A stretch of DNA of 64,000 nt from Lacticaseibacillus suibinensis (GTDB taxonomy: Bacteria > Bacillota > Bacilli > Lactobacillales > Lactobacillaceae), in assembly GCF_003946175.1 (NCBI RefSeq), contig NZ_RHOK01000001.1, positions 1-64,000 of the forward strand. The letters run 5' to 3'. The notes under the pieces were generated by a model. It worked only from the letters and a program-made list of their open reading frames with translations. It was not told the DNA's origin and did not search any database. Positions 1-64,000 of this stretch are shown piece after piece (the stretch's first letter is position 1; every line of letters starts with the position of its first letter). The translations under genes and the position numbers were made by a program.

Positions 1-115
1 GAGTTGTTGGTAATGCTTGTGGGTGTTAGTCTGAGAGTGGGTCATGAAGATTCCTGCTTTCTTGTTTAGCTAGTACTAACAAGAATAGGTCTTCATGGCC
101 TTTTTGGTCTAGTCG

Positions 116-253
116 TCAGGGTGTTGCACTTGAATTGTAAACTGGGGATGCTGAAGAAGTGCCACTTTTTTTGCTTGTACAGCCGCTTAACATGAAGATG
201 ACGCTCATCAACGCCAAGGCACTGATGAGAAGATGCCAAGTGCTTTTTTTCAT
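116..253 (-). CDS. putative small lipoprotein (45 aa)
   Basis: Short hydrophobic N-terminus after MKKSTW, ending in a lipobox-like LSGC at about residues 21-24, then a Ser/Thr-rich tail with no domain. This is the layout of a secreted lipoprotein cut before Cys and lipidated, so it would sit on the outer face of the membrane. The ATG at 253 is preferred to an upstream start at 319 because the signal peptide begins there; the ribosome binding site (GAGAAAGCGAG) is only moderate. No family recognised. It could also be a small toxin-like or spurious ORF. Confidence 0.45.
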   Translation of the reverse strand: MKKSTWHLLISALALMSVIFMLSGCTSKKSGTSSASPVYNSSATP

Positions 254-308
254 CGTGTGACTCGCTTTCTCTGATATTGAGTTGGCCGACGGTGATGGAT
301 TCCTGCTC

Positions 309-333
309 GAGTCAAGCACTGCTGGCTTGACTC
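309..333. repeat. perfect 9-bp inverted repeat
   Basis: GAGTCAAGC and GCTTGACTC flank a 7-nt spacer, between the end of the membrane protein gene and the small lipoprotein gene. There is no T-run on either strand, so it is a weak terminator candidate or a protein/RNA structural site. Confidence 0.4.
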
Positions 334-355
334 ATTCGCGGTTGGTCAGCTGATT

Positions 356-910
356 CTACTGCACATCACTCATGTCTTCTTCATTCAGGCGCTTCATATA
401 TAGGCTGTTGTCAGTTTTATATGCGTTGGCTTCAAGCGCTTGTTCAATGACCTGCTGAACGGCAATAATGTCTGCCTTGTTGAAGAAAGGGACGCTTAGC
501 GCATAGGCAGTACCGCTTTTTTCGATGAATAATTTGGTCAGGATGCCATTGGCAAACATCACGACCCCGACCACGGCTAGAATGATGCCAAACAGTGGCG
601 AATTTGGCAGGGTGAAGATACCAAGAATGGCTAAGATGGCGCCCCAGAAGAAACGGCTGGCCTTGTAGGCCGTGGAGATTGACGCGCCCGAGATATTATT
701 GAGCGGAATCGTTTGCTTGTTCTGGCCAGCAGGAATGATGCCAAGCATTGTATTCTGCTCGGTAATGTGCACCCCGCGATAGTCCACTGAGATGCGGCCT
801 TTGATGAAGAACAAAAAGACGCTGGCCGAGAACTCTTTATCAATCCATGAGCCATTGCGACTCTTTTTGACATTAACGACGGTGTTACCGTTTTGATTGA
901 TTTCTGGCAT
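356..910 (-). CDS. membrane protein of unknown function (184 aa)
   Basis: The product has a soluble N-terminal half of about 85 residues, two adjacent hydrophobic segments (about residues 85-125, from FFWGAILAILGIF onward), and a soluble C-terminal tail. The layout resembles small Firmicutes proteins with a PH-like domain and a membrane hairpin, but no diagnostic motif was recognised. The ATG at 910 is chosen because GGAGGAAG lies 6-7 nt upstream; the TTG at 925 would put that ribosome binding site inside the gene. It is transcribed toward the small lipoprotein gene, 102 nt away, and the two could share a transcript. Confidence 0.6.
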   Translation of the reverse strand: MPEINQNGNTVVNVKKSRNGSWIDKEFSASVFLFFIKGRISVDYRGVHITEQNTMLGIIPAGQNKQTIPLNNISGASISTAYKASRFFWGAILAILGIFTLPNSPLFGIILAVVGVVMFANGILTKLFIEKSGTAYALSVPFFNKADIIAVQQVIEQALEANAYKTDNSLYMKRLNEEDMSDVQ

Positions 911-951
911 GATTACTTCCTCCAAATGTTTTGATGAGTGAATTAGGCAAC

Positions 952-1071
952 AAAAAGCCGGCCGATGAATAAGATTTTTAGAGGTTCAACAGGGATCTGT
1001 TACGAATATGCAACTCCTGTTTCGTTCTATTAATCTTAGTAGCCGGCCGGCTATCTTTTTTGATGAATAAG
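952..1071. repeat. small palindromic element with direct repeats
   Basis: AAAAAGCCGGCC (952-963) and its near-complement around GGCCGGCTATCTTTTTT (1045-1061) can pair, extended inward by AAGATT (971-976) and AATCTT (1031-1036). AGCCGGCCGGCT at 1041-1052 is itself a palindrome followed by a T-run, so it could terminate plus-strand transcription. GATGAATAAG occurs twice, at 964-973 and 1062-1071. The features resemble a tiny non-autonomous element remnant or a long terminator; which one cannot be told from one copy. Confidence 0.4.
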
Positions 1072-1180
1072 CATATTGATATATCGCTATTATCTTACTA
1101 CATAAGTTTCACCAGCAAAAGCATTATATGAAAATATATTTTCGCTAATTTGAGGGATGCCTCCTGCTGCAGATCACAGG

Positions 1181-1450
1181 CTAAAAAGCCGTCACAACGA
1201 GTCGGCGAGGCTTGGTGGTTATCGCCAGTTCATCGGTCAGGTTCATTCCGATTAACGCATCACGGGTCTGCTTGCGTGCTAATGTTTGATCACAAGGCTG
1301 GATTCGCAACGAGATAGCCCCTAAGCGATAATGAAGCTTGCTTAGCGCCGCGATTCGGCGCTGTTTTCATGAGCAAACTGAGTGGTGACTGCTAACTGCT
1401 CTCTAAATTCAGATTTTGCCCACGTTTTTGCCCAGACCTTTGGCTGAATA
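1181..1450 (-). pseudogene. possible decayed coding remnant, unrecognised
   Basis: On the minus strand two adjoining reading frames read like protein but are out of phase. One gives VWAKTWAKSEFREQLAVTTQ and onward until a TAA at about 1343. The next gives IQPCDQTLARKQTRDALIGM and onward until a TAG at 1181-1183. A frameshift near 1340 would join them. No start codon with a good ribosome binding site is visible and the family was not recognised. The rest of 926-1541 shows no gene. Chance open frames remain possible. Confidence 0.3.
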
Positions 1451-1475
1451 GTACCCGGGTATTTACTAGGAAAGC

Positions 1476-1512
1476 AAAAACCCATCAGCCAGTATGCACT
1501 GGCCGATGGGTT
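1476..1512 (-). terminator. intrinsic terminator after the P-type ATPase
   Basis: Read on the minus strand, AACCCATC-GGCCAGT pairs with ACTGGC-GATGGGTT around a 4-nt loop and runs into TTTTT. It ends 30 nt past the ATPase stop codon, so it closes the enolase/ATPase transcription unit. Confidence 0.85.
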
Positions 1513-1541
1513 CAAACGCGAGTAAATCTGGTGAAGGTTCG

Positions 1542-3815
1542 TTAGATGTGTGCCGCAAATCGAATCGCTGTCAGCACAATCCCCGTTAATATTGTGATTG
1601 CGATTGCTAGGCCAATCAAGGCTGGGCTGATTGCAGCAATTCCCCAGCCAGTTAGTGACAGAACCAGCGTCAGTACGCAGTTGCCACCGATTGCTATCGC
1701 CACGGCATGACTGGGTCTGCTGGCCCAGAATGGCTTTTTGGTGCGGGTCATCAGGATCGTCAACATCGCGCTAAAAATCAGATAGACGTAAAGACCGGTG
1801 CTGACTTGAGCAGTGGTAAGACCGAGCGATTGTAACCAAGTTAGCCAACCGTATCCGACCGCTGACCAGCCCAGAGCCAGGATGCCAGCAATCTTGCTAA
1901 GCTTGGCCAGGTTCCAGCTTTCTGGCCGGTAGCTGATTGTTGTGCGATCAGTACCGAGTACTAGGGTCACGCAGTCATTAAGGATTGCGACCAGAATCAT
2001 CGCGTTTAAGGTTAGCGGAATGAAGTGGAAAATTAGATAACCTAATGTGAGTAGTAGCGTCAACTCTGCGGTGCGCGACAGTTTGGTGATTGTCCAGGTC
2101 ATCATACGTTGATAGACGCGGTGCCCGGCGTCGAGAATCTCGATAATCGGGGTCAGGCCGTCTGTCAGCATGACCATGCGCGCCGAGCGCTTGGCAAGAT
2201 CTACGGCAGTGCTGACGGCGATACCGACGTCGGCTTGCTTCAAGGCAGGCGCGTCGTTGACCCCATCGCCAGTCATACCGACAATGTAACCTTCATGTTG
2301 CATCCGTTTAGCTATGGCTAGCTTGTTTTCGGGTACGACATCAGGAATCCCAGCTAGTTCGGTAATTTTGGTGTCATCAGTCAGGTCCGTGTATGAGATG
2401 ACCTGGCCACGGAGTCCGACCGTTTCTGCAACCGCGGCAGCAGTTTTCTGGTTGTCACCAGTCAGCATGACCACCTTGACCCCGCGGGATTGAATGGACT
2501 GAATGGCCTGAGCTGAATCGGTTCGCGGTTGATCTTGCAGAATGAATAGCCCAATGAGTTGATCTCCAACGGCAATTGCCGTGGTCCGCCCAGCAGCGTA
2601 GTCGATCGCGTTTAAATCTGGATGGTTGCTCGTCTGGGCGACGAGCTTTTTTAAAGAGCCGAGTCGAACGGTCGCAGAAGTTGCGCCGGCTGTGACAGTT
2701 GCCTGCGAGTAACCGGTGCTGGAATTAAACGGCGTGAACTGTTGTTGCACTAATGGTGCGATATGCTGCGCTAGCGCATAGTGGAGAATTGCAGCATCGA
2801 CCACGCTTTGGTTGTGCGCGTCGGCGGCACTAGCAGCGAATTGTACGACGGTCGTGTCCGAGTAATCAGAAAAATTGTAGAGTGCGACCACTGACGGTTT
2901 ATTGGCGGTGATGGTGCCTGTTTTGTCGACCAGTAAGAGGTTCATGTTAGCTGCCTCTTGAATCCCAGTAAGGTCGGAGACTAGAACTTGCTTCTTGCTC
3001 AAAGCCTTGGCTTCAACCGAGTTAGCCACCGCGAAACTTGACGGCATGGCAATTGGAATGGTGGCGATGAAAAGCATGGCCAGAAACGGTAGCATTTCAA
3101 CCAAGTTTTCGTGTCGGATGGCAGCGGCGATAATCAAGATGACTGCCAGCAAAGCATCGAGAATTGCCAAGTAACCGATGATCTTACCTAAGAGCTTTTG
3201 TAGGTGGCCAGGTGCCGAGCTTTGGTTGATCAGACTGATAGTCTTACCTGAACGGCTGTTCGCACCAGTGGCGGTAACGACGGCCAAGGCGTTGCCAGAG
3301 AGAATTTCGGTACCGGCATACGCGGTATCGCCGGGCTGATGTCTGACAGCGTCGGACTCACCAGAAATCGAGCTTTCGTTGATTTCCAGCGTATCCGTCA
3401 GCAGGCGCACATCGGCGGGGATAATGTCTCCTTGGCGAATGCTAATCAAGTCATCGACGACAAGCTTCTGTGACGCTAGGCGTTGCCATTTGCCATCACG
3501 GTTGACCGCTGTTGTTGGCGTCAGGTCATGAGATAGGCTGCTAAGCACGGTATTAGCCCGGCGGGATTGGATCGCACCGTTTACTGCCGCAAAAAGCAGC
3601 ATCAGCACAATGAAGCCAGCCTGGATTCCTTTGCCTAACACCAATTCGATCAATAGGGCACCTTCGAGAATCCATGCATTGGGTTCCCACAGCCGGGTCA
3701 GAATTGCCTTGGCAAAGTTGAATGGTGGTTCAGTGACGGTGTTTGCACCATTGGCTGCCAGACGCTTTTGGGCTTCTGCTTGAGTAAGGCCTGTCAATAC
3801 TACTTTATTTTTCAT
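1542..3815 (-). CDS. P-type ATPase, P3A-like (probable proton or cation pump)
   Basis: An ATP-driven membrane pump of 757 aa, short like the plasma-membrane H+-ATPase (P3A) group. Visible motifs: SGESDA of the actuator domain near residue 152, phosphorylation site DKTGTIT near 297, and hinge GDGVNDAP near 515, with hydrophobic segments clustered at about 45-85, 210-265 and the last 200 residues. The membrane motif before the phosphorylation domain reads IPIAMPSS rather than the common PVALP, so the transported ion is not certain. The ATG at 3815 lies 6 nt after AGGTG; GTG 3824 and ATG 3818 are alternatives. It follows the riboswitch-controlled enolase by 70 nt with no clear terminator between, so it is probably cotranscribed. 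A proton-extruding role during fluoride (HF) stress is inference. Confidence 0.85.
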   Translation of the reverse strand: MKNKVVLTGLTQAEAQKRLAANGANTVTEPPFNFAKAILTRLWEPNAWILEGALLIELVLGKGIQAGFIVLMLLFAAVNGAIQSRRANTVLSSLSHDLTPTTAVNRDGKWQRLASQKLVVDDLISIRQGDIIPADVRLLTDTLEINESSISGESDAVRHQPGDTAYAGTEILSGNALAVVTATGANSRSGKTISLINQSSAPGHLQKLLGKIIGYLAILDALLAVILIIAAAIRHENLVEMLPFLAMLFIATIPIAMPSSFAVANSVEAKALSKKQVLVSDLTGIQEAANMNLLLVDKTGTITANKPSVVALYNFSDYSDTTVVQFAASAADAHNQSVVDAAILHYALAQHIAPLVQQQFTPFNSSTGYSQATVTAGATSATVRLGSLKKLVAQTSNHPDLNAIDYAAGRTTAIAVGDQLIGLFILQDQPRTDSAQAIQSIQSRGVKVVMLTGDNQKTAAAVAETVGLRGQVISYTDLTDDTKITELAGIPDVVPENKLAIAKRMQHEGYIVGMTGDGVNDAPALKQADVGIAVSTAVDLAKRSARMVMLTDGLTPIIEILDAGHRVYQRMMTWTITKLSRTAELTLLLTLGYLIFHFIPLTLNAMILVAILNDCVTLVLGTDRTTISYRPESWNLAKLSKIAGILALGWSAVGYGWLTWLQSLGLTTAQVSTGLYVYLIFSAMLTILMTRTKKPFWASRPSHAVAIAIGGNCVLTLVLSLTGWGIAAISPALIGLAIAITILTGIVLTAIRFAAHI

Positions 3816-3885
3816 CATAGACACCTATTTTCTTTTTGAAATAGCATGCCGGCACCAGTCAGTCACCGGATACCGCCATCTGGAC

Positions 3886-5172
3886 TCAGTCGAAGTCAAC
3901 TGAATCTGGGAAGTGGGCTAGGCGCGTGCCATCAGCGCCCAGTTCTTCTTCAATCCGCAAAAGTTGATTGTACTTCTCCACGCGCTCGGAGCGGGCTGGG
4001 GCACCGGACTTGAGTTGCGCAGCGTTGGTGGCAACGGTGAAGTCAGCGACAAAGGTGTCGCCAGTTTCACCAGAACGGTGGGACATCATCGTGGTGTAAC
4101 CATTCTTGCGCGCTAAGCGGATCGCTTCCAAAGTTTCGGTAACCGTGCCGATTTGGTTGAGCTTGATCAAGATGCTGTTGGCCATGCCTTGCTTGATAGC
4201 GTCTTTGATCAGCGCTGGGTTGGTGCAGACCGGATCGTCTGCGACAAGTTGCACTCGGTCGCCGTATTTTTGGGTGAAGTTGGCGAAATGGCCCCAGTCT
4301 TCTTCACCGTACGGGTCTTCGATGGAGATAATTTCTGGGAACTTGTCCAGCAGGTGAATGTAGTATTCGCCTAGTTCGGCAGGGGTGTAACGCTTGCCTT
4401 CAAAGTCATAGTTCTTAGTCTCACGGTTGTAGAAGTAAGATGCAGCTGCGTCAAAGGCGATGGCGATTTCTTTGCCAGGTGTGTAGCCTGCCTTGATGAT
4501 GGCGTCATGCAACATTTGCAAGGCGTCCTCGGAGTTCTTGAGGTCCGGCGCAAACCCACCTTCGTCCCCAAGACCGGTGGTGTATCCGGCTTCTTCGATT
4601 ACCTTCTTCAACGTGTGGTAGGTATTGGCGATTTTCTCGAAGCCATCACGGAAGCTGGAACGATCGACTGGGGTGATCATGAATTCCTGAATATCGATGC
4701 CGTTGTCGGCGTGCTCACCACCGTTGATCACGTTGTGGAACGTTTGTGGCAGCTCCAAGTCGGTGCCGCCGAGGTAGCGATACAGCGGTGTGTGCAAGGC
4801 GTTGGCTGCTGCACGGGCAGTGGCCATTGACACCCCTAAGATTGCGTTAGCCCCTAGGCGTGCCTTGTTAGGTGTGCCGTCTAAGTCGATCATCAGCTGG
4901 TCGATGTGGGCTTGGTTGAAGGGGTCGGCACCGTGCAAAACCTGGTTGATCTCGGTATTGACGTTGGCCACGGCCTTTGAGACGCCTTTGCCTTGGAGCC
5001 GGTCGCCGCCGTCGCGCAACTCGACGGCTTCTTTTTCGCCGGTCGATGCACCAGATGGTACTTCCGCGCGGCCAAGCGTACCATTTGACAAGATAACATC
5101 GGCCTCAACAGTTGGGTTGCCGCGGGAATCGAAAATCTCGCGCGCCTTCACAGATTCAATCACTACTGACAT
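3886..5172 (-). CDS. eno: enolase, under fluoride riboswitch control
   Basis: Converts 2-phosphoglycerate to phosphoenolpyruvate in glycolysis; enolase is a classical target of fluoride inhibition. 428 aa, normal length. Visible family motifs: SRGNPTVE near the N-terminus, HADNGIDIQEF near 160, GDEGGFAPDL near 205, metal-binding IED and DD stretches near 285-315, LIKLNQIG near 340, SHRSGET near 370 and KYNQLLRIEEE near 395. Flanks of the catalytic residues are unusual (IEDPYGEEDW and VADDPVCTN where many enolases have IEDGLAEDDW and VGDDLFVTN). The ATG at 5172 has AAGGAG 9 nt upstream; the open frame extends further but runs through the riboswitch terminator. It stands alone, not in a gap-pgk-tpi cluster, so it may be a second, fluoride-induced enolase (inference). 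Confidence 0.95.
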   Translation of the reverse strand: MSVVIESVKAREIFDSRGNPTVEADVILSNGTLGRAEVPSGASTGEKEAVELRDGGDRLQGKGVSKAVANVNTEINQVLHGADPFNQAHIDQLMIDLDGTPNKARLGANAILGVSMATARAAANALHTPLYRYLGGTDLELPQTFHNVINGGEHADNGIDIQEFMITPVDRSSFRDGFEKIANTYHTLKKVIEEAGYTTGLGDEGGFAPDLKNSEDALQMLHDAIIKAGYTPGKEIAIAFDAAASYFYNRETKNYDFEGKRYTPAELGEYYIHLLDKFPEIISIEDPYGEEDWGHFANFTQKYGDRVQLVADDPVCTNPALIKDAIKQGMANSILIKLNQIGTVTETLEAIRLARKNGYTTMMSHRSGETGDTFVADFTVATNAAQLKSGAPARSERVEKYNQLLRIEEELGADGTRLAHFPDSVDFD

Positions 5173-5190
5173 AATTGTGCTCCTTCCGGT

Positions 5191-5285
5191 AAAAAAAAGA
5201 TGACGTCTACTGCACACAGAACCTGTGCAGTAGACGTCATCAAATTGGTTTACCAATTAGTTTTAGTGGCGAACGTCATCGCCGA
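5191..5285 (-). promoter_or_regulatory. fluoride riboswitch (crcB motif) with intrinsic terminator, controls eno
   Basis: On the minus strand the leader begins GGCGATGACGTTCGCC (5283-5268), the conserved first stem and loop of the fluoride aptamer, then an AATTGGT/ACCAATT hairpin (about 5258-5243), then TGATGACGTCTACTG. The loop GACGT and downstream ACGTC can form the aptamer pseudoknot. The same ACGTC belongs to a perfect 18-bp terminator hairpin (5241-5224 with 5216-5199, 7-nt loop) followed by eight T residues. Without fluoride the terminator should form; fluoride binding stabilises the pseudoknot and lets transcription reach eno, whose ribosome binding site follows at once. Family consensus and mechanism are established knowledge; the fit here is read from sequence. 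Confidence 0.95.
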
Positions 5286-5303
5286 TTAACTTTTAACGCC
5301 CAA

Positions 5304-5332
5304 AGCATACTCCCTTCCAAAATTTTGCGCAA
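5304..5332 (-). promoter_or_regulatory. promoter of the riboswitch-eno unit
   Basis: TTGCGC, a 17-nt spacer and TATGCT on the minus strand, placing the transcript start about 15 nt before the fluoride aptamer, as expected for a leader riboswitch. Confidence 0.7.
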
Positions 5333-5374
5333 GTAAGCTAATAAACTTTCTGAAATTTTCTTGGAAGCAATCAC

Positions 5375-5404
5375 TTGTCTCGCAATGCCATGTTTTGCTA
5401 TAAT
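5375..5404 (+). promoter_or_regulatory. promoter of the crcB pair
   Basis: TTGTCT, an 18-nt spacer and a consensus TATAAT preceded by TGC (extended -10). The leader to the first crcB is about 75 nt and holds a CGGCT/AGCCG hairpin (5443-5464) but no recognisable fluoride aptamer. Confidence 0.7.
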
Positions 5405-5484
5405 GCGAGGCGCTATATTAAATTTTGATGAGTGTCACTGTCCGGCTGCGTGCGTTTTGTAGCCGTGTTTTAGGAGGAAGTTTC

Positions 5485-5883
5485 ATGCAGCGATTGCGAT
5501 ACCAGGATATTTTGGCGGTGTTCATCGGCGGCTGCTTCGGTGGAGTCGCCCGCTGGGGAATCGGCTTGTGGCTCAATGATGCCGATACGATGTTTGGCAC
5601 TGCGGCGGTGAATTTGGTCGGTAGCTTTTTGCTGGCATTTGTCACTTATGGCCTAGCACTGTACATCGACTTGCCGAGCTGGCTGATTTTGGCGTTGGGG
5701 ACTGGTTTTATCGGCGCTTTCACGACGTTTTCGACCATGGTGCTGAACCTTTACCAACACGTCGGCCAGTCGCCGGTGTATGCAATCGGAATTTTCTTCA
5801 TTGAGCTGGTGGTTGGTTTAGCTGCGGCGTTTGGCGGGTATTTATGCGCTGAAGCTTGGGGAAGGCGGCGCAAAACATGGTGA
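5485..5883 (+). CDS. crcB: fluoride channel CrcB/Fluc, first subunit
   Basis: Small membrane protein (132 aa, four hydrophobic segments) of the CrcB/Fluc family, which lets toxic fluoride leave the cell. Visible family signatures: FGGVARWGIG near residue 17, NLVGSFLLAF near 40 and FIGAFTTFSTM near 75. ATG 5485 is chosen because AGGAGGAAG lies 5 nt upstream. Its 3' end overlaps the second crcB gene by 7 nt, so the two are translationally linked; such pairs usually assemble as heterodimers of oppositely oriented subunits. It is divergent from the riboswitch-controlled enolase. Confidence 0.95.
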   Translation: MQRLRYQDILAVFIGGCFGGVARWGIGLWLNDADTMFGTAAVNLVGSFLLAFVTYGLALYIDLPSWLILALGTGFIGAFTTFSTMVLNLYQHVGQSPVYAIGIFFIELVVGLAAAFGGYLCAEAWGRRRKTW

Positions 5884-6227
5884 TATTAGTTGCATTAGGT
5901 GCTGGGGTTGGCGCAGTAATGCGCTATATCCTGACACAATTAGGCAAGAACTGGTGGCCTGGGGTGCCGGTGGCGACGCTTCTGATCAATGCTAGCGGTG
6001 CCTTATTGGCAGGATGCTTGGCGATGATTGCATTGCCGCAAACGGGGTCACTATTGTTGTTGACTGGCGTGTGTGGTGGGTACACAACTTTTTCCACCTT
6101 CATGACCGACGCGTTAATTTTATTGCGGAATCGGCGTTACCGCGCGTTCGCATGGTATTACTTTGGCACAGCAGGTGCTGGGATTGTCTCCTTGATCATT
6201 GGTGCGTGGCTGGGTAGTTTGTTGTAG
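5877..6227 (+). CDS. crcB: fluoride channel CrcB/Fluc, second subunit
   Basis: Second CrcB-family protein, 116 aa, four hydrophobic segments. Signatures: GAGVGAVMRYIL near the N-terminus, LLINASGALLAG near 40 and GGYTTFSTFM near 70. ATG 5877 overlaps the stop of the first crcB gene; an upstream TTG at 5856 is less likely. It probably forms the working fluoride channel with the first subunit in the membrane. No clear terminator follows before the next small gene. Confidence 0.93.
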   Translation: MVILVALGAGVGAVMRYILTQLGKNWWPGVPVATLLINASGALLAGCLAMIALPQTGSLLLLTGVCGGYTTFSTFMTDALILLRNRRYRAFAWYYFGTAGAGIVSLIIGAWLGSLL

Positions 6228-6291
6228 AAAACGGCTTGCAACAATTTGCCGAATTGGGCACAATTGAAGGCAGTTAATAGGGAGGTGCATG

Positions 6292-6483
6292 ATGGCTAAG
6301 AACGAGAAGCGTTTCATCATTGTCGAAAAACCGGTAACCGCAGGAGCGCATGTTGTCGATGTCTTCGTTGATTGCCAGACGCGGGTCCAGTATCTTAGTG
6401 TGTCGATTGGCTCAGGTGGCGGTTTGACCGTGCTGGTTGACGCTGCTGGCAAGCCGCTGTTGTATGAAGGAAACCTAGATTAG
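6292..6483 (+). CDS. small DUF6440-like protein (63 aa)
   Basis: A small acidic-basic protein with TRVQYLSVSIGSGGGLTVL in the middle and DAAGKPLLY near the end, the pattern of the DUF6440 family of short Firmicutes proteins of unknown function. GGAGG is 6 nt before the second of two adjacent ATGs (6289, 6292), so 6292 is preferred. It follows the crcB pair on the same strand by about 65 nt. Family assignment is from memory of the motif and moderately sure; no function can be given. Confidence 0.65.
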   Translation: MAKNEKRFIIVEKPVTAGAHVVDVFVDCQTRVQYLSVSIGSGGGLTVLVDAAGKPLLYEGNLD

Positions 6484-6629
6484 CAAATGGCCCTCGTCTA
6501 ATCGTAAATTGATGACGCCTGGCCAAACTTTCGGGCAGACGGTTTTTAATTTGGTGAGGGTTGGTCATCTGCCTGGCGCTCATTTTATCGCAATCACGCG
6601 AATGCTCATTCTCTGATGATGCTGAGCAA

Positions 6630-6659
6630 TTGGCGCAACTTTGCTTTCTACGTTATAAT
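6630..6659 (+). promoter_or_regulatory. promoter of ylqF-rnhB
   Basis: TTGGCG, an 18-nt spacer and consensus TATAAT, about 80 nt before the ylqF start. Confidence 0.65.
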
Positions 6660-6679
6660 TATTTCAGCAGATTCCAGTC

Positions 6680-6704
6680 GCGGCTTCTCACTTGGAGAAG
6701 CCGC
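6680..6704 (+). promoter_or_regulatory. leader hairpin before ylqF
   Basis: GCGGCTTCTC and GAGAAGCCGC form a perfect 10-bp stem with a 5-nt loop, followed by CTTTTC, about 15-20 nt past the likely transcript start. It looks like a weak terminator or RNA-stabilising stem in the 5' leader. No ligand-binding motif is visible. Confidence 0.5.
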
Positions 6705-6739
6705 CTTTTCATGGGCAGGTAACATAAGGAGAAACATAC

Positions 6740-7600
6740 ATGGCAAACATTCAATGGTTTCCCGGCCATATGGCCAAAGCGCGCAACCAAGTGCAAGAAA
6801 AGCTGAAGCAAGTCAACTTAGTGCTAGAGATTGTCGATGCGCGGGTACCAGAAGCGAGCCGCAATCCAATGATGAACCAGATTGTCGGGCAAAAGCCGCG
6901 GATCATGGTGTTAAATAAGAAGGATTTGGCCGATTCGAATAAAACCGCGCAATGGCTAGCGTACTACCGGGCGCAAGGGGATGAGGCCATCGCCATCGAC
7001 GCCCAGCATGACAAGCGCCTTAACCAAATTCCCCAACTGGCGCGGCAAATGATGGCCGCCAAAATAGAAAAGCAGAAGTCCCGAGGCATTCGCAATCCGT
7101 CGCTGCGGGCTATGTGTATCGGCATCCCCAACGTGGGCAAATCGACGGTGCTCAATCGCCTCGTCAAGAAAAACATTGCGGTGGTCGGCAACCGTCCCGG
7201 TGTCACCAAAAATCAGCAATGGCTGAAAGCTGACGACACCCTGATGCTACTGGATACCCCGGGGATTTTGTGGCCGAAATTCGAAGATGAACTGGTCGGC
7301 GAGAAGCTGGCCTTGACCGGCGCAATCGCCGACACGGTGTTCCAAGAAGACGGCGTGGGGCTGTTTGGCTTAACCTTCTTTCAGCAGGCTTACCCGGCGG
7401 CGTTGAAGCGGGCTTATCACCTGAACGATGACGAGATGGCGCTGGCGCCAGCTGATTTGATGGTGGTGCTGAGTCAAAAAATGGGCTTTGGCGAAACCTT
7501 TAACCGCGCGGCGGAACGGCTGATTTTCGATGCCCGGCAAGGCAAATTAGGCGCGTTCACGCTGGAAGTACCAGGTGATTTTGATGGCCACGCTGAGTGA
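6740..7600 (+). CDS. ylqF: ribosome biogenesis GTPase YlqF/RbgA
   Basis: GTPase needed for late assembly of the 50S ribosomal subunit. 286 aa. The GTP-binding motifs occur in circularly permuted order, typical of the family: NKKDLAD (G4) near residue 55, then GIPNVGKST (P-loop) near 125, then DTPGIL near 172. The N-terminus [10 protein letters not shown] is also characteristic. AAGGAG lies 9 nt before the ATG. First gene of a unit with rnhB, which overlaps its end. Confidence 0.95.
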
Positions 7601-8339
7601 GTTAAAACAGCAACTGGCGCAGGCGCCGACTGAGGCCTTGCTGGAAGCACTAGCCGCCGATCCGCGAGTGGGTGCTCAAAACCTGCTTGCCCAGTATGAA
7701 CGCCGCCAAGCCGAGGCCGAAGCTGAAGCCGCCGATTTGGACTATCGCCGCCGTTATGAGCGGGAATTGTGGCCGCAGTATCCCCATATCGCCGGGATCG
7801 ATGAAGTCGGGCGCGGGCCGCTCGCCGGCCCAGTGGTGACATGTGCGGTGATTTTACCGCATGGTTGCGCGCTGCCGGTGAATGACTCGAAACAGCTCAC
7901 CGCCCATGAACGCGAGCGCCTCTATCCGCAGATTGTGTCTCAGGCTTTGGCGGTTAGCCTTGGCGTGGCCGACAACCACATGATTGATCACGAAAATATT
8001 TATCATGCCACCGAGCTGGCCATGGCGGAGGCAGCGACGCATCTGCGGGTGGCGCCGGACTTTTTACTGGTGGACGCCATGCATGTCCCCGTCCCGGTCC
8101 CGCAGCGCAAACTCATTCACGGGGATGCCAACAGCATCAGCATTGCCGCTGCCAGCATTGTGGCCAAAGTGGTGCGTGATCGCCTGATGACGATGTATGA
8201 TCAGATTTATCCAGGCTATGATTTGAAAGACAACAAAGGCTATGGCACCCAAAAACACTTGACGGGTCTGGCCGAATACGGCGTCACCGAAATTCACCGG
8301 ATGAGTTTTAGCCCGGTGCGAGAAGCCGCCAAACATTAA
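7584..8339 (+). CDS. rnhB: ribonuclease HII
   Basis: Cuts RNA in RNA:DNA hybrids and at misincorporated ribonucleotides. 251 aa with an N-terminal helical extension usual in Bacilli. Active-site motif [13 protein letters not shown] near residue 70 supplies the first Asp and Glu; DSKQLT and FLLVDAMH carry later conserved positions. ATG 7584 has AGGTG 7 nt upstream and overlaps ylqF by 17 nt, indicating coupling; an upstream GTG (7575) is less likely. Confidence 0.95.
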
Positions 8340-8341
8340 GT

Positions 8342-8362
8342 CGCGCATTGCGCGGCTTTTTT
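8342..8362 (+). terminator. terminator after rnhB
   Basis: CGCGC and GCGCG around ATT, then GC and six T residues. Short stem, good T-run. Confidence 0.6.
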
Positions 8363-8390
8363 CGTAATCTAATGTTGCAGGAGGTGCGAC

Positions 8391-9245
8391 ATGGATTTAC
8401 GTGAATTGGTTTACGTGTGGCATTTGGCGATGCATACCAAGGCTTGGCGGCATGAGAATGAATTGTGGGCAGAAATCGCACGGCATCGACTGAAGGCCAG
8501 TGATTCGGTCAAAACCGTGGCCGATTGGGGTCCGCTGGTGGCCATTCAGCCCTTTGTCCATGATGTCGCGTGGTTTCAACAGGCGCGGGAGAGTTACCGG
8601 GTACAACCAGTCTTGACGCGCTTTGATGCAAACTATCCGCCGCGCCTGGCCGAAAGTAATCAGCCGCCGCTGGTCTTGTTTTATCGCGGGCGGCTAAACC
8701 TGCTGCCGCGGCTAACGCTGGCGGTTGTTGGCGCGCGGACTGCTACGCGCTATACGCGTCAAGCGTTGGAACGACTGGCCAATGAACTGCCGCCGCTGGC
8801 AATTGTCAGTGGCTTGGCGGCTGGAGCTGACACGTTTGCCCTAGAGGTGGCTCTGAGTCACGGCTGGCCGACGATCGCGGTCATTGCAAATGGCATGGAC
8901 CGGGTTTATCCGGCAAGTAATCTTGACCTGCAGGCGCGGATTGCAGCGGAAGGGTTGCTGCTCTCCGAGTATCCCGCCGAAGTTTGGCCGGCGCCGTATC
9001 GCTTCGTGGCGCGCAATCGCATCATTGCCGGACTGGCCCATGGGGTGTTGGTCACCGAGGCCGCGCGTAAAAGTGGCAGCCTGATTACGGCTAATTATGC
9101 CCTGCAGAATAATCGGGAAGTCTTTGCGCTGCCGAACCGGATGGGCGAGGTGTTGGGCACCGGCACGAATGAGCTGCTTCAAGTCGGCGCCAAATTGGTG
9201 CAATCCGGTGCCGATATTATGGATGAGTTGCAGTTTTTCCCCTAG
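8391..9245 (+). CDS. dprA: DNA processing protein DprA/Smf
   Basis: Binds incoming single-stranded DNA during natural transformation and loads RecA. 284 aa. The Rossmann-like core shows VVGARTATRYTRQAL near 108, SGLAAGADTFALEVAL near 142, ARNRIIAGLAHGVLVTEA near 205 and KSGSLITANYAL near 225. The C-terminal winged-helix domain of longer homologues is absent, as often in lactobacilli. GGAGG is 5 nt before the ATG. Located between rnhB and topA as in Bacillus. Confidence 0.95.
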   Translation: MDLRELVYVWHLAMHTKAWRHENELWAEIARHRLKASDSVKTVADWGPLVAIQPFVHDVAWFQQARESYRVQPVLTRFDANYPPRLAESNQPPLVLFYRGRLNLLPRLTLAVVGARTATRYTRQALERLANELPPLAIVSGLAAGADTFALEVALSHGWPTIAVIANGMDRVYPASNLDLQARIAAEGLLLSEYPAEVWPAPYRFVARNRIIAGLAHGVLVTEAARKSGSLITANYALQNNREVFALPNRMGEVLGTGTNELLQVGAKLVQSGADIMDELQFFP

Positions 9246-9268
9246 ACAGGCATAGTTAAAGGAGGCAA

Positions 9269-9296
9269 GCGGATGCAGGTCATCCGCCGTTTTTTT
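9269..9296 (+). terminator. terminator after dprA
   Basis: GCGGATG and CATCCGC around a 5-nt loop, then CG and seven T residues. Confidence 0.85.
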
Positions 9297-9340
9297 GCCC
9301 AGGTCGGGCGAAGGCAGCTATTGCTCCCCGCCGCCTTTAT

Positions 9341-9370
9341 TTGACAAACATAAAATGTATAGAATATGAT
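9341..9370 (+). promoter_or_regulatory. topA promoter
   Basis: Consensus TTGACA, 18-nt spacer, TATGAT, 43 nt before the topA start; the leader contains the palindrome GGGCAGCTGCCC. Confidence 0.8.
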
Positions 9371-9413
9371 AGCTGTTGTTTTTGGGCAGCTGCCCAATGA
9401 AAGGGGGGCGCAC

Positions 9414-11498
9414 ATGACCGCCAAGAATTTGGTCATCGTGGAATCGCCAGCTAAAGCTAAAACTATTGAGAAATATCTAGGGCGCAATTATAAGGTCGTT
9501 GCGAGTCTGGGGCACATTCGGGATCTACCGAAGAGTCAGATGGGCATCGACTTTGAACACAACTATGAGCCTAAGTACATTTCGATTCGCGGCAAAGGCG
9601 ATGTGATCAAGGAGCTCAAGAAGAACGCCAAGAAAGCGGATCACATCTACCTGGCGGCTGACCCGGACCGTGAAGGGGAAGCCATCGCGTGGCATGTGAG
9701 CCATATTTTAAATCTCGATCCTAAAGATAAAAACCGCGTCGTCTTCAACGAAATTACGAAAGACGCCGTCAAAAATGCGTTCAAGACGCCGCGCAGCATT
9801 GACATGAATTTGGTAGATGCGCAGCAAGCACGCCGAATTTTGGACCGCTTGGTGGGTTATTCCATCAGTCCACTGCTCTGGGCGAAGGTCAAAAAAGGCC
9901 TGAGCGCAGGGCGGGTGCAGTCGGTGGCGCTGAAGCTGATCATCGACCGCGAAAATGAAATTCGGAATTTTAAACCAGAAGAATACTGGAGCTTGGATGC
10001 TGAATTCAAAAAAGGCGCCAGCAAAAAGTTTGCGGCCAGCTTCTATGGGCTGAATGGCAAGAAACTGGCCTTGCCGAATAATGATAAGGTGCAAGAAGTC
10101 TTGCGCGGCATCAACAAGAAGCAGCCATTTACCATTACTAATGTGGTGAAAAAGGAACGCAAACGGTTCCCAGCTCCGCCATTTACCACCAGTTCGCTGC
10201 AGCAGGAAGCCAACCGCAAGCTCGGGTTCCCGACCCGTAAAACCATGATGCTGGCCCAGCAGTTGTATGAAGGCATCAACTTAGGTGGTAAGCTCGGGAC
10301 GGTCGGGCTCATCACCTATATGCGGACGGACTCAACGCGTGTGTCCAATGTCGCCAAAACCGAAACCTCGCACTTCATCCATGAAGCCTATGGTGAAGCC
10401 TACGCGGCCGTGAAAATCCGCCAAGGGAAGCTCCAAGAAGGCGCCCAAGACGCCCATGAAGCGATTCGCCCTACCAGCACCATGCGGACGCCAGAGCAAA
10501 TGGAAAAGGTTCTGAACAAGGACCAAATGAAGCTGTATCGTTTGATTTGGAGTCGCTTTGTCGCCAGCGAAATGACGCCGGCGGTGATTAACACGGTGCA
10601 GGTGACCCTCGAACAAAACGGCGCGACCTTCCGGGCCAACGGGAGTCAGACCAAGTTCGCCGGTTTCACTAAGCTCTATGTCTCCAGTCACGACGAAGAA
10701 GCCAAGGATAACCTGCTCCCAGAGCTGGCCATCGGGGATGAAGCTACGCTGGTCAAAACCGATCCGGCGCAGCACTTCACTCAGCCACCGGCCCGCTATT
10801 CTGAAGCGAACTTGGTCAAGGCCTTGGAAGAAAATGGCGTTGGGCGGCCAAGTACCTATGCGCCGACCATCGAAACCATTAAGAAGCGGTACTACGTCAA
10901 AATGACCGCGCGCCGTTTCGAACCGACGGAGCTTGGCGAAATCGTCAATGACCTGATCAATGAATTCTTCCCTGACATCGTGAATATCAAATTCACCGCC
11001 ACGGTTGAATCCGAACTCGATAGCATCGAAACCGGCAAAACAGATTGGGTCAAGGTCATCGATCAGTTCTACCAGCCTTTTGCTAAGGAAGTTGAATCTG
11101 CTGAAAAAGGCATCGAAAAGGTGCAGATCAAAGACGAACCCGCTGGCTTTGACTGTGATATCTGCGGTGCCCCAATGGTGATCAAGCTGGGTCGCTTCGG
11201 CAAGTTCTACGCCTGCTCGCGGTTCCCGGAATGCCGCAACACCAAGGCCATTGTCAAAGAAATCGGGGTCATTTGTCCCAAATGCGGCAAAGGCCAAGTG
11301 GTCGAACGCAAATCCAAGCGCAATCGCACCTTCTACGGCTGTTCGCGCTACCCAGATTGTGATTTTGTTTCCTGGGACAAACCCGTCGGCCGCGATTGCC
11401 CGAAGTGCGGGCATTTCTTGGTCGAAAAGCGCAGCCGCGGTAAAGTCCAAATCGTCTGCCCAAATGGTGACTACAAAGAAGAAACTGTGAAGGCCTAG
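9414..11498 (+). CDS. topA: DNA topoisomerase I
   Basis: Type IA topoisomerase that relaxes negative supercoils. 694 aa. Toprim motifs [14 protein letters not shown] near 10 and [13 protein letters not shown] near 80; catalytic tyrosine in [11 protein letters not shown] near 305. The C-terminus has zinc-ribbon repeats: CDIC with CSRFPEC, CPKC with CSRYPDC, and a third CPKC with a single following Cys, so the last ribbon looks incomplete. ATG 9414 follows AAGGGGGG at suitable spacing; the open frame extends further up but through the promoter. Confidence 0.97.
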
Positions 11499-11527
11499 TC
11501 GCGCGGCGACCAAGCTGGTGCAACGAA

Positions 11528-11550
11528 CGCCGCGCAATGCGGCGTTTTTT
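11528..11550 (+). terminator. terminator after topA
   Basis: CGCCGC and GCGGCG around a 5-nt loop followed by six T residues. Confidence 0.9.
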
Positions 11551-11554
11551 GTAA

Positions 11555-11798
11555 AGGCTGCGGAGCTAGGCGCTTTTAGCCTGACAATTAGCCTAGCTTG
11601 AGGCATTACTGCCGATTTTTGGCAGTGAGGCTGCAAGCGTAGCTAATTGCTCAGGCGTTGCCTAGTGGAGCGCAACTAGAAAAGACTGTGAACGAAGGCG
11701 CACTTAGCGGAATGGCTGGACGTAGCTAGACACTTCCGCGTTGCCTTCGTGAGCGCAACTAGAGTAGGCTGCGGCGCTAGGCGCTTTTAACTTGAAAC
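11555..11798 (+). repeat. interspersed palindromic repeat cluster, copy 1
   Basis: Two full units and one partial unit fill the gap between topA and trmFO. Each unit opens near RGCTGYGRA, contains a CTTAGC segment and a distal GCGTAGCTA-like segment that pair imperfectly, and closes with GAGCGCAACTA (11668-11678 and 11751-11761). In the second unit ACGAAGGC pairs with GCCTTCGT and GCGGAA with TTCCGC, giving a stem-loop of about 75 nt. Related sequence occurs near 18.1-18.3 and 25.5-25.7 kb. No coding potential was seen in it. Confidence 0.8.
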
Positions 11799-11840
11799 AA
11801 ACGATCCTTTTTCTCATGCCCCACTCAAGGAGGAATTCTT

Positions 11841-13133
11841 ATGCCAACAGTCAACGTTGTCGGTGCCGGGTTAGCCGGTAGTGAAGCCGCCTGGCAGATT
11901 GCCAAGCGCGGGGTGGACGTCAAGCTCTACGAAATGCGGCCGCAAACCTCAACGCCCGCCCACCACACGGCGCAGTTTGCTGAACTGGTGTGCACGAACT
12001 CACTGCGGGCCAACGCCGTGACCAATGCCGTGGGGCTGCTGAAAGAGGAAATGCGCCGACTGGATTCGATCATCATGAGCAGCGCGGATGCCAACGCCGT
12101 ACCTGCCGGTGGGGCGCTGGCCGTGGATCGCGAACCGTTCAGTGCCGAAATCACGGCCAAACTGCGCCAGCATCCTCGCATCCAGGTGATGCCAGAGGAA
12201 TGCGAGACTTTCCCTGAAGGCATCACTGTGGTGGCAACCGGGCCACTGACAGCGCCGACTCTGGCCGGTCAAATTGCCACGCTGAATGGCGAGGAAGGCT
12301 TGCACTTTTTCGATGCGGCAGCGCCCATTATTGACGCGGCTTCCATCAATACCGACATCGCCTTTAAGCAGTCGCGTTATGACAATGGCGAGGCGGCTTA
12401 CTACAATTGCCCGATGAACCGCGATGAATTCTATGCGTTTCAAGAGGCCTTACTCCATGCCGAAGTCGCCGAAGGGCACGAATTCGAAAATCTCAAGGTG
12501 TTTGAAGGCTGCATGCCGGTCGAAGTGATGGCCCAGCGCGGCAGTCGCACCTTGCTGTTTGGTCCGCTCAAACCGGTAGGCATCATCGATCCGCGCACCG
12601 GCAAGCAACCGTTTGCCGTGGTGCAGCTGCGCCAAGACAATGCAGCGGCGTCGCTTTACAACATGGTGGGCTTCCAAACGCACCTCAAGTGGGGCGAGCA
12701 AAAGCGGGTGTTCCGTATGATCCCTGGCTTGGAAAACGCTGAAATCGTGCGCTATGGCGTCATGCATCGCAATACGTACATGAATTCGCCGCTGGTGCTG
12801 AGCGCCACTTACGAAAGTCGCAAGCAGGAGGGCTTGTTCTTCGCCGGGCAAATGACCGGCGTGGAAGGCTACGTGGAATCAGCGGGTAGCGGGCTGATTG
12901 CGGGCATCAATGCCGCCCGTAAAGCACTGGGCGAGCCGCTTGTGGCCTTCCCGGCGGAAACCGCCATCGGGGCGATGGCCCATTACATCACCCACACCAG
13001 CCCGCGGCATTTCCAACCGATGAATGCAAACTTCGGGATTATGCCAACGCTGGACGTCCCCATCAAAAACAAACTTGCGCGTAATCAAGCATACGCCGAT
13101 CGGGCTTTAGCGGCCTTGCCGCTGGACGCATAA
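11841..13133 (+). CDS. trmFO: tRNA (uracil-54-C5)-methyltransferase, folate/FAD-dependent
   Basis: Uses methylenetetrahydrofolate and FADH2 to make ribothymidine at position 54 of tRNA. 430 aa. The N-terminal FAD-binding motif [14 protein letters not shown] is clear, followed by the family's [17 protein letters not shown] stretch near 35; the C-terminal [20 protein letters not shown] closes the FAD site. AAGGAGG is 8 nt before the ATG. Same position as in Bacillus (topA-trmFO-xerC-hslV-hslU). Confidence 0.97.
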
Positions 13134-13144
13134 CGCATAAACTC

Positions 13145-13189
13145 AAGGCAGTCCATCACCTCAAATCGAGGCCATGGTCTGTCTTTTTT
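13145..13189 (+). terminator. terminator after trmFO
   Basis: Imperfect stem AAGGCAGTCCAT...CTC paired with GAG...ATGGTCTGTCTT, ending in a T6 run. Confidence 0.65.
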
Positions 13190-13254
13190 GTTCCTTGCGG
13201 CTTGGCTTTTAACGGCTGAGCCATTGTGATACCGTAAGGCTAGGAGGTGAGCGG

Positions 13255-14148
13255 ATGGCTGAAGAAACGGAATTCTTGCAGTACTTGGCCGTGGAGCGGC
13301 ACTATTCGCCGGAAACCCAAAAGGCCTACCAAGAGGACATCAACGATTTTCGCCAGTTTCTGACGACCAGTGGTAGCTTCAATGGCTTTGCCAAAGTCGA
13401 TCGTCTGGATGTCCAAACATACTTGTCGGCGCTGGCGGACCGCCACTTGGCTCGCAGCTCGGTGGTGCGAAAAATGAGTAGTTTGCGTAGTTTCTACCGG
13501 TACCTGATTCGCGTTGGTCAAGCGCAGGTGGATCCCTTTAAATTGGTGGAAACTCGCAAGTCGCATCACCATCTGCCTAGCTTTTTCTACGAAGCGGAAA
13601 TTCAGGAGTTGTTCACTACGGTAGCAGGCGACCAGCCGCTTGACCTGCGCAATAGCGCCTTGCTGGAAGTCCTGTATGGCACCGGCATCCGGGTGTCTGA
13701 GTGTGCCAACTTGACGCTGTCGCAAATCGACTTCGACCTTGAAGTCATGCTGATTCACGGCAAAGGCAACAAGGATCGCTATGTGCCCTTCGGTTCCTAT
13801 GCTAAAACGGCCTTGCAGCGGTATCTCAAAACGGCGCGGCCAACGCTGATGGCGAAAGTACCGACTCATCAGCGGGTGTTTGTGAATCAACACGGCCGGC
13901 CGCTTACGGCGCGCGGGATTGAGTACATTCTGGATCAGTTGATCAAGCAAACCAGCCTCACCGCCGATATTCATCCCCACATGCTGAGGCACAGCTTCGC
14001 GACGCACATGCTTAACCACGGCGCGGATTTGCGCACGGTGCAGGAGCTGCTGGGGCATGCGAGTCTGTCCACGACTCAGATTTACACCCACATGACCACC
14101 GACCATTTGAAAAGTGATTACATGAAGTATTTTCCCAAGCACAATTAG
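13255..14148 (+). CDS. xerC: tyrosine recombinase XerC
   Basis: Site-specific recombinase that resolves chromosome dimers at dif with XerD. 297 aa. N-terminal SAM-like DNA-binding domain (about 1-90). Catalytic residues: Arg in GTGIRVSE near 145, Lys in HGKGNKDR near 170, HxxR in HMLRHSFATHML near 245, LGHASLSTTQIYTH near 268 with the nucleophilic Tyr. AGGAGGTG lies 6 nt before the ATG. Heads the xerC-hslV-hslU group. Confidence 0.95.
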   Translation: MAEETEFLQYLAVERHYSPETQKAYQEDINDFRQFLTTSGSFNGFAKVDRLDVQTYLSALADRHLARSSVVRKMSSLRSFYRYLIRVGQAQVDPFKLVETRKSHHHLPSFFYEAEIQELFTTVAGDQPLDLRNSALLEVLYGTGIRVSECANLTLSQIDFDLEVMLIHGKGNKDRYVPFGSYAKTALQRYLKTARPTLMAKVPTHQRVFVNQHGRPLTARGIEYILDQLIKQTSLTADIHPHMLRHSFATHMLNHGADLRTVQELLGHASLSTTQIYTHMTTDHLKSDYMKYFPKHN

Positions 14149-14265
14149 CACTTAACCGATTTCAGTGCTAATAATCAGTCAAAAGACCGATGCCGGCTAG
14201 CATTCAGACCGGTACACTACAAGGTATTCTCAAGCAGTCGCACGTTAGTAAAGGAGCACATACTT

Positions 14266-14787
14266 ATGACAACAATTGCAGCAGTGCGTAAAAACGGCCA
14301 TACCGCCATCGCCGGTGACGGCCAGGTGACATTAGGCGAAAAGGTGATCATGAAAGGCAACGCGCAGAAAATTCGGCGCATCTATAACGGCCAAGTCGTA
14401 ATCGGTTTTGCCGGCGGTGTGGCAGATGCCATCACCTTGGAAGACTGGTTGGAAAAGAAGCTGGAAACCCATGCCGGTAATCTTCGCCGCTCTGCGGTGG
14501 CGCTGGCCCAAGACTGGCGCAAAGATCCAACCTTGCAGAAGCTGCAGGCCGAGCTGATCGCCATGGACAAGGACGATTTGCTGCTGATTTCCGGGCAAGG
14601 CGAAGTGATTGAACCGGACCAGGACGTTGTGGCGATTGGCTCTGGTGGCAATTACGCTCAGGCCGCCGCCATTGCGATGCTGCGGCATACGCAAATGAGC
14701 GCGGAGAATATCGCTAAGGAGGCCATCGAAATCGCCTCGAACATCGATATTTTTACCAACCAAAACATTCGCGTCGAAAGTTTTTAA
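14266..14787 (+). CDS. hslV: ATP-dependent protease, peptidase subunit HslV (ClpQ)
   Basis: Proteolytic core of the HslUV protease, forming stacked hexamers. 173 aa. After removal of Met the N-terminus is TTIAAVRKNG, giving the catalytic Thr; GDGQVTLGEKVIMK and the Gly-rich FAGGVADA follow as in the family. It precedes hslU by 12 nt with its own Shine-Dalgarno (AAGGAGGGC) spanning its stop, so the two are coexpressed. Confidence 0.96.
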   Translation: MTTIAAVRKNGHTAIAGDGQVTLGEKVIMKGNAQKIRRIYNGQVVIGFAGGVADAITLEDWLEKKLETHAGNLRRSAVALAQDWRKDPTLQKLQAELIAMDKDDLLLISGQGEVIEPDQDVVAIGSGGNYAQAAAIAMLRHTQMSAENIAKEAIEIASNIDIFTNQNIRVESF

Positions 14788-14799
14788 GGAGGGCCCGCT

Positions 14800-16203
14800 A
14801 TGTCAGTGAAAACACCAAAAGAGATTGTGGCTCAGCTCGATCAATATGTCATTGGCCAAGATGAAGCCAAGCGCGCCGTGGCGGTGGCCTTGTACAATCG
14901 GCACCGCCGGATGGAACTGCCAGAACAGATGCAGCAAGATATCACGCCGAAGAACTTGCTGATGATTGGGCCGACCGGGGTGGGGAAAACTGAAATCGCC
15001 CGCCGGCTGGCCAAGGTCGTCAACGCCCCGTTTGTCAAAGTCGAAGCGACTAAGTTCACTGAAGTCGGCTATGTCGGCCGGGATGTGGAATCCATGGTCC
15101 GTGACCTCGCAGATGTTGCGGTGGCGATGGAAGAAGCTCAGGCCTTTGCCGCAGTCCGCGGCCGCGCCCAGCGCCAAGCTGATAAGCGCCTGGTCCGCCT
15201 GCTGGTGCCTGCCATCAAGAAGGAAAAGAAAAACACCAATCCGATGGCCGATATGATGAGCATGCTCCAAAACATGCAAAACGGTCAGATGCCGCAGCCG
15301 CAGCAGGAAGATGGTGAGCTCACCGATGAAATTCGCAACCAGCGCTTGACTGTGGCCGAGCAGCTGGAGCAAGGCCTACTGGAAGACCGTGAAATCACCG
15401 TCGCTGTCGAAGATGAGAAAAAAGGCAACGGCATGGGCGATATGTACGGCCAAATGGGTATCGACTTATCTGACATGATGGGGTCGATGATGCCCAAGAA
15501 GAAAGTCCAGCGCACCATGACCGTGAAAGAAGCGCGGGAAGTCTTCATTCGCGAGGAAAGTAGCAAGCTGGTCAACCATGCGGATATCTACCACAACGCG
15601 ATCCGTCAAGCCGAAGACAACGGGATTATTTTCATCGATGAAATCGATAAAATCGCCGCCGGCAACAAGCAATCCGCCGGTGAGGTTTCCCGTGAAGGCG
15701 TGCAGCGCGATATACTGCCGATTGTTGAAGGCTCGCAAGTCTCCACCAAGTACGGCCCGCTGAACACCGAGCATGTGCTGTTCATCGGCTCCGGGGCGTT
15801 TGCCACGGCCAAACCCTCAGATTTGATTGCTGAGCTGCAAGGCCGCTTCCCGATTCGGGTGGAGCTAAAGGATTTGACTAAGGATGACTTCGTGCGCATC
15901 TTGACCGAGCCTGACAATGCGCTGGTTAAGCAGTACATGGCGCTGATTGGCACCGATGGCGTGAAAATCACCTTTACTCAAGAGGCGATTGAACGCATTG
16001 CCCAAATCGCGATTGACGTCAACCGCGACACTGACAACATCGGGGCCCGGCGCCTGGCCACGATGTTGGAGAAGCTACTGGAAGATATTTTGTATGAAGG
16101 GCCTGACATGCAAATGGGTGATATTACCATCACCGAAAAGTATGTCAATGACAAGGTTGGCGATATTGCCGCCGACAAGAACATGACGCGGTACATTTTG
16201 TAA
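14800..16203 (+). CDS. hslU: ATP-dependent protease, ATPase subunit HslU (ClpY)
   Basis: Hexameric AAA+ unfoldase that feeds substrates to HslV. 467 aa. Walker A GPTGVGKTEIARRLA near 60, a charged, Met/Gln-rich intermediate domain (about 110-260), Walker B IIFIDEIDKIAA near 275, and a C-terminal tail ending RYIL of the kind that docks into HslV. In Bacillus codY follows; here a terminator and then an epimerase follow. Confidence 0.96.
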   Translation: MSVKTPKEIVAQLDQYVIGQDEAKRAVAVALYNRHRRMELPEQMQQDITPKNLLMIGPTGVGKTEIARRLAKVVNAPFVKVEATKFTEVGYVGRDVESMVRDLADVAVAMEEAQAFAAVRGRAQRQADKRLVRLLVPAIKKEKKNTNPMADMMSMLQNMQNGQMPQPQQEDGELTDEIRNQRLTVAEQLEQGLLEDREITVAVEDEKKGNGMGDMYGQMGIDLSDMMGSMMPKKKVQRTMTVKEAREVFIREESSKLVNHADIYHNAIRQAEDNGIIFIDEIDKIAAGNKQSAGEVSREGVQRDILPIVEGSQVSTKYGPLNTEHVLFIGSGAFATAKPSDLIAELQGRFPIRVELKDLTKDDFVRILTEPDNALVKQYMALIGTDGVKITFTQEAIERIAQIAIDVNRDTDNIGARRLATMLEKLLEDILYEGPDMQMGDITITEKYVNDKVGDIAADKNMTRYIL

Positions 16204-16221
16204 CCATGGGTCGACCTAAGC

Positions 16222-16244
16222 GCCCCTGCCTCGGCAGGGGCTTT
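16222..16244 (+). terminator. terminator-like hairpin after hslU
   Basis: GCCCCTGCC and GGCAGGGGC around TC, followed by only three T residues; strong stem, weak tail. Confidence 0.6.
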
Positions 16245-16272
16245 GGTCTAGCCCAAAATTTAGGCGTGGAGG

Positions 16273-16301
16273 TTGAACCTGAAGCGCTATCATGGTATAA
16301 A
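16273..16301 (+). promoter_or_regulatory. promoter of lacX-like gene
   Basis: TTGAAC, 17-nt spacer, TATAAA, 54 nt before the start codon. Confidence 0.6.
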
Positions 16302-16355
16302 TGGACACGTTGACCGCGAAAGCGGTAATTCTGGAAATAAAAGGAATGAGCAAAT

Positions 16356-17234
16356 ATGGCAACGCTGACCAATGATTTTTTGACGGTTACTATCAGCGAG
16401 CACGGCGCTGAAGTGACCAGCATCATCAACAACCACACCAATCAGGAATATATCTGGCAAGCGGATCCTAAAGTTTGGAAGCGCCACGCACCAGTATTGT
16501 TTCCGATTGTCGGGGCCTTGAAGAATAACGAGTACCGCTATGAGGGTCAGACTTACCACATGAGCCAGCATGGTTTCGCCCGGGATCGCGATTTCACCGT
16601 GGAGGCGCAGTCGGATAAGCAAGTGACGATGGTGCTGAAAGATGACGCCGAAAGCCGCAAAGCGTATCCTTTCGCTTTTGTCCTGAAGCTGATTTTCACC
16701 TTGGAAAACAATGGTTTGACCGTGACGTACCATGTCGAAAATCCCGCGGCCGAGGCGCCACTGTATTTCTCCATTGGTGGTCACCCTGGCTTCAACATCC
16801 CGGTGACGCCGGATACCAAGTTCGAAGACTACTTCTTGGCTTTCCAGCCGCTGAAGTCGCGTGTGCAGGTGCCACTGATTGCCGGTAAAGGCATCGATTA
16901 CAAGCACCGCACCTTGGCCGCCACCGATGCCAATTTGCAACTCAACCATGAGTTCTTTAAGCAGGATGCAGTGATTTATGAACTCAACGGTCGCTCTGCT
17001 TTCTCTCTGCGCTCGGATAAAACCCGCCATGGCGTGATGCTGACAACGACTGACGCGCCGTTTATCGGCGTCTGGAGCCCTTATCCCACCGAAGGCAATT
17101 TCGTCTGCTTGGAACCATGGTGGGGCATTGCCGACACCACCGATGCCACTGGTGATTTGACCGAAAAGCTCGGCATTAACAAACTGGAACCAAATGAGGT
17201 TTTCGATCACAGCTATTTGATTGAAATCTTCTAA
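16356..17234 (+). CDS. lacX: aldose 1-epimerase family protein, LacX type
   Basis: Sugar mutarotase-like protein, 292 aa. Family signals: HGAEVTSIINN near 13, RHAPVLFPIVGALKN near 43, MSQHGFARDRDF near 70, and YFSIGGHPGFNIPV near 135 with the catalytic-type His. LacX proteins are short galactose-mutarotase homologues; the substrate is not known from sequence. Monocistronic between terminators. A second, longer epimerase (GalM) lies at about 43 kb. Confidence 0.85.
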   Translation: MATLTNDFLTVTISEHGAEVTSIINNHTNQEYIWQADPKVWKRHAPVLFPIVGALKNNEYRYEGQTYHMSQHGFARDRDFTVEAQSDKQVTMVLKDDAESRKAYPFAFVLKLIFTLENNGLTVTYHVENPAAEAPLYFSIGGHPGFNIPVTPDTKFEDYFLAFQPLKSRVQVPLIAGKGIDYKHRTLAATDANLQLNHEFFKQDAVIYELNGRSAFSLRSDKTRHGVMLTTTDAPFIGVWSPYPTEGNFVCLEPWWGIADTTDATGDLTEKLGINKLEPNEVFDHSYLIEIF

Positions 17235-17239
17235 ACCAA

Positions 17240-17288
17240 AAAAGGCGCTGCCTTCAGCCCGTGTGGGTCTGTGAAGGCAGCGCCTTTT
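17240..17288. terminator. bidirectional terminator between lacX and plsY
   Basis: A perfect 17-bp inverted repeat, 17240-17256 and 17272-17288, with A-run and T-run at its ends (AAAAGGCGC / GCGCCTTTT). Serves the converging lacX and plsY. Confidence 0.9.
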
Positions 17289-17298
17289 GCATGTCGGC

Positions 17299-17916
17299 TT
17301 ATTGTCGCTTGTGGCGCAGATATTGGCCCAGGCCAAAGGGCACCATGTTTTCGGTGCCGGCCTTGATGCGGGCGAAGTTGGCGCGGTGGCGCACCATAAT
17401 CACCAGCCACACCACAGTTGCGACGGCGGTTAGGATCCAGTCATGGAAGAACAGCGAGCCTAGTACCACTAGGGTCATCCCCAAAGTGGAGGCGACGCTG
17501 ACCATGCTGGTGAGTAGCACCAGACTGAGGAAGACCGCGCAGCAGAATAGGAAAAACACGGGATTGTACGCCAGCGCGATGCCCGCGGAGGTCGCGACGG
17601 CTTTGCCACCTTTGAAGCCGATAAACACCGAACAGGTATGGCCAAACACCGCTGCCAAGCCAACAATCAGGACCCACCAGTGCGGGGTGATGCCGAAAAA
17701 CGCTGGGAGCGACGCGCCGAGGGTGCCTTTGAGAATATCCATCACCAGCACAATTGAGCCGCCCACCGGCCCGAGCACGCGGTAGGCGTTGGTCGTGCCA
17801 ATGTTGTGAGAGCCGGCGGTGCGGATATCTTGATGGAAGAACAACTGGCCGACCCAGACACCGCTGGGAATCGAGCCAATGAGATAAGCGAGGATGAAAC
17901 AAAAAACAAGGGTCAT
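17299..17916 (-). CDS. plsY: acyl-phosphate glycerol-3-phosphate acyltransferase PlsY
   Basis: Membrane enzyme that adds the first acyl chain in phospholipid synthesis, using acyl-phosphate. 205 aa with about five hydrophobic segments. Family motifs: GSIPSGVWVG near 13, GSHNIGTTNAYRVLG near 36 and FKGGKAVATSAG near 103. ATG 17916 has AAAGGAC about 8 nt upstream; the open frame continues upstream but that part looks non-coding. Divergent from parE, a pairing common in Bacilli. Confidence 0.95.
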   Translation of the reverse strand: MTLVFCFILAYLIGSIPSGVWVGQLFFHQDIRTAGSHNIGTTNAYRVLGPVGGSIVLVMDILKGTLGASLPAFFGITPHWWVLIVGLAAVFGHTCSVFIGFKGGKAVATSAGIALAYNPVFFLFCCAVFLSLVLLTSMVSVASTLGMTLVVLGSLFFHDWILTAVATVVWLVIMVRHRANFARIKAGTENMVPFGLGQYLRHKRQ

Positions 17917-18103
17917 GGGTAAGTCCTTTCTGTGCGCAAGGCCAAAACAGCTGCGCAAGATGATGGCAAAAACTGCCGCCCAGGAGCCGGCCGAAGCCAG
18001 CATAATCAGTGCTTCCAGTTTACCATTTTTTGACCAAAGCGGGAATCTTGCGTAAAATAGATTGTCCGAACATTTATTCGGGTGCGACACCAAATGGAAG
18101 TGC

Positions 18104-18269
18104 TAGGCAAATCATCAAGCTCAAAGCGTCTTCGTTCGCAGCCTGATAGTTGCGCTCACGAAGACAACGCTTGAGTGCTTTGCTACGCCAGAGTCGTCGC
18201 CGCGTGGCGCGGCAACGCCTCCGGCTAGGCAAATCATCAAGCTAAAACCGTCTTCGTTCGCAGCCTGGA
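18104..18269 (-). repeat. interspersed palindromic repeat, copy 2 (reverse orientation)
   Basis: The reverse complement matches the 11.6-kb repeat: CAGGCTGCGAACGAAGACG...TTAGCTTGATGATTTGCCTAGC...GCGTAGC...GTCTTCGTGAGCGCAACTA. The GAGCGCAACTA motif is at 18147-18157 (minus strand). A direct repeat of about 40 bp starting CTAGGCAAATCATCAAGCT occurs at about 18103 and 18224, showing one full unit plus the next unit's start. It fills most of the plsY-parE gap; the remainder (17917-18103, 18270-18339) holds no gene. Confidence 0.8.
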
Positions 18270-18339
18270 TAAAATTCCCTTTCACCTAGGCCTTGGTCTG
18301 GTGTATTGTAATTGGAGTTGCACGAAAAAGGAGTAAACA

Positions 18340-20352
18340 ATGGCGAAAGCAAGTGAAACATACACCGATTCATCAATTCAGGTGCTGCATGGCTTGGAGG
18401 CTGTGCGCAAGCGGCCGGGGATGTATATTGGGTCGACCGATGCCCGCGGCTTGCACCATCTCGTTTATGAAATCGTCGATAACTCAGTCGATGAAGCCTT
18501 GGCTGGGTATGGCGACAAAATCGCGGTGACCATTCACCAAGATAATTCGATCACCGTCCAAGATCATGGGCGCGGGATGCCGACAGGAATGCACGCGTCG
18601 GGCAAACCCACTATCGAAGTCATTTTGACGGTGCTGCATGCCGGCGGGAAGTTTGATCAAAATTCTTATAAAACTTCCGGCGGCTTGCATGGGGTCGGCT
18701 CTTCCGTCGTGAACGCGTTGAGCGAATCGCTGACGGTGCGGGTCGTTCGGGATAAGCACGGCTTCGAGGAACATTTTATTAATGGCGGCCATCCTGATGG
18801 CGGTCTTCAGAAGCTCGGGAAAATCAACGAACCCAACGGCACGATGATTACCTTCAAGCCGGATCCGACGATTTTCCAAACCACGACGTATAACTTTGAT
18901 ACGCTGGCGGAACGGTTGCGCGAATCGGCCTTTTTGTTGAAGAATATCATCTTCACCTTAACCGATGAACGCACCGGCCGCGCGGAAACCTACCACTATC
19001 CAGATGGCCTGGTCAGCTTCGTGAAGTACCTAAACGAGGATCGCGATACGGTCAGTCCAGTTTTTAACTTCGAAGGCACCAAGGACGGCATCGTGGTCGA
19101 CTTCGCGGGTCAATACAACGATGGTTATTCGGAAAACACCATTAGCTTTGTGAACAACGTGCGCACCGGCGATGGTGGTACCCATGAAGTGGGGATGCGC
19201 AGCGCCATCACCCGGGCCTTCAATGATTTTGCCCGCAAAGTCAACCTGCTGAAGGACAAAGATAAGAACCTCGAAGGCTCCGATGTCCGCGAAGGGCTCG
19301 CGGCGGTGTTGTCGGTGCGGATTCCGGAAGAAATCCTGCAGTTTGAGGGTCAAACTAAAGGCAAACTCGGCACCCCGCAAGCGCGGACCGTCGTCGATAA
19401 TGTCCTTTATGAAAAAATGAGCTTCTGGTTGATGGAAGGCGGCGACGAGGCCCAAGAGCTCGTGCGCAAAGCCGTCCGTGCCCGCGAAGCGCGCGAAGCG
19501 GCCCGCAAAGCCCGGGATGATTCGCGTACCGGTAAGCGCAAGAAGAAGGATCAAGGCCTGCTGTCAGGCAAGCTCACCCCGGCACAAAGCAAAAACGCGG
19601 CTAAAAACGAGCTGTACCTAGTCGAAGGGGATTCGGCCGGCGGCTCCGCCAAGCAAGGCCGCGACCGCAAGTTCCAAGCGATTTTGCCGCTGCGGGGGAA
19701 AGTGCTGAACACCCAAAAGGCTAAATTGCAAGACATCGTCAAAAACGAAGAAATCAACACGATGATTTACACCATCGGCGCTGGGGTCGGGGCCGAATTT
19801 GACGTGAAACAAAGCAATTACGACAAGATCATCATCATGACCGATGCGGATACCGATGGTGCCCACATCCAGATTTTGCTATTGACCTTCTTCTATCGTT
19901 ACATGCGCCCGCTGATGGATGCCGGCAAGGTTTACATCGCTTTGCCGCCGCTGTACCGGTTGCAAAAAGGGAAAGGCGGCAATGTCAAAATCGCCTACGC
20001 CTGGACCGACGAAGAGTTGGAAAAAGAAACCCAGAAAATGGGTAAAGGCTACACGTTGACGCGGTTCAAAGGGCTAGGCGAAATGAACGCCGACCAGCTC
20101 TGGGAAACCACGATGAATCCGGAGACCCGTACCCTGATTCGCGTTCACGTGGAAGACGGTGCCTTAGCTGAACGGCGGGTCACCACCTTGATGGGCGACC
20201 GGGTGGAACCGCGGCGGGAATGGATTGAGTCCAATGTCGATTTTGATATGGATGAAGAAGGTTCCATCATGGAAACCAAGACGTCAGATCACAGCGACAT
20301 GCAGTTCGGGGTCAACCAGATCAAGAAACAGCTGACGAAGAAGGGTAAATAA
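18340..20352 (+). CDS. parE: DNA topoisomerase IV subunit B
   Basis: ATPase subunit of topoisomerase IV, which unlinks daughter chromosomes. 670 aa. GHKL ATPase motifs: EIVDNSVDEALAG near 45, DHGRGMPTGMH near 77, GGLHGVGSSVVNALS near 117; Toprim LVEGDSAGGSAKQGRDR near 427 and TDADTDGAHI near 502. AAAAAGGAG precedes the ATG. Its TAA is directly followed by the parC ATG with no gap. Confidence 0.97.
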   Translation: MAKASETYTDSSIQVLHGLEAVRKRPGMYIGSTDARGLHHLVYEIVDNSVDEALAGYGDKIAVTIHQDNSITVQDHGRGMPTGMHASGKPTIEVILTVLHAGGKFDQNSYKTSGGLHGVGSSVVNALSESLTVRVVRDKHGFEEHFINGGHPDGGLQKLGKINEPNGTMITFKPDPTIFQTTTYNFDTLAERLRESAFLLKNIIFTLTDERTGRAETYHYPDGLVSFVKYLNEDRDTVSPVFNFEGTKDGIVVDFAGQYNDGYSENTISFVNNVRTGDGGTHEVGMRSAITRAFNDFARKVNLLKDKDKNLEGSDVREGLAAVLSVRIPEEILQFEGQTKGKLGTPQARTVVDNVLYEKMSFWLMEGGDEAQELVRKAVRAREAREAARKARDDSRTGKRKKKDQGLLSGKLTPAQSKNAAKNELYLVEGDSAGGSAKQGRDRKFQAILPLRGKVLNTQKAKLQDIVKNEEINTMIYTIGAGVGAEFDVKQSNYDKIIIMTDADTDGAHIQILLLTFFYRYMRPLMDAGKVYIALPPLYRLQKGKGGNVKIAYAWTDEELEKETQKMGKGYTLTRFKGLGEMNADQLWETTMNPETRTLIRVHVEDGALAERRVTTLMGDRVEPRREWIESNVDFDMDEEGSIMETKTSDHSDMQFGVNQIKKQLTKKGK

Positions 20353-22803
20353 ATGGCAAACCATATTCAAGAAATGGCGTTAGAAGACGTCATGGGTGAG
20401 CGCTTCGGCCGCTATTCCAAATACATCATTCAAGAGCGCGCCTTGCCCGACGTGCGCGACGGTTTGAAGCCGGTGCAGCGCCGAATTTTGTTCGCCATGA
20501 ATCAAGATGGCAACACGTTTGACAAAGGCTTTCGCAAGTCCGCCAAATCGGTCGGGAATGTCATGGGTAATTTTCATCCCCATGGCGACTCCTCGATTTA
20601 TGAAGCGATGGTGCGCCTGAGTCAGGATTGGAAGCTGGAAGAGCCCCTGATTGAAATGCACGGGAATAACGGTTCGATGGACGGCGATCCGCCAGCGGCG
20701 ATGCGGTATACCGAAGCGCGCCTGGCCAAGATTTCCGGCGAACTGCTGAAGGATATCGACAAAGATACCGTCGACATGGTGCTGAATTTCGATGACACCA
20801 CTGAAGAGCCGACCGTGCTACCGGCCGCCTTTCCCAACCTGCTGGTCAATGGTGCCACCGGGATTTCTGCCGGTTACGCCACTGACATTCCGCCGCATAA
20901 CTTGCGGGAAGTGATCAACGCACTGCTGAAGCTGATGAAACAGCCTGATGCCAGCTTGAGCGATTTGATGCAGTTCGTGCAAGGGCCAGATTTTCCGACC
21001 GGTGGGATTATTCAGGGCCTTGCCGGCATTCGCCAGGCGTATGAAACCGGCCGCGGCAAAATTGTCGTGCGGGCGCGGACCCATACCGAAGAGATGCGCG
21101 GTGGTAAGCAGCAAATCGTCATCACCGAGCTGCCATACGAAGTCAACAAGGCCCAGCTGGTCAAGAAAATCGATGAATTGCGGCTAGCCAAAAAAGTCGA
21201 TGGCATTGCGGAAATCCGCGATGAAAGTGACCGGTTTGGCTTGTCCGTGGTGATTGAACTCAAGAAAGAGGCCAATGCAGACGGGATTTTAACTTACCTG
21301 TTCAAAAACACGGACCTGCAAATCAATTACAACTTCAACATGGTCGCCATCGCCGACATGAAGCCTAAGCAGTTGGGCCTCAAGCCGATGCTGGAAGCCT
21401 ACTTGAAGCACCGCCGCAATGTGATTACCCGGCGCACCGAATACGACCTGAAAAAGGCCGAAGCCCGGCAGCACATTGTGGAAGGCTTGATCAAGATGAT
21501 TTCGATTTTGGATCAGGTCATCCAGGTCATTCGCGGTAGTGAAAACAAGGCCGATGCCAAACAAAACCTGGTGAAGCAGTTTGACTTTAGCATTGAACAG
21601 GCCGAAGCCATTGTGTCCTTACAGCTGTACCGGTTAACCAACACGGATATTACCGCGCTGGAGGCGGAAGCTGCGGAACTGGCGAAAAATATCGCGCATT
21701 ACCATGATATTTTGACCCATGAAGCCACGCGTGATGCCGTGATTGAAAGTGAACTGGTCACCATTGCCAAGACTTACGGTAAAGACCGGCGTTCCACCAT
21801 CCAAGCCGAAATCGAACAACTGGAAGTTGACACCACCGTCACCGTGGCTGATGAGCAGGTGATGGTGATGGTTTCGCGCGATGGCTACATGAAGCGCAGC
21901 TCGCTGCGCAGCTATCAAGCCGTCGATCCAGCCGACAACGGGCTGAAAACCAATGACTTCCCTGTGTTCCAGCAGGAAATGAGTACCTTGGCGCATTTGT
22001 ACATGTTCACTAGTGCTGGCAATGTGATTTACCGGCCGGTGCATGAACTGGAGGACACCCGCTGGAAAGATGCTGGTGAGCATCTCTCCCAAGCGGTGGG
22101 GATCAGCTCCGAAGAAACTGTGATTGCGGCTTTTGGTTTTGATGCACTGACTGAACCAGGCAATTTTGTCCTCGGCTCTTCTGATGGGTATATCAAGCAG
22201 ACCGCTTTGGCGGATTTGCAGCCGCAGCGCGGCTACAAGAACCGAGCGATGGTGGGGATGAAGCTCAAGGACGACTCAGCCGTGGTCACGAATGCCTACT
22301 TTGTCGCCCCAGACAGTCAGCAAACGGTCACCGCAGTCACCTACCAGGCCTATGGTCAGCAGTTCCCACTGAGCGAAGTCAGTGTGATTGGCGCCCGGGC
22401 CACTGGGGTCAAGAGCATGGCGCTGAAGGCTGGAGACTATGTGGTGAGCTACATTCTAGCCGATGATCCGGAGAAAACGGAAATTGGTATTCTGACTCAA
22501 CGCGGTGCCTTCAAGAAGATGAAACTCCAGGAACTCGGCATTGGGGCGCGCGCTCGGCGCGGTCTGATGGTACTGCGGGAGCTGAAGCGTGATCCGCATC
22601 GCATTGTGGCGATGACCCTGGTGGATGACAACACGCAACTCACGATTGTCACGGCCAAGGATAAACAAGTTACCTTGAACCCAAGTGACTATCCAGACGG
22701 TGATCGCTACTCCAATGGCTCATTTGTGCTCGATACAGATACGGTGGGCGAGCCGAAATTTGTCCATCGCGACCAGATTTTAGCGCTACCGGCAGAAAAT
22801 TAA
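20353..22803 (+). CDS. parC: DNA topoisomerase IV subunit A
   Basis: Breakage-rejoining subunit of topoisomerase IV. 816 aa. The quinolone-resistance region reads HPHGDSSIYEAMVRLSQDW near 75, with the Ser and Glu of the sensitive form; the catalytic Tyr lies in AAMRYTEARL near 118. The C-terminal half carries the beta-propeller repeats. Starts on the nucleotide after parE ends, so translation is coupled. Confidence 0.97.
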   Translation: MANHIQEMALEDVMGERFGRYSKYIIQERALPDVRDGLKPVQRRILFAMNQDGNTFDKGFRKSAKSVGNVMGNFHPHGDSSIYEAMVRLSQDWKLEEPLIEMHGNNGSMDGDPPAAMRYTEARLAKISGELLKDIDKDTVDMVLNFDDTTEEPTVLPAAFPNLLVNGATGISAGYATDIPPHNLREVINALLKLMKQPDASLSDLMQFVQGPDFPTGGIIQGLAGIRQAYETGRGKIVVRARTHTEEMRGGKQQIVITELPYEVNKAQLVKKIDELRLAKKVDGIAEIRDESDRFGLSVVIELKKEANADGILTYLFKNTDLQINYNFNMVAIADMKPKQLGLKPMLEAYLKHRRNVITRRTEYDLKKAEARQHIVEGLIKMISILDQVIQVIRGSENKADAKQNLVKQFDFSIEQAEAIVSLQLYRLTNTDITALEAEAAELAKNIAHYHDILTHEATRDAVIESELVTIAKTYGKDRRSTIQAEIEQLEVDTTVTVADEQVMVMVSRDGYMKRSSLRSYQAVDPADNGLKTNDFPVFQQEMSTLAHLYMFTSAGNVIYRPVHELEDTRWKDAGEHLSQAVGISSEETVIAAFGFDALTEPGNFVLGSSDGYIKQTALADLQPQRGYKNRAMVGMKLKDDSAVVTNAYFVAPDSQQTVTAVTYQAYGQQFPLSEVSVIGARATGVKSMALKAGDYVVSYILADDPEKTEIGILTQRGAFKKMKLQELGIGARARRGLMVLRELKRDPHRIVAMTLVDDNTQLTIVTAKDKQVTLNPSDYPDGDRYSNGSFVLDTDTVGEPKFVHRDQILALPAEN

Positions 22804-22821
22804 TTTAAAATAATTCTTAAG

Positions 22822-22846
22822 AGGCCCGAATAATCGGGCCTTTTTT
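22822..22846 (+). terminator. terminator after parC
   Basis: AGGCCCGA and TCGGGCCT around ATAA with a T6 tail. Confidence 0.9.
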
Positions 22847-23104
22847 GCATTCTGTTGTAATACAGATTCGTGATTACTGTTCCATATAAAATAGCGACAG
22901 CGGGGGGCCAAAACCTTGATAAATCAACATTTCGCCTAAAAAAGATAGTGAAATTATTAGCAAAGTTAGTGACAAAGCCGTTGGCAAGATACGGCTTTCA
23001 TTGCCTTAAGCGCGGGAAAGAAAGTGCTTGCATAGCGCTTGTGACGTGTTATACTAAGACTGTAAAATCTGTGATAAGGAATTCAACTATAGGAGGCTAT
23101 CCAG
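22847..23104 (+). promoter_or_regulatory. pflB upstream region and promoter
   Basis: Gene-free leader of pflB. A likely promoter is TTGCAT (23028-23033), 16-nt spacer, TATACT (23050-23055), with AGGAGG 9 nt before the ATG. Upstream lies a perfect 8-bp hairpin, AAAGCCGT (22974-22981) and ACGGCTTT (22991-22998), of unknown role. The -35 region is rich in TTGC/GCGCTT/TTGTGA half-site-like words that could serve a redox or catabolite regulator, but no full consensus site was found. Confidence 0.5.
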
Positions 23105-25366
23105 ATGAAGCAGTTAGACAAGACAGACATCAAAACCTACTGGGATGGTTTTAATGCTGGGGACTGGCAAGATGAAATTAACGTTCGTGATTTCATCCAA
23201 AAGAACCTGACTCAATATGACGGCGACGAAACATTCCTTGCTGGCCCAACCGAAGCCACCACGATTTTGAACAATCAAGTGCTGAACTTGAAGAAGCAAG
23301 AGCGTGAGGCCGGTGGTGTGCTTGATGCCGACACTAAAGTGGTTGCTACGGTCACTTCACACGGCCCTGGCTATCTGAACAAGGATCTTGAAAAGATCGT
23401 TGGCCTGCAAACCGACAAGCCATTCAAGCGTGCGTTCATGCCATTTGGTGGGATTCGCATGGCTGAAGATGCTTTGAAGTCTTACGGCTACCAGCCAGAT
23501 CCAGAAATGCACAAGATCTTCACTGAATATCACAAGACCCATAACCAAGGCGTCTTCGATGTTTACACCCCTGATATGCGTAAGGCTCGTCACTACAAGA
23601 TTGTCACCGGCTTACCAGATGCTTATGCACGTGGCCGCATTGTGGCTGACTTCCCACGGATCGCCATCTATGGGATTGACAAGTTGATGGCTGACAAGGC
23701 TGCTGACTTTGCTAACATCGGTGACGGCGAAATGACCGACGATGTGATCCGCCTGCGCGAACAGGTTTCTGATCAGTACCGCGCCTTGAATGACATGAAG
23801 AAGATGGCGGCTAGCTATGGCTACGACATCTCCAAGCCTGCGACCAACGCTCAAGAAGCCGTTCAATGGATCTACTTCGGCTACTTGGCAGCGGTTAAGA
23901 CTCAAAACGGCGCCGCAATGTCCGTTGGCAGAATTGACACCACCATCGATGCCTTCATCGAACGTGACTTCAAGCGCGGTCTGCTCGACGAAAGCCAAGC
24001 GCAAGAATTGATCGATCACCTGGTAATGAAGCTGCGGATGGTACGCTTCATCCGGACCGAAGAATACAACTCCCTGTTCTCAGGCGACCCAATCTGGGCG
24101 ACGCTGTCCTTGGGTGGGGTTGGCTTCGATGGCCGTCACCACATTACCAAGACGGCCTTCCGGTTCTTGAAGACCCTCGACAACATGGGTGCTGCGCCAG
24201 AACCAAACATCACTTTGCTGTGGGACGAGAAGCTGCCTGAAGGCTTCAAGCGCTACGCAACGGAAGTGTCCATTACCAGTTCCACCATCCAGTATGAAAA
24301 CGACTCCTTGATGCGGACCGAATGGGGCACGGACTACTACGGCATCGCTTGCTGTGTTTCCGCTCAGCCAATCCAAGACGGCGTTCAGTTCTTCGGCGCT
24401 CGTGCTAACTTGGCTAAGGCCATCCTTTATGCCATCAATGGTGGGATGGACGAAATCGGTGAAACCCAAGTTGGGCCTGAAACCGAACCCATTTCCTCAG
24501 ATGTCATCGACTACGACGAATTCATGAAGAAGTTCGATGTCCAAGCATCCTGGCTGGCTGACGTTTATGTCAACGCTTTGAACGCCATTCAGTACATGCA
24601 CGACAAGTACTACTATGAATCCGCTCAACTGGCATTGAAGAACACCCACTTGGACTACACCTTCGCCACCGGGATTTCCGGCTTCTCCCATGCGGTTGAC
24701 TCCATTTCTGCCATCAAGTACGGCAAGGTTCACCCAGTTCGCGACGAAAAGGGTGTGGCTATCGACTTCAAGGCTGAAAATGAAGACTACCCACGCTATG
24801 GGAACAACGACGATCGTGCCGATTCTATTGCTAAGTGGCTCATCAAGTACTTCTACAACAAGATGAACACGCATCACCTGTATCACAACGCTAAGCTGTC
24901 GACCTCTGTTTTGACCATCACCTCCAACGTGGTTTATGGGAAGAACACCGGTACCACACCTAATGGCCGCCAAAAGGGCGAACCATTCTCACCTGGTGCC
25001 AACCCAGCTTACGGCGCTGAAAAGAACGGGGCTTTGGCATCCTTGATGTCCACTGCGAAGATTCCATATCACTACGCAACGGACGGGATTTCCAATACCT
25101 TCGGCGTAACGCCTAACACCTTGGGCCACGATGATGAAACCCGCAAGGATACGCTGGTTCACATGATCGACGGCTACATGGAAAACAACGGGATGCACCT
25201 GAACATCAACGTCTTCAACAAGGAGACCCTGATTGACGCCCAGAAGCACCCAGAAGAATACCCAACGCTGACGGTCCGCGTTTCTGGCTACTGCGTCTAC
25301 TTCGCAGATCTGACCAAGGAACAACAGGACGATGTTATCGCCCGGACCTTCTTCGAAGAGATGTAA
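23105..25366 (+). CDS. pflB: formate C-acetyltransferase (pyruvate formate-lyase)
   Basis: Glycyl-radical enzyme that splits pyruvate and CoA into acetyl-CoA and formate under anaerobiosis. 753 aa, normal length. The catalytic Cys pair is in [10 protein letters not shown] near 415, and the radical Gly is in RVSGYCVYF near 728. In many PFLs the residue after GY is Ala; here it is Cys. The activating enzyme gene pflA follows, separated by a terminator and a repeat cluster. Formate produced can enter one-carbon metabolism through Fhs, encoded elsewhere in the window. Confidence 0.97.
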
Positions 25367-25375
25367 AGCACGACC

Positions 25376-25405
25376 AAAACGGGAGTCCTTTTGGGCTCCC
25401 GTTTT
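25376..25405 (+). terminator. terminator after pflB
   Basis: AAAACGGGAG and CTCCCGTTTT, perfect 10-bp arms around a 10-nt loop. Confidence 0.85.
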
Positions 25406-25457
25406 GCCCAGAGGCGGCAAGGAAACTTGCCGCTTGTGGGCAGACCGGGTTATGCTA

Positions 25458-25682
25458 AGGAAGGCTGCGGAAGATGGCCGCACTTAGCCGGATGGTTAGC
25501 CTAGCAAGTTTGGCGTTGGCCACCTGGAGCGCAACTAAAACAGGCTGTGGAGCTGGGACGCCCTTAGCCGGATGAGTAGCCTAGCCTTGAGCATCGTCGG
25601 TGGTTTTGGCCAACGAAGCTCGAGGCGTAGCTACTCACTCCGGCGTTGGCCCAGCGGAGCGCAACTAGGCAGCAGAAGCTCG
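25458..25682 (+). repeat. interspersed palindromic repeat cluster, copy 3
   Basis: Two tandem units with the same plan as the 11.6-kb cluster, each closing in GAGCGCAACTA (25527-25537, 25657-25667). In the second unit AGCCGGATGAGTAGCCTAGC pairs with the later GCGTAGCTACTCACTCCGGC with a small bulge, and outer GCTGGG/CGCC pieces also pair. It separates pflB from pflA; the whole 25367-25728 gap otherwise holds only the terminator and the pflA ribosome binding site. Confidence 0.8.
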
Positions 25683-25728
25683 CTTCAATTTTCCGCTATC
25701 ACCGGTAGCTGACAAGGAGGACATAACG

Positions 25729-26562
25729 ATGAAATTAATTGATAACACCAAATCTCCTTTGAATGTATTGGATCAAGTTGGGGTCAAACCCGAAGGCCCA
25801 GTGATTGGGTATGTGCACTCGATTGAAAGTTTTGGCTCCGTCGATGGCCCTGGCATTCGCTTTGTGGCGTTTCTGCAAGGCTGCCGGATGCGCTGCCAGT
25901 ACTGCCATAATCCTGATACCTGGAACATTGGGGTCGGCGATGAAATGACGGCGGATGAGGTCTTAGACAACGCTGAACGCTACCGCGCCTTCTGGGGCGA
26001 AACCGGCGGTATTACCTGCTCAGGCGGGGAGTCTTTGGTGCAGATCGACTTTTTGCTTGATTTGTTCACGAAGGCGAAAGCGCGCCATATCTCCACTTGT
26101 CTGGATACGTCGGGTGGTCCGTTCACCCGCAGTGAGCCTTGGTTCTCTAAGTTCAAGGAACTGATGAAGGTCACCGACATTTCGCTGGTCGATATTAAGC
26201 ACATCAACTCCGCTGAGCACAAAAAGCTCACCGGGATTGGGAATGAGAACATCCTTGATATGATTCAATGGATGTCCCACAACGATTGTGATATGTGGAT
26301 TCGCCACGTGCTGGTGCCACAGCGGACGGATTACGATAACTATCTGACCGAGTTGGGTGATTACATTAAGACCCTTGACCATGTGCAAAAAGTCGAAGTA
26401 CTGCCTTACCACACGCTGGGTGTGAAAAAGTACCATGAACTCGGCATCACGTATCCGCTGGAAGGCATCGAACCGCCAACCGCCGATCGCGTCAAGAACG
26501 CAGAACAACTTTTGCATACCGCCGATTACACAGGCTGGAAGACCTGGCGGCCACAGTGGTAG
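25729..26562 (+). CDS. pflA: pyruvate formate-lyase activating enzyme
   Basis: Radical SAM enzyme that installs the glycyl radical on PflB. 277 aa. The iron-sulfur motif CxxxCxxC is in GCRMRCQYCHNPDTW near 52; GGITCSGGE near 95 is the SAM-binding GGE-type motif. AAGGAGG lies 8 nt before the ATG. Placed just downstream of pflB but behind a terminator and a repeat cluster, so it may have an independent transcript; no convincing promoter was seen. Confidence 0.95.
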   Translation: MKLIDNTKSPLNVLDQVGVKPEGPVIGYVHSIESFGSVDGPGIRFVAFLQGCRMRCQYCHNPDTWNIGVGDEMTADEVLDNAERYRAFWGETGGITCSGGESLVQIDFLLDLFTKAKARHISTCLDTSGGPFTRSEPWFSKFKELMKVTDISLVDIKHINSAEHKKLTGIGNENILDMIQWMSHNDCDMWIRHVLVPQRTDYDNYLTELGDYIKTLDHVQKVEVLPYHTLGVKKYHELGITYPLEGIEPPTADRVKNAEQLLHTADYTGWKTWRPQW

Positions 26563-26702
26563 ACTAAGAATGATTATTACAATAAGAAGAAGGGGCTTTT
26601 AGTTGCTCTTTCTTTTTTTATCACCTATGATAAGAGCAGTTATCTTGCGCTTGGCATATTAGACGTGAACAGCGATTCCATTTTGTGGTAAGGAGTACAG
26701 AG

Positions 26703-27671
26703 ATGAAGACCAAACAGGACAGTATTTTTTCTTCCAAAACGCTATCGTATTTTCTCCAACTGGCTGAAACCATGAATTACACGCAGGCGGCCCAGCTGCT
26801 GGGAATCACCCAGCCGGCCCTGACCCAGCAGATCAAAAAGCTTGAGCGCGCAGTGGGGGCGCCGTTGTTCTACTCTGTGGGTAAAAAGTTGCATCTGTCA
26901 GACGCCGGGCGGACGATGCTGGCGGCGACGCATGACATTTACGACACGCTGAATCAGGCGACTGACGAAATTCAGCAGGCCTCCAACGCCAATTCCGGGA
27001 CCATTAAGATTGGGCTTTTGGCCTCAATCGAGGACTCGGCTTTTACCGGCTTCATTTCGGATTACTACTTAAAGAACCAAGACGTGGAAGTCGTGTTCCT
27101 GAACATGACCCGGCACGAAATCTGGGAACACTTGGAAAACAACCAGATCGATTTGGCTGTGATGTATTTGCCAGATGATACGATTAAGAACTGGAAGCCT
27201 TACGAAAGCCGCAAAATTGTTGATGAGCAGCTGCTGTTCCTGCATCACAGCGACAAGTTAGCCAACCGCAAGCGCGTCCACTTCCGCGACACCGTAGCCC
27301 AGCCATGGGTCACATACCCGGAGAACTATTTCCTGTCCCACTTCTTGAAAGAGGCGTACAAGAACCAACTGGTCGACTACCCCGAAGTGGTGGCCCAATT
27401 CACCACGCCTTATCAAATCACCCAGTTCCTGAACCGCACCGGGGTGAATACGGCGTTGCCGAATAGCTTCTATCAGGCTCACCAGGAGCAGATTCATGCC
27501 CATGCAGTGGCGTTTGAGCCGGCTGTGAGCTTTGAGCTGGCGTTTGTCTTTCGTAAGGGCAAGGACCAAATTCCGCGGATCAGTCAATTTCTGAGCGCCT
27601 TTGACACGTATCTGAGCGAAGAAGATTATTTATCGCGGGTCGCTGATAACCGTGTTAAACTAAATGAGTAA
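26703..27671 (+). CDS. LysR-family transcriptional regulator
   Basis: 322 aa. The N-terminal winged helix-turn-helix shows MNYTQAAQLLGITQPALTQQ and the following LTTR signature through GRTML; the rest is a periplasmic-binding-like effector domain (about 95-300). ATG 26703 has AAGGAG 7 nt upstream; an earlier GTG overlaps that site. It lies between pflA and ppaC on the same strand. LTTRs usually regulate neighbouring or divergent genes, but target and effector are unknown here. Confidence 0.9.
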   Translation: MKTKQDSIFSSKTLSYFLQLAETMNYTQAAQLLGITQPALTQQIKKLERAVGAPLFYSVGKKLHLSDAGRTMLAATHDIYDTLNQATDEIQQASNANSGTIKIGLLASIEDSAFTGFISDYYLKNQDVEVVFLNMTRHEIWEHLENNQIDLAVMYLPDDTIKNWKPYESRKIVDEQLLFLHHSDKLANRKRVHFRDTVAQPWVTYPENYFLSHFLKEAYKNQLVDYPEVVAQFTTPYQITQFLNRTGVNTALPNSFYQAHQEQIHAHAVAFEPAVSFELAFVFRKGKDQIPRISQFLSAFDTYLSEEDYLSRVADNRVKLNE

Positions 27672-27719
27672 GTGCCAAGCCTAGACTTGGGGCAATAAGT
27701 GAAAAAAGGGAGTCACACC

Positions 27720-28652
27720 ATGACAACATTGATTTTTGGCCACCAGAATCCTGATACCGACGCCGTTACCAGTGCCATGAGCTTCGCTGAATATCAGCGC
27801 CAGCTCGGCAACACCGACGTTGAAGCCGTTGCGCTGGGCGAAATGAACCCAGAAACGCAATATGCTTTGGACTACTTCAAACACGCAACCCCGCGCGTGG
27901 TGAAGACCGTCGCAAACGAAACGGACACCGTCATGCTGGTGGACCACAATGAATTCCAGCAAAGTGTTGCGGATATCAAGGATGTCACCATCGCCGCAGT
28001 CGTTGATCACCACCGCATTGCGAACTTTGAAACCGCCGCACCGCTGTTCTACCGCGCCGAACCCATCGGCAGTAGCAACTCCGTGATTTATGAAATGTTC
28101 CAGGAAAAAGGCTTTACCATCAGCCCACAACTGGCTGGCTTGATGGCCAGCGGGATCATTTCCGACACGCTGCTGCTGAAGAGCCCAACCACCACCGATG
28201 TTGAACGTAAGATTTTGCCAGAATTGGCCAAGATTGCCGGCATCGACTTGCAGGAATATGGGTTGGCCATGCTGAAGGCTGGCACCAACTTGGCTGCTAA
28301 GTCCGATTTGGAAATCGTTGAAGGCGACGCCAAGAGCTTTGATATGGGTGGTCAGTCCGTCCGCATCGGCCAGGTCAATGTCGTTGACCTGAACGAGGTT
28401 TACGCGCGGCAGGCGGCGATTGAAGCCACGATGAAGAGCGAAGCCGAGAAGAATGGCTATGATACGTTCCTGCTGATTGCCACAGACATTCTGAACTCCG
28501 ATTCCACCGGCTTCTTGTTTGGCAAGAACCAGGATAAGCTGGAGCAGGCCTTTGGCGCTAAGTTTGATGCTGATCACCGGTTGGCTTTGCCTGGCGTGGT
28601 TTCCCGGAAAAAGCAGGTCGTGCCACCGCTGCAAGCCGCTTTTGAAGCTTAA
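27720..28652 (+). CDS. ppaC: manganese-dependent inorganic pyrophosphatase (family II)
   Basis: Hydrolyses pyrophosphate to phosphate in the cytosol, driving biosynthesis. 310 aa. DHH-family motifs: GHQNPDTDAVTSA near 6, MLVDHNEF near 73, VVDHHRI near 96 with the DHH signature, and the C-terminal SRKKQVVPPL near 294 that binds substrate. ATG 27720 follows AAGGGAG; a GTG at 27699 is less likely. Pyrophosphatases are among the enzymes inhibited by fluoride, but no riboswitch precedes this gene. Confidence 0.96.
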   Translation: MTTLIFGHQNPDTDAVTSAMSFAEYQRQLGNTDVEAVALGEMNPETQYALDYFKHATPRVVKTVANETDTVMLVDHNEFQQSVADIKDVTIAAVVDHHRIANFETAAPLFYRAEPIGSSNSVIYEMFQEKGFTISPQLAGLMASGIISDTLLLKSPTTTDVERKILPELAKIAGIDLQEYGLAMLKAGTNLAAKSDLEIVEGDAKSFDMGGQSVRIGQVNVVDLNEVYARQAAIEATMKSEAEKNGYDTFLLIATDILNSDSTGFLFGKNQDKLEQAFGAKFDADHRLALPGVVSRKKQVVPPLQAAFEA

Positions 28653-28660
28653 CCCGCATT

Positions 28661-28687
28661 GCTCAGGCCCGTCGCCTGAGCTTTTTT
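28661..28687 (+). terminator. terminator after ppaC
   Basis: GCTCAGG and CCTGAGC around a 7-nt loop with a T6 tail. Confidence 0.88.
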
Positions 28688-28706
28688 GTTATTGAGGAGG
28701 AAAATC

Positions 28707-29792
28707 ATGGATAAACAGCAACAAATCGAATTGGTCAAGCAATTCTCCGACGCTTATGGCGTGCCAGGCTTCGAGCAGGACGTCATCAAGCTTTATCGCG
28801 ACCAGATGGCACCTTATGGCACGACCACTATTGACGGTATGTTCAATGCGCTGACGGCGCGCCATGGCAACACTGGCGACCGGCCCGTGGTCCAAATGGA
28901 CGCCCATGCCGATGAAGTGGGCCTGATGGTGCAAGCCATTCGCCCCAGCGGCTTGATCAAGTTCGTCACCTTGGGCGGCTGGGTGCCGACCAACGTACCT
29001 GCGATGCGCGTGGTGGTGCGGAACAAGCGCGGCGAATACATTCCTGGTGTGGTCGCCACCAAGCCACCACACTTCATGACGGCGGCCGAACGCAACCAGG
29101 TGCCAACAATCGCTGGCATGTCGATTGACGTTGGCAGCGTGTCGCGCGAAGAAACCATCAACGATTTTGCCATTGATACCGGCTGTCCAATTTTCCCGGA
29201 TGTGCAGTGCAGCTACGATGACCAGCATGGCATGTTCTTCGGTAAGGCCTTTGATGACCGAGTTGGGGCAGCGGCTTTGATCGATACCTTTGATAATCTG
29301 AAGGACGACGAGCTGAAGGTTGATGTCGTAGCAGGCCTCTCAACCCAGGAAGAAGTCGGCCTGCGCGGCGCCTATGTCACGGCGCGCAAGGTGGATCCTG
29401 ATTTGGCAATCGTCTATGAAGGCGTACCAGCCGATGACACCTTCGAACCAGACTGGCTCAGCCAGACTCGCATGAAAGGCGGCCCGATGCTGCGTGATTT
29501 GGATACCACGTACATCGCCAACCCGAATTTCCAGCAGTTTGCGGCTGATTTAGCTGATGAGCTGCATCTCCCATACACCCGCGCCGTGCGGACCGGTGGG
29601 GGACAGAATGGGGCAGCGATTGGCTACTGGAAAGGCGTGCCAACAATCGTCGTTGGTATTCCTGTGCGCTACGAGCATACGGCCTATAACTTCACCGCTT
29701 TGAGCGATTTCCAAGTTTCCAGCCAACTGGGGACTGAGATTTTGCGGCGGCTGGATAAGGAAACCATTGAATCGTTTAATCGGGTCGACTAA
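28707..29792 (+). CDS. M42-family glutamyl/aminopeptidase-like hydrolase
   Basis: Cytosolic metallo-aminopeptidase family of oligopeptide degradation (PepA/FrvX type). 361 aa. Metal-site motifs are visible in order: QMDAHADEVG near 71, GKAFDDRVGAAAL near 183, STQEEVGLRG near 218, and a final RYEHTAYNF near 329. GAGGAGG is 8 nt before ATG 28707. Monocistronic between two terminators. Substrate specificity cannot be told. Confidence 0.88.
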   Translation: MDKQQQIELVKQFSDAYGVPGFEQDVIKLYRDQMAPYGTTTIDGMFNALTARHGNTGDRPVVQMDAHADEVGLMVQAIRPSGLIKFVTLGGWVPTNVPAMRVVVRNKRGEYIPGVVATKPPHFMTAAERNQVPTIAGMSIDVGSVSREETINDFAIDTGCPIFPDVQCSYDDQHGMFFGKAFDDRVGAAALIDTFDNLKDDELKVDVVAGLSTQEEVGLRGAYVTARKVDPDLAIVYEGVPADDTFEPDWLSQTRMKGGPMLRDLDTTYIANPNFQQFAADLADELHLPYTRAVRTGGGQNGAAIGYWKGVPTIVVGIPVRYEHTAYNFTALSDFQVSSQLGTEILRRLDKETIESFNRVD

Positions 29793-29827
29793 AGGCCAAT
29801 TTTTGCGTGATAAGTTTGATCAAATCT

Positions 29828-29866
29828 AGCACATTCAGCAAAATGTTTTTGCGAGTGTGCTTTTTT
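29828..29866 (+). terminator. terminator after the M42 peptidase gene
   Basis: AGCACA with TGTGCT outside and GCAAAA with TTTTGC inside form a long hairpin followed by six T residues. Confidence 0.85.
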
Positions 29867-29867
29867 G

Positions 29868-30704
29868 GTACAAAATTTGGTGCAAAAAAGGAAACAAGAA
29901 AAAAGTTCACCATGCCTAACTTTTTATAATGAACTTTTGTGCTAGTAATTAAAACCGTGTATGCTGGACATTCTGTCTAAGCAGTATCTGCTATCGCAGA
30001 TTGGCGACGGTACTGACTGGTCTTCATAAAGCCTTGCAGCCGCAGCGCAGCATGTAGTGAGACGCGATTTTGCTCACTTATAGCAACTCATCAAGGCTCG
30101 AGCCATGCATCTTTGGTTGCGGTCGTCAGCCGGTTGCCAAAATCGTCATGATGAGGTGTTTCTCTGAGTGAGCCTTGCTTTAGCATCTTATGACGTGCGC
30201 TGAGACGCGATTCTGAGTCGTTTTGGCGGAAGTTGGCTAGAAGTTGATCGACAGTGCAATGTATTCGTAATGACGTCAGTAGCTGCTTTGACATGACGCC
30301 ACGCATCCGCGTTAGAATGGTTGACTGGTCGTAGCACCAATGGTCAGAGGATCAACTGAGGTCTCGTTGATCCAAATCAATGGCTTGGATTCGACAGATA
30401 CATAAAGCTGAACCATTTGTCGTGCAAAAATGCTGACCAGTAGCAGGCTTTGGAAACAATCGTTTAATCAACCGTTGGGAACTGGCAGTTAACATCGCCG
30501 TTGGTTTAAGCTTCTAGCTCTACTTCGTATAATATATATTATGTAAACTAGAATATTTGGCGAAGTCTGGCTAGCTTTCGTCGGTTCTCCCCCAGTAAAA
30601 ATGACCATCCAGCGTCGTGTGCTGCATGGTCAAGCTGTGTTGATTAATTTCGATGTTGGCTTTTAATTTTAGCGAGCAATCATTTCAGCAAGTTCATTTC
30701 GGTT
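29868..30704. other. gene-free, probably decayed region
   Basis: About 840 bp, more AT-rich than its surroundings. No intact gene on either strand. On the minus strand short stretches read like protein but are broken by stops: LDGHFYWGRTDES near 30590, and a 71-codon frame at 30091-30306 containing MLKQGSLRETPHHDDFG. An AT palindrome, ATAATATATATTAT, lies near 30530. It looks like remnants of a lost gene or mobile element; no transposase motif was recognised and chance open frames cannot be excluded. Confidence 0.4.
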
Positions 30705-31415
30705 TCAGTCAGCCGTGATCACATGCTGGAAAAATGCCACAGCTTGCGCTTGCGGATCGACGGCCAGCTTTTGCTCCAGTGTGAACATCGCATCGTGCCA
30801 GGCTGTGGTGCCCTTAATGTCATTATTGGCAGATAACCCAAACACCGTGCGTAAGCCATAAGTCCGGCTGATGTGTTGCTGCGGCGCTAACCAATTTGTC
30901 AGCTCGTTCAAACTGTAAAGATTCATCGCTCCGAACGATTGTGACCGCATTGCTGCGCCTTCGTATTCGGTTAAAGCCCGAGCTGGATCATCATTGAGTA
31001 CTGCTGAGGCAAAAACGTGGCCCAGTGCATTGTGCTTCACGATTGAGAAGAAGCCGCCGGCCGTCAGATGCTGTTGTAAGTCGGCAATTAACGCGGCTGG
31101 GTTTGGCACGTATTCTAAAACATTGTGTAGCAAAATCACGTCAAACTGTTGAGTTTCAAGCCGCGAGCGCTCATTGCGCCCTAGCTGAGTGAAACCCGTC
31201 TCAGCCTGCTGCAGCATCTCTTGGTCGGGTTCGTAAGCAACCAGCTCGTAGTTTTGCGCCAAGTGATGTGCGGTTTTGCCGAAGCCACTGCCGTAGTCAA
31301 GAATCCGGGCATTTTCGGGTAACGTTGATTCTAGTTGGGCCCAGAGCAGCTCATAAAATAGTTTGCCCCAGGGCGTGGTGTAAACATAGTCGTGATACTG
31401 ATTGATTGCGGTCAT
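30705..31415 (-). CDS. class I SAM-dependent methyltransferase
   Basis: 236 aa. The SAM-binding motif I is RILDYGSGFGKTAHHLA near 38, acidic motif II VAYEPDQEML near 60, and motif IV FDVILLHNVLEY near 90. GGAGGTCG is placed 6 nt before the ATG. The substrate is unknown; overall it resembles small CmoM/SmtA-like methyltransferases. Its 3' side opens into the gene-free region and its divergent neighbour is a HicB-like gene. Confidence 0.8.
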   Translation of the reverse strand: MTAINQYHDYVYTTPWGKLFYELLWAQLESTLPENARILDYGSGFGKTAHHLAQNYELVAYEPDQEMLQQAETGFTQLGRNERSRLETQQFDVILLHNVLEYVPNPAALIADLQQHLTAGGFFSIVKHNALGHVFASAVLNDDPARALTEYEGAAMRSQSFGAMNLYSLNELTNWLAPQQHISRTYGLRTVFGLSANNDIKGTTAWHDAMFTLEQKLAVDPQAQAVAFFQHVITAD

Positions 31416-31554
31416 TTGCGACCTCCGTTAGGAATGAATTTAACGCTAGCTATACCAGTGCCTTTAGTTTGCATAGTTGGCGGTGACCATGTGTCATGCT
31501 AAGCTTTGGTTATCATCAACAACACTGCAAGAGTCATTAAGGAGAATTAAACCG

Positions 31555-31854
31555 ATGCATCAAACCATATTAGTTTATCCGGTCATTATTGCTGAGTTCA
31601 ACGATGATGGCCATTATTTCACTGTTACAAGCCCAAACATCCAAGGCATGGTGACACAAGGCGAGACCCTTGAAGAGGCCAAGAGTGAGTCGGTGGACGC
31701 GATTGCAACGCTCTTAGATGGAGAAACCTACCCAGAACCGGAAGATCCCTCAGGCTGGAAACTGGCCGCCAATGAACGTCTTGTTTATATTACCGTCGAC
31801 ATGGCACAGTGGTATCACGAGAAAGAAAAGGCACGTCATGCGCGTCATGAATGA
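31555..31854 (+). CDS. HicB-like antitoxin-fold protein, apparently orphan
   Basis: 99 aa with the partial RNase H fold of HicB antitoxins: YPVIIAEFNDDGHYFTVTSP near 7-26, GMVTQGETLEEAKSE near 31, then a C-terminal region with WYHEKEKARHARHE and no clear DNA-binding domain. AAGGAG precedes ATG 31555. HicB normally neutralises the HicA mRNA interferase encoded next door; no HicA-sized frame is adjacent on either side, so it may be an orphan or act in another role. The flanking 31855-31973 shows nothing coding. Confidence 0.75.
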   Translation: MHQTILVYPVIIAEFNDDGHYFTVTSPNIQGMVTQGETLEEAKSESVDAIATLLDGETYPEPEDPSGWKLAANERLVYITVDMAQWYHEKEKARHARHE

Positions 31855-31973
31855 GGTACCCCACCCTCGCTTTGTGCCCTGCTGAGTATACGTGCCCTAG
31901 GGGGAAGAATGAAGAGCACCGCCCCCGGCAACAGACGAAATCACCAATGCTACCATTGGCTATTTCTGGTCTA

Positions 31974-32486
31974 TTACCGCATCAAAACTGCCACCGGCGC
32001 ATTCGCCTGAATGATTTGCCGTAATTCTGTTACTTGGGTTTCGGTCAGACTGCTCTTGGGAATCAACTGCCCCATCTTTTTGGCCACCATCAAAATGAAG
32101 ACCTCAGGGGTTTCAGCGACGTACTGGTAGGCGCTCCAATCAGCGTGCCCAGTGTTGGTGGCCATGGTCGTGGTGATGCCGGTCTCGTCGATAATCATGG
32201 TGCGGGGCGCATAGAGCGGCGCATTTTTCTTAGCCTTGAAAGCCTGCGCCGTGCGAAAACGGACTAAGCCGAAGAAAAAGGCCGCAAAAAAGACGCTTAA
32301 AGCCATAAATTCGGCGCCTTGCGGCCAATCCCCCAGCAAACCAATGACCAGCCCCAACCCGAACAGGACCACCAAGAGTATTTTCAGTACCCGCAGCGAC
32401 CAGCGGCTGAACGGGTCGTATTGTTGAAACCAACGTTGATAAGCGCGAAATTCCGCTTGGGTGATGGTGATATTAGAAAGGGTCAT
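31974..32486 (-). CDS. YcxB-like membrane protein
   Basis: 170 aa. Short N-terminal segment, two adjacent membrane helices (about 33-50 and 60-75), then a C-terminal domain with PRTMIIDETGITTTMATNTG and W-AYQYVAETPEVFIL, the pattern of YcxB-like C-terminal domains of unknown function. AAGGAG is 7 nt before the ATG. Its ATG overlaps (ATGA) the stop of a tiny upstream ORF. Confidence 0.7.
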   Translation of the reverse strand: MTLSNITITQAEFRAYQRWFQQYDPFSRWSLRVLKILLVVLFGLGLVIGLLGDWPQGAEFMALSVFFAAFFFGLVRFRTAQAFKAKKNAPLYAPRTMIIDETGITTTMATNTGHADWSAYQYVAETPEVFILMVAKKMGQLIPKSSLTETQVTELRQIIQANAPVAVLMR

Positions 32487-32602
32487 GGTGTGATCTCCTT
32501 AGTTTCGGTGATAATCCGATTTAGGCGAATTGCCGCGGCCTTGGCAACAGCCTGCCTGACTTGCTCGGCCGGTGGGTAAAACTGGCGGTATGGGCCAATC
32601 AC
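32483..32602 (-). CDS. possible 39-aa ORF coupled to the YcxB-like gene
   Basis: A GTG-started frame reads MIGPYRQFYPPAEQVRQAVA and then an Ala/Arg/Ile-rich helix to a TGA that overlaps the next ATG as ATGA. The composition is protein-like (charged amphipathic helix), and the frame also runs upstream to a stop. Ribosome binding is weak. It may be a leader peptide for translational coupling or the tail of a truncated gene. No family recognised. Confidence 0.35.
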   Translation of the reverse strand: MIGPYRQFYPPAEQVRQAVAKAAAIRLNRIITETKEITP

Positions 32603-32664
32603 GCCGGGTTCGAGTTACCCTAAGTTTAGACTAAGGCGCCAATCTGTACAATTTAAATTCAACC

Positions 32665-32692
32665 CAAAGAAAAGAGGCCTGTCAGCCTCTTC
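32665..32692 (-). terminator. terminator after the glutathione peroxidase gene
   Basis: Minus strand AAGAGGC and GCCTCTT around a 6-nt loop, followed by TTCTTT. Confidence 0.75.
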
Positions 32693-32697
32693 TCAGT

Positions 32698-33183
32698 TTA
32701 ATATTCAGCTTGGGCGAGCAACTTTTCGATGTCAGGCACCATCTTTTCTGGCGCCGTTTTCGGTGCGTAACGGGCCACGACCTTGCCATCGCCGTTAACC
32801 AGAAACTTGGTGAAGTTCCATTTGATGGCATTACCCAATGTCCCTGGCGCCTCGGCTTTGAGGTACTCGAATAAGGGATCAGCCTCTTCACCATTGACCT
32901 TGATCATTTGATGCATCGGGAACGTGACGCCCCAAGTCGTGCGACAAGCTTGAGCCGCAGCGGTGCCGTTCTCAAGTTCCTGGTGAAATTGATCGGACGG
33001 AAAGCCTAAAACCATTAAGCCCTGACCTTGATATTTCTTGTATAAGCTTTCGAGCTGTTCAAATTGCGGCGCAAAGCCACATTTGGTCGCGGTATTGACG
33101 ATGATTAGCGGCTGGCCTTGGTATTGGCTCAAGGGATAGCTGGTGCCATCTTCACGCGTGACGGTGTAATCATAAACTGACAT
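32698..33183 (-). CDS. glutathione peroxidase family protein (thiol peroxidase)
   Basis: Reduces hydrogen or organic peroxides; bacterial Cys-type members mostly use thioredoxin. 161 aa. Peroxidatic Cys is in NTATKCGFAPQ near 35, the conserved Gln in GFPSDQF near 70 (many relatives have FPCNQF, so that Cys is Ser here), a likely resolving Cys in AAQACRTTWG near 86, and the Trp/Asn pair in KWNFTKFL near 127. ATG 33183 has AAAGGATGG upstream; a longer frame to 33237 is less likely. Confidence 0.9.
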   Translation of the reverse strand: MSVYDYTVTREDGTSYPLSQYQGQPLIIVNTATKCGFAPQFEQLESLYKKYQGQGLMVLGFPSDQFHQELENGTAAAQACRTTWGVTFPMHQMIKVNGEEADPLFEYLKAEAPGTLGNAIKWNFTKFLVNGDGKVVARYAPKTAPEKMVPDIEKLLAQAEY

Positions 33184-33252
33184 GTTGACCATCCTTTCTG
33201 ACGTGCTCCTCCAGCTCCAGTATGGCACATTTAACAATAAGTTGTAAGCAAC

Positions 33253-33693
33253 TTAATTGAAATAGAGCTCTTTCACCTGACCACTGCGGTACGCGTCATA
33301 GACCGCTTGCACCACAGGATTGAGCACCATCGAGCCGATTTCAGCGATTGGCACCCAACGCGTTTGCCCTTCGTCTTTCGTGCCAGCGCGATGATGCGTT
33401 TGGTTTGGTGCCGGTAAGGTGCCAGCGAAGACGAAAATCAACTCTTTGCGGCCGTCCTCGCGTTTAAAGTTGACCACACTGGCCAAACGCCAGGTCGCCA
33501 CGGTCAGCCCGCACTCTTCTGCCAGTTCGCGCGTGGCCGCTGCAGTCAAGGCCTCATCGGGTTCGACATGCCCGCCAGGAAAGGTCATTGACGGTGCGAA
33601 CTCGGAGTCGATTTTCTGCATCACCAGCAGCTGTCCTTGACTTTCAACCAAGCAAAAACACGTTAATTCTGTGGGATAAAAGCGGTCGGTCAT
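33253..33693 (-). CDS. Nudix hydrolase (MutT-like)
   Basis: 146 aa, hydrolyses a nucleoside-diphosphate-linked compound. Complete Nudix box from GGHVEPDE near 41 to RELAEECGL near 55. N-terminal TELTCFCLVESQGQLLVMQK is typical of MutT/8-oxo-dGTP diphosphatase-like members, but the substrate is not certain. AGGAG is 8 nt upstream of the ATG. Same strand as the peroxidase gene, 69 nt ahead of it, so they may be cotranscribed as oxidative-damage functions (inference). Confidence 0.85.
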   Translation of the reverse strand: MTDRFYPTELTCFCLVESQGQLLVMQKIDSEFAPSMTFPGGHVEPDEALTAAATRELAEECGLTVATWRLASVVNFKREDGRKELIFVFAGTLPAPNQTHHRAGTKDEGQTRWVPIAEIGSMVLNPVVQAVYDAYRSGQVKELYFN

Positions 33694-33848
33694 CTCATCA
33701 TCTCCTAGATATTAAGCCTTATTATCATCTAACGAGGTTGGTGATACAAGCAGGTTCAATTTGGTCAAAATTCTCGCGACTCTGCTCCCCCGCTACAGCA
33801 ATTCTCATGCTACAATAAGCTCAAATATGCGTTTTTGGAGGGGTTTTC

Positions 33849-34313
33849 TTGGCGGAGCAATTACCGGCAACAATCAAGCAGGTTTGGGTGATCGGGGCAC
33901 TGTTGAATGCACTGGGCTGGCTCGCGCTGGCCGCGGCGCTATGGGTCGCGCATGGTTGGTGGGCTTGGCCGCTGTGGCTGGTGGCGATTGCCCTGGCGCT
34001 GGCGGTGTTGCATCCCCTCGTTCACCTGGTGCTGATTCCCTATCGCTATGCCTTTTGGCGGTATCAGATCACCACTGACGCCGTTTACCTGAAAAAAGGC
34101 GCCATCTTCCGCAAAGAAGAGGCACTGCCGATTACGCGTATCCAAAATGTCACGCTGGAAGCTGGTCCGGTGTTAGCGCATTACCATTTGCAGGCGGTCA
34201 GCATCGAAACGGCCTCGACCAAACACGAAATCGATGGCGTGACGCCAGCGGTTGCGGCTCAGTTGCGCGATCAAATCATGCAGCTGGCGATGGAGGCCCG
34301 CGATGAAGCCTAA
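33849..34313 (+). CDS. bacterial PH-domain membrane protein, YdbS-like
   Basis: 154 aa. Two membrane helices (about 14-35 and 40-62) are followed by a bPH2 (DUF304) domain with YQITTDAVYLKKGAIFRKE and LPITRIQNVTLEAGP. TTG start is used because GGAGGGG lies 6 nt before it and no ATG is available. Overlaps the next gene by 11 nt. YdbS/YdbT pairs have been linked to tolerance of membrane-active bacteriocins; the role here is inferred from family only. Confidence 0.8.
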   Translation: MAEQLPATIKQVWVIGALLNALGWLALAAALWVAHGWWAWPLWLVAIALALAVLHPLVHLVLIPYRYAFWRYQITTDAVYLKKGAIFRKEEALPITRIQNVTLEAGPVLAHYHLQAVSIETASTKHEIDGVTPAVAAQLRDQIMQLAMEARDEA

Positions 34314-35778
34314 GCATTTGGCCCCCATGGCCCTCCTGATGATGACGGGCCACGCCTTACGCAATTGGTTTCGCTGGCTGGTTTTGGTCCTGATTGTGGC
34401 CACGACGCGCAACTGGTGGAACCGCTGGGTGGCTTTGACCATCCTTGGCTTGCTGGGGTACGAGCTGATTCGCGCGGGCTTGCGTTACTGGCGGTTTACC
34501 TACCTGCTAGCTCCCACCGGTATCACCGTCACCAGTGGTATTTTTCAACGCAAAGTGCGGCACATCCCGTACTCCCGGGTGCAAACCCTCCAGCGCCAGC
34601 AGTGGTTTTTCTTGCGGCCCTTCCAATTAGAAAGCTTGACCATCGAAACCGCTGGCCAGGAAACCGATAAAGGTGAGGCTAGTTTGCTTGCTGTCCCGCC
34701 AAGTGTGGGCGATCAAATCGAGCAGCTCCGGCAACTTGAAGCCGGCGCGTTGCCTGTCACGTCGGCAACCGACGCCCCTAGCGTGCCTGCTAGCGCCTCA
34801 GCCCAGAGTCAGGCCGATGCGCATTATCAAATTGATTCCCACGACCTGAACCTATATGCGCTGAGTTCTTTCGGGGTGATGCCCATCATCTTGGGCCTGC
34901 TGTATTTGACAGAGAAAATCCCTGATAACGTGCAACATGAGGCCATGGCTTACCTGGCGCATTTGGCCGTGCTGGTCGTCCTTTCGTTGGTGGCCTTTGG
35001 CATCGGCATCAGTTTGCTGCTCAGTTATCTCGGCATTTTGGCGCGGTATTATCAATTTGAATTGACTCGCCATGGTCAGACCCTGACCACCAAACGCGGG
35101 TATTTCAAGCGCGTCACGACCAGTGTCAAAAGTGCGCATGTGCAAGCAATTCGCATTAAGCAAACCGTTTTGCGGCAATGGCTCCATCTGGCCACGGTGC
35201 AGGCGCTGGTCGCCAGCAACGCAGCCGAGCAGGAAGATGACACTGATTTGGTCCTACTGCCGGTATTGCCTGAGGCAGACGCCTTGAAGGTCATGCGGCC
35301 CTTTGTCGACTGGTTGCCGAATTCAGTGCCAGCGCTTGACCCCGTGCCGGCCGCTAACCGCTGGCTATATATTCGCAATGGCGTCCTGCTGTATCTCGGG
35401 GTCGATGTCATTGCGCTGGTGGCCTCCTGGCAGTTTGCGCCACAGTACTTGATGGCGGTTAGTCTGGTCGCCGCAATCCTGCCGGTGGTCGGATTTTTCC
35501 AAGGCCGCTATGCCAGTCGCGCTGCGGGACTGCTGATTCTGTCGCCGCAGCTGGTGGTGTTGCAAACCGGTCGCCTGTTTTCTCGCCAGCGCTTCTTCGT
35601 CCCCCGCAAGGCGATACAGTCGGTGACGTTAAGTCAAAGCCTCTGGATGCGACCACAACACCGCATGCATCTCGCCGTCAATGTCCGCCAAGGGGATGGC
35701 AATGAGGAAATCGAAGTCCGCTATCTGCAGGAAGCCACCGCCCTGGCGCTGCGCAAGTGGTATTTACGCGAAGCCTAA
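34303..35778 (+). CDS. multi-PH-domain membrane protein, YdbT-like
   Basis: 491 aa. Repeated modules of membrane helices plus bPH2 domains: GITVTSGIFQRKVRHIPYSR near 81, a second with GQTLTTKRGYFKRVTTSVKS near 259, and a third with LVVLQTGRLFSRQRFFVPRK near 424. ATG 34303 has GGAGG upstream within the end of the YdbS-like gene, so the pair is translationally coupled. Confidence 0.85.
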   Translation: MKPKHLAPMALLMMTGHALRNWFRWLVLVLIVATTRNWWNRWVALTILGLLGYELIRAGLRYWRFTYLLAPTGITVTSGIFQRKVRHIPYSRVQTLQRQQWFFLRPFQLESLTIETAGQETDKGEASLLAVPPSVGDQIEQLRQLEAGALPVTSATDAPSVPASASAQSQADAHYQIDSHDLNLYALSSFGVMPIILGLLYLTEKIPDNVQHEAMAYLAHLAVLVVLSLVAFGIGISLLLSYLGILARYYQFELTRHGQTLTTKRGYFKRVTTSVKSAHVQAIRIKQTVLRQWLHLATVQALVASNAAEQEDDTDLVLLPVLPEADALKVMRPFVDWLPNSVPALDPVPAANRWLYIRNGVLLYLGVDVIALVASWQFAPQYLMAVSLVAAILPVVGFFQGRYASRAAGLLILSPQLVVLQTGRLFSRQRFFVPRKAIQSVTLSQSLWMRPQHRMHLAVNVRQGDGNEEIEVRYLQEATALALRKWYLREA

Positions 35779-35787
35779 CCGATACGC

Positions 35788-35823
35788 AAACCGCGATGAC
35801 TCAGCTGAGCCACCGCGGTTTTT
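35788..35823. terminator. terminator between YdbT-like gene and S66 peptidase gene
   Basis: AAACCGCG and CGCGGTTT outer arms with inner TGACTCAGCTGAGCCA pairing, followed by T residues on the plus strand; could serve both converging genes. Confidence 0.8.
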
Positions 35824-35831
35824 GATGTGAT

Positions 35832-36929
35832 TTAGGCGAAAAATGGTTCGTCAATCATGAGCGTTTTGGCGTCAAAGTCCACTGTCGCCTGTGCGCCGTA
35901 TGGCAAGCTGGTGCGGGGATAAGCGTGGCCAAAATTGAGGTTGAACAAGATGGGTGTGTGCGTGTCAGCCGTCGCCGCCAGCAGCGAAGCTTTGTATTCC
36001 TGGTAGTAGCGCTCGTTTTGCGGCTTACCGGCAATGATGGCAGCCACTTCATTCAACAAGCCATGCTGCTTGAGGTGTTCGAGCATGGCCTCGTAGCTGG
36101 CTGGATCAGGCCGTTCCTCACTGGTTTCGATAAACAAAATCTTGCCCCGCCACTGCTCCGCCGGCGGCAACAGCTGATACTGTTCTGCAGTGGCTTGCTC
36201 GCCAGGCAGATGATCGGTGAGCAAGTCGTCCAGGCTTTCTATGCACCCACCCAGCAGGCTGCCAGTGACCATGCCGCTGCCGCGCAAGCACTCATAGCCA
36301 TGGTCTTCTTGGTGACTGACGCGCGGGGTATCGAGTGCGGCTGGGGAGAAGTCGGTGCGTTCCTCATACCACACCGGACTGCTAGCAATCGCAGTCGTAG
36401 GCGTGGTTTCAAAATAATGCGCAAAGGTCGCCTTCGTGTATGGCAGCATGCTGTAGTCGAGTTCCGCTAGGTCATTAAGGTAGTTGGGCCCGTAGAAGCT
36501 CTGCAGGCCCAGCTGATACAGCATCAAATGATTGATGGTGGTGTCCGAAAAGCCGGTGAACAATTTCGGTTGGGCGGCCACTGCAGCCACAAACTCTGGG
36601 TCCTCAAATAAGTACGGTGCCAAGCGGAAGGTATCCTCCCCGCCAATCGCACAAATAATGCCTTTGATGGTCGGATCCATGAACGCTGCCTTGAGATCGG
36701 CGGCGCGCAGTTCGGGGTGTGCTGCTAATTGTTCAATCCCTAGCAGACTATTGGGCATAAACCGCGGCACCAAGCCAAAATTGCGGAGGCGTTGAACGCC
36801 GCGGGTGCGCTGATGCGAAGTAAAAGCCTCCCCCAGCGTTCCCGCCGACAAACTGACAATGGCGACCTGATCGCCCCGGCCGAGCGCGGCAGGCTTCATT
36901 TTACCGGCGGCATTGAATTGAACAGACAT
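35832..36929 (-). CDS. S66-family LD-carboxypeptidase / MccF-like peptidase
   Basis: 365 aa. Family signals: GRGDQVAIVSLSAG near 18; nucleophile Ser in LFTGFSDTT near 128; ICAIGGEDTFRL near 93; Glu in ILFIETSEERPDP near 270; and the final His in LNFGHAYPRTSLPYG near 333. Members either trim murein tetrapeptides or cleave microcin C-like nucleotide peptides (MccF); the sequence does not decide. ATG 36929 has AAAGGAG 8 nt upstream; the GTG at 36938 overlaps that site. Confidence 0.85.
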   Translation of the reverse strand: MSVQFNAAGKMKPAALGRGDQVAIVSLSAGTLGEAFTSHQRTRGVQRLRNFGLVPRFMPNSLLGIEQLAAHPELRAADLKAAFMDPTIKGIICAIGGEDTFRLAPYLFEDPEFVAAVAAQPKLFTGFSDTTINHLMLYQLGLQSFYGPNYLNDLAELDYSMLPYTKATFAHYFETTPTTAIASSPVWYEERTDFSPAALDTPRVSHQEDHGYECLRGSGMVTGSLLGGCIESLDDLLTDHLPGEQATAEQYQLLPPAEQWRGKILFIETSEERPDPASYEAMLEHLKQHGLLNEVAAIIAGKPQNERYYQEYKASLLAATADTHTPILFNLNFGHAYPRTSLPYGAQATVDFDAKTLMIDEPFFA

Positions 36930-37041
36930 GGCAGTCACTCCTTTTGATTGGGGTTAAGTATACCCGTTTCCCTTAGGCGGCTCAAACCCAAGCAAAAACC
37001 GCCAGCTTCCATGAAAGGCTGACGGTGCAACTGGCCTAAGT

Positions 37042-37224
37042 TTAAGCGGCCGGACGCTTAAACTTCAGAATCCAGCCCACAATAATCGGCATCAGCCACA
37101 CGGCCGCAATGGCAAACAGTGACCAGCCGATGAACAGCTTGGTGGTGATCATCAACATTAAGATGACCGCGGTCCAGCTCAGGGTTTCTAGAATGCCACT
37201 GACAATGCCCATACCTTTGCTCAT
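37042..37224 (-). CDS. small membrane protein (60 aa)
   Basis: Two hydrophobic stretches (about 15-30 and 33-53) and a basic tail KFKRPAA. GGAGGGTG lies 5 nt before the ATG. It sits 15 nt after the end of the preceding acetyltransferase-like gene, so it is likely the last gene of that unit. No family recognised. Confidence 0.65.
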   Translation of the reverse strand: MSKGMGIVSGILETLSWTAVILMLMITTKLFIGWSLFAIAAVWLMPIIVGWILKFKRPAA

Positions 37225-37239
37225 GGCTCACCCTCCAGA

Positions 37240-38097
37240 TTAAAACAACAGTGCAAACGCGCCTAATTCTTTGGCCTCAGGTTGATCCGGGAAGGTCATG
37301 TACACTTGCAGGCCGCCCTCATCCGTATCGGAAAAGGCGCCGGCCAGCGTCTCGTACCGACTAGCCAAGGCTGGTAACGTGTAGGCCAGCAGTCCATCAA
37401 GCAGGCCGTGATCAGCCCCCCAAGCGCCGCCAAATTCGAGGTGACCATGCCGCAAGTAAGTCAGGCAATAGGCCCCGATCGTCTCTCCTTGCGCCAACGC
37501 CAGCGGCGCGGTCGGCTCAAGATTGGTCAAAATCCTTGGCGCCCAGTCTTTTTCGGCGAACGGTTTGACCTGATCCACGGCATGGCGGCTTTGATAAGCG
37601 AGATAAGTGGTTTGAATGAGGGCCTCGGTTAGCGCCTCAGAGTTGAGAATATCACTTTGGGTGAGCAACTTGGTGCCTGGTGCCAGCGTCACTGGCGCAG
37701 TTTGGGCCTCTTGGAGCCGCAGCTGCGGTTGGAAGGTCGTGCGAATGCGGCGCAATCCGCGCGACACCATCGCTGAACGCAGCGGCGACATGGTATCCGG
37801 CGTCACCGCCATCAACCCCCGCTGGCCGTTTTGCTTGGCGCGGGCCACCACGTTCGTAATCAAAACATCGGCGAGTTCACTTTGGCTCACGGTGTCCGCG
37901 ACTGGGGTGGTTAAAGTGGCAAACCGCAGCAAAAACGGATGCATCGGATTACGCCAGGTGGTCAGCGCAGCCACCACCTGCCCGCCGCATTCAACCTGCT
38001 CTGCGCCAGCCAGGTGGGCTTTGAACGCCGCAATGTCGTCCTGCGGGCTCAACCACGGGCCACTGGCATTGACAAAAGGTTTTACTTCAAAGGTCAT
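37240..38097 (-). CDS. unknown protein, possibly GNAT-like (285 aa)
   Basis: No clear catalytic motif was recognised. Two halves with an N-acetyltransferase-like feel: QVVAALTTWRNPMHPF near 40 and ETIGAYCLTYLRHGHLEFGG near 205 could be the central strands, and GLMAVTPDTMSPLRSAM near 93 a helix. ATG 38097 begins 7 nt after the stop of the HAD phosphatase gene, with only a weak AGTAGG site, consistent with coupling. Function not assigned. Confidence 0.6.
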   Translation of the reverse strand: MTFEVKPFVNASGPWLSPQDDIAAFKAHLAGAEQVECGGQVVAALTTWRNPMHPFLLRFATLTTPVADTVSQSELADVLITNVVARAKQNGQRGLMAVTPDTMSPLRSAMVSRGLRRIRTTFQPQLRLQEAQTAPVTLAPGTKLLTQSDILNSEALTEALIQTTYLAYQSRHAVDQVKPFAEKDWAPRILTNLEPTAPLALAQGETIGAYCLTYLRHGHLEFGGAWGADHGLLDGLLAYTLPALASRYETLAGAFSDTDEGGLQVYMTFPDQPEAKELGAFALLF

Positions 38098-38104
38098 ACC
38101 GAGC

Positions 38105-38923
38105 CTACTTTCTAGCGTCCTGATGCGCCGCAATCACCTGGTCGAGCACTTGCACTACACCAAAGTCATCATTGCTGGCAGTGCGGTAGCGGGCGTATTG
38201 CGCCATCCCCTCAGCGTGATTGGCCACCAAGTAACCGTATTTAACCGTCGCCAACATTTCGGCATCATTGAAGGTGTCGCCGAAGGCCATCATGTCATCA
38301 GTCGAAATGTGCAGATACTGGCTCACGGCGCGCATTCCCGTCCCTTTGTCGACGCCTTTGGGCATGATATCGATCCACACTGGGCCGGACACCGCGGCGG
38401 AAAAATCAGCGCCGAACCGCGGGGCAATCAGCTCATCGTACACCTTCTGGCTATCCCCATTGGGCAGGTAAATCGTCACCTTGTTGGCCTCGCCTTCCCA
38501 GCTCGCCAAATCATCGCGGAAGCTCAGCTGGTGATAGAACTCGCGAAAGACGCTATCGTATTGTTGGTCGGCGGTGGCCGCAATGGCACCGTCTAGCCCG
38601 CAAATCAGCGGTGAGCCATCGGTCTCTTCGCTGATGGTTTTCACCATGGCTTGGTAGGCGGCTTGTGGCAACAGCGTTTTGCTGATGATTTGCCCGTGAT
38701 GCGAAATGGCAGCGCCGTTATCGGCAATCAGAGTCAAGCGCTCATGGCGCGGAAACAGGTCGCGCAAGGTGTACAGTGGCCGGCCGCTGGCAATGCCGAA
38801 CTGAATCCCCAGCGCTTCGAGCTGATCGAGCCGCTCGTCGAGGTGTGGTGGTAGCGTTCCAGCTTCTGTCAGTAGCGTGTGATCCATATCAGTGGCAATA
38901 AACTTAACGTCTTTTAAACTCAT
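38105..38923 (-). CDS. Cof-type HAD-superfamily phosphatase
   Basis: 272 aa cytosolic phosphatase of the Cof/YidA class acting on sugar or nucleotide phosphates. Motif I DMDHTLLTE near 12, motif II IASGRPL near 43, motif III Lys around GVDKGTG near 195, and motif IV FGDTFNDAEML near 215, with a C2 cap between. Its ATG overlaps the last base of the upstream Nudix gene, so the two are coupled. Confidence 0.88.
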   Translation of the reverse strand: MSLKDVKFIATDMDHTLLTEAGTLPPHLDERLDQLEALGIQFGIASGRPLYTLRDLFPRHERLTLIADNGAAISHHGQIISKTLLPQAAYQAMVKTISEETDGSPLICGLDGAIAATADQQYDSVFREFYHQLSFRDDLASWEGEANKVTIYLPNGDSQKVYDELIAPRFGADFSAAVSGPVWIDIMPKGVDKGTGMRAVSQYLHISTDDMMAFGDTFNDAEMLATVKYGYLVANHAEGMAQYARYRTASNDDFGVVQVLDQVIAAHQDARK

Positions 38924-39489
38924 TAATTCGTTTTCCCTTCAATAAAAGCTAAATAATAACTGACTGCCGCAACACTTTGCGCCGAGCCAATGGCTCCTGA
39001 CTGGACCGCTTTAATCACGTCGGCCAGTGGCACGAGCTGGCTGGTGACGAATTCATCCTGGTCAAAATGCTGGGCCGTGCGCTTGGTTTCGTCAATCTGC
39101 ACCAGCATCAGGTGCACCGTCTCATCGGTCATGCCTTCACTTGAGCGAATGGCACACATCTCGCTGATCTCGCCAGCTTCATAGCCAGTTTCCTCGGCTA
39201 ATTCGCGGCGAGCGGCGACGACGGGGTTCTCCCCTGGGTCCATCAACCCTGCTGGCAGCGCAAAGGCCTCAGCATTAATGCCAACGCGATATTCGCGGTT
39301 GACCAGCACTTTTTGATCTGGCGTCAGCGCCAGCATTGCCACAGCTGGCGCATGCTTGATCAGGTCGCGCTCGACGCGCAGGCCGTCGGGGGTGTCGATG
39401 GTTTGCTGAATCACTTCAAAAATATGACCGCTGTAGGCGGTGTGCGCGGCTAAAATCCGGCCGGGCTTGGTGGATGCTTTGATGAACAT
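38923..39489 (-). CDS. Nudix hydrolase, ADP-ribose pyrophosphatase-like
   Basis: 188 aa. Probably hydrolyses ADP-ribose or related sugar nucleotides. The Nudix box runs from AGLMDPGENPVVAARRELAE near 94 to EETGY, preceded by LVNREYRVGINAEAFALP, which is characteristic of ADP-ribose pyrophosphatases. ATG 39489 has CGAGGC 7 nt upstream; an earlier in-frame start is not supported. First gene of a unit with the HAD phosphatase, GNAT-like and small membrane protein genes. Confidence 0.88.
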   Translation of the reverse strand: MFIKASTKPGRILAAHTAYSGHIFEVIQQTIDTPDGLRVERDLIKHAPAVAMLALTPDQKVLVNREYRVGINAEAFALPAGLMDPGENPVVAARRELAEETGYEAGEISEMCAIRSSEGMTDETVHLMLVQIDETKRTAQHFDQDEFVTSQLVPLADVIKAVQSGAIGSAQSVAAVSYYLAFIEGKTN

Positions 39490-39534
39490 GTCATTGCCTC
39501 GATTCTGAACGTGATGGTCTGGTTCAATCATACC

Positions 39535-39561
39535 AAAAAACCAGCCGCATGCGGCTGGTTT
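39535..39561 (-). terminator. terminator after degV
   Basis: A palindrome centred on GCATGC (arms AAACCAGCC / GGCTGGTTT) followed by a T-run on the minus strand. Confidence 0.88.
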
Positions 39562-39566
39562 ATGGT

Positions 39567-40439
39567 TTACTTCTGCGTTTGGGCGTAATCTTGCATCCAG
39601 GCAATGGCAATGGCTTTCTCGCCTAAGTGCGTGCCAATCACTGGGCCAAAGTATGAGGTCTCAAATGGGACATCAGGGAATTTAGCCTCAAGGTCAGCGC
39701 GCCAGGCCGCAGCGGCTTCCGGGTCGTTGGCGTGAATCACCCAGGCCTTTACCGGATAATCGACCTGCGCCAGCGCCTCGCCGAACAAGGTTTCTACCCG
39801 GCTATAAGCCTTCTTCAGGGAGCGAATCTTTTCAAAAGCAACAATCTTGTCGCTTTCCTCATCGAAGGTCAACAGCGGCTTGATTTTCAACATGCCGCCA
39901 ATGAAGCCAGCGGCATTGCTTAACCGGCCGCCGCGCACTAGGTTCTGCAGGTCATTGACGATGAAGTACTCGCCGAGCGTTGCCCGCAGCTGATCGAGCG
40001 TCTTGATGATGCTGTCGGCGTCGGCCCCGGCGGCTGCCATTCTCGCGGCAGTTAACACCAATTCTCCCATCAAAATCACGGTGATTTGAGAGTCATAGAC
40101 AATGACATGGGCGGGCTTGAAGTCCGCCACGGCGCCGCGCAGCGTTTCTACGAAGCCAGAAATGGTGGCCGCCAGGTGGATACTGATGATGGTATCGTAG
40201 CCTTCGTTGGCCAGGTTCTCGTACAATTTGAGGACCTCGCCCAGGGGCGGCTGCGAGGTGCTGGGGAAAGTCTTGGCGGTGCGGAGTTTGGCATAGTATT
40301 CAGCCGAAGTGATGTCTTTGCCTTCGTCGTAAACATTGCCATCGAGGATGACAGGAATCGGAATGATTTTGATGTGGTTATCTGCGATTTGGTCAGCGGA
40401 TAGATAGGCGGTGCTATCGGTCACGATGGCGATCTTCAT
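39567..40439 (-). CDS. degV: DegV family fatty-acid-binding protein
   Basis: 290 aa. DegV/FakB-type proteins bind a fatty acid and can present it to a fatty acid kinase. Signals: IAIVTDSTAYLS at the N-terminus, FPSTSQPPLGE near 60, SIHLAATISG near 90, NDLQNLVRGGRLSNAAGF near 160. ATG 40439 has AGGTG upstream; the long N-terminal open frame to 40685 has no supporting start. No FakA kinase gene is nearby. Confidence 0.88.
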   Translation of the reverse strand: MKIAIVTDSTAYLSADQIADNHIKIIPIPVILDGNVYDEGKDITSAEYYAKLRTAKTFPSTSQPPLGEVLKLYENLANEGYDTIISIHLAATISGFVETLRGAVADFKPAHVIVYDSQITVILMGELVLTAARMAAAGADADSIIKTLDQLRATLGEYFIVNDLQNLVRGGRLSNAAGFIGGMLKIKPLLTFDEESDKIVAFEKIRSLKKAYSRVETLFGEALAQVDYPVKAWVIHANDPEAAAAWRADLEAKFPDVPFETSYFGPVIGTHLGEKAIAIAWMQDYAQTQK

Positions 40440-40634
40440 TACTTCACCTGCTTTGTTAAAATTAGCTCTCATTAGCATACCATGAAAACCCCGCTTTTTG
40501 AACCCGCCGGCCTGAAATATGCTTAAGGGGGTTACGAAAATCAACCGCGCCGCCGCGCTAGTCAAGCGGTCCGGTGCCCTTGCGCCGAGCGGTTGCAAAC
40601 ATCCGGCTAGCCTAGCGTCAAACCGCTGCCAATT

Positions 40635-40663
40635 TTGCACGGCCGGCGCAAAACAGCTACAAT
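40635..40663 (+). promoter_or_regulatory. rqcH promoter
   Basis: TTGCAC, 17-nt spacer, TACAAT, 42 nt before the start. Upstream (40560-40625) an AGCGGTT/AACCGCT inverted repeat encloses ATCCGGCTAGCCTAGC, a word resembling the interspersed repeat family. Confidence 0.6.
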
Positions 40664-40705
40664 AATAAGCAGTGTTTTGGCTCAAGTGAGCAGAAAGAGG
40701 TCATT

Positions 40706-42400
40706 ATGTCTTTTGATGGAATTTTTACCCACACCATGACGGCTGAGTTGCAGTTTCTAGTCGGCGGCCGGGTGAATAAAATTACGCAACCCTATGCCAA
40801 TGAGGTGATTTTAGGCATCCGCGCGAACCGCAAGAATTGGCCTCTTTTGCTCTCAGCCAATCCGCAGTACGCGCGGGTGCAAATCACCCGGATCCCGTTT
40901 GAAAATCCGAAGGTGCCGACCAATTTCACCATGACGCTGCGCAAGTATCTGGCCAGCGCGACCTTGCAGTCGTTCACCCAAGTGGCGAATGACCGGGTGC
41001 TGCACTTGGACTTCTCCACCCGCGATGAACTCGGGGATGATCTGAGCTTACGGCTGGTCGTGGAAATCATGGCGCGCCATTCCAATATCACCCTGGTCAA
41101 CCTGCGCACCAACAAAATAATTGACCTGATTCGTCATGTCGGCCCCGATCAGGACCGCTTCCGCCTGCTGATGCCTGGCGCCACTTACATCGCCCCGCCG
41201 CAGCAGGATAAGGTCGATCCCTTCACCGATTCCAGCCGCGGCTACCGCGAACTGATGAAAACCAGCGACGTCCCGCTACCGCAGCTGCTGCAGCGCCACT
41301 ACCAGGGCTTGGCGCAAGACACCGCCAAAGAACTGGCGGCGCGTCTGACCCAAGGGGATGCTGATGCAGACTGGGACGCCTTCTTCACTGACCTGAAGGC
41401 GCCAACGCCGACCATCACCACCAACACGAAGGTCGCCTTTTCACCGGTGCCGTATCAAACCAATCCTGGTGAGACTCAGCAGTTTGCCACGCTCAGCGAA
41501 ATGCTCGATGCGTTTTATGCCCAAAAAGCCGAGCACGATCGGGTCAAATCGCAAGGTGAAAACCTGATTCGCCCCTTGCGCACGCTCATCGAACGCGATG
41601 CCAAGAAGCAGCGCAAACTCGCCCAAACCTTGCAAGACACCGAAAAGGCGGATGATTATCGCATTCGCGGTGAAATCTTGACCACGTACTTGGCGCAAGT
41701 TGAGCGTGGTCAAAGCAGCGTCACCCTACCGAACTTCTATGATGACATGAAGCCGCTGAAAATCAGTCTCTCCAATCAGCTTTCCCCTTCTAAAAACGCC
41801 CAGAAGTACTTCTCGCGTTACCAAAAACTACGCAATGCGGTGGCTTATGTGAACGAGCAAATGGCCCAAAATCAAGCCGAGCTCGACTACCTCAATGGCG
41901 TGATGGCTCAAATCGAAATCGCCAGCCCCAAAGACTTGGCCGATATTCGCGAGGAATTGCAAGAAGGTGGCTACCTCAAGGTGCAAAAGCGCGGCAAAAA
42001 AGCGCCGAAGCATAAACTGGCTCAACCGGAACAGTTCTGGGCTTCTGATGGCACCCGCATCTGGGTCGGCAAGAATAATCTGCAAAACGATCAGCTGACC
42101 TTGCACAAAGCCGCGAAAACTGACATTTGGCTCCATGCCAAAGACGTGCCCGGCTCGCATGTCATTATTGACGCAGCCAAGCCGAGCGATAAAACACTGA
42201 TGGAAGCCGCGATGCTGGCGGCTTACTTCTCTAAGAGCCGCGCCAGTGCCAATGTGCAAGTGGACTGGATCGAAGTCAAAAAAATTCGCAAACCTAATGG
42301 CGCTAAGCCGGGTTTTGTGGTGTATGAAGGTCAGCGGACAGTGGCCGTGACCCCAGATGAAGCCGTGGTCGCAAAGCTGCGCCAGGCGCCTACCCTTTAA
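40706..42400 (+). CDS. rqcH: Rqc2/RqcH-type ribosome quality control protein (formerly fibronectin-binding protein)
   Basis: 564 aa. Binds stalled 50S-peptidyl-tRNA complexes and directs alanine tailing of the nascent chain. N-terminal NFACT-N domain with GGRVNKITQPYANEVILGIR near 21 and VVEIMARHSNITLVN near 115; coiled coil around 270-410; C-terminal NFACT-R domain with TDIWLHAKDVPGSHVII near 472 and KPGFVVYEGQRTVAV near 533. Preceded by AAGAGG. The old name (FbpA/Fbp54) reflects surface binding reports. Confidence 0.93.
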   Translation: MSFDGIFTHTMTAELQFLVGGRVNKITQPYANEVILGIRANRKNWPLLLSANPQYARVQITRIPFENPKVPTNFTMTLRKYLASATLQSFTQVANDRVLHLDFSTRDELGDDLSLRLVVEIMARHSNITLVNLRTNKIIDLIRHVGPDQDRFRLLMPGATYIAPPQQDKVDPFTDSSRGYRELMKTSDVPLPQLLQRHYQGLAQDTAKELAARLTQGDADADWDAFFTDLKAPTPTITTNTKVAFSPVPYQTNPGETQQFATLSEMLDAFYAQKAEHDRVKSQGENLIRPLRTLIERDAKKQRKLAQTLQDTEKADDYRIRGEILTTYLAQVERGQSSVTLPNFYDDMKPLKISLSNQLSPSKNAQKYFSRYQKLRNAVAYVNEQMAQNQAELDYLNGVMAQIEIASPKDLADIREELQEGGYLKVQKRGKKAPKHKLAQPEQFWASDGTRIWVGKNNLQNDQLTLHKAAKTDIWLHAKDVPGSHVIIDAAKPSDKTLMEAAMLAAYFSKSRASANVQVDWIEVKKIRKPNGAKPGFVVYEGQRTVAVTPDEAVVAKLRQAPTL

Positions 42401-42413
42401 CTTGTCACTAACC

Positions 42414-42458
42414 AAAAATGACTCACCGACTGGAAATGCACAGCGGTGAGTCATTTTT
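42414..42458. terminator. bidirectional terminator between rqcH and galM
   Basis: Perfect 15-bp arms at 42414-42428 and 42444-42458 (AAAAATGACTCACCG and complement), A-run and T-run at the ends; serves the two converging genes. Confidence 0.92.
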
Positions 42459-42461
42459 GCG

Positions 42462-43469
42462 TTACAACGGCGTGCGAAACGCCCAAGTGGTGGTCAGATG
42501 ATAAGGCTGGCCTGGCATCAAGGTCAGCGCCGACCAGTCCTGGCCGGAAGGCGGCGCCACCTGCGCCTCCAGCGTCACGCCGTTGTGCTGGTGCAAATTG
42601 TGGGCGATGCCCGTACCGTCAAAGTGATTAGCCGTGTACACGGCGACAGCTGGGGCCGTGGTGGTCATGGTCACCTGCCGCCCGCTTGCCCCGGTCAAAG
42701 TCGCGGCGACGTCATTATTGAGTAGGAAGGGATGATCCAAGCCCGCCCCATTTTGCACTTGCGCCATCACGGCGCCCAGTTTCTGCGGCTGCCGAAAATC
42801 AAACACCGTGCCGGCCACGGGCTGCCAGCCGCTCATCGGCAAGTGATTGGCCGCCAGCGGTCCATAGTAGTCACTGGCCAGCTCCAAGGTCGTTTCATCC
42901 ACTGTTGAGTCCGCCCCATCCAGGGCAAAGTAGACATGGTTGGTGGCATTGAACAGTGTCATCGCATCGGTGGTCGCCGTGAGGTCATAATGCAACTGAT
43001 TGTCGTCATCCAGCGTGTACACCACTGTCACTTTGACGTTGCCCGGGTACAAGTTGTGGCCGGCAAAGTCGACCTCGGTGAAAGTGACTTGATCCTGGCT
43101 GGCTTCCTGGCGATAACTGAGATTCCACACCTGTTGGTCGAGCCCGTCATCCCCGCCGTGAATCGCATTGTCACCTTCGTTGGCCGGTAAGGACACTAAT
43201 TCGCTGCCTCGATGCCACAAATGCCCTGGTACCCGGCCAATGACCCGGCCAACGGTGCCGCCGAGGAAGTTGCGCCCCTGATGATAGGCGGCTGGCGAAT
43301 CGAGACTTAAAATCACATTCGTGTGGTGCTCACCTTCTGGCAGCAGCACCTGCTCCAACGTGGCGCCATAGTTCAGCAGCTTCACCACCATGCCGTTGTG
43401 GTTGGTTAAGGTCAGTTCATACAGTGGCTCCCCTTTGAAGTCGCCATATTTTTCCAAAGTGACAGACAT
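42462..43469 (-). CDS. galM: aldose 1-epimerase (galactose mutarotase)
   Basis: Interconverts alpha and beta anomers of aldoses at the head of the Leloir pathway. 335 aa. Motifs: NYGATLEQVLLP near 33, GGTVGRVIGRVPG near 70, AIHGGDDGLDQQVW near 102, the catalytic-type His in NATNHVYFALDG near 175 and Glu in VTLEAQVAPPSGQD near 302. AAGGAGG lies about 7 nt before the ATG. A candidate cre upstream suggests catabolite repression. Confidence 0.93.
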   Translation of the reverse strand: MSVTLEKYGDFKGEPLYELTLTNHNGMVVKLLNYGATLEQVLLPEGEHHTNVILSLDSPAAYHQGRNFLGGTVGRVIGRVPGHLWHRGSELVSLPANEGDNAIHGGDDGLDQQVWNLSYRQEASQDQVTFTEVDFAGHNLYPGNVKVTVVYTLDDDNQLHYDLTATTDAMTLFNATNHVYFALDGADSTVDETTLELASDYYGPLAANHLPMSGWQPVAGTVFDFRQPQKLGAVMAQVQNGAGLDHPFLLNNDVAATLTGASGRQVTMTTTAPAVAVYTANHFDGTGIAHNLHQHNGVTLEAQVAPPSGQDWSALTLMPGQPYHLTTTWAFRTPL

Positions 43470-43502
43470 ATCATGGCCTCCTTGTGTGGTCTATTCCTCG
43501 TT

Positions 43503-43531
43503 AGCTTAGCGCATTCAGGGTTTTGATACAA
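43503..43531 (-). promoter_or_regulatory. galM promoter
   Basis: TTGTAT, 17-nt spacer, TAAGCT on the minus strand. Confidence 0.5.
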
Positions 43532-43537
43532 CAAGAA

Positions 43538-43552
43538 AGTAACCGATTACAT
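43538..43552 (-). promoter_or_regulatory. candidate cre (CcpA site) upstream of galM
   Basis: Minus strand ATGTAATCGGTTACT fits the relaxed cre consensus WTGNAANCGNWNNCW at every defined position, just upstream of the -35 of the galM promoter. CcpA control of sugar genes is well established in lactic acid bacteria; its action here is inferred. Confidence 0.6.
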
Positions 43553-43655
43553 CGCGTCACTCTAGGCAATCCCCCGCTGAGTGCATCCGTCGTTCCGCGC
43601 AAAAAAGCGCCGGCTGCAGAAGCGGCAAACCAGCGCTTGTGGCTTAGCTTTGGCG

Positions 43656-44297
43656 TTAGCGCGTCCATTTAATCGACACCAGACTCAGCACTAGCATAAC
43701 GACCACAATGACCATGACGATCACCATCGACACCACTGGGGCAAAGAACAAACTGAGTAGCACTGCAATGCCCCCAATTACCATGGTGTAACCGAGGACC
43801 CGTAAAGCGCGTTTCGCCCCGGCATAGTTATTAATTTTCCATGGCGCATGGTAGCCATAGCCAAACCAACGGCCGCCTGCTACCGGCGCAGTCGGTAGGT
43901 AATTGCCCATGCCGATGAAAATCGCTGCCACGAGTAGTAGCGCCCAGAAACGGGCATCGACCTGCTGACCCAGATTGCTACGCACCGTCATCACATAGGC
44001 CACCACGGTCACCAGCGGCAGTAGCCAAGCGGTGAGCCGTTCGAGTTTTGGTGCCGCTTGGCTGTGGCGGGCGCTGTACCAAGTCATGCCCAGCACCACC
44101 CACTGCATGACTAGCATTAGCAGCGGCAAGCCAAACACCATCATGGGTTTAGGCATCCAGCCGTTAGCCTGATTATTGAGCCCCCAGTGCGTCGCCATGG
44201 TGGCGGGCAGCGCATCATAGCGAGCCAAGCCATAGCCAATCGGGGCCACAATTACCAAGCTGGTCAGCACCAGCAGCCATGTTCTATTTTTGTTCAT
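43656..44297 (-). CDS. sdpI: SdpI-family membrane protein
   Basis: 213 aa with about six hydrophobic segments. The N-terminal block with LPATMATHWGLNNQANGWMPK is the DUF1648 signature and the C-terminal part with RWFGYGYHAPWKI...WKINNYAGA resembles the SdpI domain. In Bacillus SdpI gives immunity to the killing factor SdpC and signals to SdpR. Here it overlaps the SdpR-like gene by 14 nt, forming a two-gene unit; no sdpC toxin gene is present in the window. Confidence 0.85.
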   Translation of the reverse strand: MNKNRTWLLVLTSLVIVAPIGYGLARYDALPATMATHWGLNNQANGWMPKPMMVFGLPLLMLVMQWVVLGMTWYSARHSQAAPKLERLTAWLLPLVTVVAYVMTVRSNLGQQVDARFWALLLVAAIFIGMGNYLPTAPVAGGRWFGYGYHAPWKINNYAGAKRALRVLGYTMVIGGIAVLLSLFFAPVVSMVIVMVIVVVMLVLSLVSIKWTR

Positions 44298-44568
44298 CGT
44301 GATCCCCTCCTAATTTCAGACTGTAGATCCAGCTCAGCACCTCTTCGAAGACACTAGCGGTTAAGTCATAGTAGATAAAATTCTTATCCTTGCGTTCGGT
44401 AATCAAGCCGGCTTGTTTCAGCAGTTTCAGATGGTACGAAACGGTCGCCGGCTTCAGCTCAAAATGACTGGCAATTTCACCAGCCGCATAGGACTGACTG
44501 CGGAGTAACTCCAAAATCTGCCGGCGCACTGGATCAGAAATCGCCTTGAGCGTGTCACTCATTGCCAT
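44284..44568 (-). CDS. sdpR: ArsR-family repressor, SdpR-like
   Basis: 94 aa winged-helix repressor. Starts MAMSDTLKAISDPVRRQILE with the ArsR/SdpR signature; the recognition helix is in LKPATVSYHLKLLKQAGLI near 38-56; no metal-binding Cys motif, fitting SdpR rather than metal sensors. AAGGAGG lies 8 nt before the ATG. Likely represses its own promoter, with SdpI modulating it. Confidence 0.88.
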   Translation of the reverse strand: MAMSDTLKAISDPVRRQILELLRSQSYAAGEIASHFELKPATVSYHLKLLKQAGLITERKDKNFIYYDLTASVFEEVLSWIYSLKLGGDHDEQK

Positions 44569-44588
44569 GCTGCGCGCCTCCTTTGTAA

Positions 44589-44670
44589 ACTATTTCGAAA
44601 TTTCTCTAATTAGATGATACGTGCTGAGCGTCGTGAAAACAATTCTATTTAGAAAATAATCGAAATAGAG
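44589..44670 (-). promoter_or_regulatory. sdpR promoter with flanking inverted-repeat operators
   Basis: Promoter TTGTTT (44642-44637), 17-nt spacer, TATCAT (44619-44614). CTATTTCGA at 44590-44598 and TCGAAATAG at 44660-44668 are perfect complements lying on either side; the inner site is an ATTTCGAAAT palindrome. These are good candidate operators for the ArsR-type repressor. Confidence 0.6.
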
Positions 44671-44671
44671 T

Positions 44672-44706
44672 AAAAAAACAACCCGCCAGGCCTCAGCCTA
44701 GCGGGT
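44672..44706 (-). terminator. terminator after pyrE
   Basis: Minus strand ACCCGC-TAGGC and GCCTG-GCGGGT around TGAG, then TGTTTTTTT. Ends the pyrimidine operon. Confidence 0.9.
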
Positions 44707-44715
44707 GACTGGATT

Positions 44716-45348
44716 TTAAGCCTGCCAATGCGTTGGATCTGCCCGGAACGCTTGTAGCAGGGTCAACTCCTGATCGTTAATTTGGCCCAAATGTTTGGCA
44801 GTTTCAATCAAGGCCGAATAGTTCGTCAAGGTTGCAAACGGAATTTTCGCGGCGGCGAAGTTGGCGGTGCTGGCCGCCAGTTGATAGCTGAAAATTGCCG
44901 CCACCCCAATGACATCAGCGCCTTCACGCTTGGCAGCGGTAGCGGCTTTCAAAACCGAGCCGCCAGTGCTCAGCAGATCATCAATCAGGACCATTTTTGC
45001 CCCAGCCGGCAACCGACCTTCGATTTGCCGCCCCTGCCCGTGATCCTTGGGTTTGCTCCGAACATAGACCATGGGCAAGTTTAGGCGGTCAGCCACTAGC
45101 GCCGCATGCGGAATGCCAGCGGTGGCCACCCCACCAATCACTGCCACATCAGGAAACTGGGTTTTGATCAGAGCGGCTAAGCCATCAGCAATGCGCGTAC
45201 GCACTGCCGGGTAGCTGATGGTCAGGCGGTTGTCTGTGTAGATGGGACTGTGAATGCCGCTGGCCCAAGTGAACGGTTCATGGGGGCGCAAGGTGACCGC
45301 CCCGATGGTTAACAGGTCTTGGGCAATGATGGTTTCGATTTCAGTCAT
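44716..45348 (-). CDS. pyrE: orotate phosphoribosyltransferase
   Basis: Joins orotate to PRPP to make OMP. 210 aa. PRPP-binding motif MVLIDDLLSTGGS near 122; RSKPKDHGQGRQIEG near 97 is the catalytic loop with the conserved Lys residues. ATG 45348 overlaps the pyrF stop as ATGA and has GGAGC upstream; an in-frame start at 45363 is less likely. Last gene of the operon. Confidence 0.95.
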   Translation of the reverse strand: MTEIETIIAQDLLTIGAVTLRPHEPFTWASGIHSPIYTDNRLTISYPAVRTRIADGLAALIKTQFPDVAVIGGVATAGIPHAALVADRLNLPMVYVRSKPKDHGQGRQIEGRLPAGAKMVLIDDLLSTGGSVLKAATAAKREGADVIGVAAIFSYQLAASTANFAAAKIPFATLTNYSALIETAKHLGQINDQELTLLQAFRADPTHWQA

Positions 45349-46061
45349 TGATGATCGCTCCATTCTGCTTTGATTTGCTGGTACGCCGCGACGGGATCAC
45401 TCGCTTGGGTAATCGGCCGCCCCACGACAATTCCGGAGCTACCGAGCTCCCGAGCCTGCTTTGGCGTCACCACGCGCTTTTGATCCCCCAGTGCGGTGTG
45501 CGCCGGACGAATGCCAGGCGTGATGATGAGAAAATCCGGGGCCGTCACCGCTCTAATCAAAGGCACTTCCTGCGCACTGGCGACTACCCCATCAACCCCG
45601 GCCGCCTGCGCCACCGCCGCCAGGTGTTGCACGGCTTGCGGCAGTGGCGTGATAATCGCCAGCTCATTGCGGAGCATCGTGGGCGTGCTCGACGTTAAGT
45701 GGGTGATGGCCAAGAGCTTGGGGGCTGGGACGGAAGCCGCCGCGGCGCCGGCTAACAGGCCGCGTTTTGCTGCCTGCAGCATGGCACTGCCCCCGGCCGC
45801 GTGCACTGTTGTCAGTTGAATGCCTAACCGGCCGAGCTGGTAAGCCGCTTTTTCCACGGTGTGGGGAATGTCGTGCAGTTTCAGGTCTAAAAAGATGTTC
45901 ACTTCCCGCTGCGCCTGGAGCTTCTTGATGACAGCCGGCCCTTCGCGGTAGAACAGCTCCATGCCGACCTTCACAAACAACGGGATAGCAGGGTCGAACT
46001 CGGCCAGGAAGGCCTGGGTGGTGGCCAGATCTTCGAAATCTAAAGCAATGATGGGCTCCAT
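45345..46061 (-). CDS. pyrF: orotidine 5'-phosphate decarboxylase
   Basis: Makes UMP from OMP. 238 aa. Substrate Asp in ALDFEDL near 7, catalytic Lys-Asp array in IFLDLKLHDIPHTV near 56, and phosphate-binding GIVVGRPITQ near 210. AGGAGGTACC precedes the ATG. Separated from carB by 63 nt with no other gene. Confidence 0.95.
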   Translation of the reverse strand: MEPIIALDFEDLATTQAFLAEFDPAIPLFVKVGMELFYREGPAVIKKLQAQREVNIFLDLKLHDIPHTVEKAAYQLGRLGIQLTTVHAAGGSAMLQAAKRGLLAGAAAASVPAPKLLAITHLTSSTPTMLRNELAIITPLPQAVQHLAAVAQAAGVDGVVASAQEVPLIRAVTAPDFLIITPGIRPAHTALGDQKRVVTPKQARELGSSGIVVGRPITQASDPVAAYQQIKAEWSDHQ

Positions 46062-46124
46062 GGTACCTCCTTGAAAACAATGGAATGAATAGCGATGTGC
46101 CTAGCCCGCCAACCTTCGCTGCCT

Positions 46125-49100
46125 TTACAGTGCTTGCGTGGTGAAGGCTCTTGATTCGAGCACTCTGACAATCGCGCTGGCGGTGTCGAGGCTGGTCATG
46201 AGCGGGACGCCGTGCATGATGGCGGCTTGGCGGATGCGGTAGCCGTCGCTGGTGGTGGCTTTGTCTTGGCTGGTCGTGTTGATGACCACTTGTAATTTGT
46301 GATCGGCGATGGCGTCTAAAATGGCGTCTTCCCCGCTTTCGCCCAGTTTGGTGATGACCGAGGCGCGGACACCAGCTTCCTTCAGCGCTTGCGCCGTGCC
46401 GGCGGTGGCAACGATTTGATAGCCGACTTCGCGGAAGCGCTTGGCTAAGGCCACTGCTTCTGGCTTGTCGGCGTCAGCGACGGTGAACAATGCAGTGCCA
46501 AAGGCTGGCAGATGCGTGTGGCTGGCTTCAAAGGCTTTGTACAAGGCCTTTTCGACGGTGGTGTCAGAACCCATGACTTCGCCAGTGGATTTCATTTCGG
46601 GTCCTAGCATGCTATCGACATCATTGAGTTTGCTGAAGCTGAAGACTGGTGCTTTGACATGCACGCCTGGTCGGTTCGGCAAGACGCCGGTGGTGAAGCC
46701 CAGGTCCTTGAGGCGCAGGCCCAAAATGGCTTGGGTGGCGACTTGCGCCATCGCCACGCCGGTGACCTTGCTCAAAAACGGGACGGTGCGGCTGGCCCGC
46801 GGGTTGACTTCGATGACATAAACCGTGCCTTCATGCACAATGAATTGGATATTCATGATGCCAATGCAATGTAAGGCATGGGCGAGTTTAATCGTCGCCG
46901 CCTCGATTTGCTGGCAAATGTCCTCACTGAAGTCTTGCGGCGGATAAACCGCCATTGAGTCGCCGCTATGCACGCCGGCGCGCTCAATATGTTCCATGAT
47001 GCCCGGGATGACGACGGTTTCGCCATCGGTAATGGCATCGACTTCACATTCTGTTCCCACCAGGTATTGGTCGATCAGCACCGGATGGTCATTAGAAACC
47101 GACACCGCCCGGTCGATGTAATCGGCCAACTCGGCGGAAGAATGCACGATTTCCATCGCCCGGCCGCCTAACACGTAGCTAGGCCGCACCAATACGGGAT
47201 AACCAATTTTCTCGCCGATGGCAATCGCTTCGTCCTTGGCAGTGGCGGTGTCGCCAACAGGTTGCGGGATGCCAAGCTTGGTGATGATTTCATCGAAGCG
47301 GTCCCGGTCTTCGGCGGCGTCGAGATCTTCTAGGCTGGTGCCAAGGATTTTCACGCCGTGCGCCGCCAGTGGGGCCGCTAGGTTAATGGCGGTTTGGCCG
47401 CCGAACTGCACGATGACGCCTTTGGGTTGCTCTAGGTCGATGACATTCAGAACGTCTTCAATGGTGAGTGGTTCAAAGTACAGCTTGTCGGAAATCGAAA
47501 AGTCGGTGGAGACGGTTTCTGGGTTGGAGTTCATGATGATGGCTTCGTAACCCGCTTTTTGAATGGCCTTAACACTGTGCACGGTGGCGTAGTCGAATTC
47601 CACCCCTTGCCCAATCCGAATGGGGCCGGAACCTAAGACCAGCACGCTTTCGCGGTCATCGCGGTGGCTTTCATTCTCCTGCTCGTAAGTGCTGTAAAAG
47701 TACGGCGTGCTGGAGGCAAATTCTCCGGCGCAGGTGTCGACCATTTTGTACACGGGGATGAGTCCCAAGGCGCGGCGGTGGTCGCGAATGGTGTCCATCG
47801 TGGTATGCCACAGACTGGCGATTTCTTCATCAGCGAACCCGTTGCGTTTAGCGACAGCGAGCAGGTCATCATCATTCGGCTGCGCCTTGAGCTGATCTTC
47901 GAGTTCAACAATGTGTTTCAGCTTATCGAGGAAGAATAAATTGATGCTGGAGAGTTCGTGCAGTTCTTGAATGGTGAACTGGCGGCGAATGGCCTCCGCC
48001 AGGTAAAACAGGCGCATGTCGTTCGGGGTGACGATTTTGGCCGTTAAGGCTTCGTCGCTCATCTTAGCAGCTTCCGGCAGGCACAGGTGCACTGCCCCCA
48101 CTTCGAGACCGCGCACGGCTTTAAGCAGCGATTCTTCAATCGTGCGCCCGATGGCCATCACTTCACCGGTCGCCTTCATTTGGGTGCCGAGGGTGCGGTC
48201 GCCATTTTCAAATTTATCAAATGGGAACCGCGGAATTTTCGCGACGACGTAATCCAGCATCGGTTCGAATTCGGCAAAGGTCGCGTCGGTAATTGGGTTT
48301 TTGATTTCATCCAGGGTCAAGCCCACCGCGATTTTAGCTGCCATTTTGGCAATCGGATAACCGGTGGCTTTGGAAGCCAAGGCGGAGGAACGTGACACCC
48401 GCGGATTAACTTCAATCACATAGTAGTTGAACGAATTCGGATCTAACGCCAGCTGCACGTTGCAGCCACCTTCGATTTTCAAGGCGCGGATGATTTTCAG
48501 TGAAGCATCCCGCAGCATCTGCACTTCCTTGTCGGTTAAGGTTTGCACCGGGGCAAACACCACCGAGTCGCCGGTGTGCACGCCTACCGGGTCGAAGTTT
48601 TCCATGTTGCAGACGACGATGGCATTATCAGCGGCGTCGCGCATCACTTCAAACTCGATTTCCTTGTAGCCGGCAATCGAGCGTTCCACCAAGACCTGAG
48701 TCACTGGACTGAGGGCCAAGCCGTTTTCGGTGATGTCGCGCAATTCGGTTTCATTTTTGGCAATGCCGCCGCCAGTGCCACCCATGGTGAAGGCAGGTCG
48801 AATGATGACCGGATAGCCAATGGTTTCAGTGAAGGCTTTGGCTTCTTCAAAGGTGTGGGCAATCGCGGATTCCGGAATCGGCTGGTTCAGTTTTTGCATC
48901 AGGTTCTTGAACAATTCGCGGTCTTCCGCCTGGTCAATGGCCGAAAGTTTGGTGCCGAGCAGCTCGATGTTGAGCTCGTCTAAGATGCCTGAGTTCGCCA
49001 GCTCCATCGCTAGGTTCAAGCCAATTTGACCGCCGATGGTCGGCAAAATCGCATCAGGCAGTTCCTTGCGCAGGATTTGGCTGACAAATTCTGACGTCAG

Positions 49101-49304
49101 CGGCTCGATGTAGACCTTATCGGCGATTTCTTTGTCGGTCATGATGGTGGCTGGGTTGGAGTTCACCAGCACCACTTCATAGCCTTCTTCCCGCAGCGCC
49201 AGGCAGGCCTGCGTGCCGGAATAGTCGAATTCGGCGGCTTGACCGATGATGATTGGGCCGCTGCCGATGACTAGAATTTTGTGAATATCGTCGCGTTTAG
49301 GCAT
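46125..49304 (-). CDS. carB: carbamoyl-phosphate synthase, large subunit
   Basis: Makes carbamoyl phosphate from bicarbonate, ATP and ammonia delivered by CarA. 1059 aa: two homologous ATP-grasp halves (about 1-400 and 545-935), an oligomerisation domain between, and a C-terminal MGS-like domain (from about 935) where UMP and other effectors bind. Both [17 protein letters not shown] at the start and [15 protein letters not shown] near 555 are present. Overlaps carA by 8 nt. Confidence 0.97.
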
Positions 49305-50385
49305 GAGCTACTCCTTTACTGGCCGAAAAGGCATCCATCATTTCCATAAACTCATCAAACAAGTGGTCGGCGTCATGGGGACCCGGCGCCGCATCTGGAT
49401 GAAACTGCACCGAAAAGGCTGGGTACAGCCGGTGGCGCAAGCCTTCGACAGTGTGATCGTTGATTTCTTCGTGGGTGACCAGCAGTTGATCCGGGTCGAT
49501 GCTTGCGGGATCGACGGCATAGCCATGGTTCTGGCTGGTGAAGTCGATGCGGCCAGTCGCAATTTCCCGCACCGGATGGTTGAAACCGCGGTGGCCGTAC
49601 TTCATTTTGAAGGTGTCGGCGCCATTGGCTAAAGCAAACAGCTGATGGCCAAGGCAAATGCCAAACATTGGGATGTGTCCTTCCACCCCTCTGATCATAT
49701 CGAGGGCAAAAGGCACGTCTTTCGGATCACCAGGGCCGTTCGTCAGCATGACCCCATCTGGGTTAAGGGTCAAGATTTCGGCTGCCGTAGTGGTTGGCGG
49801 CATGATGGTGATGTTGCACTGGCGCTTGGCGAGCTCGCGCAGGATGCTATGCTTGAGGCCAAAGTCCACCACCACAATGTTCTTGCCGGTGCCAGGCGCC
49901 GGATAAGCCTGGGTGGTCGCAACTTGCTGGACCTGGTTTTTCGGTAGCACCAACGCGCGCAGCTGATCAAAGGCGTGATCATCAGCAGCGTCGACGATGC
50001 TGGCTTTCATCGTGCCGGCTTCCCGCAGGCGCTTGGTTAAGGCGCGGGTGTCAATGCCAGAGATGCCAGGGATGTGTTTGCGCTTCAAAAATTCATCCAA
50101 GGTCATTTGGGCGCGCCAGTTGCCGACCACCCGGGCCGTTTCCCGCACCACCACCCCTTTGGTCGTGGGGTTGATGCTTTCGTAGTCGTCCCGGTTGATG
50201 CCGGCGTTACCAATCAAAGGATACGTAAAGGCAATGATTTGACCGTTGTAGCTTTGGTCGGTGATGGTTTCCTGGTAGCCGCTCATGCCAGTGTTAAAGA
50301 CGATTTCGCCAGTGGTGACGGTTTCGGCGCCAAAGCCTTCCCCCTCAAACACACTGCCGTCTTCCAAAATCAGATAGCGTTTCAA
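49297..50385 (-). CDS. carA: carbamoyl-phosphate synthase, small subunit (glutaminase)
   Basis: Releases ammonia from glutamine for CarB. 362 aa. N-terminal domain starting [17 protein letters not shown]-terminal class I glutamine amidotransferase with nucleophilic Cys in [13 protein letters not shown] near 243, and the His/Glu of [12 protein letters not shown] near 328. Its start overlaps the pyrC stop by 4 nt. Confidence 0.96.
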
Positions 50386-51659
50386 AGCTTCTCCTCCTCA
50401 TAGGCAATCTCGCCGCCAGCAATCGTCGTGATCACCTTGCCAAATACCTGGCGCCCGATGAACGGACTGTTCTTGCCTTTAGAGTACCAAGTGTTGGCGT
50501 CAATGGTGAAGGGCGTGTCTAGATCCACTAGTGTCAAATCCGCCGGCTGGCCGATGCCGATGGTGCCGGCATTGAGCCCAAATGCGTTGGCGGGGTTGGT
50601 GCTCATCCAGTTCAGCAGCTGATTCAAGGTGAACTTGCCGCTGCGCACGAAGCTCGTGTACAGCAGGCTGAAGGCGGTTTCGCTGCCCACAATCCCAAAG
50701 GCCGCAGACTTGAAGTCGCCGGCCTTGTCTTCAGCTGTGTGCGGGGCGTGGTCAGTGGCAATCATATCCAATGTGCCATCCGCAAGACCATCAATCAGCG
50801 CCAGCCGATCCATTTCGGCTCGGAGCGGCGGGTTCATTTTGTAATTCGGGTCGTTGGCTGGGATGTGTTCGTAGTCCAGCAGCAAATGGTGCGGCGTGAC
50901 TTCGGCCGTCACATGCACCCCGCGCGCTTTGGCATCGCGGATCAACTCAACGCTTTGCTTGGTAGAGACATGGCAAGCGTGGTAATGCACCCCGGTGGCT
51001 TCCGCCAAGGTCAAATCGCGAGCCAACTGGGCAGATTCGCTGACGTGATTGATGCCAGGCAGGTTAAAGGCCTGGGCCTTCGAGCCGGTGCTGATCACCC
51101 CGCCGGCCATCAAGCCGGTGTCTTCGATGTGGGCCACAATCGGCGCGTTGACCGCGGCGGCGCCTTGCATGGCATGATACATCGTGGCGGCGTCTTGAAT
51201 GCCCACCCCATCATTGGAAAAGCCCAGCGCGCCGGCTGTTTTCATGGCGGCATAATCGGTCAGCTCATTGGAATGCAGGCCGCTGGTAATGGCGGCAAAC
51301 TGCTCAACATGGATCTTGGCGTCGCTGTGATTTTTGGCCACTAGGCGCTTTAAAGCCGCCACGTTATCTGGCACGGGGTTGAGATTCGGCATTGCCACTA
51401 CGGTAGTAAAGCCGCCGTGCGCCGCTGCGGCTGAGCCGGTTTTGATGGTTTCTTTTTGCTCAAAGCCCGGTTCGCGGAAGTGCACATGCACATCGACTAA
51501 CCCAGGAATGACCGCTTTACCTGCCGCATCGATAATGGTGGCCTCCGCTGGCGCGAATAAATGGCGGCCGAGGGCAGTGACTTGCCCGTCTTCAATCAGG
51601 ATGTCGCCGGTGAAGGCTTGCGGCCCTTTGACTGCGGCGTTTCTAATCAGAATATTCAT
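50382..51659 (-). CDS. pyrC: dihydroorotase
   Basis: Cyclises carbamoyl aspartate to dihydroorotate. 425 aa, class I. Metal ligands in [10 protein letters not shown] near 58; later His in HYHACHVST near 228; Asp in [12 protein letters not shown] near 302. ATG 51659 has AGGAGG 5 nt upstream. Inside the pyr operon, 14 nt after pyrB. Confidence 0.96.
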
Positions 51660-51673
51660 GGTTGCCTCCTCAG

Positions 51674-52579
51674 CTAATGGGGTTGGCACACGGCCTCAAG
51701 CATGGCCATGCGCATAAACACGCCGTTGTGCATTTGCTTAAAAATCCGCGAGCGGCTGGCTTCGACCAAATCACTTTGGATCTCTACCCCGCGGTTGACC
51801 GGGGCGGGATGCATGATGATGGCGGTGGGTTTCATGCTATCGTAAATGGCTTGGGTGACGCCAAAGCGTTCATGGTAAGTTTCAGCCGAGAATTCGCTGC
51901 GTTCGGCGGCGCTGAGACGTTCGAGCTGCACCCGCAGCAGCATGAGCACATCGACCTGCTTGGCCAGTTCAGCTAATGGCACATATGGCCCAAATTCGGC
52001 AAAATCGGCGTTGTACCAAGCGCGCGGCCCAGAGAAGCTGACCTTGGCGCCGAGCTGCGTCAGCATCGCCATATCGCTGCGGGCGACGCGCGAATGCGCC
52101 AAATCGCCAACGATGCCGACTTTTAGGCCTTCGAAGTGACCGAATTCTTCCTTGATGGTCATCAGATCCAGCATCATTTGCGAAGGATGCTGACCGGCCC
52201 CGTCGCCGGCGTTCACAATGTGCAGCGGGATGTGGTCCGCCATGAGCGGTTCATAGTAATCATCTGCTGGATGGCGAATCACGGCGACTTGCACCCCGAT
52301 GGCAGCCAGCGTGCGCAAGGTGTCGCCTAAGGTTTCGCCTTTGGTGGTGGAGCTTTGACTGGGGTTGAACGGTAGCACCGTCATGCCCAGTTTACGCTCG
52401 GCCATTTCAAAGCTGGTATGCGTGCGGGTGCTATTTTCAAAGAATAAGTTGGCCGCGTAGTAAGGCAAGTCAAGTTGCGGCTTGGCGCCGGCCTTGAAGG
52501 CTTCAGCGCGGGCAATCAAACTTTCAGCAAAGTCTGGATCGACTTGCGTTGCTGAGACAAAATGCTCAATGTTTTTCAA
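51674..52579 (-). CDS. pyrB: aspartate carbamoyltransferase, catalytic subunit
   Basis: Condenses carbamoyl phosphate and aspartate. 301 aa. Carbamoyl-phosphate motif [13 protein letters not shown] near 43 and [12 protein letters not shown] near 128 are clear. TTG 52579 is chosen as start: GAGGAGG lies 9 nt upstream and the family N-terminus (KNIEHFVSA) begins there; an ATG at 52597 would overlap that ribosome site. Overlaps the end of pyrP. No regulatory pyrI follows, as usual in Bacilli. Confidence 0.94.
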
Positions 52580-53873
52580 TTGCCGGTTCCTCCTCATTTG
52601 CTGCGCGTTGTGGCAGCACAAAGTTCAGGAAAATGCCAATCACGGTGGCTAAGGCGATGCCGCTGAACATGAAGCTGCCCAGCTGTAAGGTGGTGCCGCC
52701 AATCCCAATGACCAAAATGGTCGAACCAATCATCAAGTTGCGCTTTAAGCCGAAATCAATTTTGTTATCGATCAGCACCTTCAGCCCGTTGGAGGCAATG
52801 ACCCCGAAGAGCAAGAAGGAAATCCCGCCGATGACCGGACTGGGAATGGTGCGAATGAGCGCTGACAGCTTGCCGATAAAGGCGAAGAGCACCGCAAACC
52901 CGGCCGCCCCGCCGATCACCCACACGCTGTGGACTTTGGTCATGGCCATGACGCCGATGTTTTCGCCGTAGGAAGTGACTGGCGGGCCACCGACGAAGCC
53001 GGCAATAATGGAAGCCGTCCCGTCCCCAGCCAAGGTGTGGTTCAGGCCAGGATCTTTGAAGAAGTTGCGGTGCGTCATTTCATCCAGCACCATGATGTGG
53101 CCCATGTGCTCCGTCATGGTGACAAAGGCGATCGGCGCCATGCTTAAAATGGCGTCTAAGTATAAGTGCGGCTGGTAGGTCAAAAATGGGATTTGGAAGG
53201 CTGGCAGTGAGAACCATTTGGCCTGCATCACCGGCGTAAAGTCGACAATCCCCATCAACAACGCCAGAATGTAGCCGGTAATCAGGCCCAGCAAAATGGG
53301 CAACAAGCTGATGAATTTCTTTAAGTACATGTTGTAAATGATGGTCGCGGCCAAGGTGGCAATTGCGACGATAAAGTAGCGGATATCATACACACTCTTG
53401 GTGGCAGAAATCGTGCGCATCGTGGCGTCGGTTGCCGCAGTGCCGGCTAGGCTCAGCCCAATGACCATGACGATCGGCCCCACCACGATGGGCGGTAAGG
53501 CTTTGTCGATCCAAGCGGAGCCGGCAAAGTTCACAATCAAAGCCACCACCAGGTAGACGCAGCCCACCGCGATGGTCCCTTGGGCAATGGCCGGGTAACC
53601 GGCGCCTTTCATCAAGGCCTGCATCACCACGATGAAGGAGAAACTCGAGCCCATGTAAGCGGGAATTTTACCGCGGGTGATGAGAATGTACAAAAGCGTC
53701 CCGACCCCGCTGGAGAATAAGGCAATGCTGGGATCCAAGCCAACCAGAATGGGTACCAGGACCGTGGAGCCAAACATGGCGAACAAGTGCTGAATGGATA
53801 AGCCCAGCCATTGGCCGAACTTGGGTTTATCGTGGATATCTAAAATCGCGTCATCATCATGATATGCTTTCAT
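52566..53873 (-). CDS. pyrP: uracil:proton symporter (uracil permease)
   Basis: Imports uracil. 435 aa, about 12-14 membrane helices of the NCS2 family. Signals: [18 protein letters not shown] near 22, [20 protein letters not shown] near 240 with the conserved Glu/His helix, and [23 protein letters not shown]-like stretch near 270 carrying the NCS2 signature. ATG 53873 is directly after the pyrR stop with GGAGG upstream. The open frame extends into pyrR but that part is out of its real frame. Confidence 0.94.
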
Positions 53874-53874
53874 G

Positions 53875-54435
<561 letters not shown>

Positions 54436-54445
54436 TCATGTGACC

Positions 54446-54571
54446 AAAAAAGCCGCCTCCTATATCCAGTTTGGGTATAGAAGGCGGCCTATGCGAACCT
54501 ATCGTCTGCCGCAGCAGACACGTGACCTTCCAAGCCTCTCTGGACTTAGTTAAAGGTGCTCTTATTAAGTT
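54446..54571 (-). promoter_or_regulatory. PyrR-dependent transcription attenuator (pyr operon leader)
   Basis: On the minus strand the leader carries AGTCCAGAGAGGCTTGGAAG (54546-54527), the conserved PyrR-binding loop, then a CGTCTGC/GCAGACG-like stem, then a terminator GCCGCCTTCTATAC... paired with ...TATAGGAGGCGGC and T6 (54488-54446). With UMP-bound PyrR the binding loop is stabilised and the terminator forms; otherwise an antiterminator lets transcription into pyrR. Mechanism is known for the family; elements are seen here. Confidence 0.92.
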
Positions 54572-54577
54572 ACCGTT

Positions 54578-54606
54578 AGTCTAGCGAACCCGCCGCGTCT
54601 TGTCAA
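54578..54606 (-). promoter_or_regulatory. pyr operon promoter inside the 3' end of the RluD-type gene
   Basis: Consensus TTGACA, 17-nt spacer, TAGACT on the minus strand, overlapping the last codons and stop of the pseudouridine synthase gene, with a start point about 25 nt before the PyrR loop. Confidence 0.8.
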
Positions 54607-55453
54607 TGCCTGCCCGCAAATCCGCCAAAGTTTCTTGAAATAGCGCGGGTGGTTCGGCGGTGAAGGTCAGGTGCTTGCCTGACGTTGGGTGCTCAAAGCC
54701 CAGCAGCCGCGCATGCAGAAACTGACCGGCGTTGGGCAACGTCACCCGCGGGCCGTACAAGGGATCGCCGGCCAAGGGATGATGTAGCGCCGCCATATGC
54801 ACTCTAATTTGATGGGTACGGCCGGTTTCCAGCACACATTTGACCAAGGCGTAATGGTCGAATTGTTCCAGCACCGTGTAATGGGTCACTGCCCGCCGCC
54901 CGCCTTCGACAATGGCTTGGCGCTTGCGATCTTTCGGATCTCGCGCGAGCGGCGCATCCACCGTGCCACTGGCCGCCTTGAAACGGCCATGCACAATCGC
55001 CCAGTATTCGCGCTGGGTGGTTTTGGCCTTCAGTTGGGCGGACAAGCTTAGCATCGCAGTTTGCATTTTGGCGACCATCAGAAGGCCACTGGTATCTTTG
55101 TCGATGCGATGCACAATGCCCGGCCGCAGCACGTCATTGATGCCGGCAAAAGTGGTGTGCGCAAGCAAGCCGTTCACCAGCGTGCCATCAGGATGCCCCG
55201 GCGCCGGATGCACCACCATGCCCTGCGGCTTGTTGACGACAATCACCTGGTCGTCTTCGTACACAATATCCAGTGGCATCGGTTCCGGTTTAGCTTCCAG
55301 CGGCGCTGGCGCTGGCGGGTCAAGGCGGATCTGGTCACCGGGTTGGACTTTTTCCTTGCCTTTAGCGGCTTTGCCATTAAGTTGAACCAGGCCAGCTGCG
55401 AGCCATTTTTGCACCTGCGAGCGGGTAAAATCCGGATATTGGTCGGCAATCAC
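54581..55453 (-). CDS. rluD: RluD-family 23S rRNA pseudouridine synthase
   Basis: Converts specific uridines in 23S rRNA to pseudouridine. At least 290 aa. An S4 RNA-binding domain (about 1-60) is followed by the catalytic domain with HRIDKDTSGLLMVAK near 115 (nucleophilic Asp) and RTHQIRVHMAALHHPLAGD near 212. The GTG at 55453 is the first standard start, but coding similarity clearly continues upstream (FTISTQSGRLDK in frame up to about 55489), right behind an AAAGGAG site within lspA where no ATG, GTG or TTG lies in frame. The true start is therefore uncertain. Gene pair lspA-rluD is common in Firmicutes. Confidence 0.9.
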   Translation of the reverse strand: MIADQYPDFTRSQVQKWLAAGLVQLNGKAAKGKEKVQPGDQIRLDPPAPAPLEAKPEPMPLDIVYEDDQVIVVNKPQGMVVHPAPGHPDGTLVNGLLAHTTFAGINDVLRPGIVHRIDKDTSGLLMVAKMQTAMLSLSAQLKAKTTQREYWAIVHGRFKAASGTVDAPLARDPKDRKRQAIVEGGRRAVTHYTVLEQFDHYALVKCVLETGRTHQIRVHMAALHHPLAGDPLYGPRVTLPNAGQFLHARLLGFEHPTSGKHLTFTAEPPALFQETLADLRAGIDKTRRVR

Positions 55454-55491
55454 CTTATCCAGCCGGCCGCTTTGGGTGCTGATTGTGAAGG

Positions 55492-55947
55492 CTAACGTGA
55501 CGGGTGCTCCTTTCCGTCCATGAACAGCAAATAAATCACCACGATGATGACGCCGATGGTCAAGCAGGCATCTGCCACGTTGAAAATGGCAAAATTCATA
55601 AAGGTGGTTTCAAACATGTCAGTGACCGCGCCAAACCGCAACCGATCGATAAAGTTGCCTAAGGTGCCGGCCAAAATCAGCACCAAGCCAGCTTTGTAGA
55701 AGCGGCTGTGCTTGGCATCGCGCCAGAGCCAAGCCACGACGACCAAGGAAATCACCGTGATCAAATAGAAGAACCATTGCTGCCCTCGCAGCATGGAAAA
55801 GGCGGCACCATCATTTTGCAAATGGGTCAAAGCCAGCCCAGGTAAAAACGCCACGGTTTCCCCGACGGCAATGTGGGCCACGACCCAGGCCTTCACCACC
55901 TGATCCAGCGCTACCAGTAGCGCCACCACAATCATTGGAACAATCAC
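55492..55947 (-). CDS. lspA: lipoprotein signal peptidase (signal peptidase II)
   Basis: Membrane aspartyl protease that cleaves prolipoprotein signal peptides before the lipidated Cys. 151 aa, four hydrophobic segments. Catalytic Asp regions GTLGNFIDRLRFGAVTDMF near 95 and FNVADACLTIG near 122; LTHLQNDGAAFS near 40 is conserved. GTG start at 55947 is 6 nt after AGGAGG. It follows fhs by 10 nt. Confidence 0.95.
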   Translation of the reverse strand: MIVPMIVVALLVALDQVVKAWVVAHIAVGETVAFLPGLALTHLQNDGAAFSMLRGQQWFFYLITVISLVVVAWLWRDAKHSRFYKAGLVLILAGTLGNFIDRLRFGAVTDMFETTFMNFAIFNVADACLTIGVIIVVIYLLFMDGKEHPSR

Positions 55948-55957
55948 ATTGAACCTC

Positions 55958-57631
55958 CTAGAACAAACCAGAAATCACACCGTCATCAGAGACATCCATG
56001 TTCAACGCCGCGGGTTGCTTTGGCAGCCCAGGCATGGTCAGCACTGACCCGGTCATTACCACCAGGAACCCAGCGCCCAGCCGCGGCACCACATCGCGCA
56101 CATGAATGGTGAAATCACTCGGCGCGCCTAAGGCTTTGGCATCATCCGAAAACGAATACTGCGTCTTGGCCATGCAAATTGGCAACTGATCCCAGCCATT
56201 TTTAGCAATCGTCTTCAAAGCCAACTCCGCCTTGTGGTCATACACAACATCCCGGCCACCATAAATCTGTTGCACAATCGTCTCGATTTTGGCTTTCGGT
56301 GCGGCAGCGTTGTCATACAGCGGTGTGAAATCAGCTGGCTGCTGGAGCGCTGCGGTCACGGCATCGGCCAACGCCAAACCGCCATGGCCGCCTTCACCCC
56401 ACACGTTGGCCCGTACCGCAGTGGCCCCAGCCGCTTCGCACAAGCTGATGAGATCGTTGAGTTCGGCCTCGGTGTCTGTGGCGAATTCATTGATGGCGAC
56501 CACCACTGGTACGCCATAGCGCTTCATGTTGTGAATGTGGCGTTTCAGGTTGACGAATCCGGCTTGTAAGGCTGGCCGGTCTTCTTCGGTCAATGAGGCC
56601 AGCTTTTGGCCGCCGTTGTACTTCAAGGCGCGCACCGTTGCAACAATCACCACCACGTCAGGGGTTTTACCTAAAGCAGGGGCGGTGATATCCATGAACT
56701 TCTCGCCGCCGAGATCAGCGCCAAAACCAGCTTCGGTAATGGCGATGTCCCCTAGCGCCAGTGCCGTGCGCGTCGCCAGAATCGAGTTGCAACCGTGGGC
56801 AATGTTGGCAAAGGGGCCGCCGTGAATCAAAGTTGGGGTGTGAGCCAAGGTTTGCACCAGGTTCGGCTTGATCGCATCGCGCAGCAGCATGGCAATCGCG
56901 CCGGTGACGCCTAGATCCGCCACGGTGACTGGCGTGCGGTCATAGGTGTAGCCAATCACGATGCGGGCGATTCGCGCCTTGAGGTCAGCCAAGTCCTCCG
57001 CTAAGCATAAAATCGCCATCAATTCGCTGGCAACGGTGATATCAAACTCGGTTTCCCGCGGGACGCCGGAAGTCACCCCGCCGAGGCCAATGGTCACATG
57101 GCGCAAGGCACGATCATTGATATCCAGCACCCGCCGCCATAAAATTCGGCGGGGATCGATATTCAAAGCATTGCCTTGCTGCAAATGATTATCAATCAAG
57201 GCGGCTAAGGTATCGACGGCAGTCGTTAAGGCGTGCATGTCTCCAGTGAAATGCAGATTGATGTCTTCCATCGGCACGACTTGGGCATAGCCACCGCCAG
57301 TAGCGCCGCCTTTCATCCCCATCACCGGGCCGAGCGAAGGTTCCCGCAGCGCGATGACCGCATTTTGGCCACGCAGGCGCAAGGCATCACCTAAGCCAAT
57401 CGTCACCGTTGACTTGCCTTCGCCAGCTGGTGTGGGATTGATGGACGTGACGAGTACCAACTTACCTTGCGACTGTTGCCGCAGACGTTTCAAGGCGGCC
57501 AGGGTGAGCTTGGCTTTGCTTTTGCCATAAGGTTCTAAATCATCGGCACTTAACCCCACCATGGCGCCGATGGCGGTGATGGGTTTCATTTCGGTAGCTT
57601 CATTTGCTTGGGCAATTTCAATATCAGACAC
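55958..57631 (-). CDS. fhs: formate-tetrahydrofolate ligase
   Basis: ATP-dependent activation of formate to 10-formyl-tetrahydrofolate for purine synthesis and initiator tRNA formylation. 557 aa, family length. ATP-binding loop [18 protein letters not shown] near 65; [20 protein letters not shown] near 93; formate/folate region with [13 protein letters not shown] near 285. GTG start at 57631 has AAAGGGG about 10 nt upstream. Formate made by PflB is a plausible substrate. Confidence 0.95.
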
Positions 57632-57636
57632 GACGG

Positions 57637-58044
57637 TTATCCCCTTTCGTTTTGCAAAATGACCGATTCCAACGCTGCCGTCAAAGCCGTTTGACGGCCA
57701 AAATGGACCAAGGTTAGCCAACCGTAATCAGTGGTTTGCAGGCGAATCTGATTGCGCCCCACTTGCATGGCGGTGATATGCAGCGGCGGGACTGCCAGCG
57801 TGTTGCCTGGCAGCAGGCGCCGAATCGTCACCAGCTGATCGGTGATAATGAGTTGCGAGCGCCACACCTGCAGCCCCGCAATTAGCAGCGTGACCAGCAA
57901 AATCACGACTGCCACCCAGCTGATGGGTCCATAGCCGACTAATTCCATTTGCACAATGACCGATATTGAGATTCCGAGCACGATCACCGCCCAAAACATG
58001 CTAAAATCGAGCCACGCGGGTTGAATCAAAAACCGCTTCTTCAC
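57637..58044 (-). CDS. EbsA-like small membrane protein
   Basis: 135 aa. Begins [18 protein letters not shown] after GTG, then two membrane helices (about 13-35 and 42-60) and a C-terminal domain rich in strands with [20 protein letters not shown]. Resembles EbsA-family proteins of enterococci and lactobacilli, function unclear. Start chosen 9 nt after AAGGA; another GTG two codons upstream is possible. It ends 5 nt before the fhs start, so the two share a transcript. Its start lies only 22 nt from the divergent RNase HI-like gene. Confidence 0.6.
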
Positions 58045-58066
58045 AGTCACACTTCCTTGGAGAACA

Positions 58067-58471
58067 ATGATGGTTAAACTATACACAGATGCAGCCATAA
58101 AAGGCAATCATGGGCTTGGCGGGATTGGGATTTTGATCGTGGCCGCCAAAGAGCAGATTCAGCTTCATCAACCGCTGCCCCCAATGGCCAACCACGAAGC
58201 CGAGTTTCTGGCCGCCATCGCCGGCTTTCAGGCCCTTTTGGACCGAGACCTCACTGGCCCAGTCAGCTTCTACAGCGACTCTCAAATCGTGATTGATGCC
58301 CTGAATAAACGCTACGCCAAGCACTATGGTGATTATGTCACAAAATTGCTCGCCTTGTGCGACCAGTTCTCATTGGTGGTTTGGCAATGGATTCCCGATA
58401 AGCAAAATCAAGGCGCGCATATGCTGGCGCAACAAGGCCTCCACCTCGCCGAGGCACAAGAAAAGGCCTGA
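58067..58471 (+). CDS. RNase HI-like protein
   Basis: 134 aa of RNase H fold. First Asp in KLYTDAAIKGN near 8, Glu in MANHEAEFLAAI near 45 and second Asp in FYSDSQIVIDAL near 70 match RNase HI. The fourth acidic site, usually NxxADxLA, reads NQGAHMLAQQ near 118, so that Asp is His. It may be a reduced-activity or non-catalytic member like some Bacillus paralogues. GGAG is 4-7 nt before two adjacent ATGs. Confidence 0.8.
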   Translation: MMVKLYTDAAIKGNHGLGGIGILIVAAKEQIQLHQPLPPMANHEAEFLAAIAGFQALLDRDLTGPVSFYSDSQIVIDALNKRYAKHYGDYVTKLLALCDQFSLVVWQWIPDKQNQGAHMLAQQGLHLAEAQEKA

Positions 58472-58483
58472 TTGCTCAGGCCT
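58461..58483 (-). terminator. terminator-like hairpin downstream of the nitroreductase gene
   Basis: AAGGCCTGA and TCAGGCCTT around a 4-nt loop; the T-run (TTTT) is on the minus strand. Confidence 0.6.
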
Positions 58484-58500
58484 TGTGAATATCAATGGGG

Positions 58501-59103
58501 TTACTTCAACACTTTGAACTGATCAGCCTTGGCCATCTTTTCGATTGGCTGGGCTGGGGCTTCAATCGAGCCAAATGGCATCTGGGCGCGCAGCGTCCAG
58601 GTGGCTGGCAAGTTGAATTCATCGCGGACCAGCTCATCGATAATCGGGTTGTAGTGCTGCAGGCTCGCGCCGATCCCGTTGTTGGCCAAGGCCACCCATG
58701 CGTTCAGTTGACTGGAACCTTGTGCTTGTTCTGCCCAGGTGGCAAAATTATCAGCATACAGCGGGAAATCTTGTTCCAGCTTGCGGACAATTGGTTCGTC
58801 GGTTAAATACAAGATGGTGCCGTAAGCGGCTTTGAAACTGGCAATCTTCTGCTTGGTGGCTTCATAGGCTGCTTCAGTTGGGACTTCTGACTTCAGCCGC
58901 TTGACCACAATGTCCCACAAGGCATCATGCTTAGCGCCGAATAAGAAGACCGCCCGCGTCGTTTGCGAGTTGAAAGCGGATGGGGTGGCCTGAATCACAT
59001 TTTCGACCAGGTCCACGATTTCATCATAGCTTTGCTTGACGTTTTTGCCCAAGGCATAAATTGAGCGGCGCTGCTTCAACAGGTTAAGTAAGTCATTGTT
59101 CAC
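58501..59103 (-). CDS. nitroreductase family protein
   Basis: 200 aa FMN-dependent oxidoreductase. LKQRRSIYALGKNV near 8-21 and ATPSAFNSQTTRAVFLFG near 40 are FMN-binding signatures of the oxygen-insensitive nitroreductase family (YdgI/Frm2-like). GTG 59103 has GAGGT 9 nt upstream; an ATG at 59121 has no good site and would overlap it. Single gene with its own terminator. Physiological substrate unknown. Confidence 0.85.
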   Translation of the reverse strand: MNNDLLNLLKQRRSIYALGKNVKQSYDEIVDLVENVIQATPSAFNSQTTRAVFLFGAKHDALWDIVVKRLKSEVPTEAAYEATKQKIASFKAAYGTILYLTDEPIVRKLEQDFPLYADNFATWAEQAQGSSQLNAWVALANNGIGASLQHYNPIIDELVRDEFNLPATWTLRAQMPFGSIEAPAQPIEKMAKADQFKVLK

Positions 59104-59201
59104 AGGAAATACCTCTTTCATCTTTAGGATAATATTAGTGTATCAGCTTATCTTTTGTAAGTAAACCCACAATTGCCCATGTCACGCGCCAGGAGGCCGT
59201 T

Positions 59202-60665
59202 ATGTCACTTGTCAGTAGCTTGATTGTTGCCATTTTAGTTCTGAACACCCTTGCCGCGATTTTCACCGTTTTGCGGGAAGTCCGGGATATTCCCACCACC
59301 TGGGCGTGGCTGATGGTGTTGATTTTTCTGCCCGTCATCGGGTTCGGCTTGTACCTGTTCGCCGGCCGCGGGCTATCCGCCAAGAAAGTGCGGGCCATTC
59401 AAACTGAGTATCACCGCGGGGTCAAAGCCTTCGTGGCAATGCAAAAGCGCGCGAACACCCATGGTCAGTTGTTGCCAGCGGCAGTGGCTTCGCCGGCGGC
59501 CAAAGAGCTCACCACGCTATTCTTGAATACGGCCAACGCCCCTGTGCTGGGCAGCAATGACGTCACGTTGTATTTCGATGGCGAGAAAAAGTTCGCCGCC
59601 CTGTTTGCTGATATCGATGCGGCCACGGATCATGTGTTCATTGAATACTACACGATTTATGCTGACCAGCTGGGCACCGAGCTGCGCGATCATTTGATTG
59701 CCAAGGCCAAAGCTGGCGTTGAGGTCAAGGTGCTGTATGATGCCTGGGGCAGTATGGGTGCTGGCCCGAAGTTCTGGGCGCCGCTGCTTGAAGCTGGCGG
59801 CAAGGCGGAAGCCTACTTCAGCTCGCAGCATTTATTCCTGGACTTTCGCTTGAACTACCGGCTGCACCGGAAAGTGGTGGTGATTGATGATGAAGTCGGC
59901 TACATCGGCGGCTTTAACGTCGGCGACCAGTACGTTTCGCGCAAGCCGAAATTTGGCTTTTGGCGTGACACGCATTTGCGGATCGTTGGTAACACGGTTT
60001 ACGCGTTGAAAATGCAGTTTTTGATGGACTGGAATGCGACTGTCCCAGATGATCAAGCTGAGCCCTACGCGACCGATGCCATCACGCGAGAAAACGTACG
60101 GGTGGCGCATGTCGGGGCCACGCCGATGCAAATTGTTGCCAGCGGACCCGACTCCAATGCCCAACAAATCAAATATGGCTACGTCAAAATGATTGCCAGC
60201 GCCACCAAGTCCGTTTGGCTTCAGACGCCTTACCTCATTCCTGATGATACTGCGATGGATGCGTTGATCACCGCGGCGCTGGCCGGCATTGATGTGCGGG
60301 TGATGGTCCCAGATATGCCGGATCACCCCTTCATTTTCCGGGCGACGCAGTATTACGCCAATTATCTTAGCCGCTTTGGCATCAAGGTTTACCACTACCA
60401 GCATGGGTTCTTGCATGCCAAGACGTTGATTGTCGATGATGCGATTGCTAGTGTCGGTTCGGCGAACTTCGATATTCGTAGTTTCAAGTTGAACTTTGAG
60501 GTCAACGCCTTCGTTTACGACGAGGCCATCGCCCACCAGTTGACTGAAGCCTTTGAGGCGGATCAAAAGGAAAGTCTCTTCCTGTCTGCCGCGGTCATTC
60601 GCAGCCAAGGCCGCTGGTTGCGGTTCAAGCAGTACGCTTCACGCCTGCTGTCACCGATTCTGTAA
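59202..60665 (+). CDS. cls: cardiolipin synthase
   Basis: Joins two phosphatidylglycerols to make cardiolipin in the membrane. 487 aa. Two N-terminal membrane helices (about 3-22 and 33-50), then the two phospholipase D motifs, HRKVVVIDDEVGYIGGFN near 223 and HAKTLIVDDAIASVGSANFD near 405. AGGAGGCC lies 4-5 nt before the ATG. Monocistronic. Confidence 0.95.
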   Translation: MSLVSSLIVAILVLNTLAAIFTVLREVRDIPTTWAWLMVLIFLPVIGFGLYLFAGRGLSAKKVRAIQTEYHRGVKAFVAMQKRANTHGQLLPAAVASPAAKELTTLFLNTANAPVLGSNDVTLYFDGEKKFAALFADIDAATDHVFIEYYTIYADQLGTELRDHLIAKAKAGVEVKVLYDAWGSMGAGPKFWAPLLEAGGKAEAYFSSQHLFLDFRLNYRLHRKVVVIDDEVGYIGGFNVGDQYVSRKPKFGFWRDTHLRIVGNTVYALKMQFLMDWNATVPDDQAEPYATDAITRENVRVAHVGATPMQIVASGPDSNAQQIKYGYVKMIASATKSVWLQTPYLIPDDTAMDALITAALAGIDVRVMVPDMPDHPFIFRATQYYANYLSRFGIKVYHYQHGFLHAKTLIVDDAIASVGSANFDIRSFKLNFEVNAFVYDEAIAHQLTEAFEADQKESLFLSAAVIRSQGRWLRFKQYASRLLSPIL

Positions 60666-60676
60666 CGCGATAACGC

Positions 60677-60715
60677 AAAACCGCCTTGATGCATGGCATC
60701 AGGGCGGTTATTTTG
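60677..60715 (+). terminator. terminator after cls
   Basis: AACCGCC and GGCGGTT with inner ATGC/GCAT pairing, then ATTTT. Confidence 0.7.
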
Positions 60716-60735
60716 ACTTCTGGCGCCGCGAATCA

Positions 60736-60765
60736 GGGTGGGGCAGCGCCGCCCCACTCTGATCC
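60736..60765. repeat. strong GC-rich inverted repeat
   Basis: GTGGGGC and GCCCCAC flanked by TCAG/CTGA, with a short AGCGC loop. No T-run; part of the gap between cls and the next minus-strand gene, where no RNA gene was recognised. Confidence 0.4.
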
Positions 60766-60884
60766 GCTCCATAACATGACGACTCGCTAAACCCAGATTC
60801 TGGTATGATTCTTGGCATGCGTGTTGCACTTTGCTTGAGCGTGAACATGGTTGGTGCACCCTCCTGCTACCTTCAGGGTTCAGC

Positions 60885-61208
60885 CTATCGCACCCAGGCG
60901 TCAAAGGCTTTGGGATTATCTTTGAGAATATGAATGGCCGCAGTAATCAGTTCTGTGCGCTTGCTGGCGAGCTCATCACCGGTTAAGTGATAACGGTCCG
61001 TGATGTAGCCAGTCGCAATGGCGAGAAAATCTTTGCGTTCGATGCCCCCGTCCTTGAATAAAGTATCCAAACCGGTGAGATTTGGGGTGGCGGCGGCCAG
61101 CACTGCCTGGGCCACGTCCTTGGTTTGGGCGTGCTGGTTGGCGTAATCAATTAGCCCATCGACCATGTCAACTTCAGCGGCATGGTCGGCTTTCTTATCA
61201 GCGTTCAT
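60885..61208 (-). CDS. unknown small helical protein (107 aa)
   Basis: Predicted mostly helical and charged, N-terminus MNADKKADHAAEVDMVDGL, with YITDRYHLTGDELASKRTEL near 70. No Cys and no membrane segment. AAAGGAG lies 9 nt upstream of ATG 61208 (a start at 61217 would lie on top of that site). Family not recognised; single gene, divergent from the nrd operon. Confidence 0.6.
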   Translation of the reverse strand: MNADKKADHAAEVDMVDGLIDYANQHAQTKDVAQAVLAAATPNLTGLDTLFKDGGIERKDFLAIATGYITDRYHLTGDELASKRTELITAAIHILKDNPKAFDAWVR

Positions 61209-61270
61209 GCTAAACATCTCCTTTGATCACCTTCTATTATAACGAGTTGCTGCCGTGGTGAAAAATAAAG

Positions 61271-61411
61271 TGTCCAAGGGCTTCTCTTATTTGGACAGGC
61301 GGGGTATAATTGTTGTTATCAGTTCGGGGGAACACCATATCTTGGGGTCTGACTTTTTGCCTACAAGATGTGGTGTTTTTATTTGACACTATATACAATA
61401 TCCAGTATGAT
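61271..61411 (+). promoter_or_regulatory. nrd operon control region with candidate NrdR boxes
   Basis: Promoter TTGACA (61384-61389), 16-nt spacer, TATGAT (61406-61411). ACACTATATACAATAT (61386-61401) fits an NrdR box and overlaps the promoter. Upstream, AACACCATATCTTG (61331-61344) and CAAGATGTGGTGTT (61363-61376) are near-perfect inverted copies of the same type of box and could also form a hairpin with a T-run. TGTCCAA/TTGGACA (61271-61297) is another inverted repeat. NrdR repression by ATP/dATP status is established for nrd operons; binding here is inferred. Confidence 0.6.
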
Positions 61412-61445
61412 AAAGCCATCATCAAATACAGAAAGCGTGACGAAC

Positions 61446-61676
61446 ATGAGCAATATTACGTTATTTACCAAAAACGGCTGTCCACAATGCCGGATGACAA
61501 AGAACTACCTGAAGACGCACAACATCTCTTTCGTTGAACACAACATCAACGAAGAGCCTGAATACATCGGTTACCTGAAGGATCAAGGGTTCCAAGCCGT
61601 TCCGGTGCTGGAAGCAGATGGCCTGAAATCCTTTTACGGGTTCCGCCCAGAAGCATTGAAGCAACTGGCTGGCTAA
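61446..61676 (+). CDS. nrdH: glutaredoxin-like protein NrdH
   Basis: 76 aa. Electron donor to class Ib ribonucleotide reductase. Redox site NGCPQCRMTK near 10 with the CxxC pair; the C-terminal QAVPVLEADGLKSFYGFRPE matches the NrdH substrate-binding stretch. ATG 61446 has only a weak upstream site (GAAAGCG). The open frame begins earlier but in leader sequence. Heads nrdH-nrdE-nrdF; no nrdI is in the window. Confidence 0.94.
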   Translation: MSNITLFTKNGCPQCRMTKNYLKTHNISFVEHNINEEPEYIGYLKDQGFQAVPVLEADGLKSFYGFRPEALKQLAG

Positions 61677-61722
61677 GCGCCAGCTTTTTTTGACCCCTAA
61701 TCCTTGTGAAAGTGGTGACAAT

Positions 61723-63894
61723 ATGGCACTCAGTGAGATCAAACCAGATGAAGTAACCTATTACGCGTTGAACAACGAAATCAACATTCCAGTGGATGGT
61801 CAGATTCCGTTGGCGAAGGACAAGGCGGCGCTCCAAGCCTTCCTGAAAGAAAATGTAATTCCGAACACGAAGACTTTTGCTTCGCTGACGGATCGCCTCG
61901 CTTACTTGGTGGAGCATGACTACTATGAAGCAGCGATGCTGGATAAGTATCAGCCCGCTTTCATAGAGCAGCTCAACGATTTTTTGAGCAATGCCCATTT
62001 TGAGTTCAAGTCGTTCATGGCGGCCTACAAGTTCTACGCGCAATATGCTTTGAAGACTGATGACAACGAATACTATTTGGAGGATTTCAAGGACCGCGTC
62101 TTTGCCAATGCGCTCTATTTTGCCGACGGGAATGAAGAGTTGGCGATGGCGTTAGCCGATGAAATGATTCACCAGCGCTATCAGCCCGCGACCCCCTCGT
62201 TTTTGAACGCTGGGCGCCAGCGCCGTGGTGAACTGGTGTCGTGTTTCTTACTCCAGGTGTCCGACGATATGAATTCGATTGGTCGGGCGATCAACTCGGC
62301 CTTGGAGCTATCCCGGATTGGTGGCGGCGTGGGGTTGACCTTGTCAAACTTGCGTGAAGCCGGTGCCCCGATCAAAGGCATCGATGGCGCCGCCAGTGGC
62401 GTTTTACCGGTCATGAAATTGCTGGAAGACAGTTTTTCCTATTCCAACCAGCTCGGCCAACGCCAAGGGGCCGGCGTGGTTTATTTGAACGTGTTCCATC
62501 CTGATATTATTAGCTTCCTTGGTGCCAAGAAAGAAAACGCCGACGAAAAATACCGCCTGAAGACCCTGAGTCTCGGTGTCATCGTCCCTGACAAGTATTA
62601 TGAACTCGTCCGTGAAGACGCTGATATGTACCTCTTCTCCCCGCATTCCGTTGAGCGGGAATACGGCCAGCCGTTCTCCTACATCGACATTACTAAGGAA
62701 TACGACAACCTGGTCGCTAATCCGAAGATCAAGAAGTACAAGCTGAAGGCCCGCGACCTCGAAAACGAAATTTCGAAGCTCCAGCAAGAATCTGGCTATC
62801 CGTATATCGTCAACATCGATACCGCCAACAATGCCTCCCCTATCGCCGGCAAAATCATTATGAGTAACCTTTGCTCGGAAATCATGCAGGTGCAAACCCC
62901 AAGCGTGATCAACAATGCCCAGGGTTACGATGTGCTAGGGACCGATGTGTCCTGCAACTTGGGCTCGACCAATATTCCTAACTTGATGAAGAGCCCTGAT
63001 TTTGGCAAGAGTGTGGAATCGATGGTGCGCGCCTTGACCTTCGTGACCGATACCAGCAACATTGACGTGGTGCCTTCGGTGCAGCACGGTAACGAGCTGG
63101 CCCACTCCATTGGCCTCGGTGCCATGGGGCTGCATACCTATTTTGCCTTGAACCACATGGCTTACGGTGATGAGGAAGCGCTGGACTTCACCAATGTCTA
63201 CTTCCTGCTCTTAAACTACTACAGCCTCAAGGCGTCCAACAAGATTGCGGCTGAACGCGGCCAGGTCTTCCACAACTTTGCCGCCAGCAAGTACGCGGAC
63301 GGTAGCTATTTCGACAAGTATCTGACTGAGGACTTTGCGCCGAAGACGGCTAAGGTCAAGGCGCTGTTCGCTGACATTCATGTGCCGACCGCCGAAGACT
63401 GGGCCGCACTGAAGGCTGCCGTGATGAAGGATGGTTTGTACCACCAAAACCGGCTCGCCGTGGCGCCAAACGGCTCAATCTCTTACATCAATGACACCTC
63501 TGCTTCCCTGCAGCCAATCGTCAACCGCATCGAAGATCGGCAGGAAAAGAAGATTGGGACGATTTACTACCCAGCGCCTGGGTTGTCCAACGACACCTTA
63601 CCTTACTACAAGAGTGCCTACGACATTGATATGCGCAAGGAAATTGATGTCTATGCTGCTGCGCAGGCCCACGTTGATCAAAGCATGTCGCTGACGTTGT
63701 TCATGCGCTCCACCATTCCAGCCGGCCTCTACCCATGGAAGGAAGGCCGCACTGAAAAGATGACGACCCGCGATTTGAACATCCTGCGGAACTACGCCCA
63801 TCACAAAGGCATCAAGTCCATTTACTACATCCGGACCTACACCGATGATCAAGAAGAAATTGGCAGCAATGCCTGCGAATCCTGCTCGATCTAA
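61723..63894 (+). CDS. nrdE: ribonucleoside-diphosphate reductase class Ib, alpha subunit
   Basis: Reduces ribonucleotides to deoxyribonucleotides. 723 aa. Active-site Cys residues: RGELVSCFLLQ near 168, radical Cys region SNLCSEIMQVQTP near 380, and the C-terminal CESCSI pair re-reduced by NrdH. RIGGGVGLTLSNLRE near 200 is typical. 46 nt after nrdH on the same strand. Confidence 0.96.
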   Translation: MALSEIKPDEVTYYALNNEINIPVDGQIPLAKDKAALQAFLKENVIPNTKTFASLTDRLAYLVEHDYYEAAMLDKYQPAFIEQLNDFLSNAHFEFKSFMAAYKFYAQYALKTDDNEYYLEDFKDRVFANALYFADGNEELAMALADEMIHQRYQPATPSFLNAGRQRRGELVSCFLLQVSDDMNSIGRAINSALELSRIGGGVGLTLSNLREAGAPIKGIDGAASGVLPVMKLLEDSFSYSNQLGQRQGAGVVYLNVFHPDIISFLGAKKENADEKYRLKTLSLGVIVPDKYYELVREDADMYLFSPHSVEREYGQPFSYIDITKEYDNLVANPKIKKYKLKARDLENEISKLQQESGYPYIVNIDTANNASPIAGKIIMSNLCSEIMQVQTPSVINNAQGYDVLGTDVSCNLGSTNIPNLMKSPDFGKSVESMVRALTFVTDTSNIDVVPSVQHGNELAHSIGLGAMGLHTYFALNHMAYGDEEALDFTNVYFLLLNYYSLKASNKIAAERGQVFHNFAASKYADGSYFDKYLTEDFAPKTAKVKALFADIHVPTAEDWAALKAAVMKDGLYHQNRLAVAPNGSISYINDTSASLQPIVNRIEDRQEKKIGTIYYPAPGLSNDTLPYYKSAYDIDMRKEIDVYAAAQAHVDQSMSLTLFMRSTIPAGLYPWKEGRTEKMTTRDLNILRNYAHHKGIKSIYYIRTYTDDQEEIGSNACESCSI

Positions 63895-63929
63895 AGCTCG
63901 CCTTTGGCACCGATGAGCAATGGCCAGCT

Positions 63930-63954
63930 TTCGAGAGCCGTGGCGTCCCACGGT
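63930..63954 (+). terminator. hairpin between nrdE and nrdF
   Basis: AGCCGTGG and CCACGGTT around CGTC in the short gap. It lacks a long T-run, so it probably tunes processing or expression rather than ending the operon. Confidence 0.4.
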
Positions 63955-63985
63955 TCTTACATATCACCTTTAAAGGAGCGACATC

Positions 63986-64000
63986 ATGGCGGAAGAAAAG
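63986..64000 (+). CDS. nrdF: start of next gene, probably nrdF (partial)
   Basis: ATG with AAAGGAG 9 nt upstream opens MAEEK at the window edge. In class Ib operons the radical-generating beta subunit NrdF follows NrdE, so this is the expected identity, but five codons cannot prove it. Confidence 0.55.

Follow-up and report, generated by a model that had tools for sequence, protein, structure and literature searches.

The stretch of DNA analysed here (the window; 64,000 nucleotides of Lacticaseibacillus suibinensis, contig NZ_RHOK01000001.1) possesses an enolase gene (eno) on its minus strand, followed on the same strand by a P-type ATPase gene and flanked by a divergent pair of crcB genes. 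By its sequence, the minus-strand leader of eno belongs to the fluoride riboswitches of class RF01734. The Rfam covariance search of the 64-kb window, the check proposed in an earlier note made from the sequence, places the aptamer on the minus strand at 5292-5224 with 44.5 bits, above the gathering score of 34, and E 4.3e-9. The element thus lies where that note had put it (5191-5285), except that the aptamer match begins a few bases upstream, at 5292 and not at 5285. A model of Lactobacillaceae aptamers (R1) gives 67.6 bits, a value that includes the window sequence itself among the 45 training rows. P1 is formed by GGCG (5283-5280) and CGCC (5271-5268), both on the minus strand. The loop GACGT (5273..5277, minus strand) provides the 5' strand of the pseudoknot, and ACGTC (5233..5237, minus strand) its 3' strand. 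The third stem departs from the Rfam consensus, and the 69-nt aptamer by itself folds no better than shuffled sequences (z -1.0) with a folding program that disregards pseudoknots.

The intrinsic terminator (5191..5241, minus strand) consists of a perfect 18-bp stem (5241-5224 with 5216-5199), a loop of 7 and eight T residues at 5198-5191. It is recovered by the terminator scan as well as by folding, and every sequence element named in the earlier note (aptamer core, partner, terminator and T-run) is present. The 50-nt terminator reaches -28.5 kcal/mol (z -9.7), with 0/200 shuffles equally good. The 3' end of the aptamer is common to the terminator stem, and the ACGTC strand lies inside both. 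Such an expression platform, overlapping with the 3' strand of the aptamer, is one of the features by which a switch of the RF01734 type is recognised. A candidate promoter, TTGCGC-17-TATGCT (5304..5332, minus strand), was picked by eye at 7/12 consensus positions and would put the transcript start near the aptamer; it falls below the threshold of the promoter scan, which finds no minus-strand promoter above threshold. A putative ribosome binding site, GGAAGGAG (5180..5187, minus strand), precedes eno.

The eno gene (3886..5172, minus strand) encodes a protein of 428 aa with 585.7 bits to TIGR01060 (cut-off 300) and matches to PF00113 and PF03952. The motifs SGAST, GGEHA, QEFMI, GDEGG, IEDP, ADD, IKLNQ, SHRSG and LKSG are all found in it, and we take them to correspond to catalytic and metal-binding residues of the yeast enzyme. 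The ATPase gene (1542..3818, minus strand) has a likely ATG start at 3818, chosen by eye, 67 nt past the eno stop, and the terminator scan lists no minus-strand terminator in this gap; both genes may be co-transcribed from the riboswitch leader. A terminator-like hairpin of 16 pairs after the ATPase gene (1513-1478, minus strand) is likely the end of the operon. The best-scoring NCBIfam family of the ATPase is TIGR01647 (class IIIA, plasma-membrane proton pumps) with 486.3 bits; since this score lies below the equivalog cut-off of 615.5, the protein is here called proton-pump-like only, and proton transport is treated as a presumed rather than an established property. Its best PDB matches are the class IIIA plasma-membrane H+-ATPases AHA2 (5ksd) and Pma1 (1mhs), with which it aligns over nearly the whole length. 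It carries DKTG, PIAMP and ILND motifs, and the ILND aspartate is aligned with that of AHA2 5ksd, which we take, in number and role, to be D684.

The divergent genes encode two CrcB (Fluc) subunits on the plus strand. The first (5485..5883) starts with an ATG at 5485 behind GGAGG and has 73.3 bits to PF02537 for 5491-5880; the second (5856..6227), the start codon of which is not settled, has 81.7 bits (threshold 32.9 for both). Neither RF01734 nor R1 detects a full plus-strand aptamer in the leader of this pair. A partial plus-strand match of R1 at 5190-5216 (18.7 bits, E 0.013) was rejected as a crcB riboswitch, being the opposite strand of the palindromic terminator.

We regard it as very probable that the locus is a transcriptional ON fluoride riboswitch controlling an operon that encodes an accessory enolase and a proton-pump-like ATPase, with the divergent CrcB pair exporting fluoride. 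Without fluoride, ACGTC would pair into the 18-bp terminator and transcription would stop ahead of eno. In its presence, as a magnesium complex, the pseudoknot of the aptamer would hold ACGTC, the terminator would fail and the eno-ATPase operon would be made. That fluoride is bound and operates the switch is predicted from family membership, as the fluoride dependence of the leader is taken over from the published biochemistry of this riboswitch family. The ON-switch layout with eno as first gene, as the earlier note had read it, is supported by the overlap of aptamer and terminator and by the gene order. While the CrcB pair would export fluoride, the extra enolase may provide glycolytic capacity as long as enolase is partly inhibited, and the ATPase may remove protons entering as HF and help keep the membrane potential needed for CrcB export.

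The ON logic was proposed for the class in the first description of the crcB RNA motif (PMC2864571). The window locus shares with the RF01734 class a score above cut-off, P1, the pseudoknot, the overlapping terminator and the proposed ON logic, but differs in having the pseudoknot letters GACGT/ACGTC in place of the B. cereus type and eno, not an exporter, as first gene. A riboswitch-driven eno is already known in print: eno of Enterobacter cloacae FRM belongs to a fluoride-riboswitch operon and is up 176-fold with fluoride (PMC5533749), and enolase is "often observed" in fluoride-riboswitch operons (2024 review, PMC11139923). Because these sources already give it, the link between eno and fluoride sensing is not new, and the window locus is one more example of a class already described. 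The FRM operon (ppaC, uspA, eno, gpmA, crcB, orf5249) resembles the window in that a fluoride riboswitch drives enolase together with crcB, and its genomic island has transposases on its flanks. The six-gene FRM operon has ppaC next to the riboswitch, whereas the window has eno first and a full-length class IIIA-like ATPase second, with its crcB genes divergent and without an aptamer of their own. The annotation of FRM orf5249 names a divalent cation transporting ATPase, but this ORF comprises only 261 bp (PMC5533749), in contrast to the full-length gene of the window. The literature searched contains no link of a fluoride riboswitch to a P-type ATPase of the proton-pump type, though the gene list of Baker 2012 might name one. 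The eno-ATPase module is the part of the locus worth follow-up.

Among 301 Lactobacillaceae genomes, the RF01734 search yields 108 rows in 69 genomes. First genes behind the riboswitch were assigned by tblastn with four window proteins as queries, within 450 nt downstream: eno comes first in 41 rows, which belong to 39 genomes, whereas 24 rows begin with crcB and 13 with the ATPase, and 30 match none of the queries. Ten of the latter 30 have crcB further down; for the rest, such gene names as there are were given by eye. The ATPase gene directly follows eno in 21/41 riboswitch-eno rows, with some copies broken; one of the 21 (G044; 28% identical, with a PEGL motif) is probably a different type of P-type ATPase. 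An ATPase belongs to a riboswitch operon in 34/108 rows (31 genomes), or in 33 rows and 30/301 genomes if G044 is left out. Outside the family, 133 rows are listed for the rest of the class (hand count), 59 of which were examined, 30 of these with only 1,500 bases downstream. Behind these 59 switches eno occurs once (G560, another family of the same order), the ATPase never, and crcB within 450 nt 31 times (hand count); one further row has eno on the opposite strand. With 41 eno and 33-34 ATPase of 108 rows against 1 and 0 of 59 elsewhere in the class, the use of eno and ATPase by fluoride riboswitches is concentrated in Lactobacillaceae in this sample, which is less expected than a riboswitch-driven eno as such.

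Arrangements within the family vary. At L168 (G176) and L188 (G246) the fluoride riboswitch lies between eno and the ATPase gene, with only the ATPase behind the switch. At L135 (G181) and L136 (G132) the crcB pair is followed by two further fluoride riboswitches; behind them stand, as judged by eye, a short ORF of the pyrophosphatase type (189 aa) and a gene resembling metallophosphoesterases.

The earlier note had linked fluoride sensing directly to a glycolytic enzyme. This holds insofar as eno is the first gene, but the gene is not the basic or only enolase of the cell: on a different contig, the same genome encodes a second enolase, which has 56% identity to the window eno and groups with housekeeping enolases. 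Queried with this housekeeping enolase, all 39 sampled genomes with a riboswitch-eno contain another full-length enolase, which is of the housekeeping type (75-100% identical) in 37 and a second fluoride-clade member in G068 and G226; by comparison, at least two enolase matches occur in 54/301 sampled genomes (hand count). Since a second enolase is present in the window genome and in 39/39 riboswitch-eno genomes, the switch appears, from sequence comparison, to drive an additional, inducible isozyme along with a P-type ATPase, and not the basic glycolytic gene. The riboswitch-linked enolase is interrupted, split or truncated in 5/39 cases (L146 in G011, L139 in G290, L142 in G020, L123 in G232 and L157 in G124), in the presence of a full housekeeping enolase. 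The benefit of the extra enolase is hence not universal, and the broken copies are consistent with its being dispensable.

In a quick tree of 90 enolases, the riboswitch-linked ones fall within a group of 65 rows, and a branch with SH-aLRT 100 separates 25 others (18 from Lactobacillaceae and 7 more distant loci), among them the second enolase of the window genome. Tree and residue counts omit six enolase fragments of <400 residues, and the tree includes 7 of 72 distant loci. These 72 enolase loci outside the family (53-57% identity) look like ordinary enolases; they gave a single R1 match, at 16.8 bits and E 0.12, with a model that may miss other lineages. The two groups differ at 14 positions with at least 90% agreement in each; among these are 374 (Thr to Phe), 391 and 393 (both Ser to Ala), close to the SHRSG and LKSG motifs. 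This branch and these positions would suit an alternative in which the riboswitch is real but its enolase is a specialised, fluoride-insensitive isozyme and not merely an extra dose. We consider this unlikely, if the most durable of the alternatives. All checked catalytic-site motifs are kept in the window protein, and fluoride-clade enolases without a riboswitch are the only enolase match in some genomes (e.g. G033, G286). A change specific to riboswitch-linked enolases that could confer fluoride tolerance was looked for within the clade; linked and unlinked members differ at just three conservative positions (171, 235, 379) at 80% agreement, in a comparison that counted 42 rows as riboswitch-linked, including L168 and L188 with their riboswitch between eno and ATPase. 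Because the catalytic motifs are retained and only these three conservative positions mark the riboswitch-linked members, an extra dose of enolase is favoured over a resistant enzyme, as far as residues can tell. At three loci, L239 (G272), L240 (G098) and L249 (G226), a fluoride-clade enolase stands beside a class IIIA-like ATPase on the same strand and no riboswitch was found; in G272 and G098 this enolase is the sole enolase match of the genome.

The island shows signs of transfer. The riboswitch-linked enolase of the window and that of Lapidilactobacillus luobeiensis (G181), a member of another genus, are 98% identical in protein and 92.8% in DNA, with leaders 94.5% identical. Between their housekeeping enolases the identity is only 81%. 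In G132, of the same genus as the window, the riboswitch enolase is 98% and the housekeeping enolase 89% identical to those of the window genome. Copies of the 128-nt leader with 90.7-94.5% identity occur in this island in G132, G181, G159 and G176, three of which belong to other genera, and in three plasmids. The latter, from beer or breweries, are plasmids of Secundilactobacillus paracollinoides, Pediococcus claussenii and P. damnosus and carry riboswitch, eno and crcB pair near transposase genes; they are the three examined in detail out of 11 plasmid records (H1-H11) in which eno occurs together with a crcB pair. These plasmids (pL11995-3, pL254-2, pL21533-7) possess the same riboswitch (69.1 bits with R1), an eno 91.4% identical in DNA and crcB genes of 82-86% identity, but differ from the window in the transposase genes nearby and in the ATPase, which is represented only by matching pieces, with no full gene listed after eno in an incomplete gene table. 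Between the window island and those of G132 and G181, identity is 93% for eno, 82-88% for crcB and 76% for the ATPase; since crcB and ATPase are less similar than eno, the uneven similarity suggests a mosaic history.

Whether the leader acts through its terminator was considered across the family with a strict test, which asks for a stem of at least 8 Watson-Crick pairs that shares bases with the pseudoknot strand and leads into a T-rich stretch, and which was controlled by single-base shuffles of the downstream sequence. Such a terminator is present in 25/41 riboswitch-eno leaders, as against 0.7% with shuffled downstream bases. The other 16 have no stem of at least 8 bp in this test, and some of them may form imperfect stems or act on translation. 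These 16 of 41 relatives, along with a weak aptamer match on contig C34 of the window genome (30.1 bits) that is not followed by any evident gene on its strand, might be taken to mean that the element is mainly translational, or a relic without switching. Such an interpretation is improbable for the window, where aptamer, pseudoknot and 18-bp terminator with T8 are all intact, and where the leader is not decayed, given its 90.7-94.5% identity in four other genomes and three plasmids.

An alignment of 45 of the 74 distinct Lactobacillaceae aptamers that score at least 34 bits, the window included, supports the transcriptional switch further. Over the 15 named pairs, 87.3% of cells are paired, a share that falls to 26-56% once the partner is displaced by 1-3 columns. 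It reaches 99.4% in P1 and 99.6% in the pseudoknot helix, where three of the five pairs are changed on both sides in some rows (12 rows with A-U to G-C, 9 with C-G to U-A, 2 with U-A to C-G). The third stem is weaker, with 68.7% of cells formed, partly owing to alignment gaps there. The earlier note had argued for covariation by setting GACGT/ACGTC of the window against the GGAGT/ACTCC pseudoknot presumed typical of Bacillus cereus, and the argument proves right because pairing persists at 99.6% with compensatory changes. A chance resemblance, i.e. a strong terminator preceded by a GC-rich hairpin, can draw on the small size of the aptamer, its third stem that differs from the consensus and the unremarkable fold of the aptamer alone, but we give it a negligible probability in view of the E-value of 4.3e-9, the compensatory pseudoknot changes, which speak strongly against it, and the recurrence of such aptamers before eno, crcB and the ATPase.

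For the family as a whole, we see an even chance that the fluoride response of Lactobacillaceae has been rebuilt around energy metabolism, with a mobile, fluoride-switched accessory enolase module, often including a class IIIA proton-pump-like ATPase, as the commonest riboswitch target in the sample. If so, the pump (33/108 rows and 30/301 genomes without G044) would be a member of the fluoride regulon absent from the literature searched. Some Lactobacillus-type genomes have a switch-free eno-ATPase pair of the same clade that holds their only enolase match. The surroundings suggest that organisms which depend mainly on glycolysis counter fluoride with a backup enolase, and perhaps with proton pumping, besides export, and that plasmids, in part of brewery origin, carry the fluoride kit from one genus to another. 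A genome with two enolases offers a clean test case for whether the induced isozyme is an extra dose or fluoride-tolerant.

Two minor RNA elements were noted besides. The weak match on C34 (79297-79357, L137), considered as a second riboswitch of the window genome, was rejected at 30.1 bits, below the cut-off, with only short ORFs behind it on its strand; it runs against its neighbour genes, by eye of the plsX and recG types, and looks like chance or a relic. In the window, a PyrR binding site (RF00515) is located on the minus strand at 54560-54446, and its 54.0 bits are exactly the gathering score.
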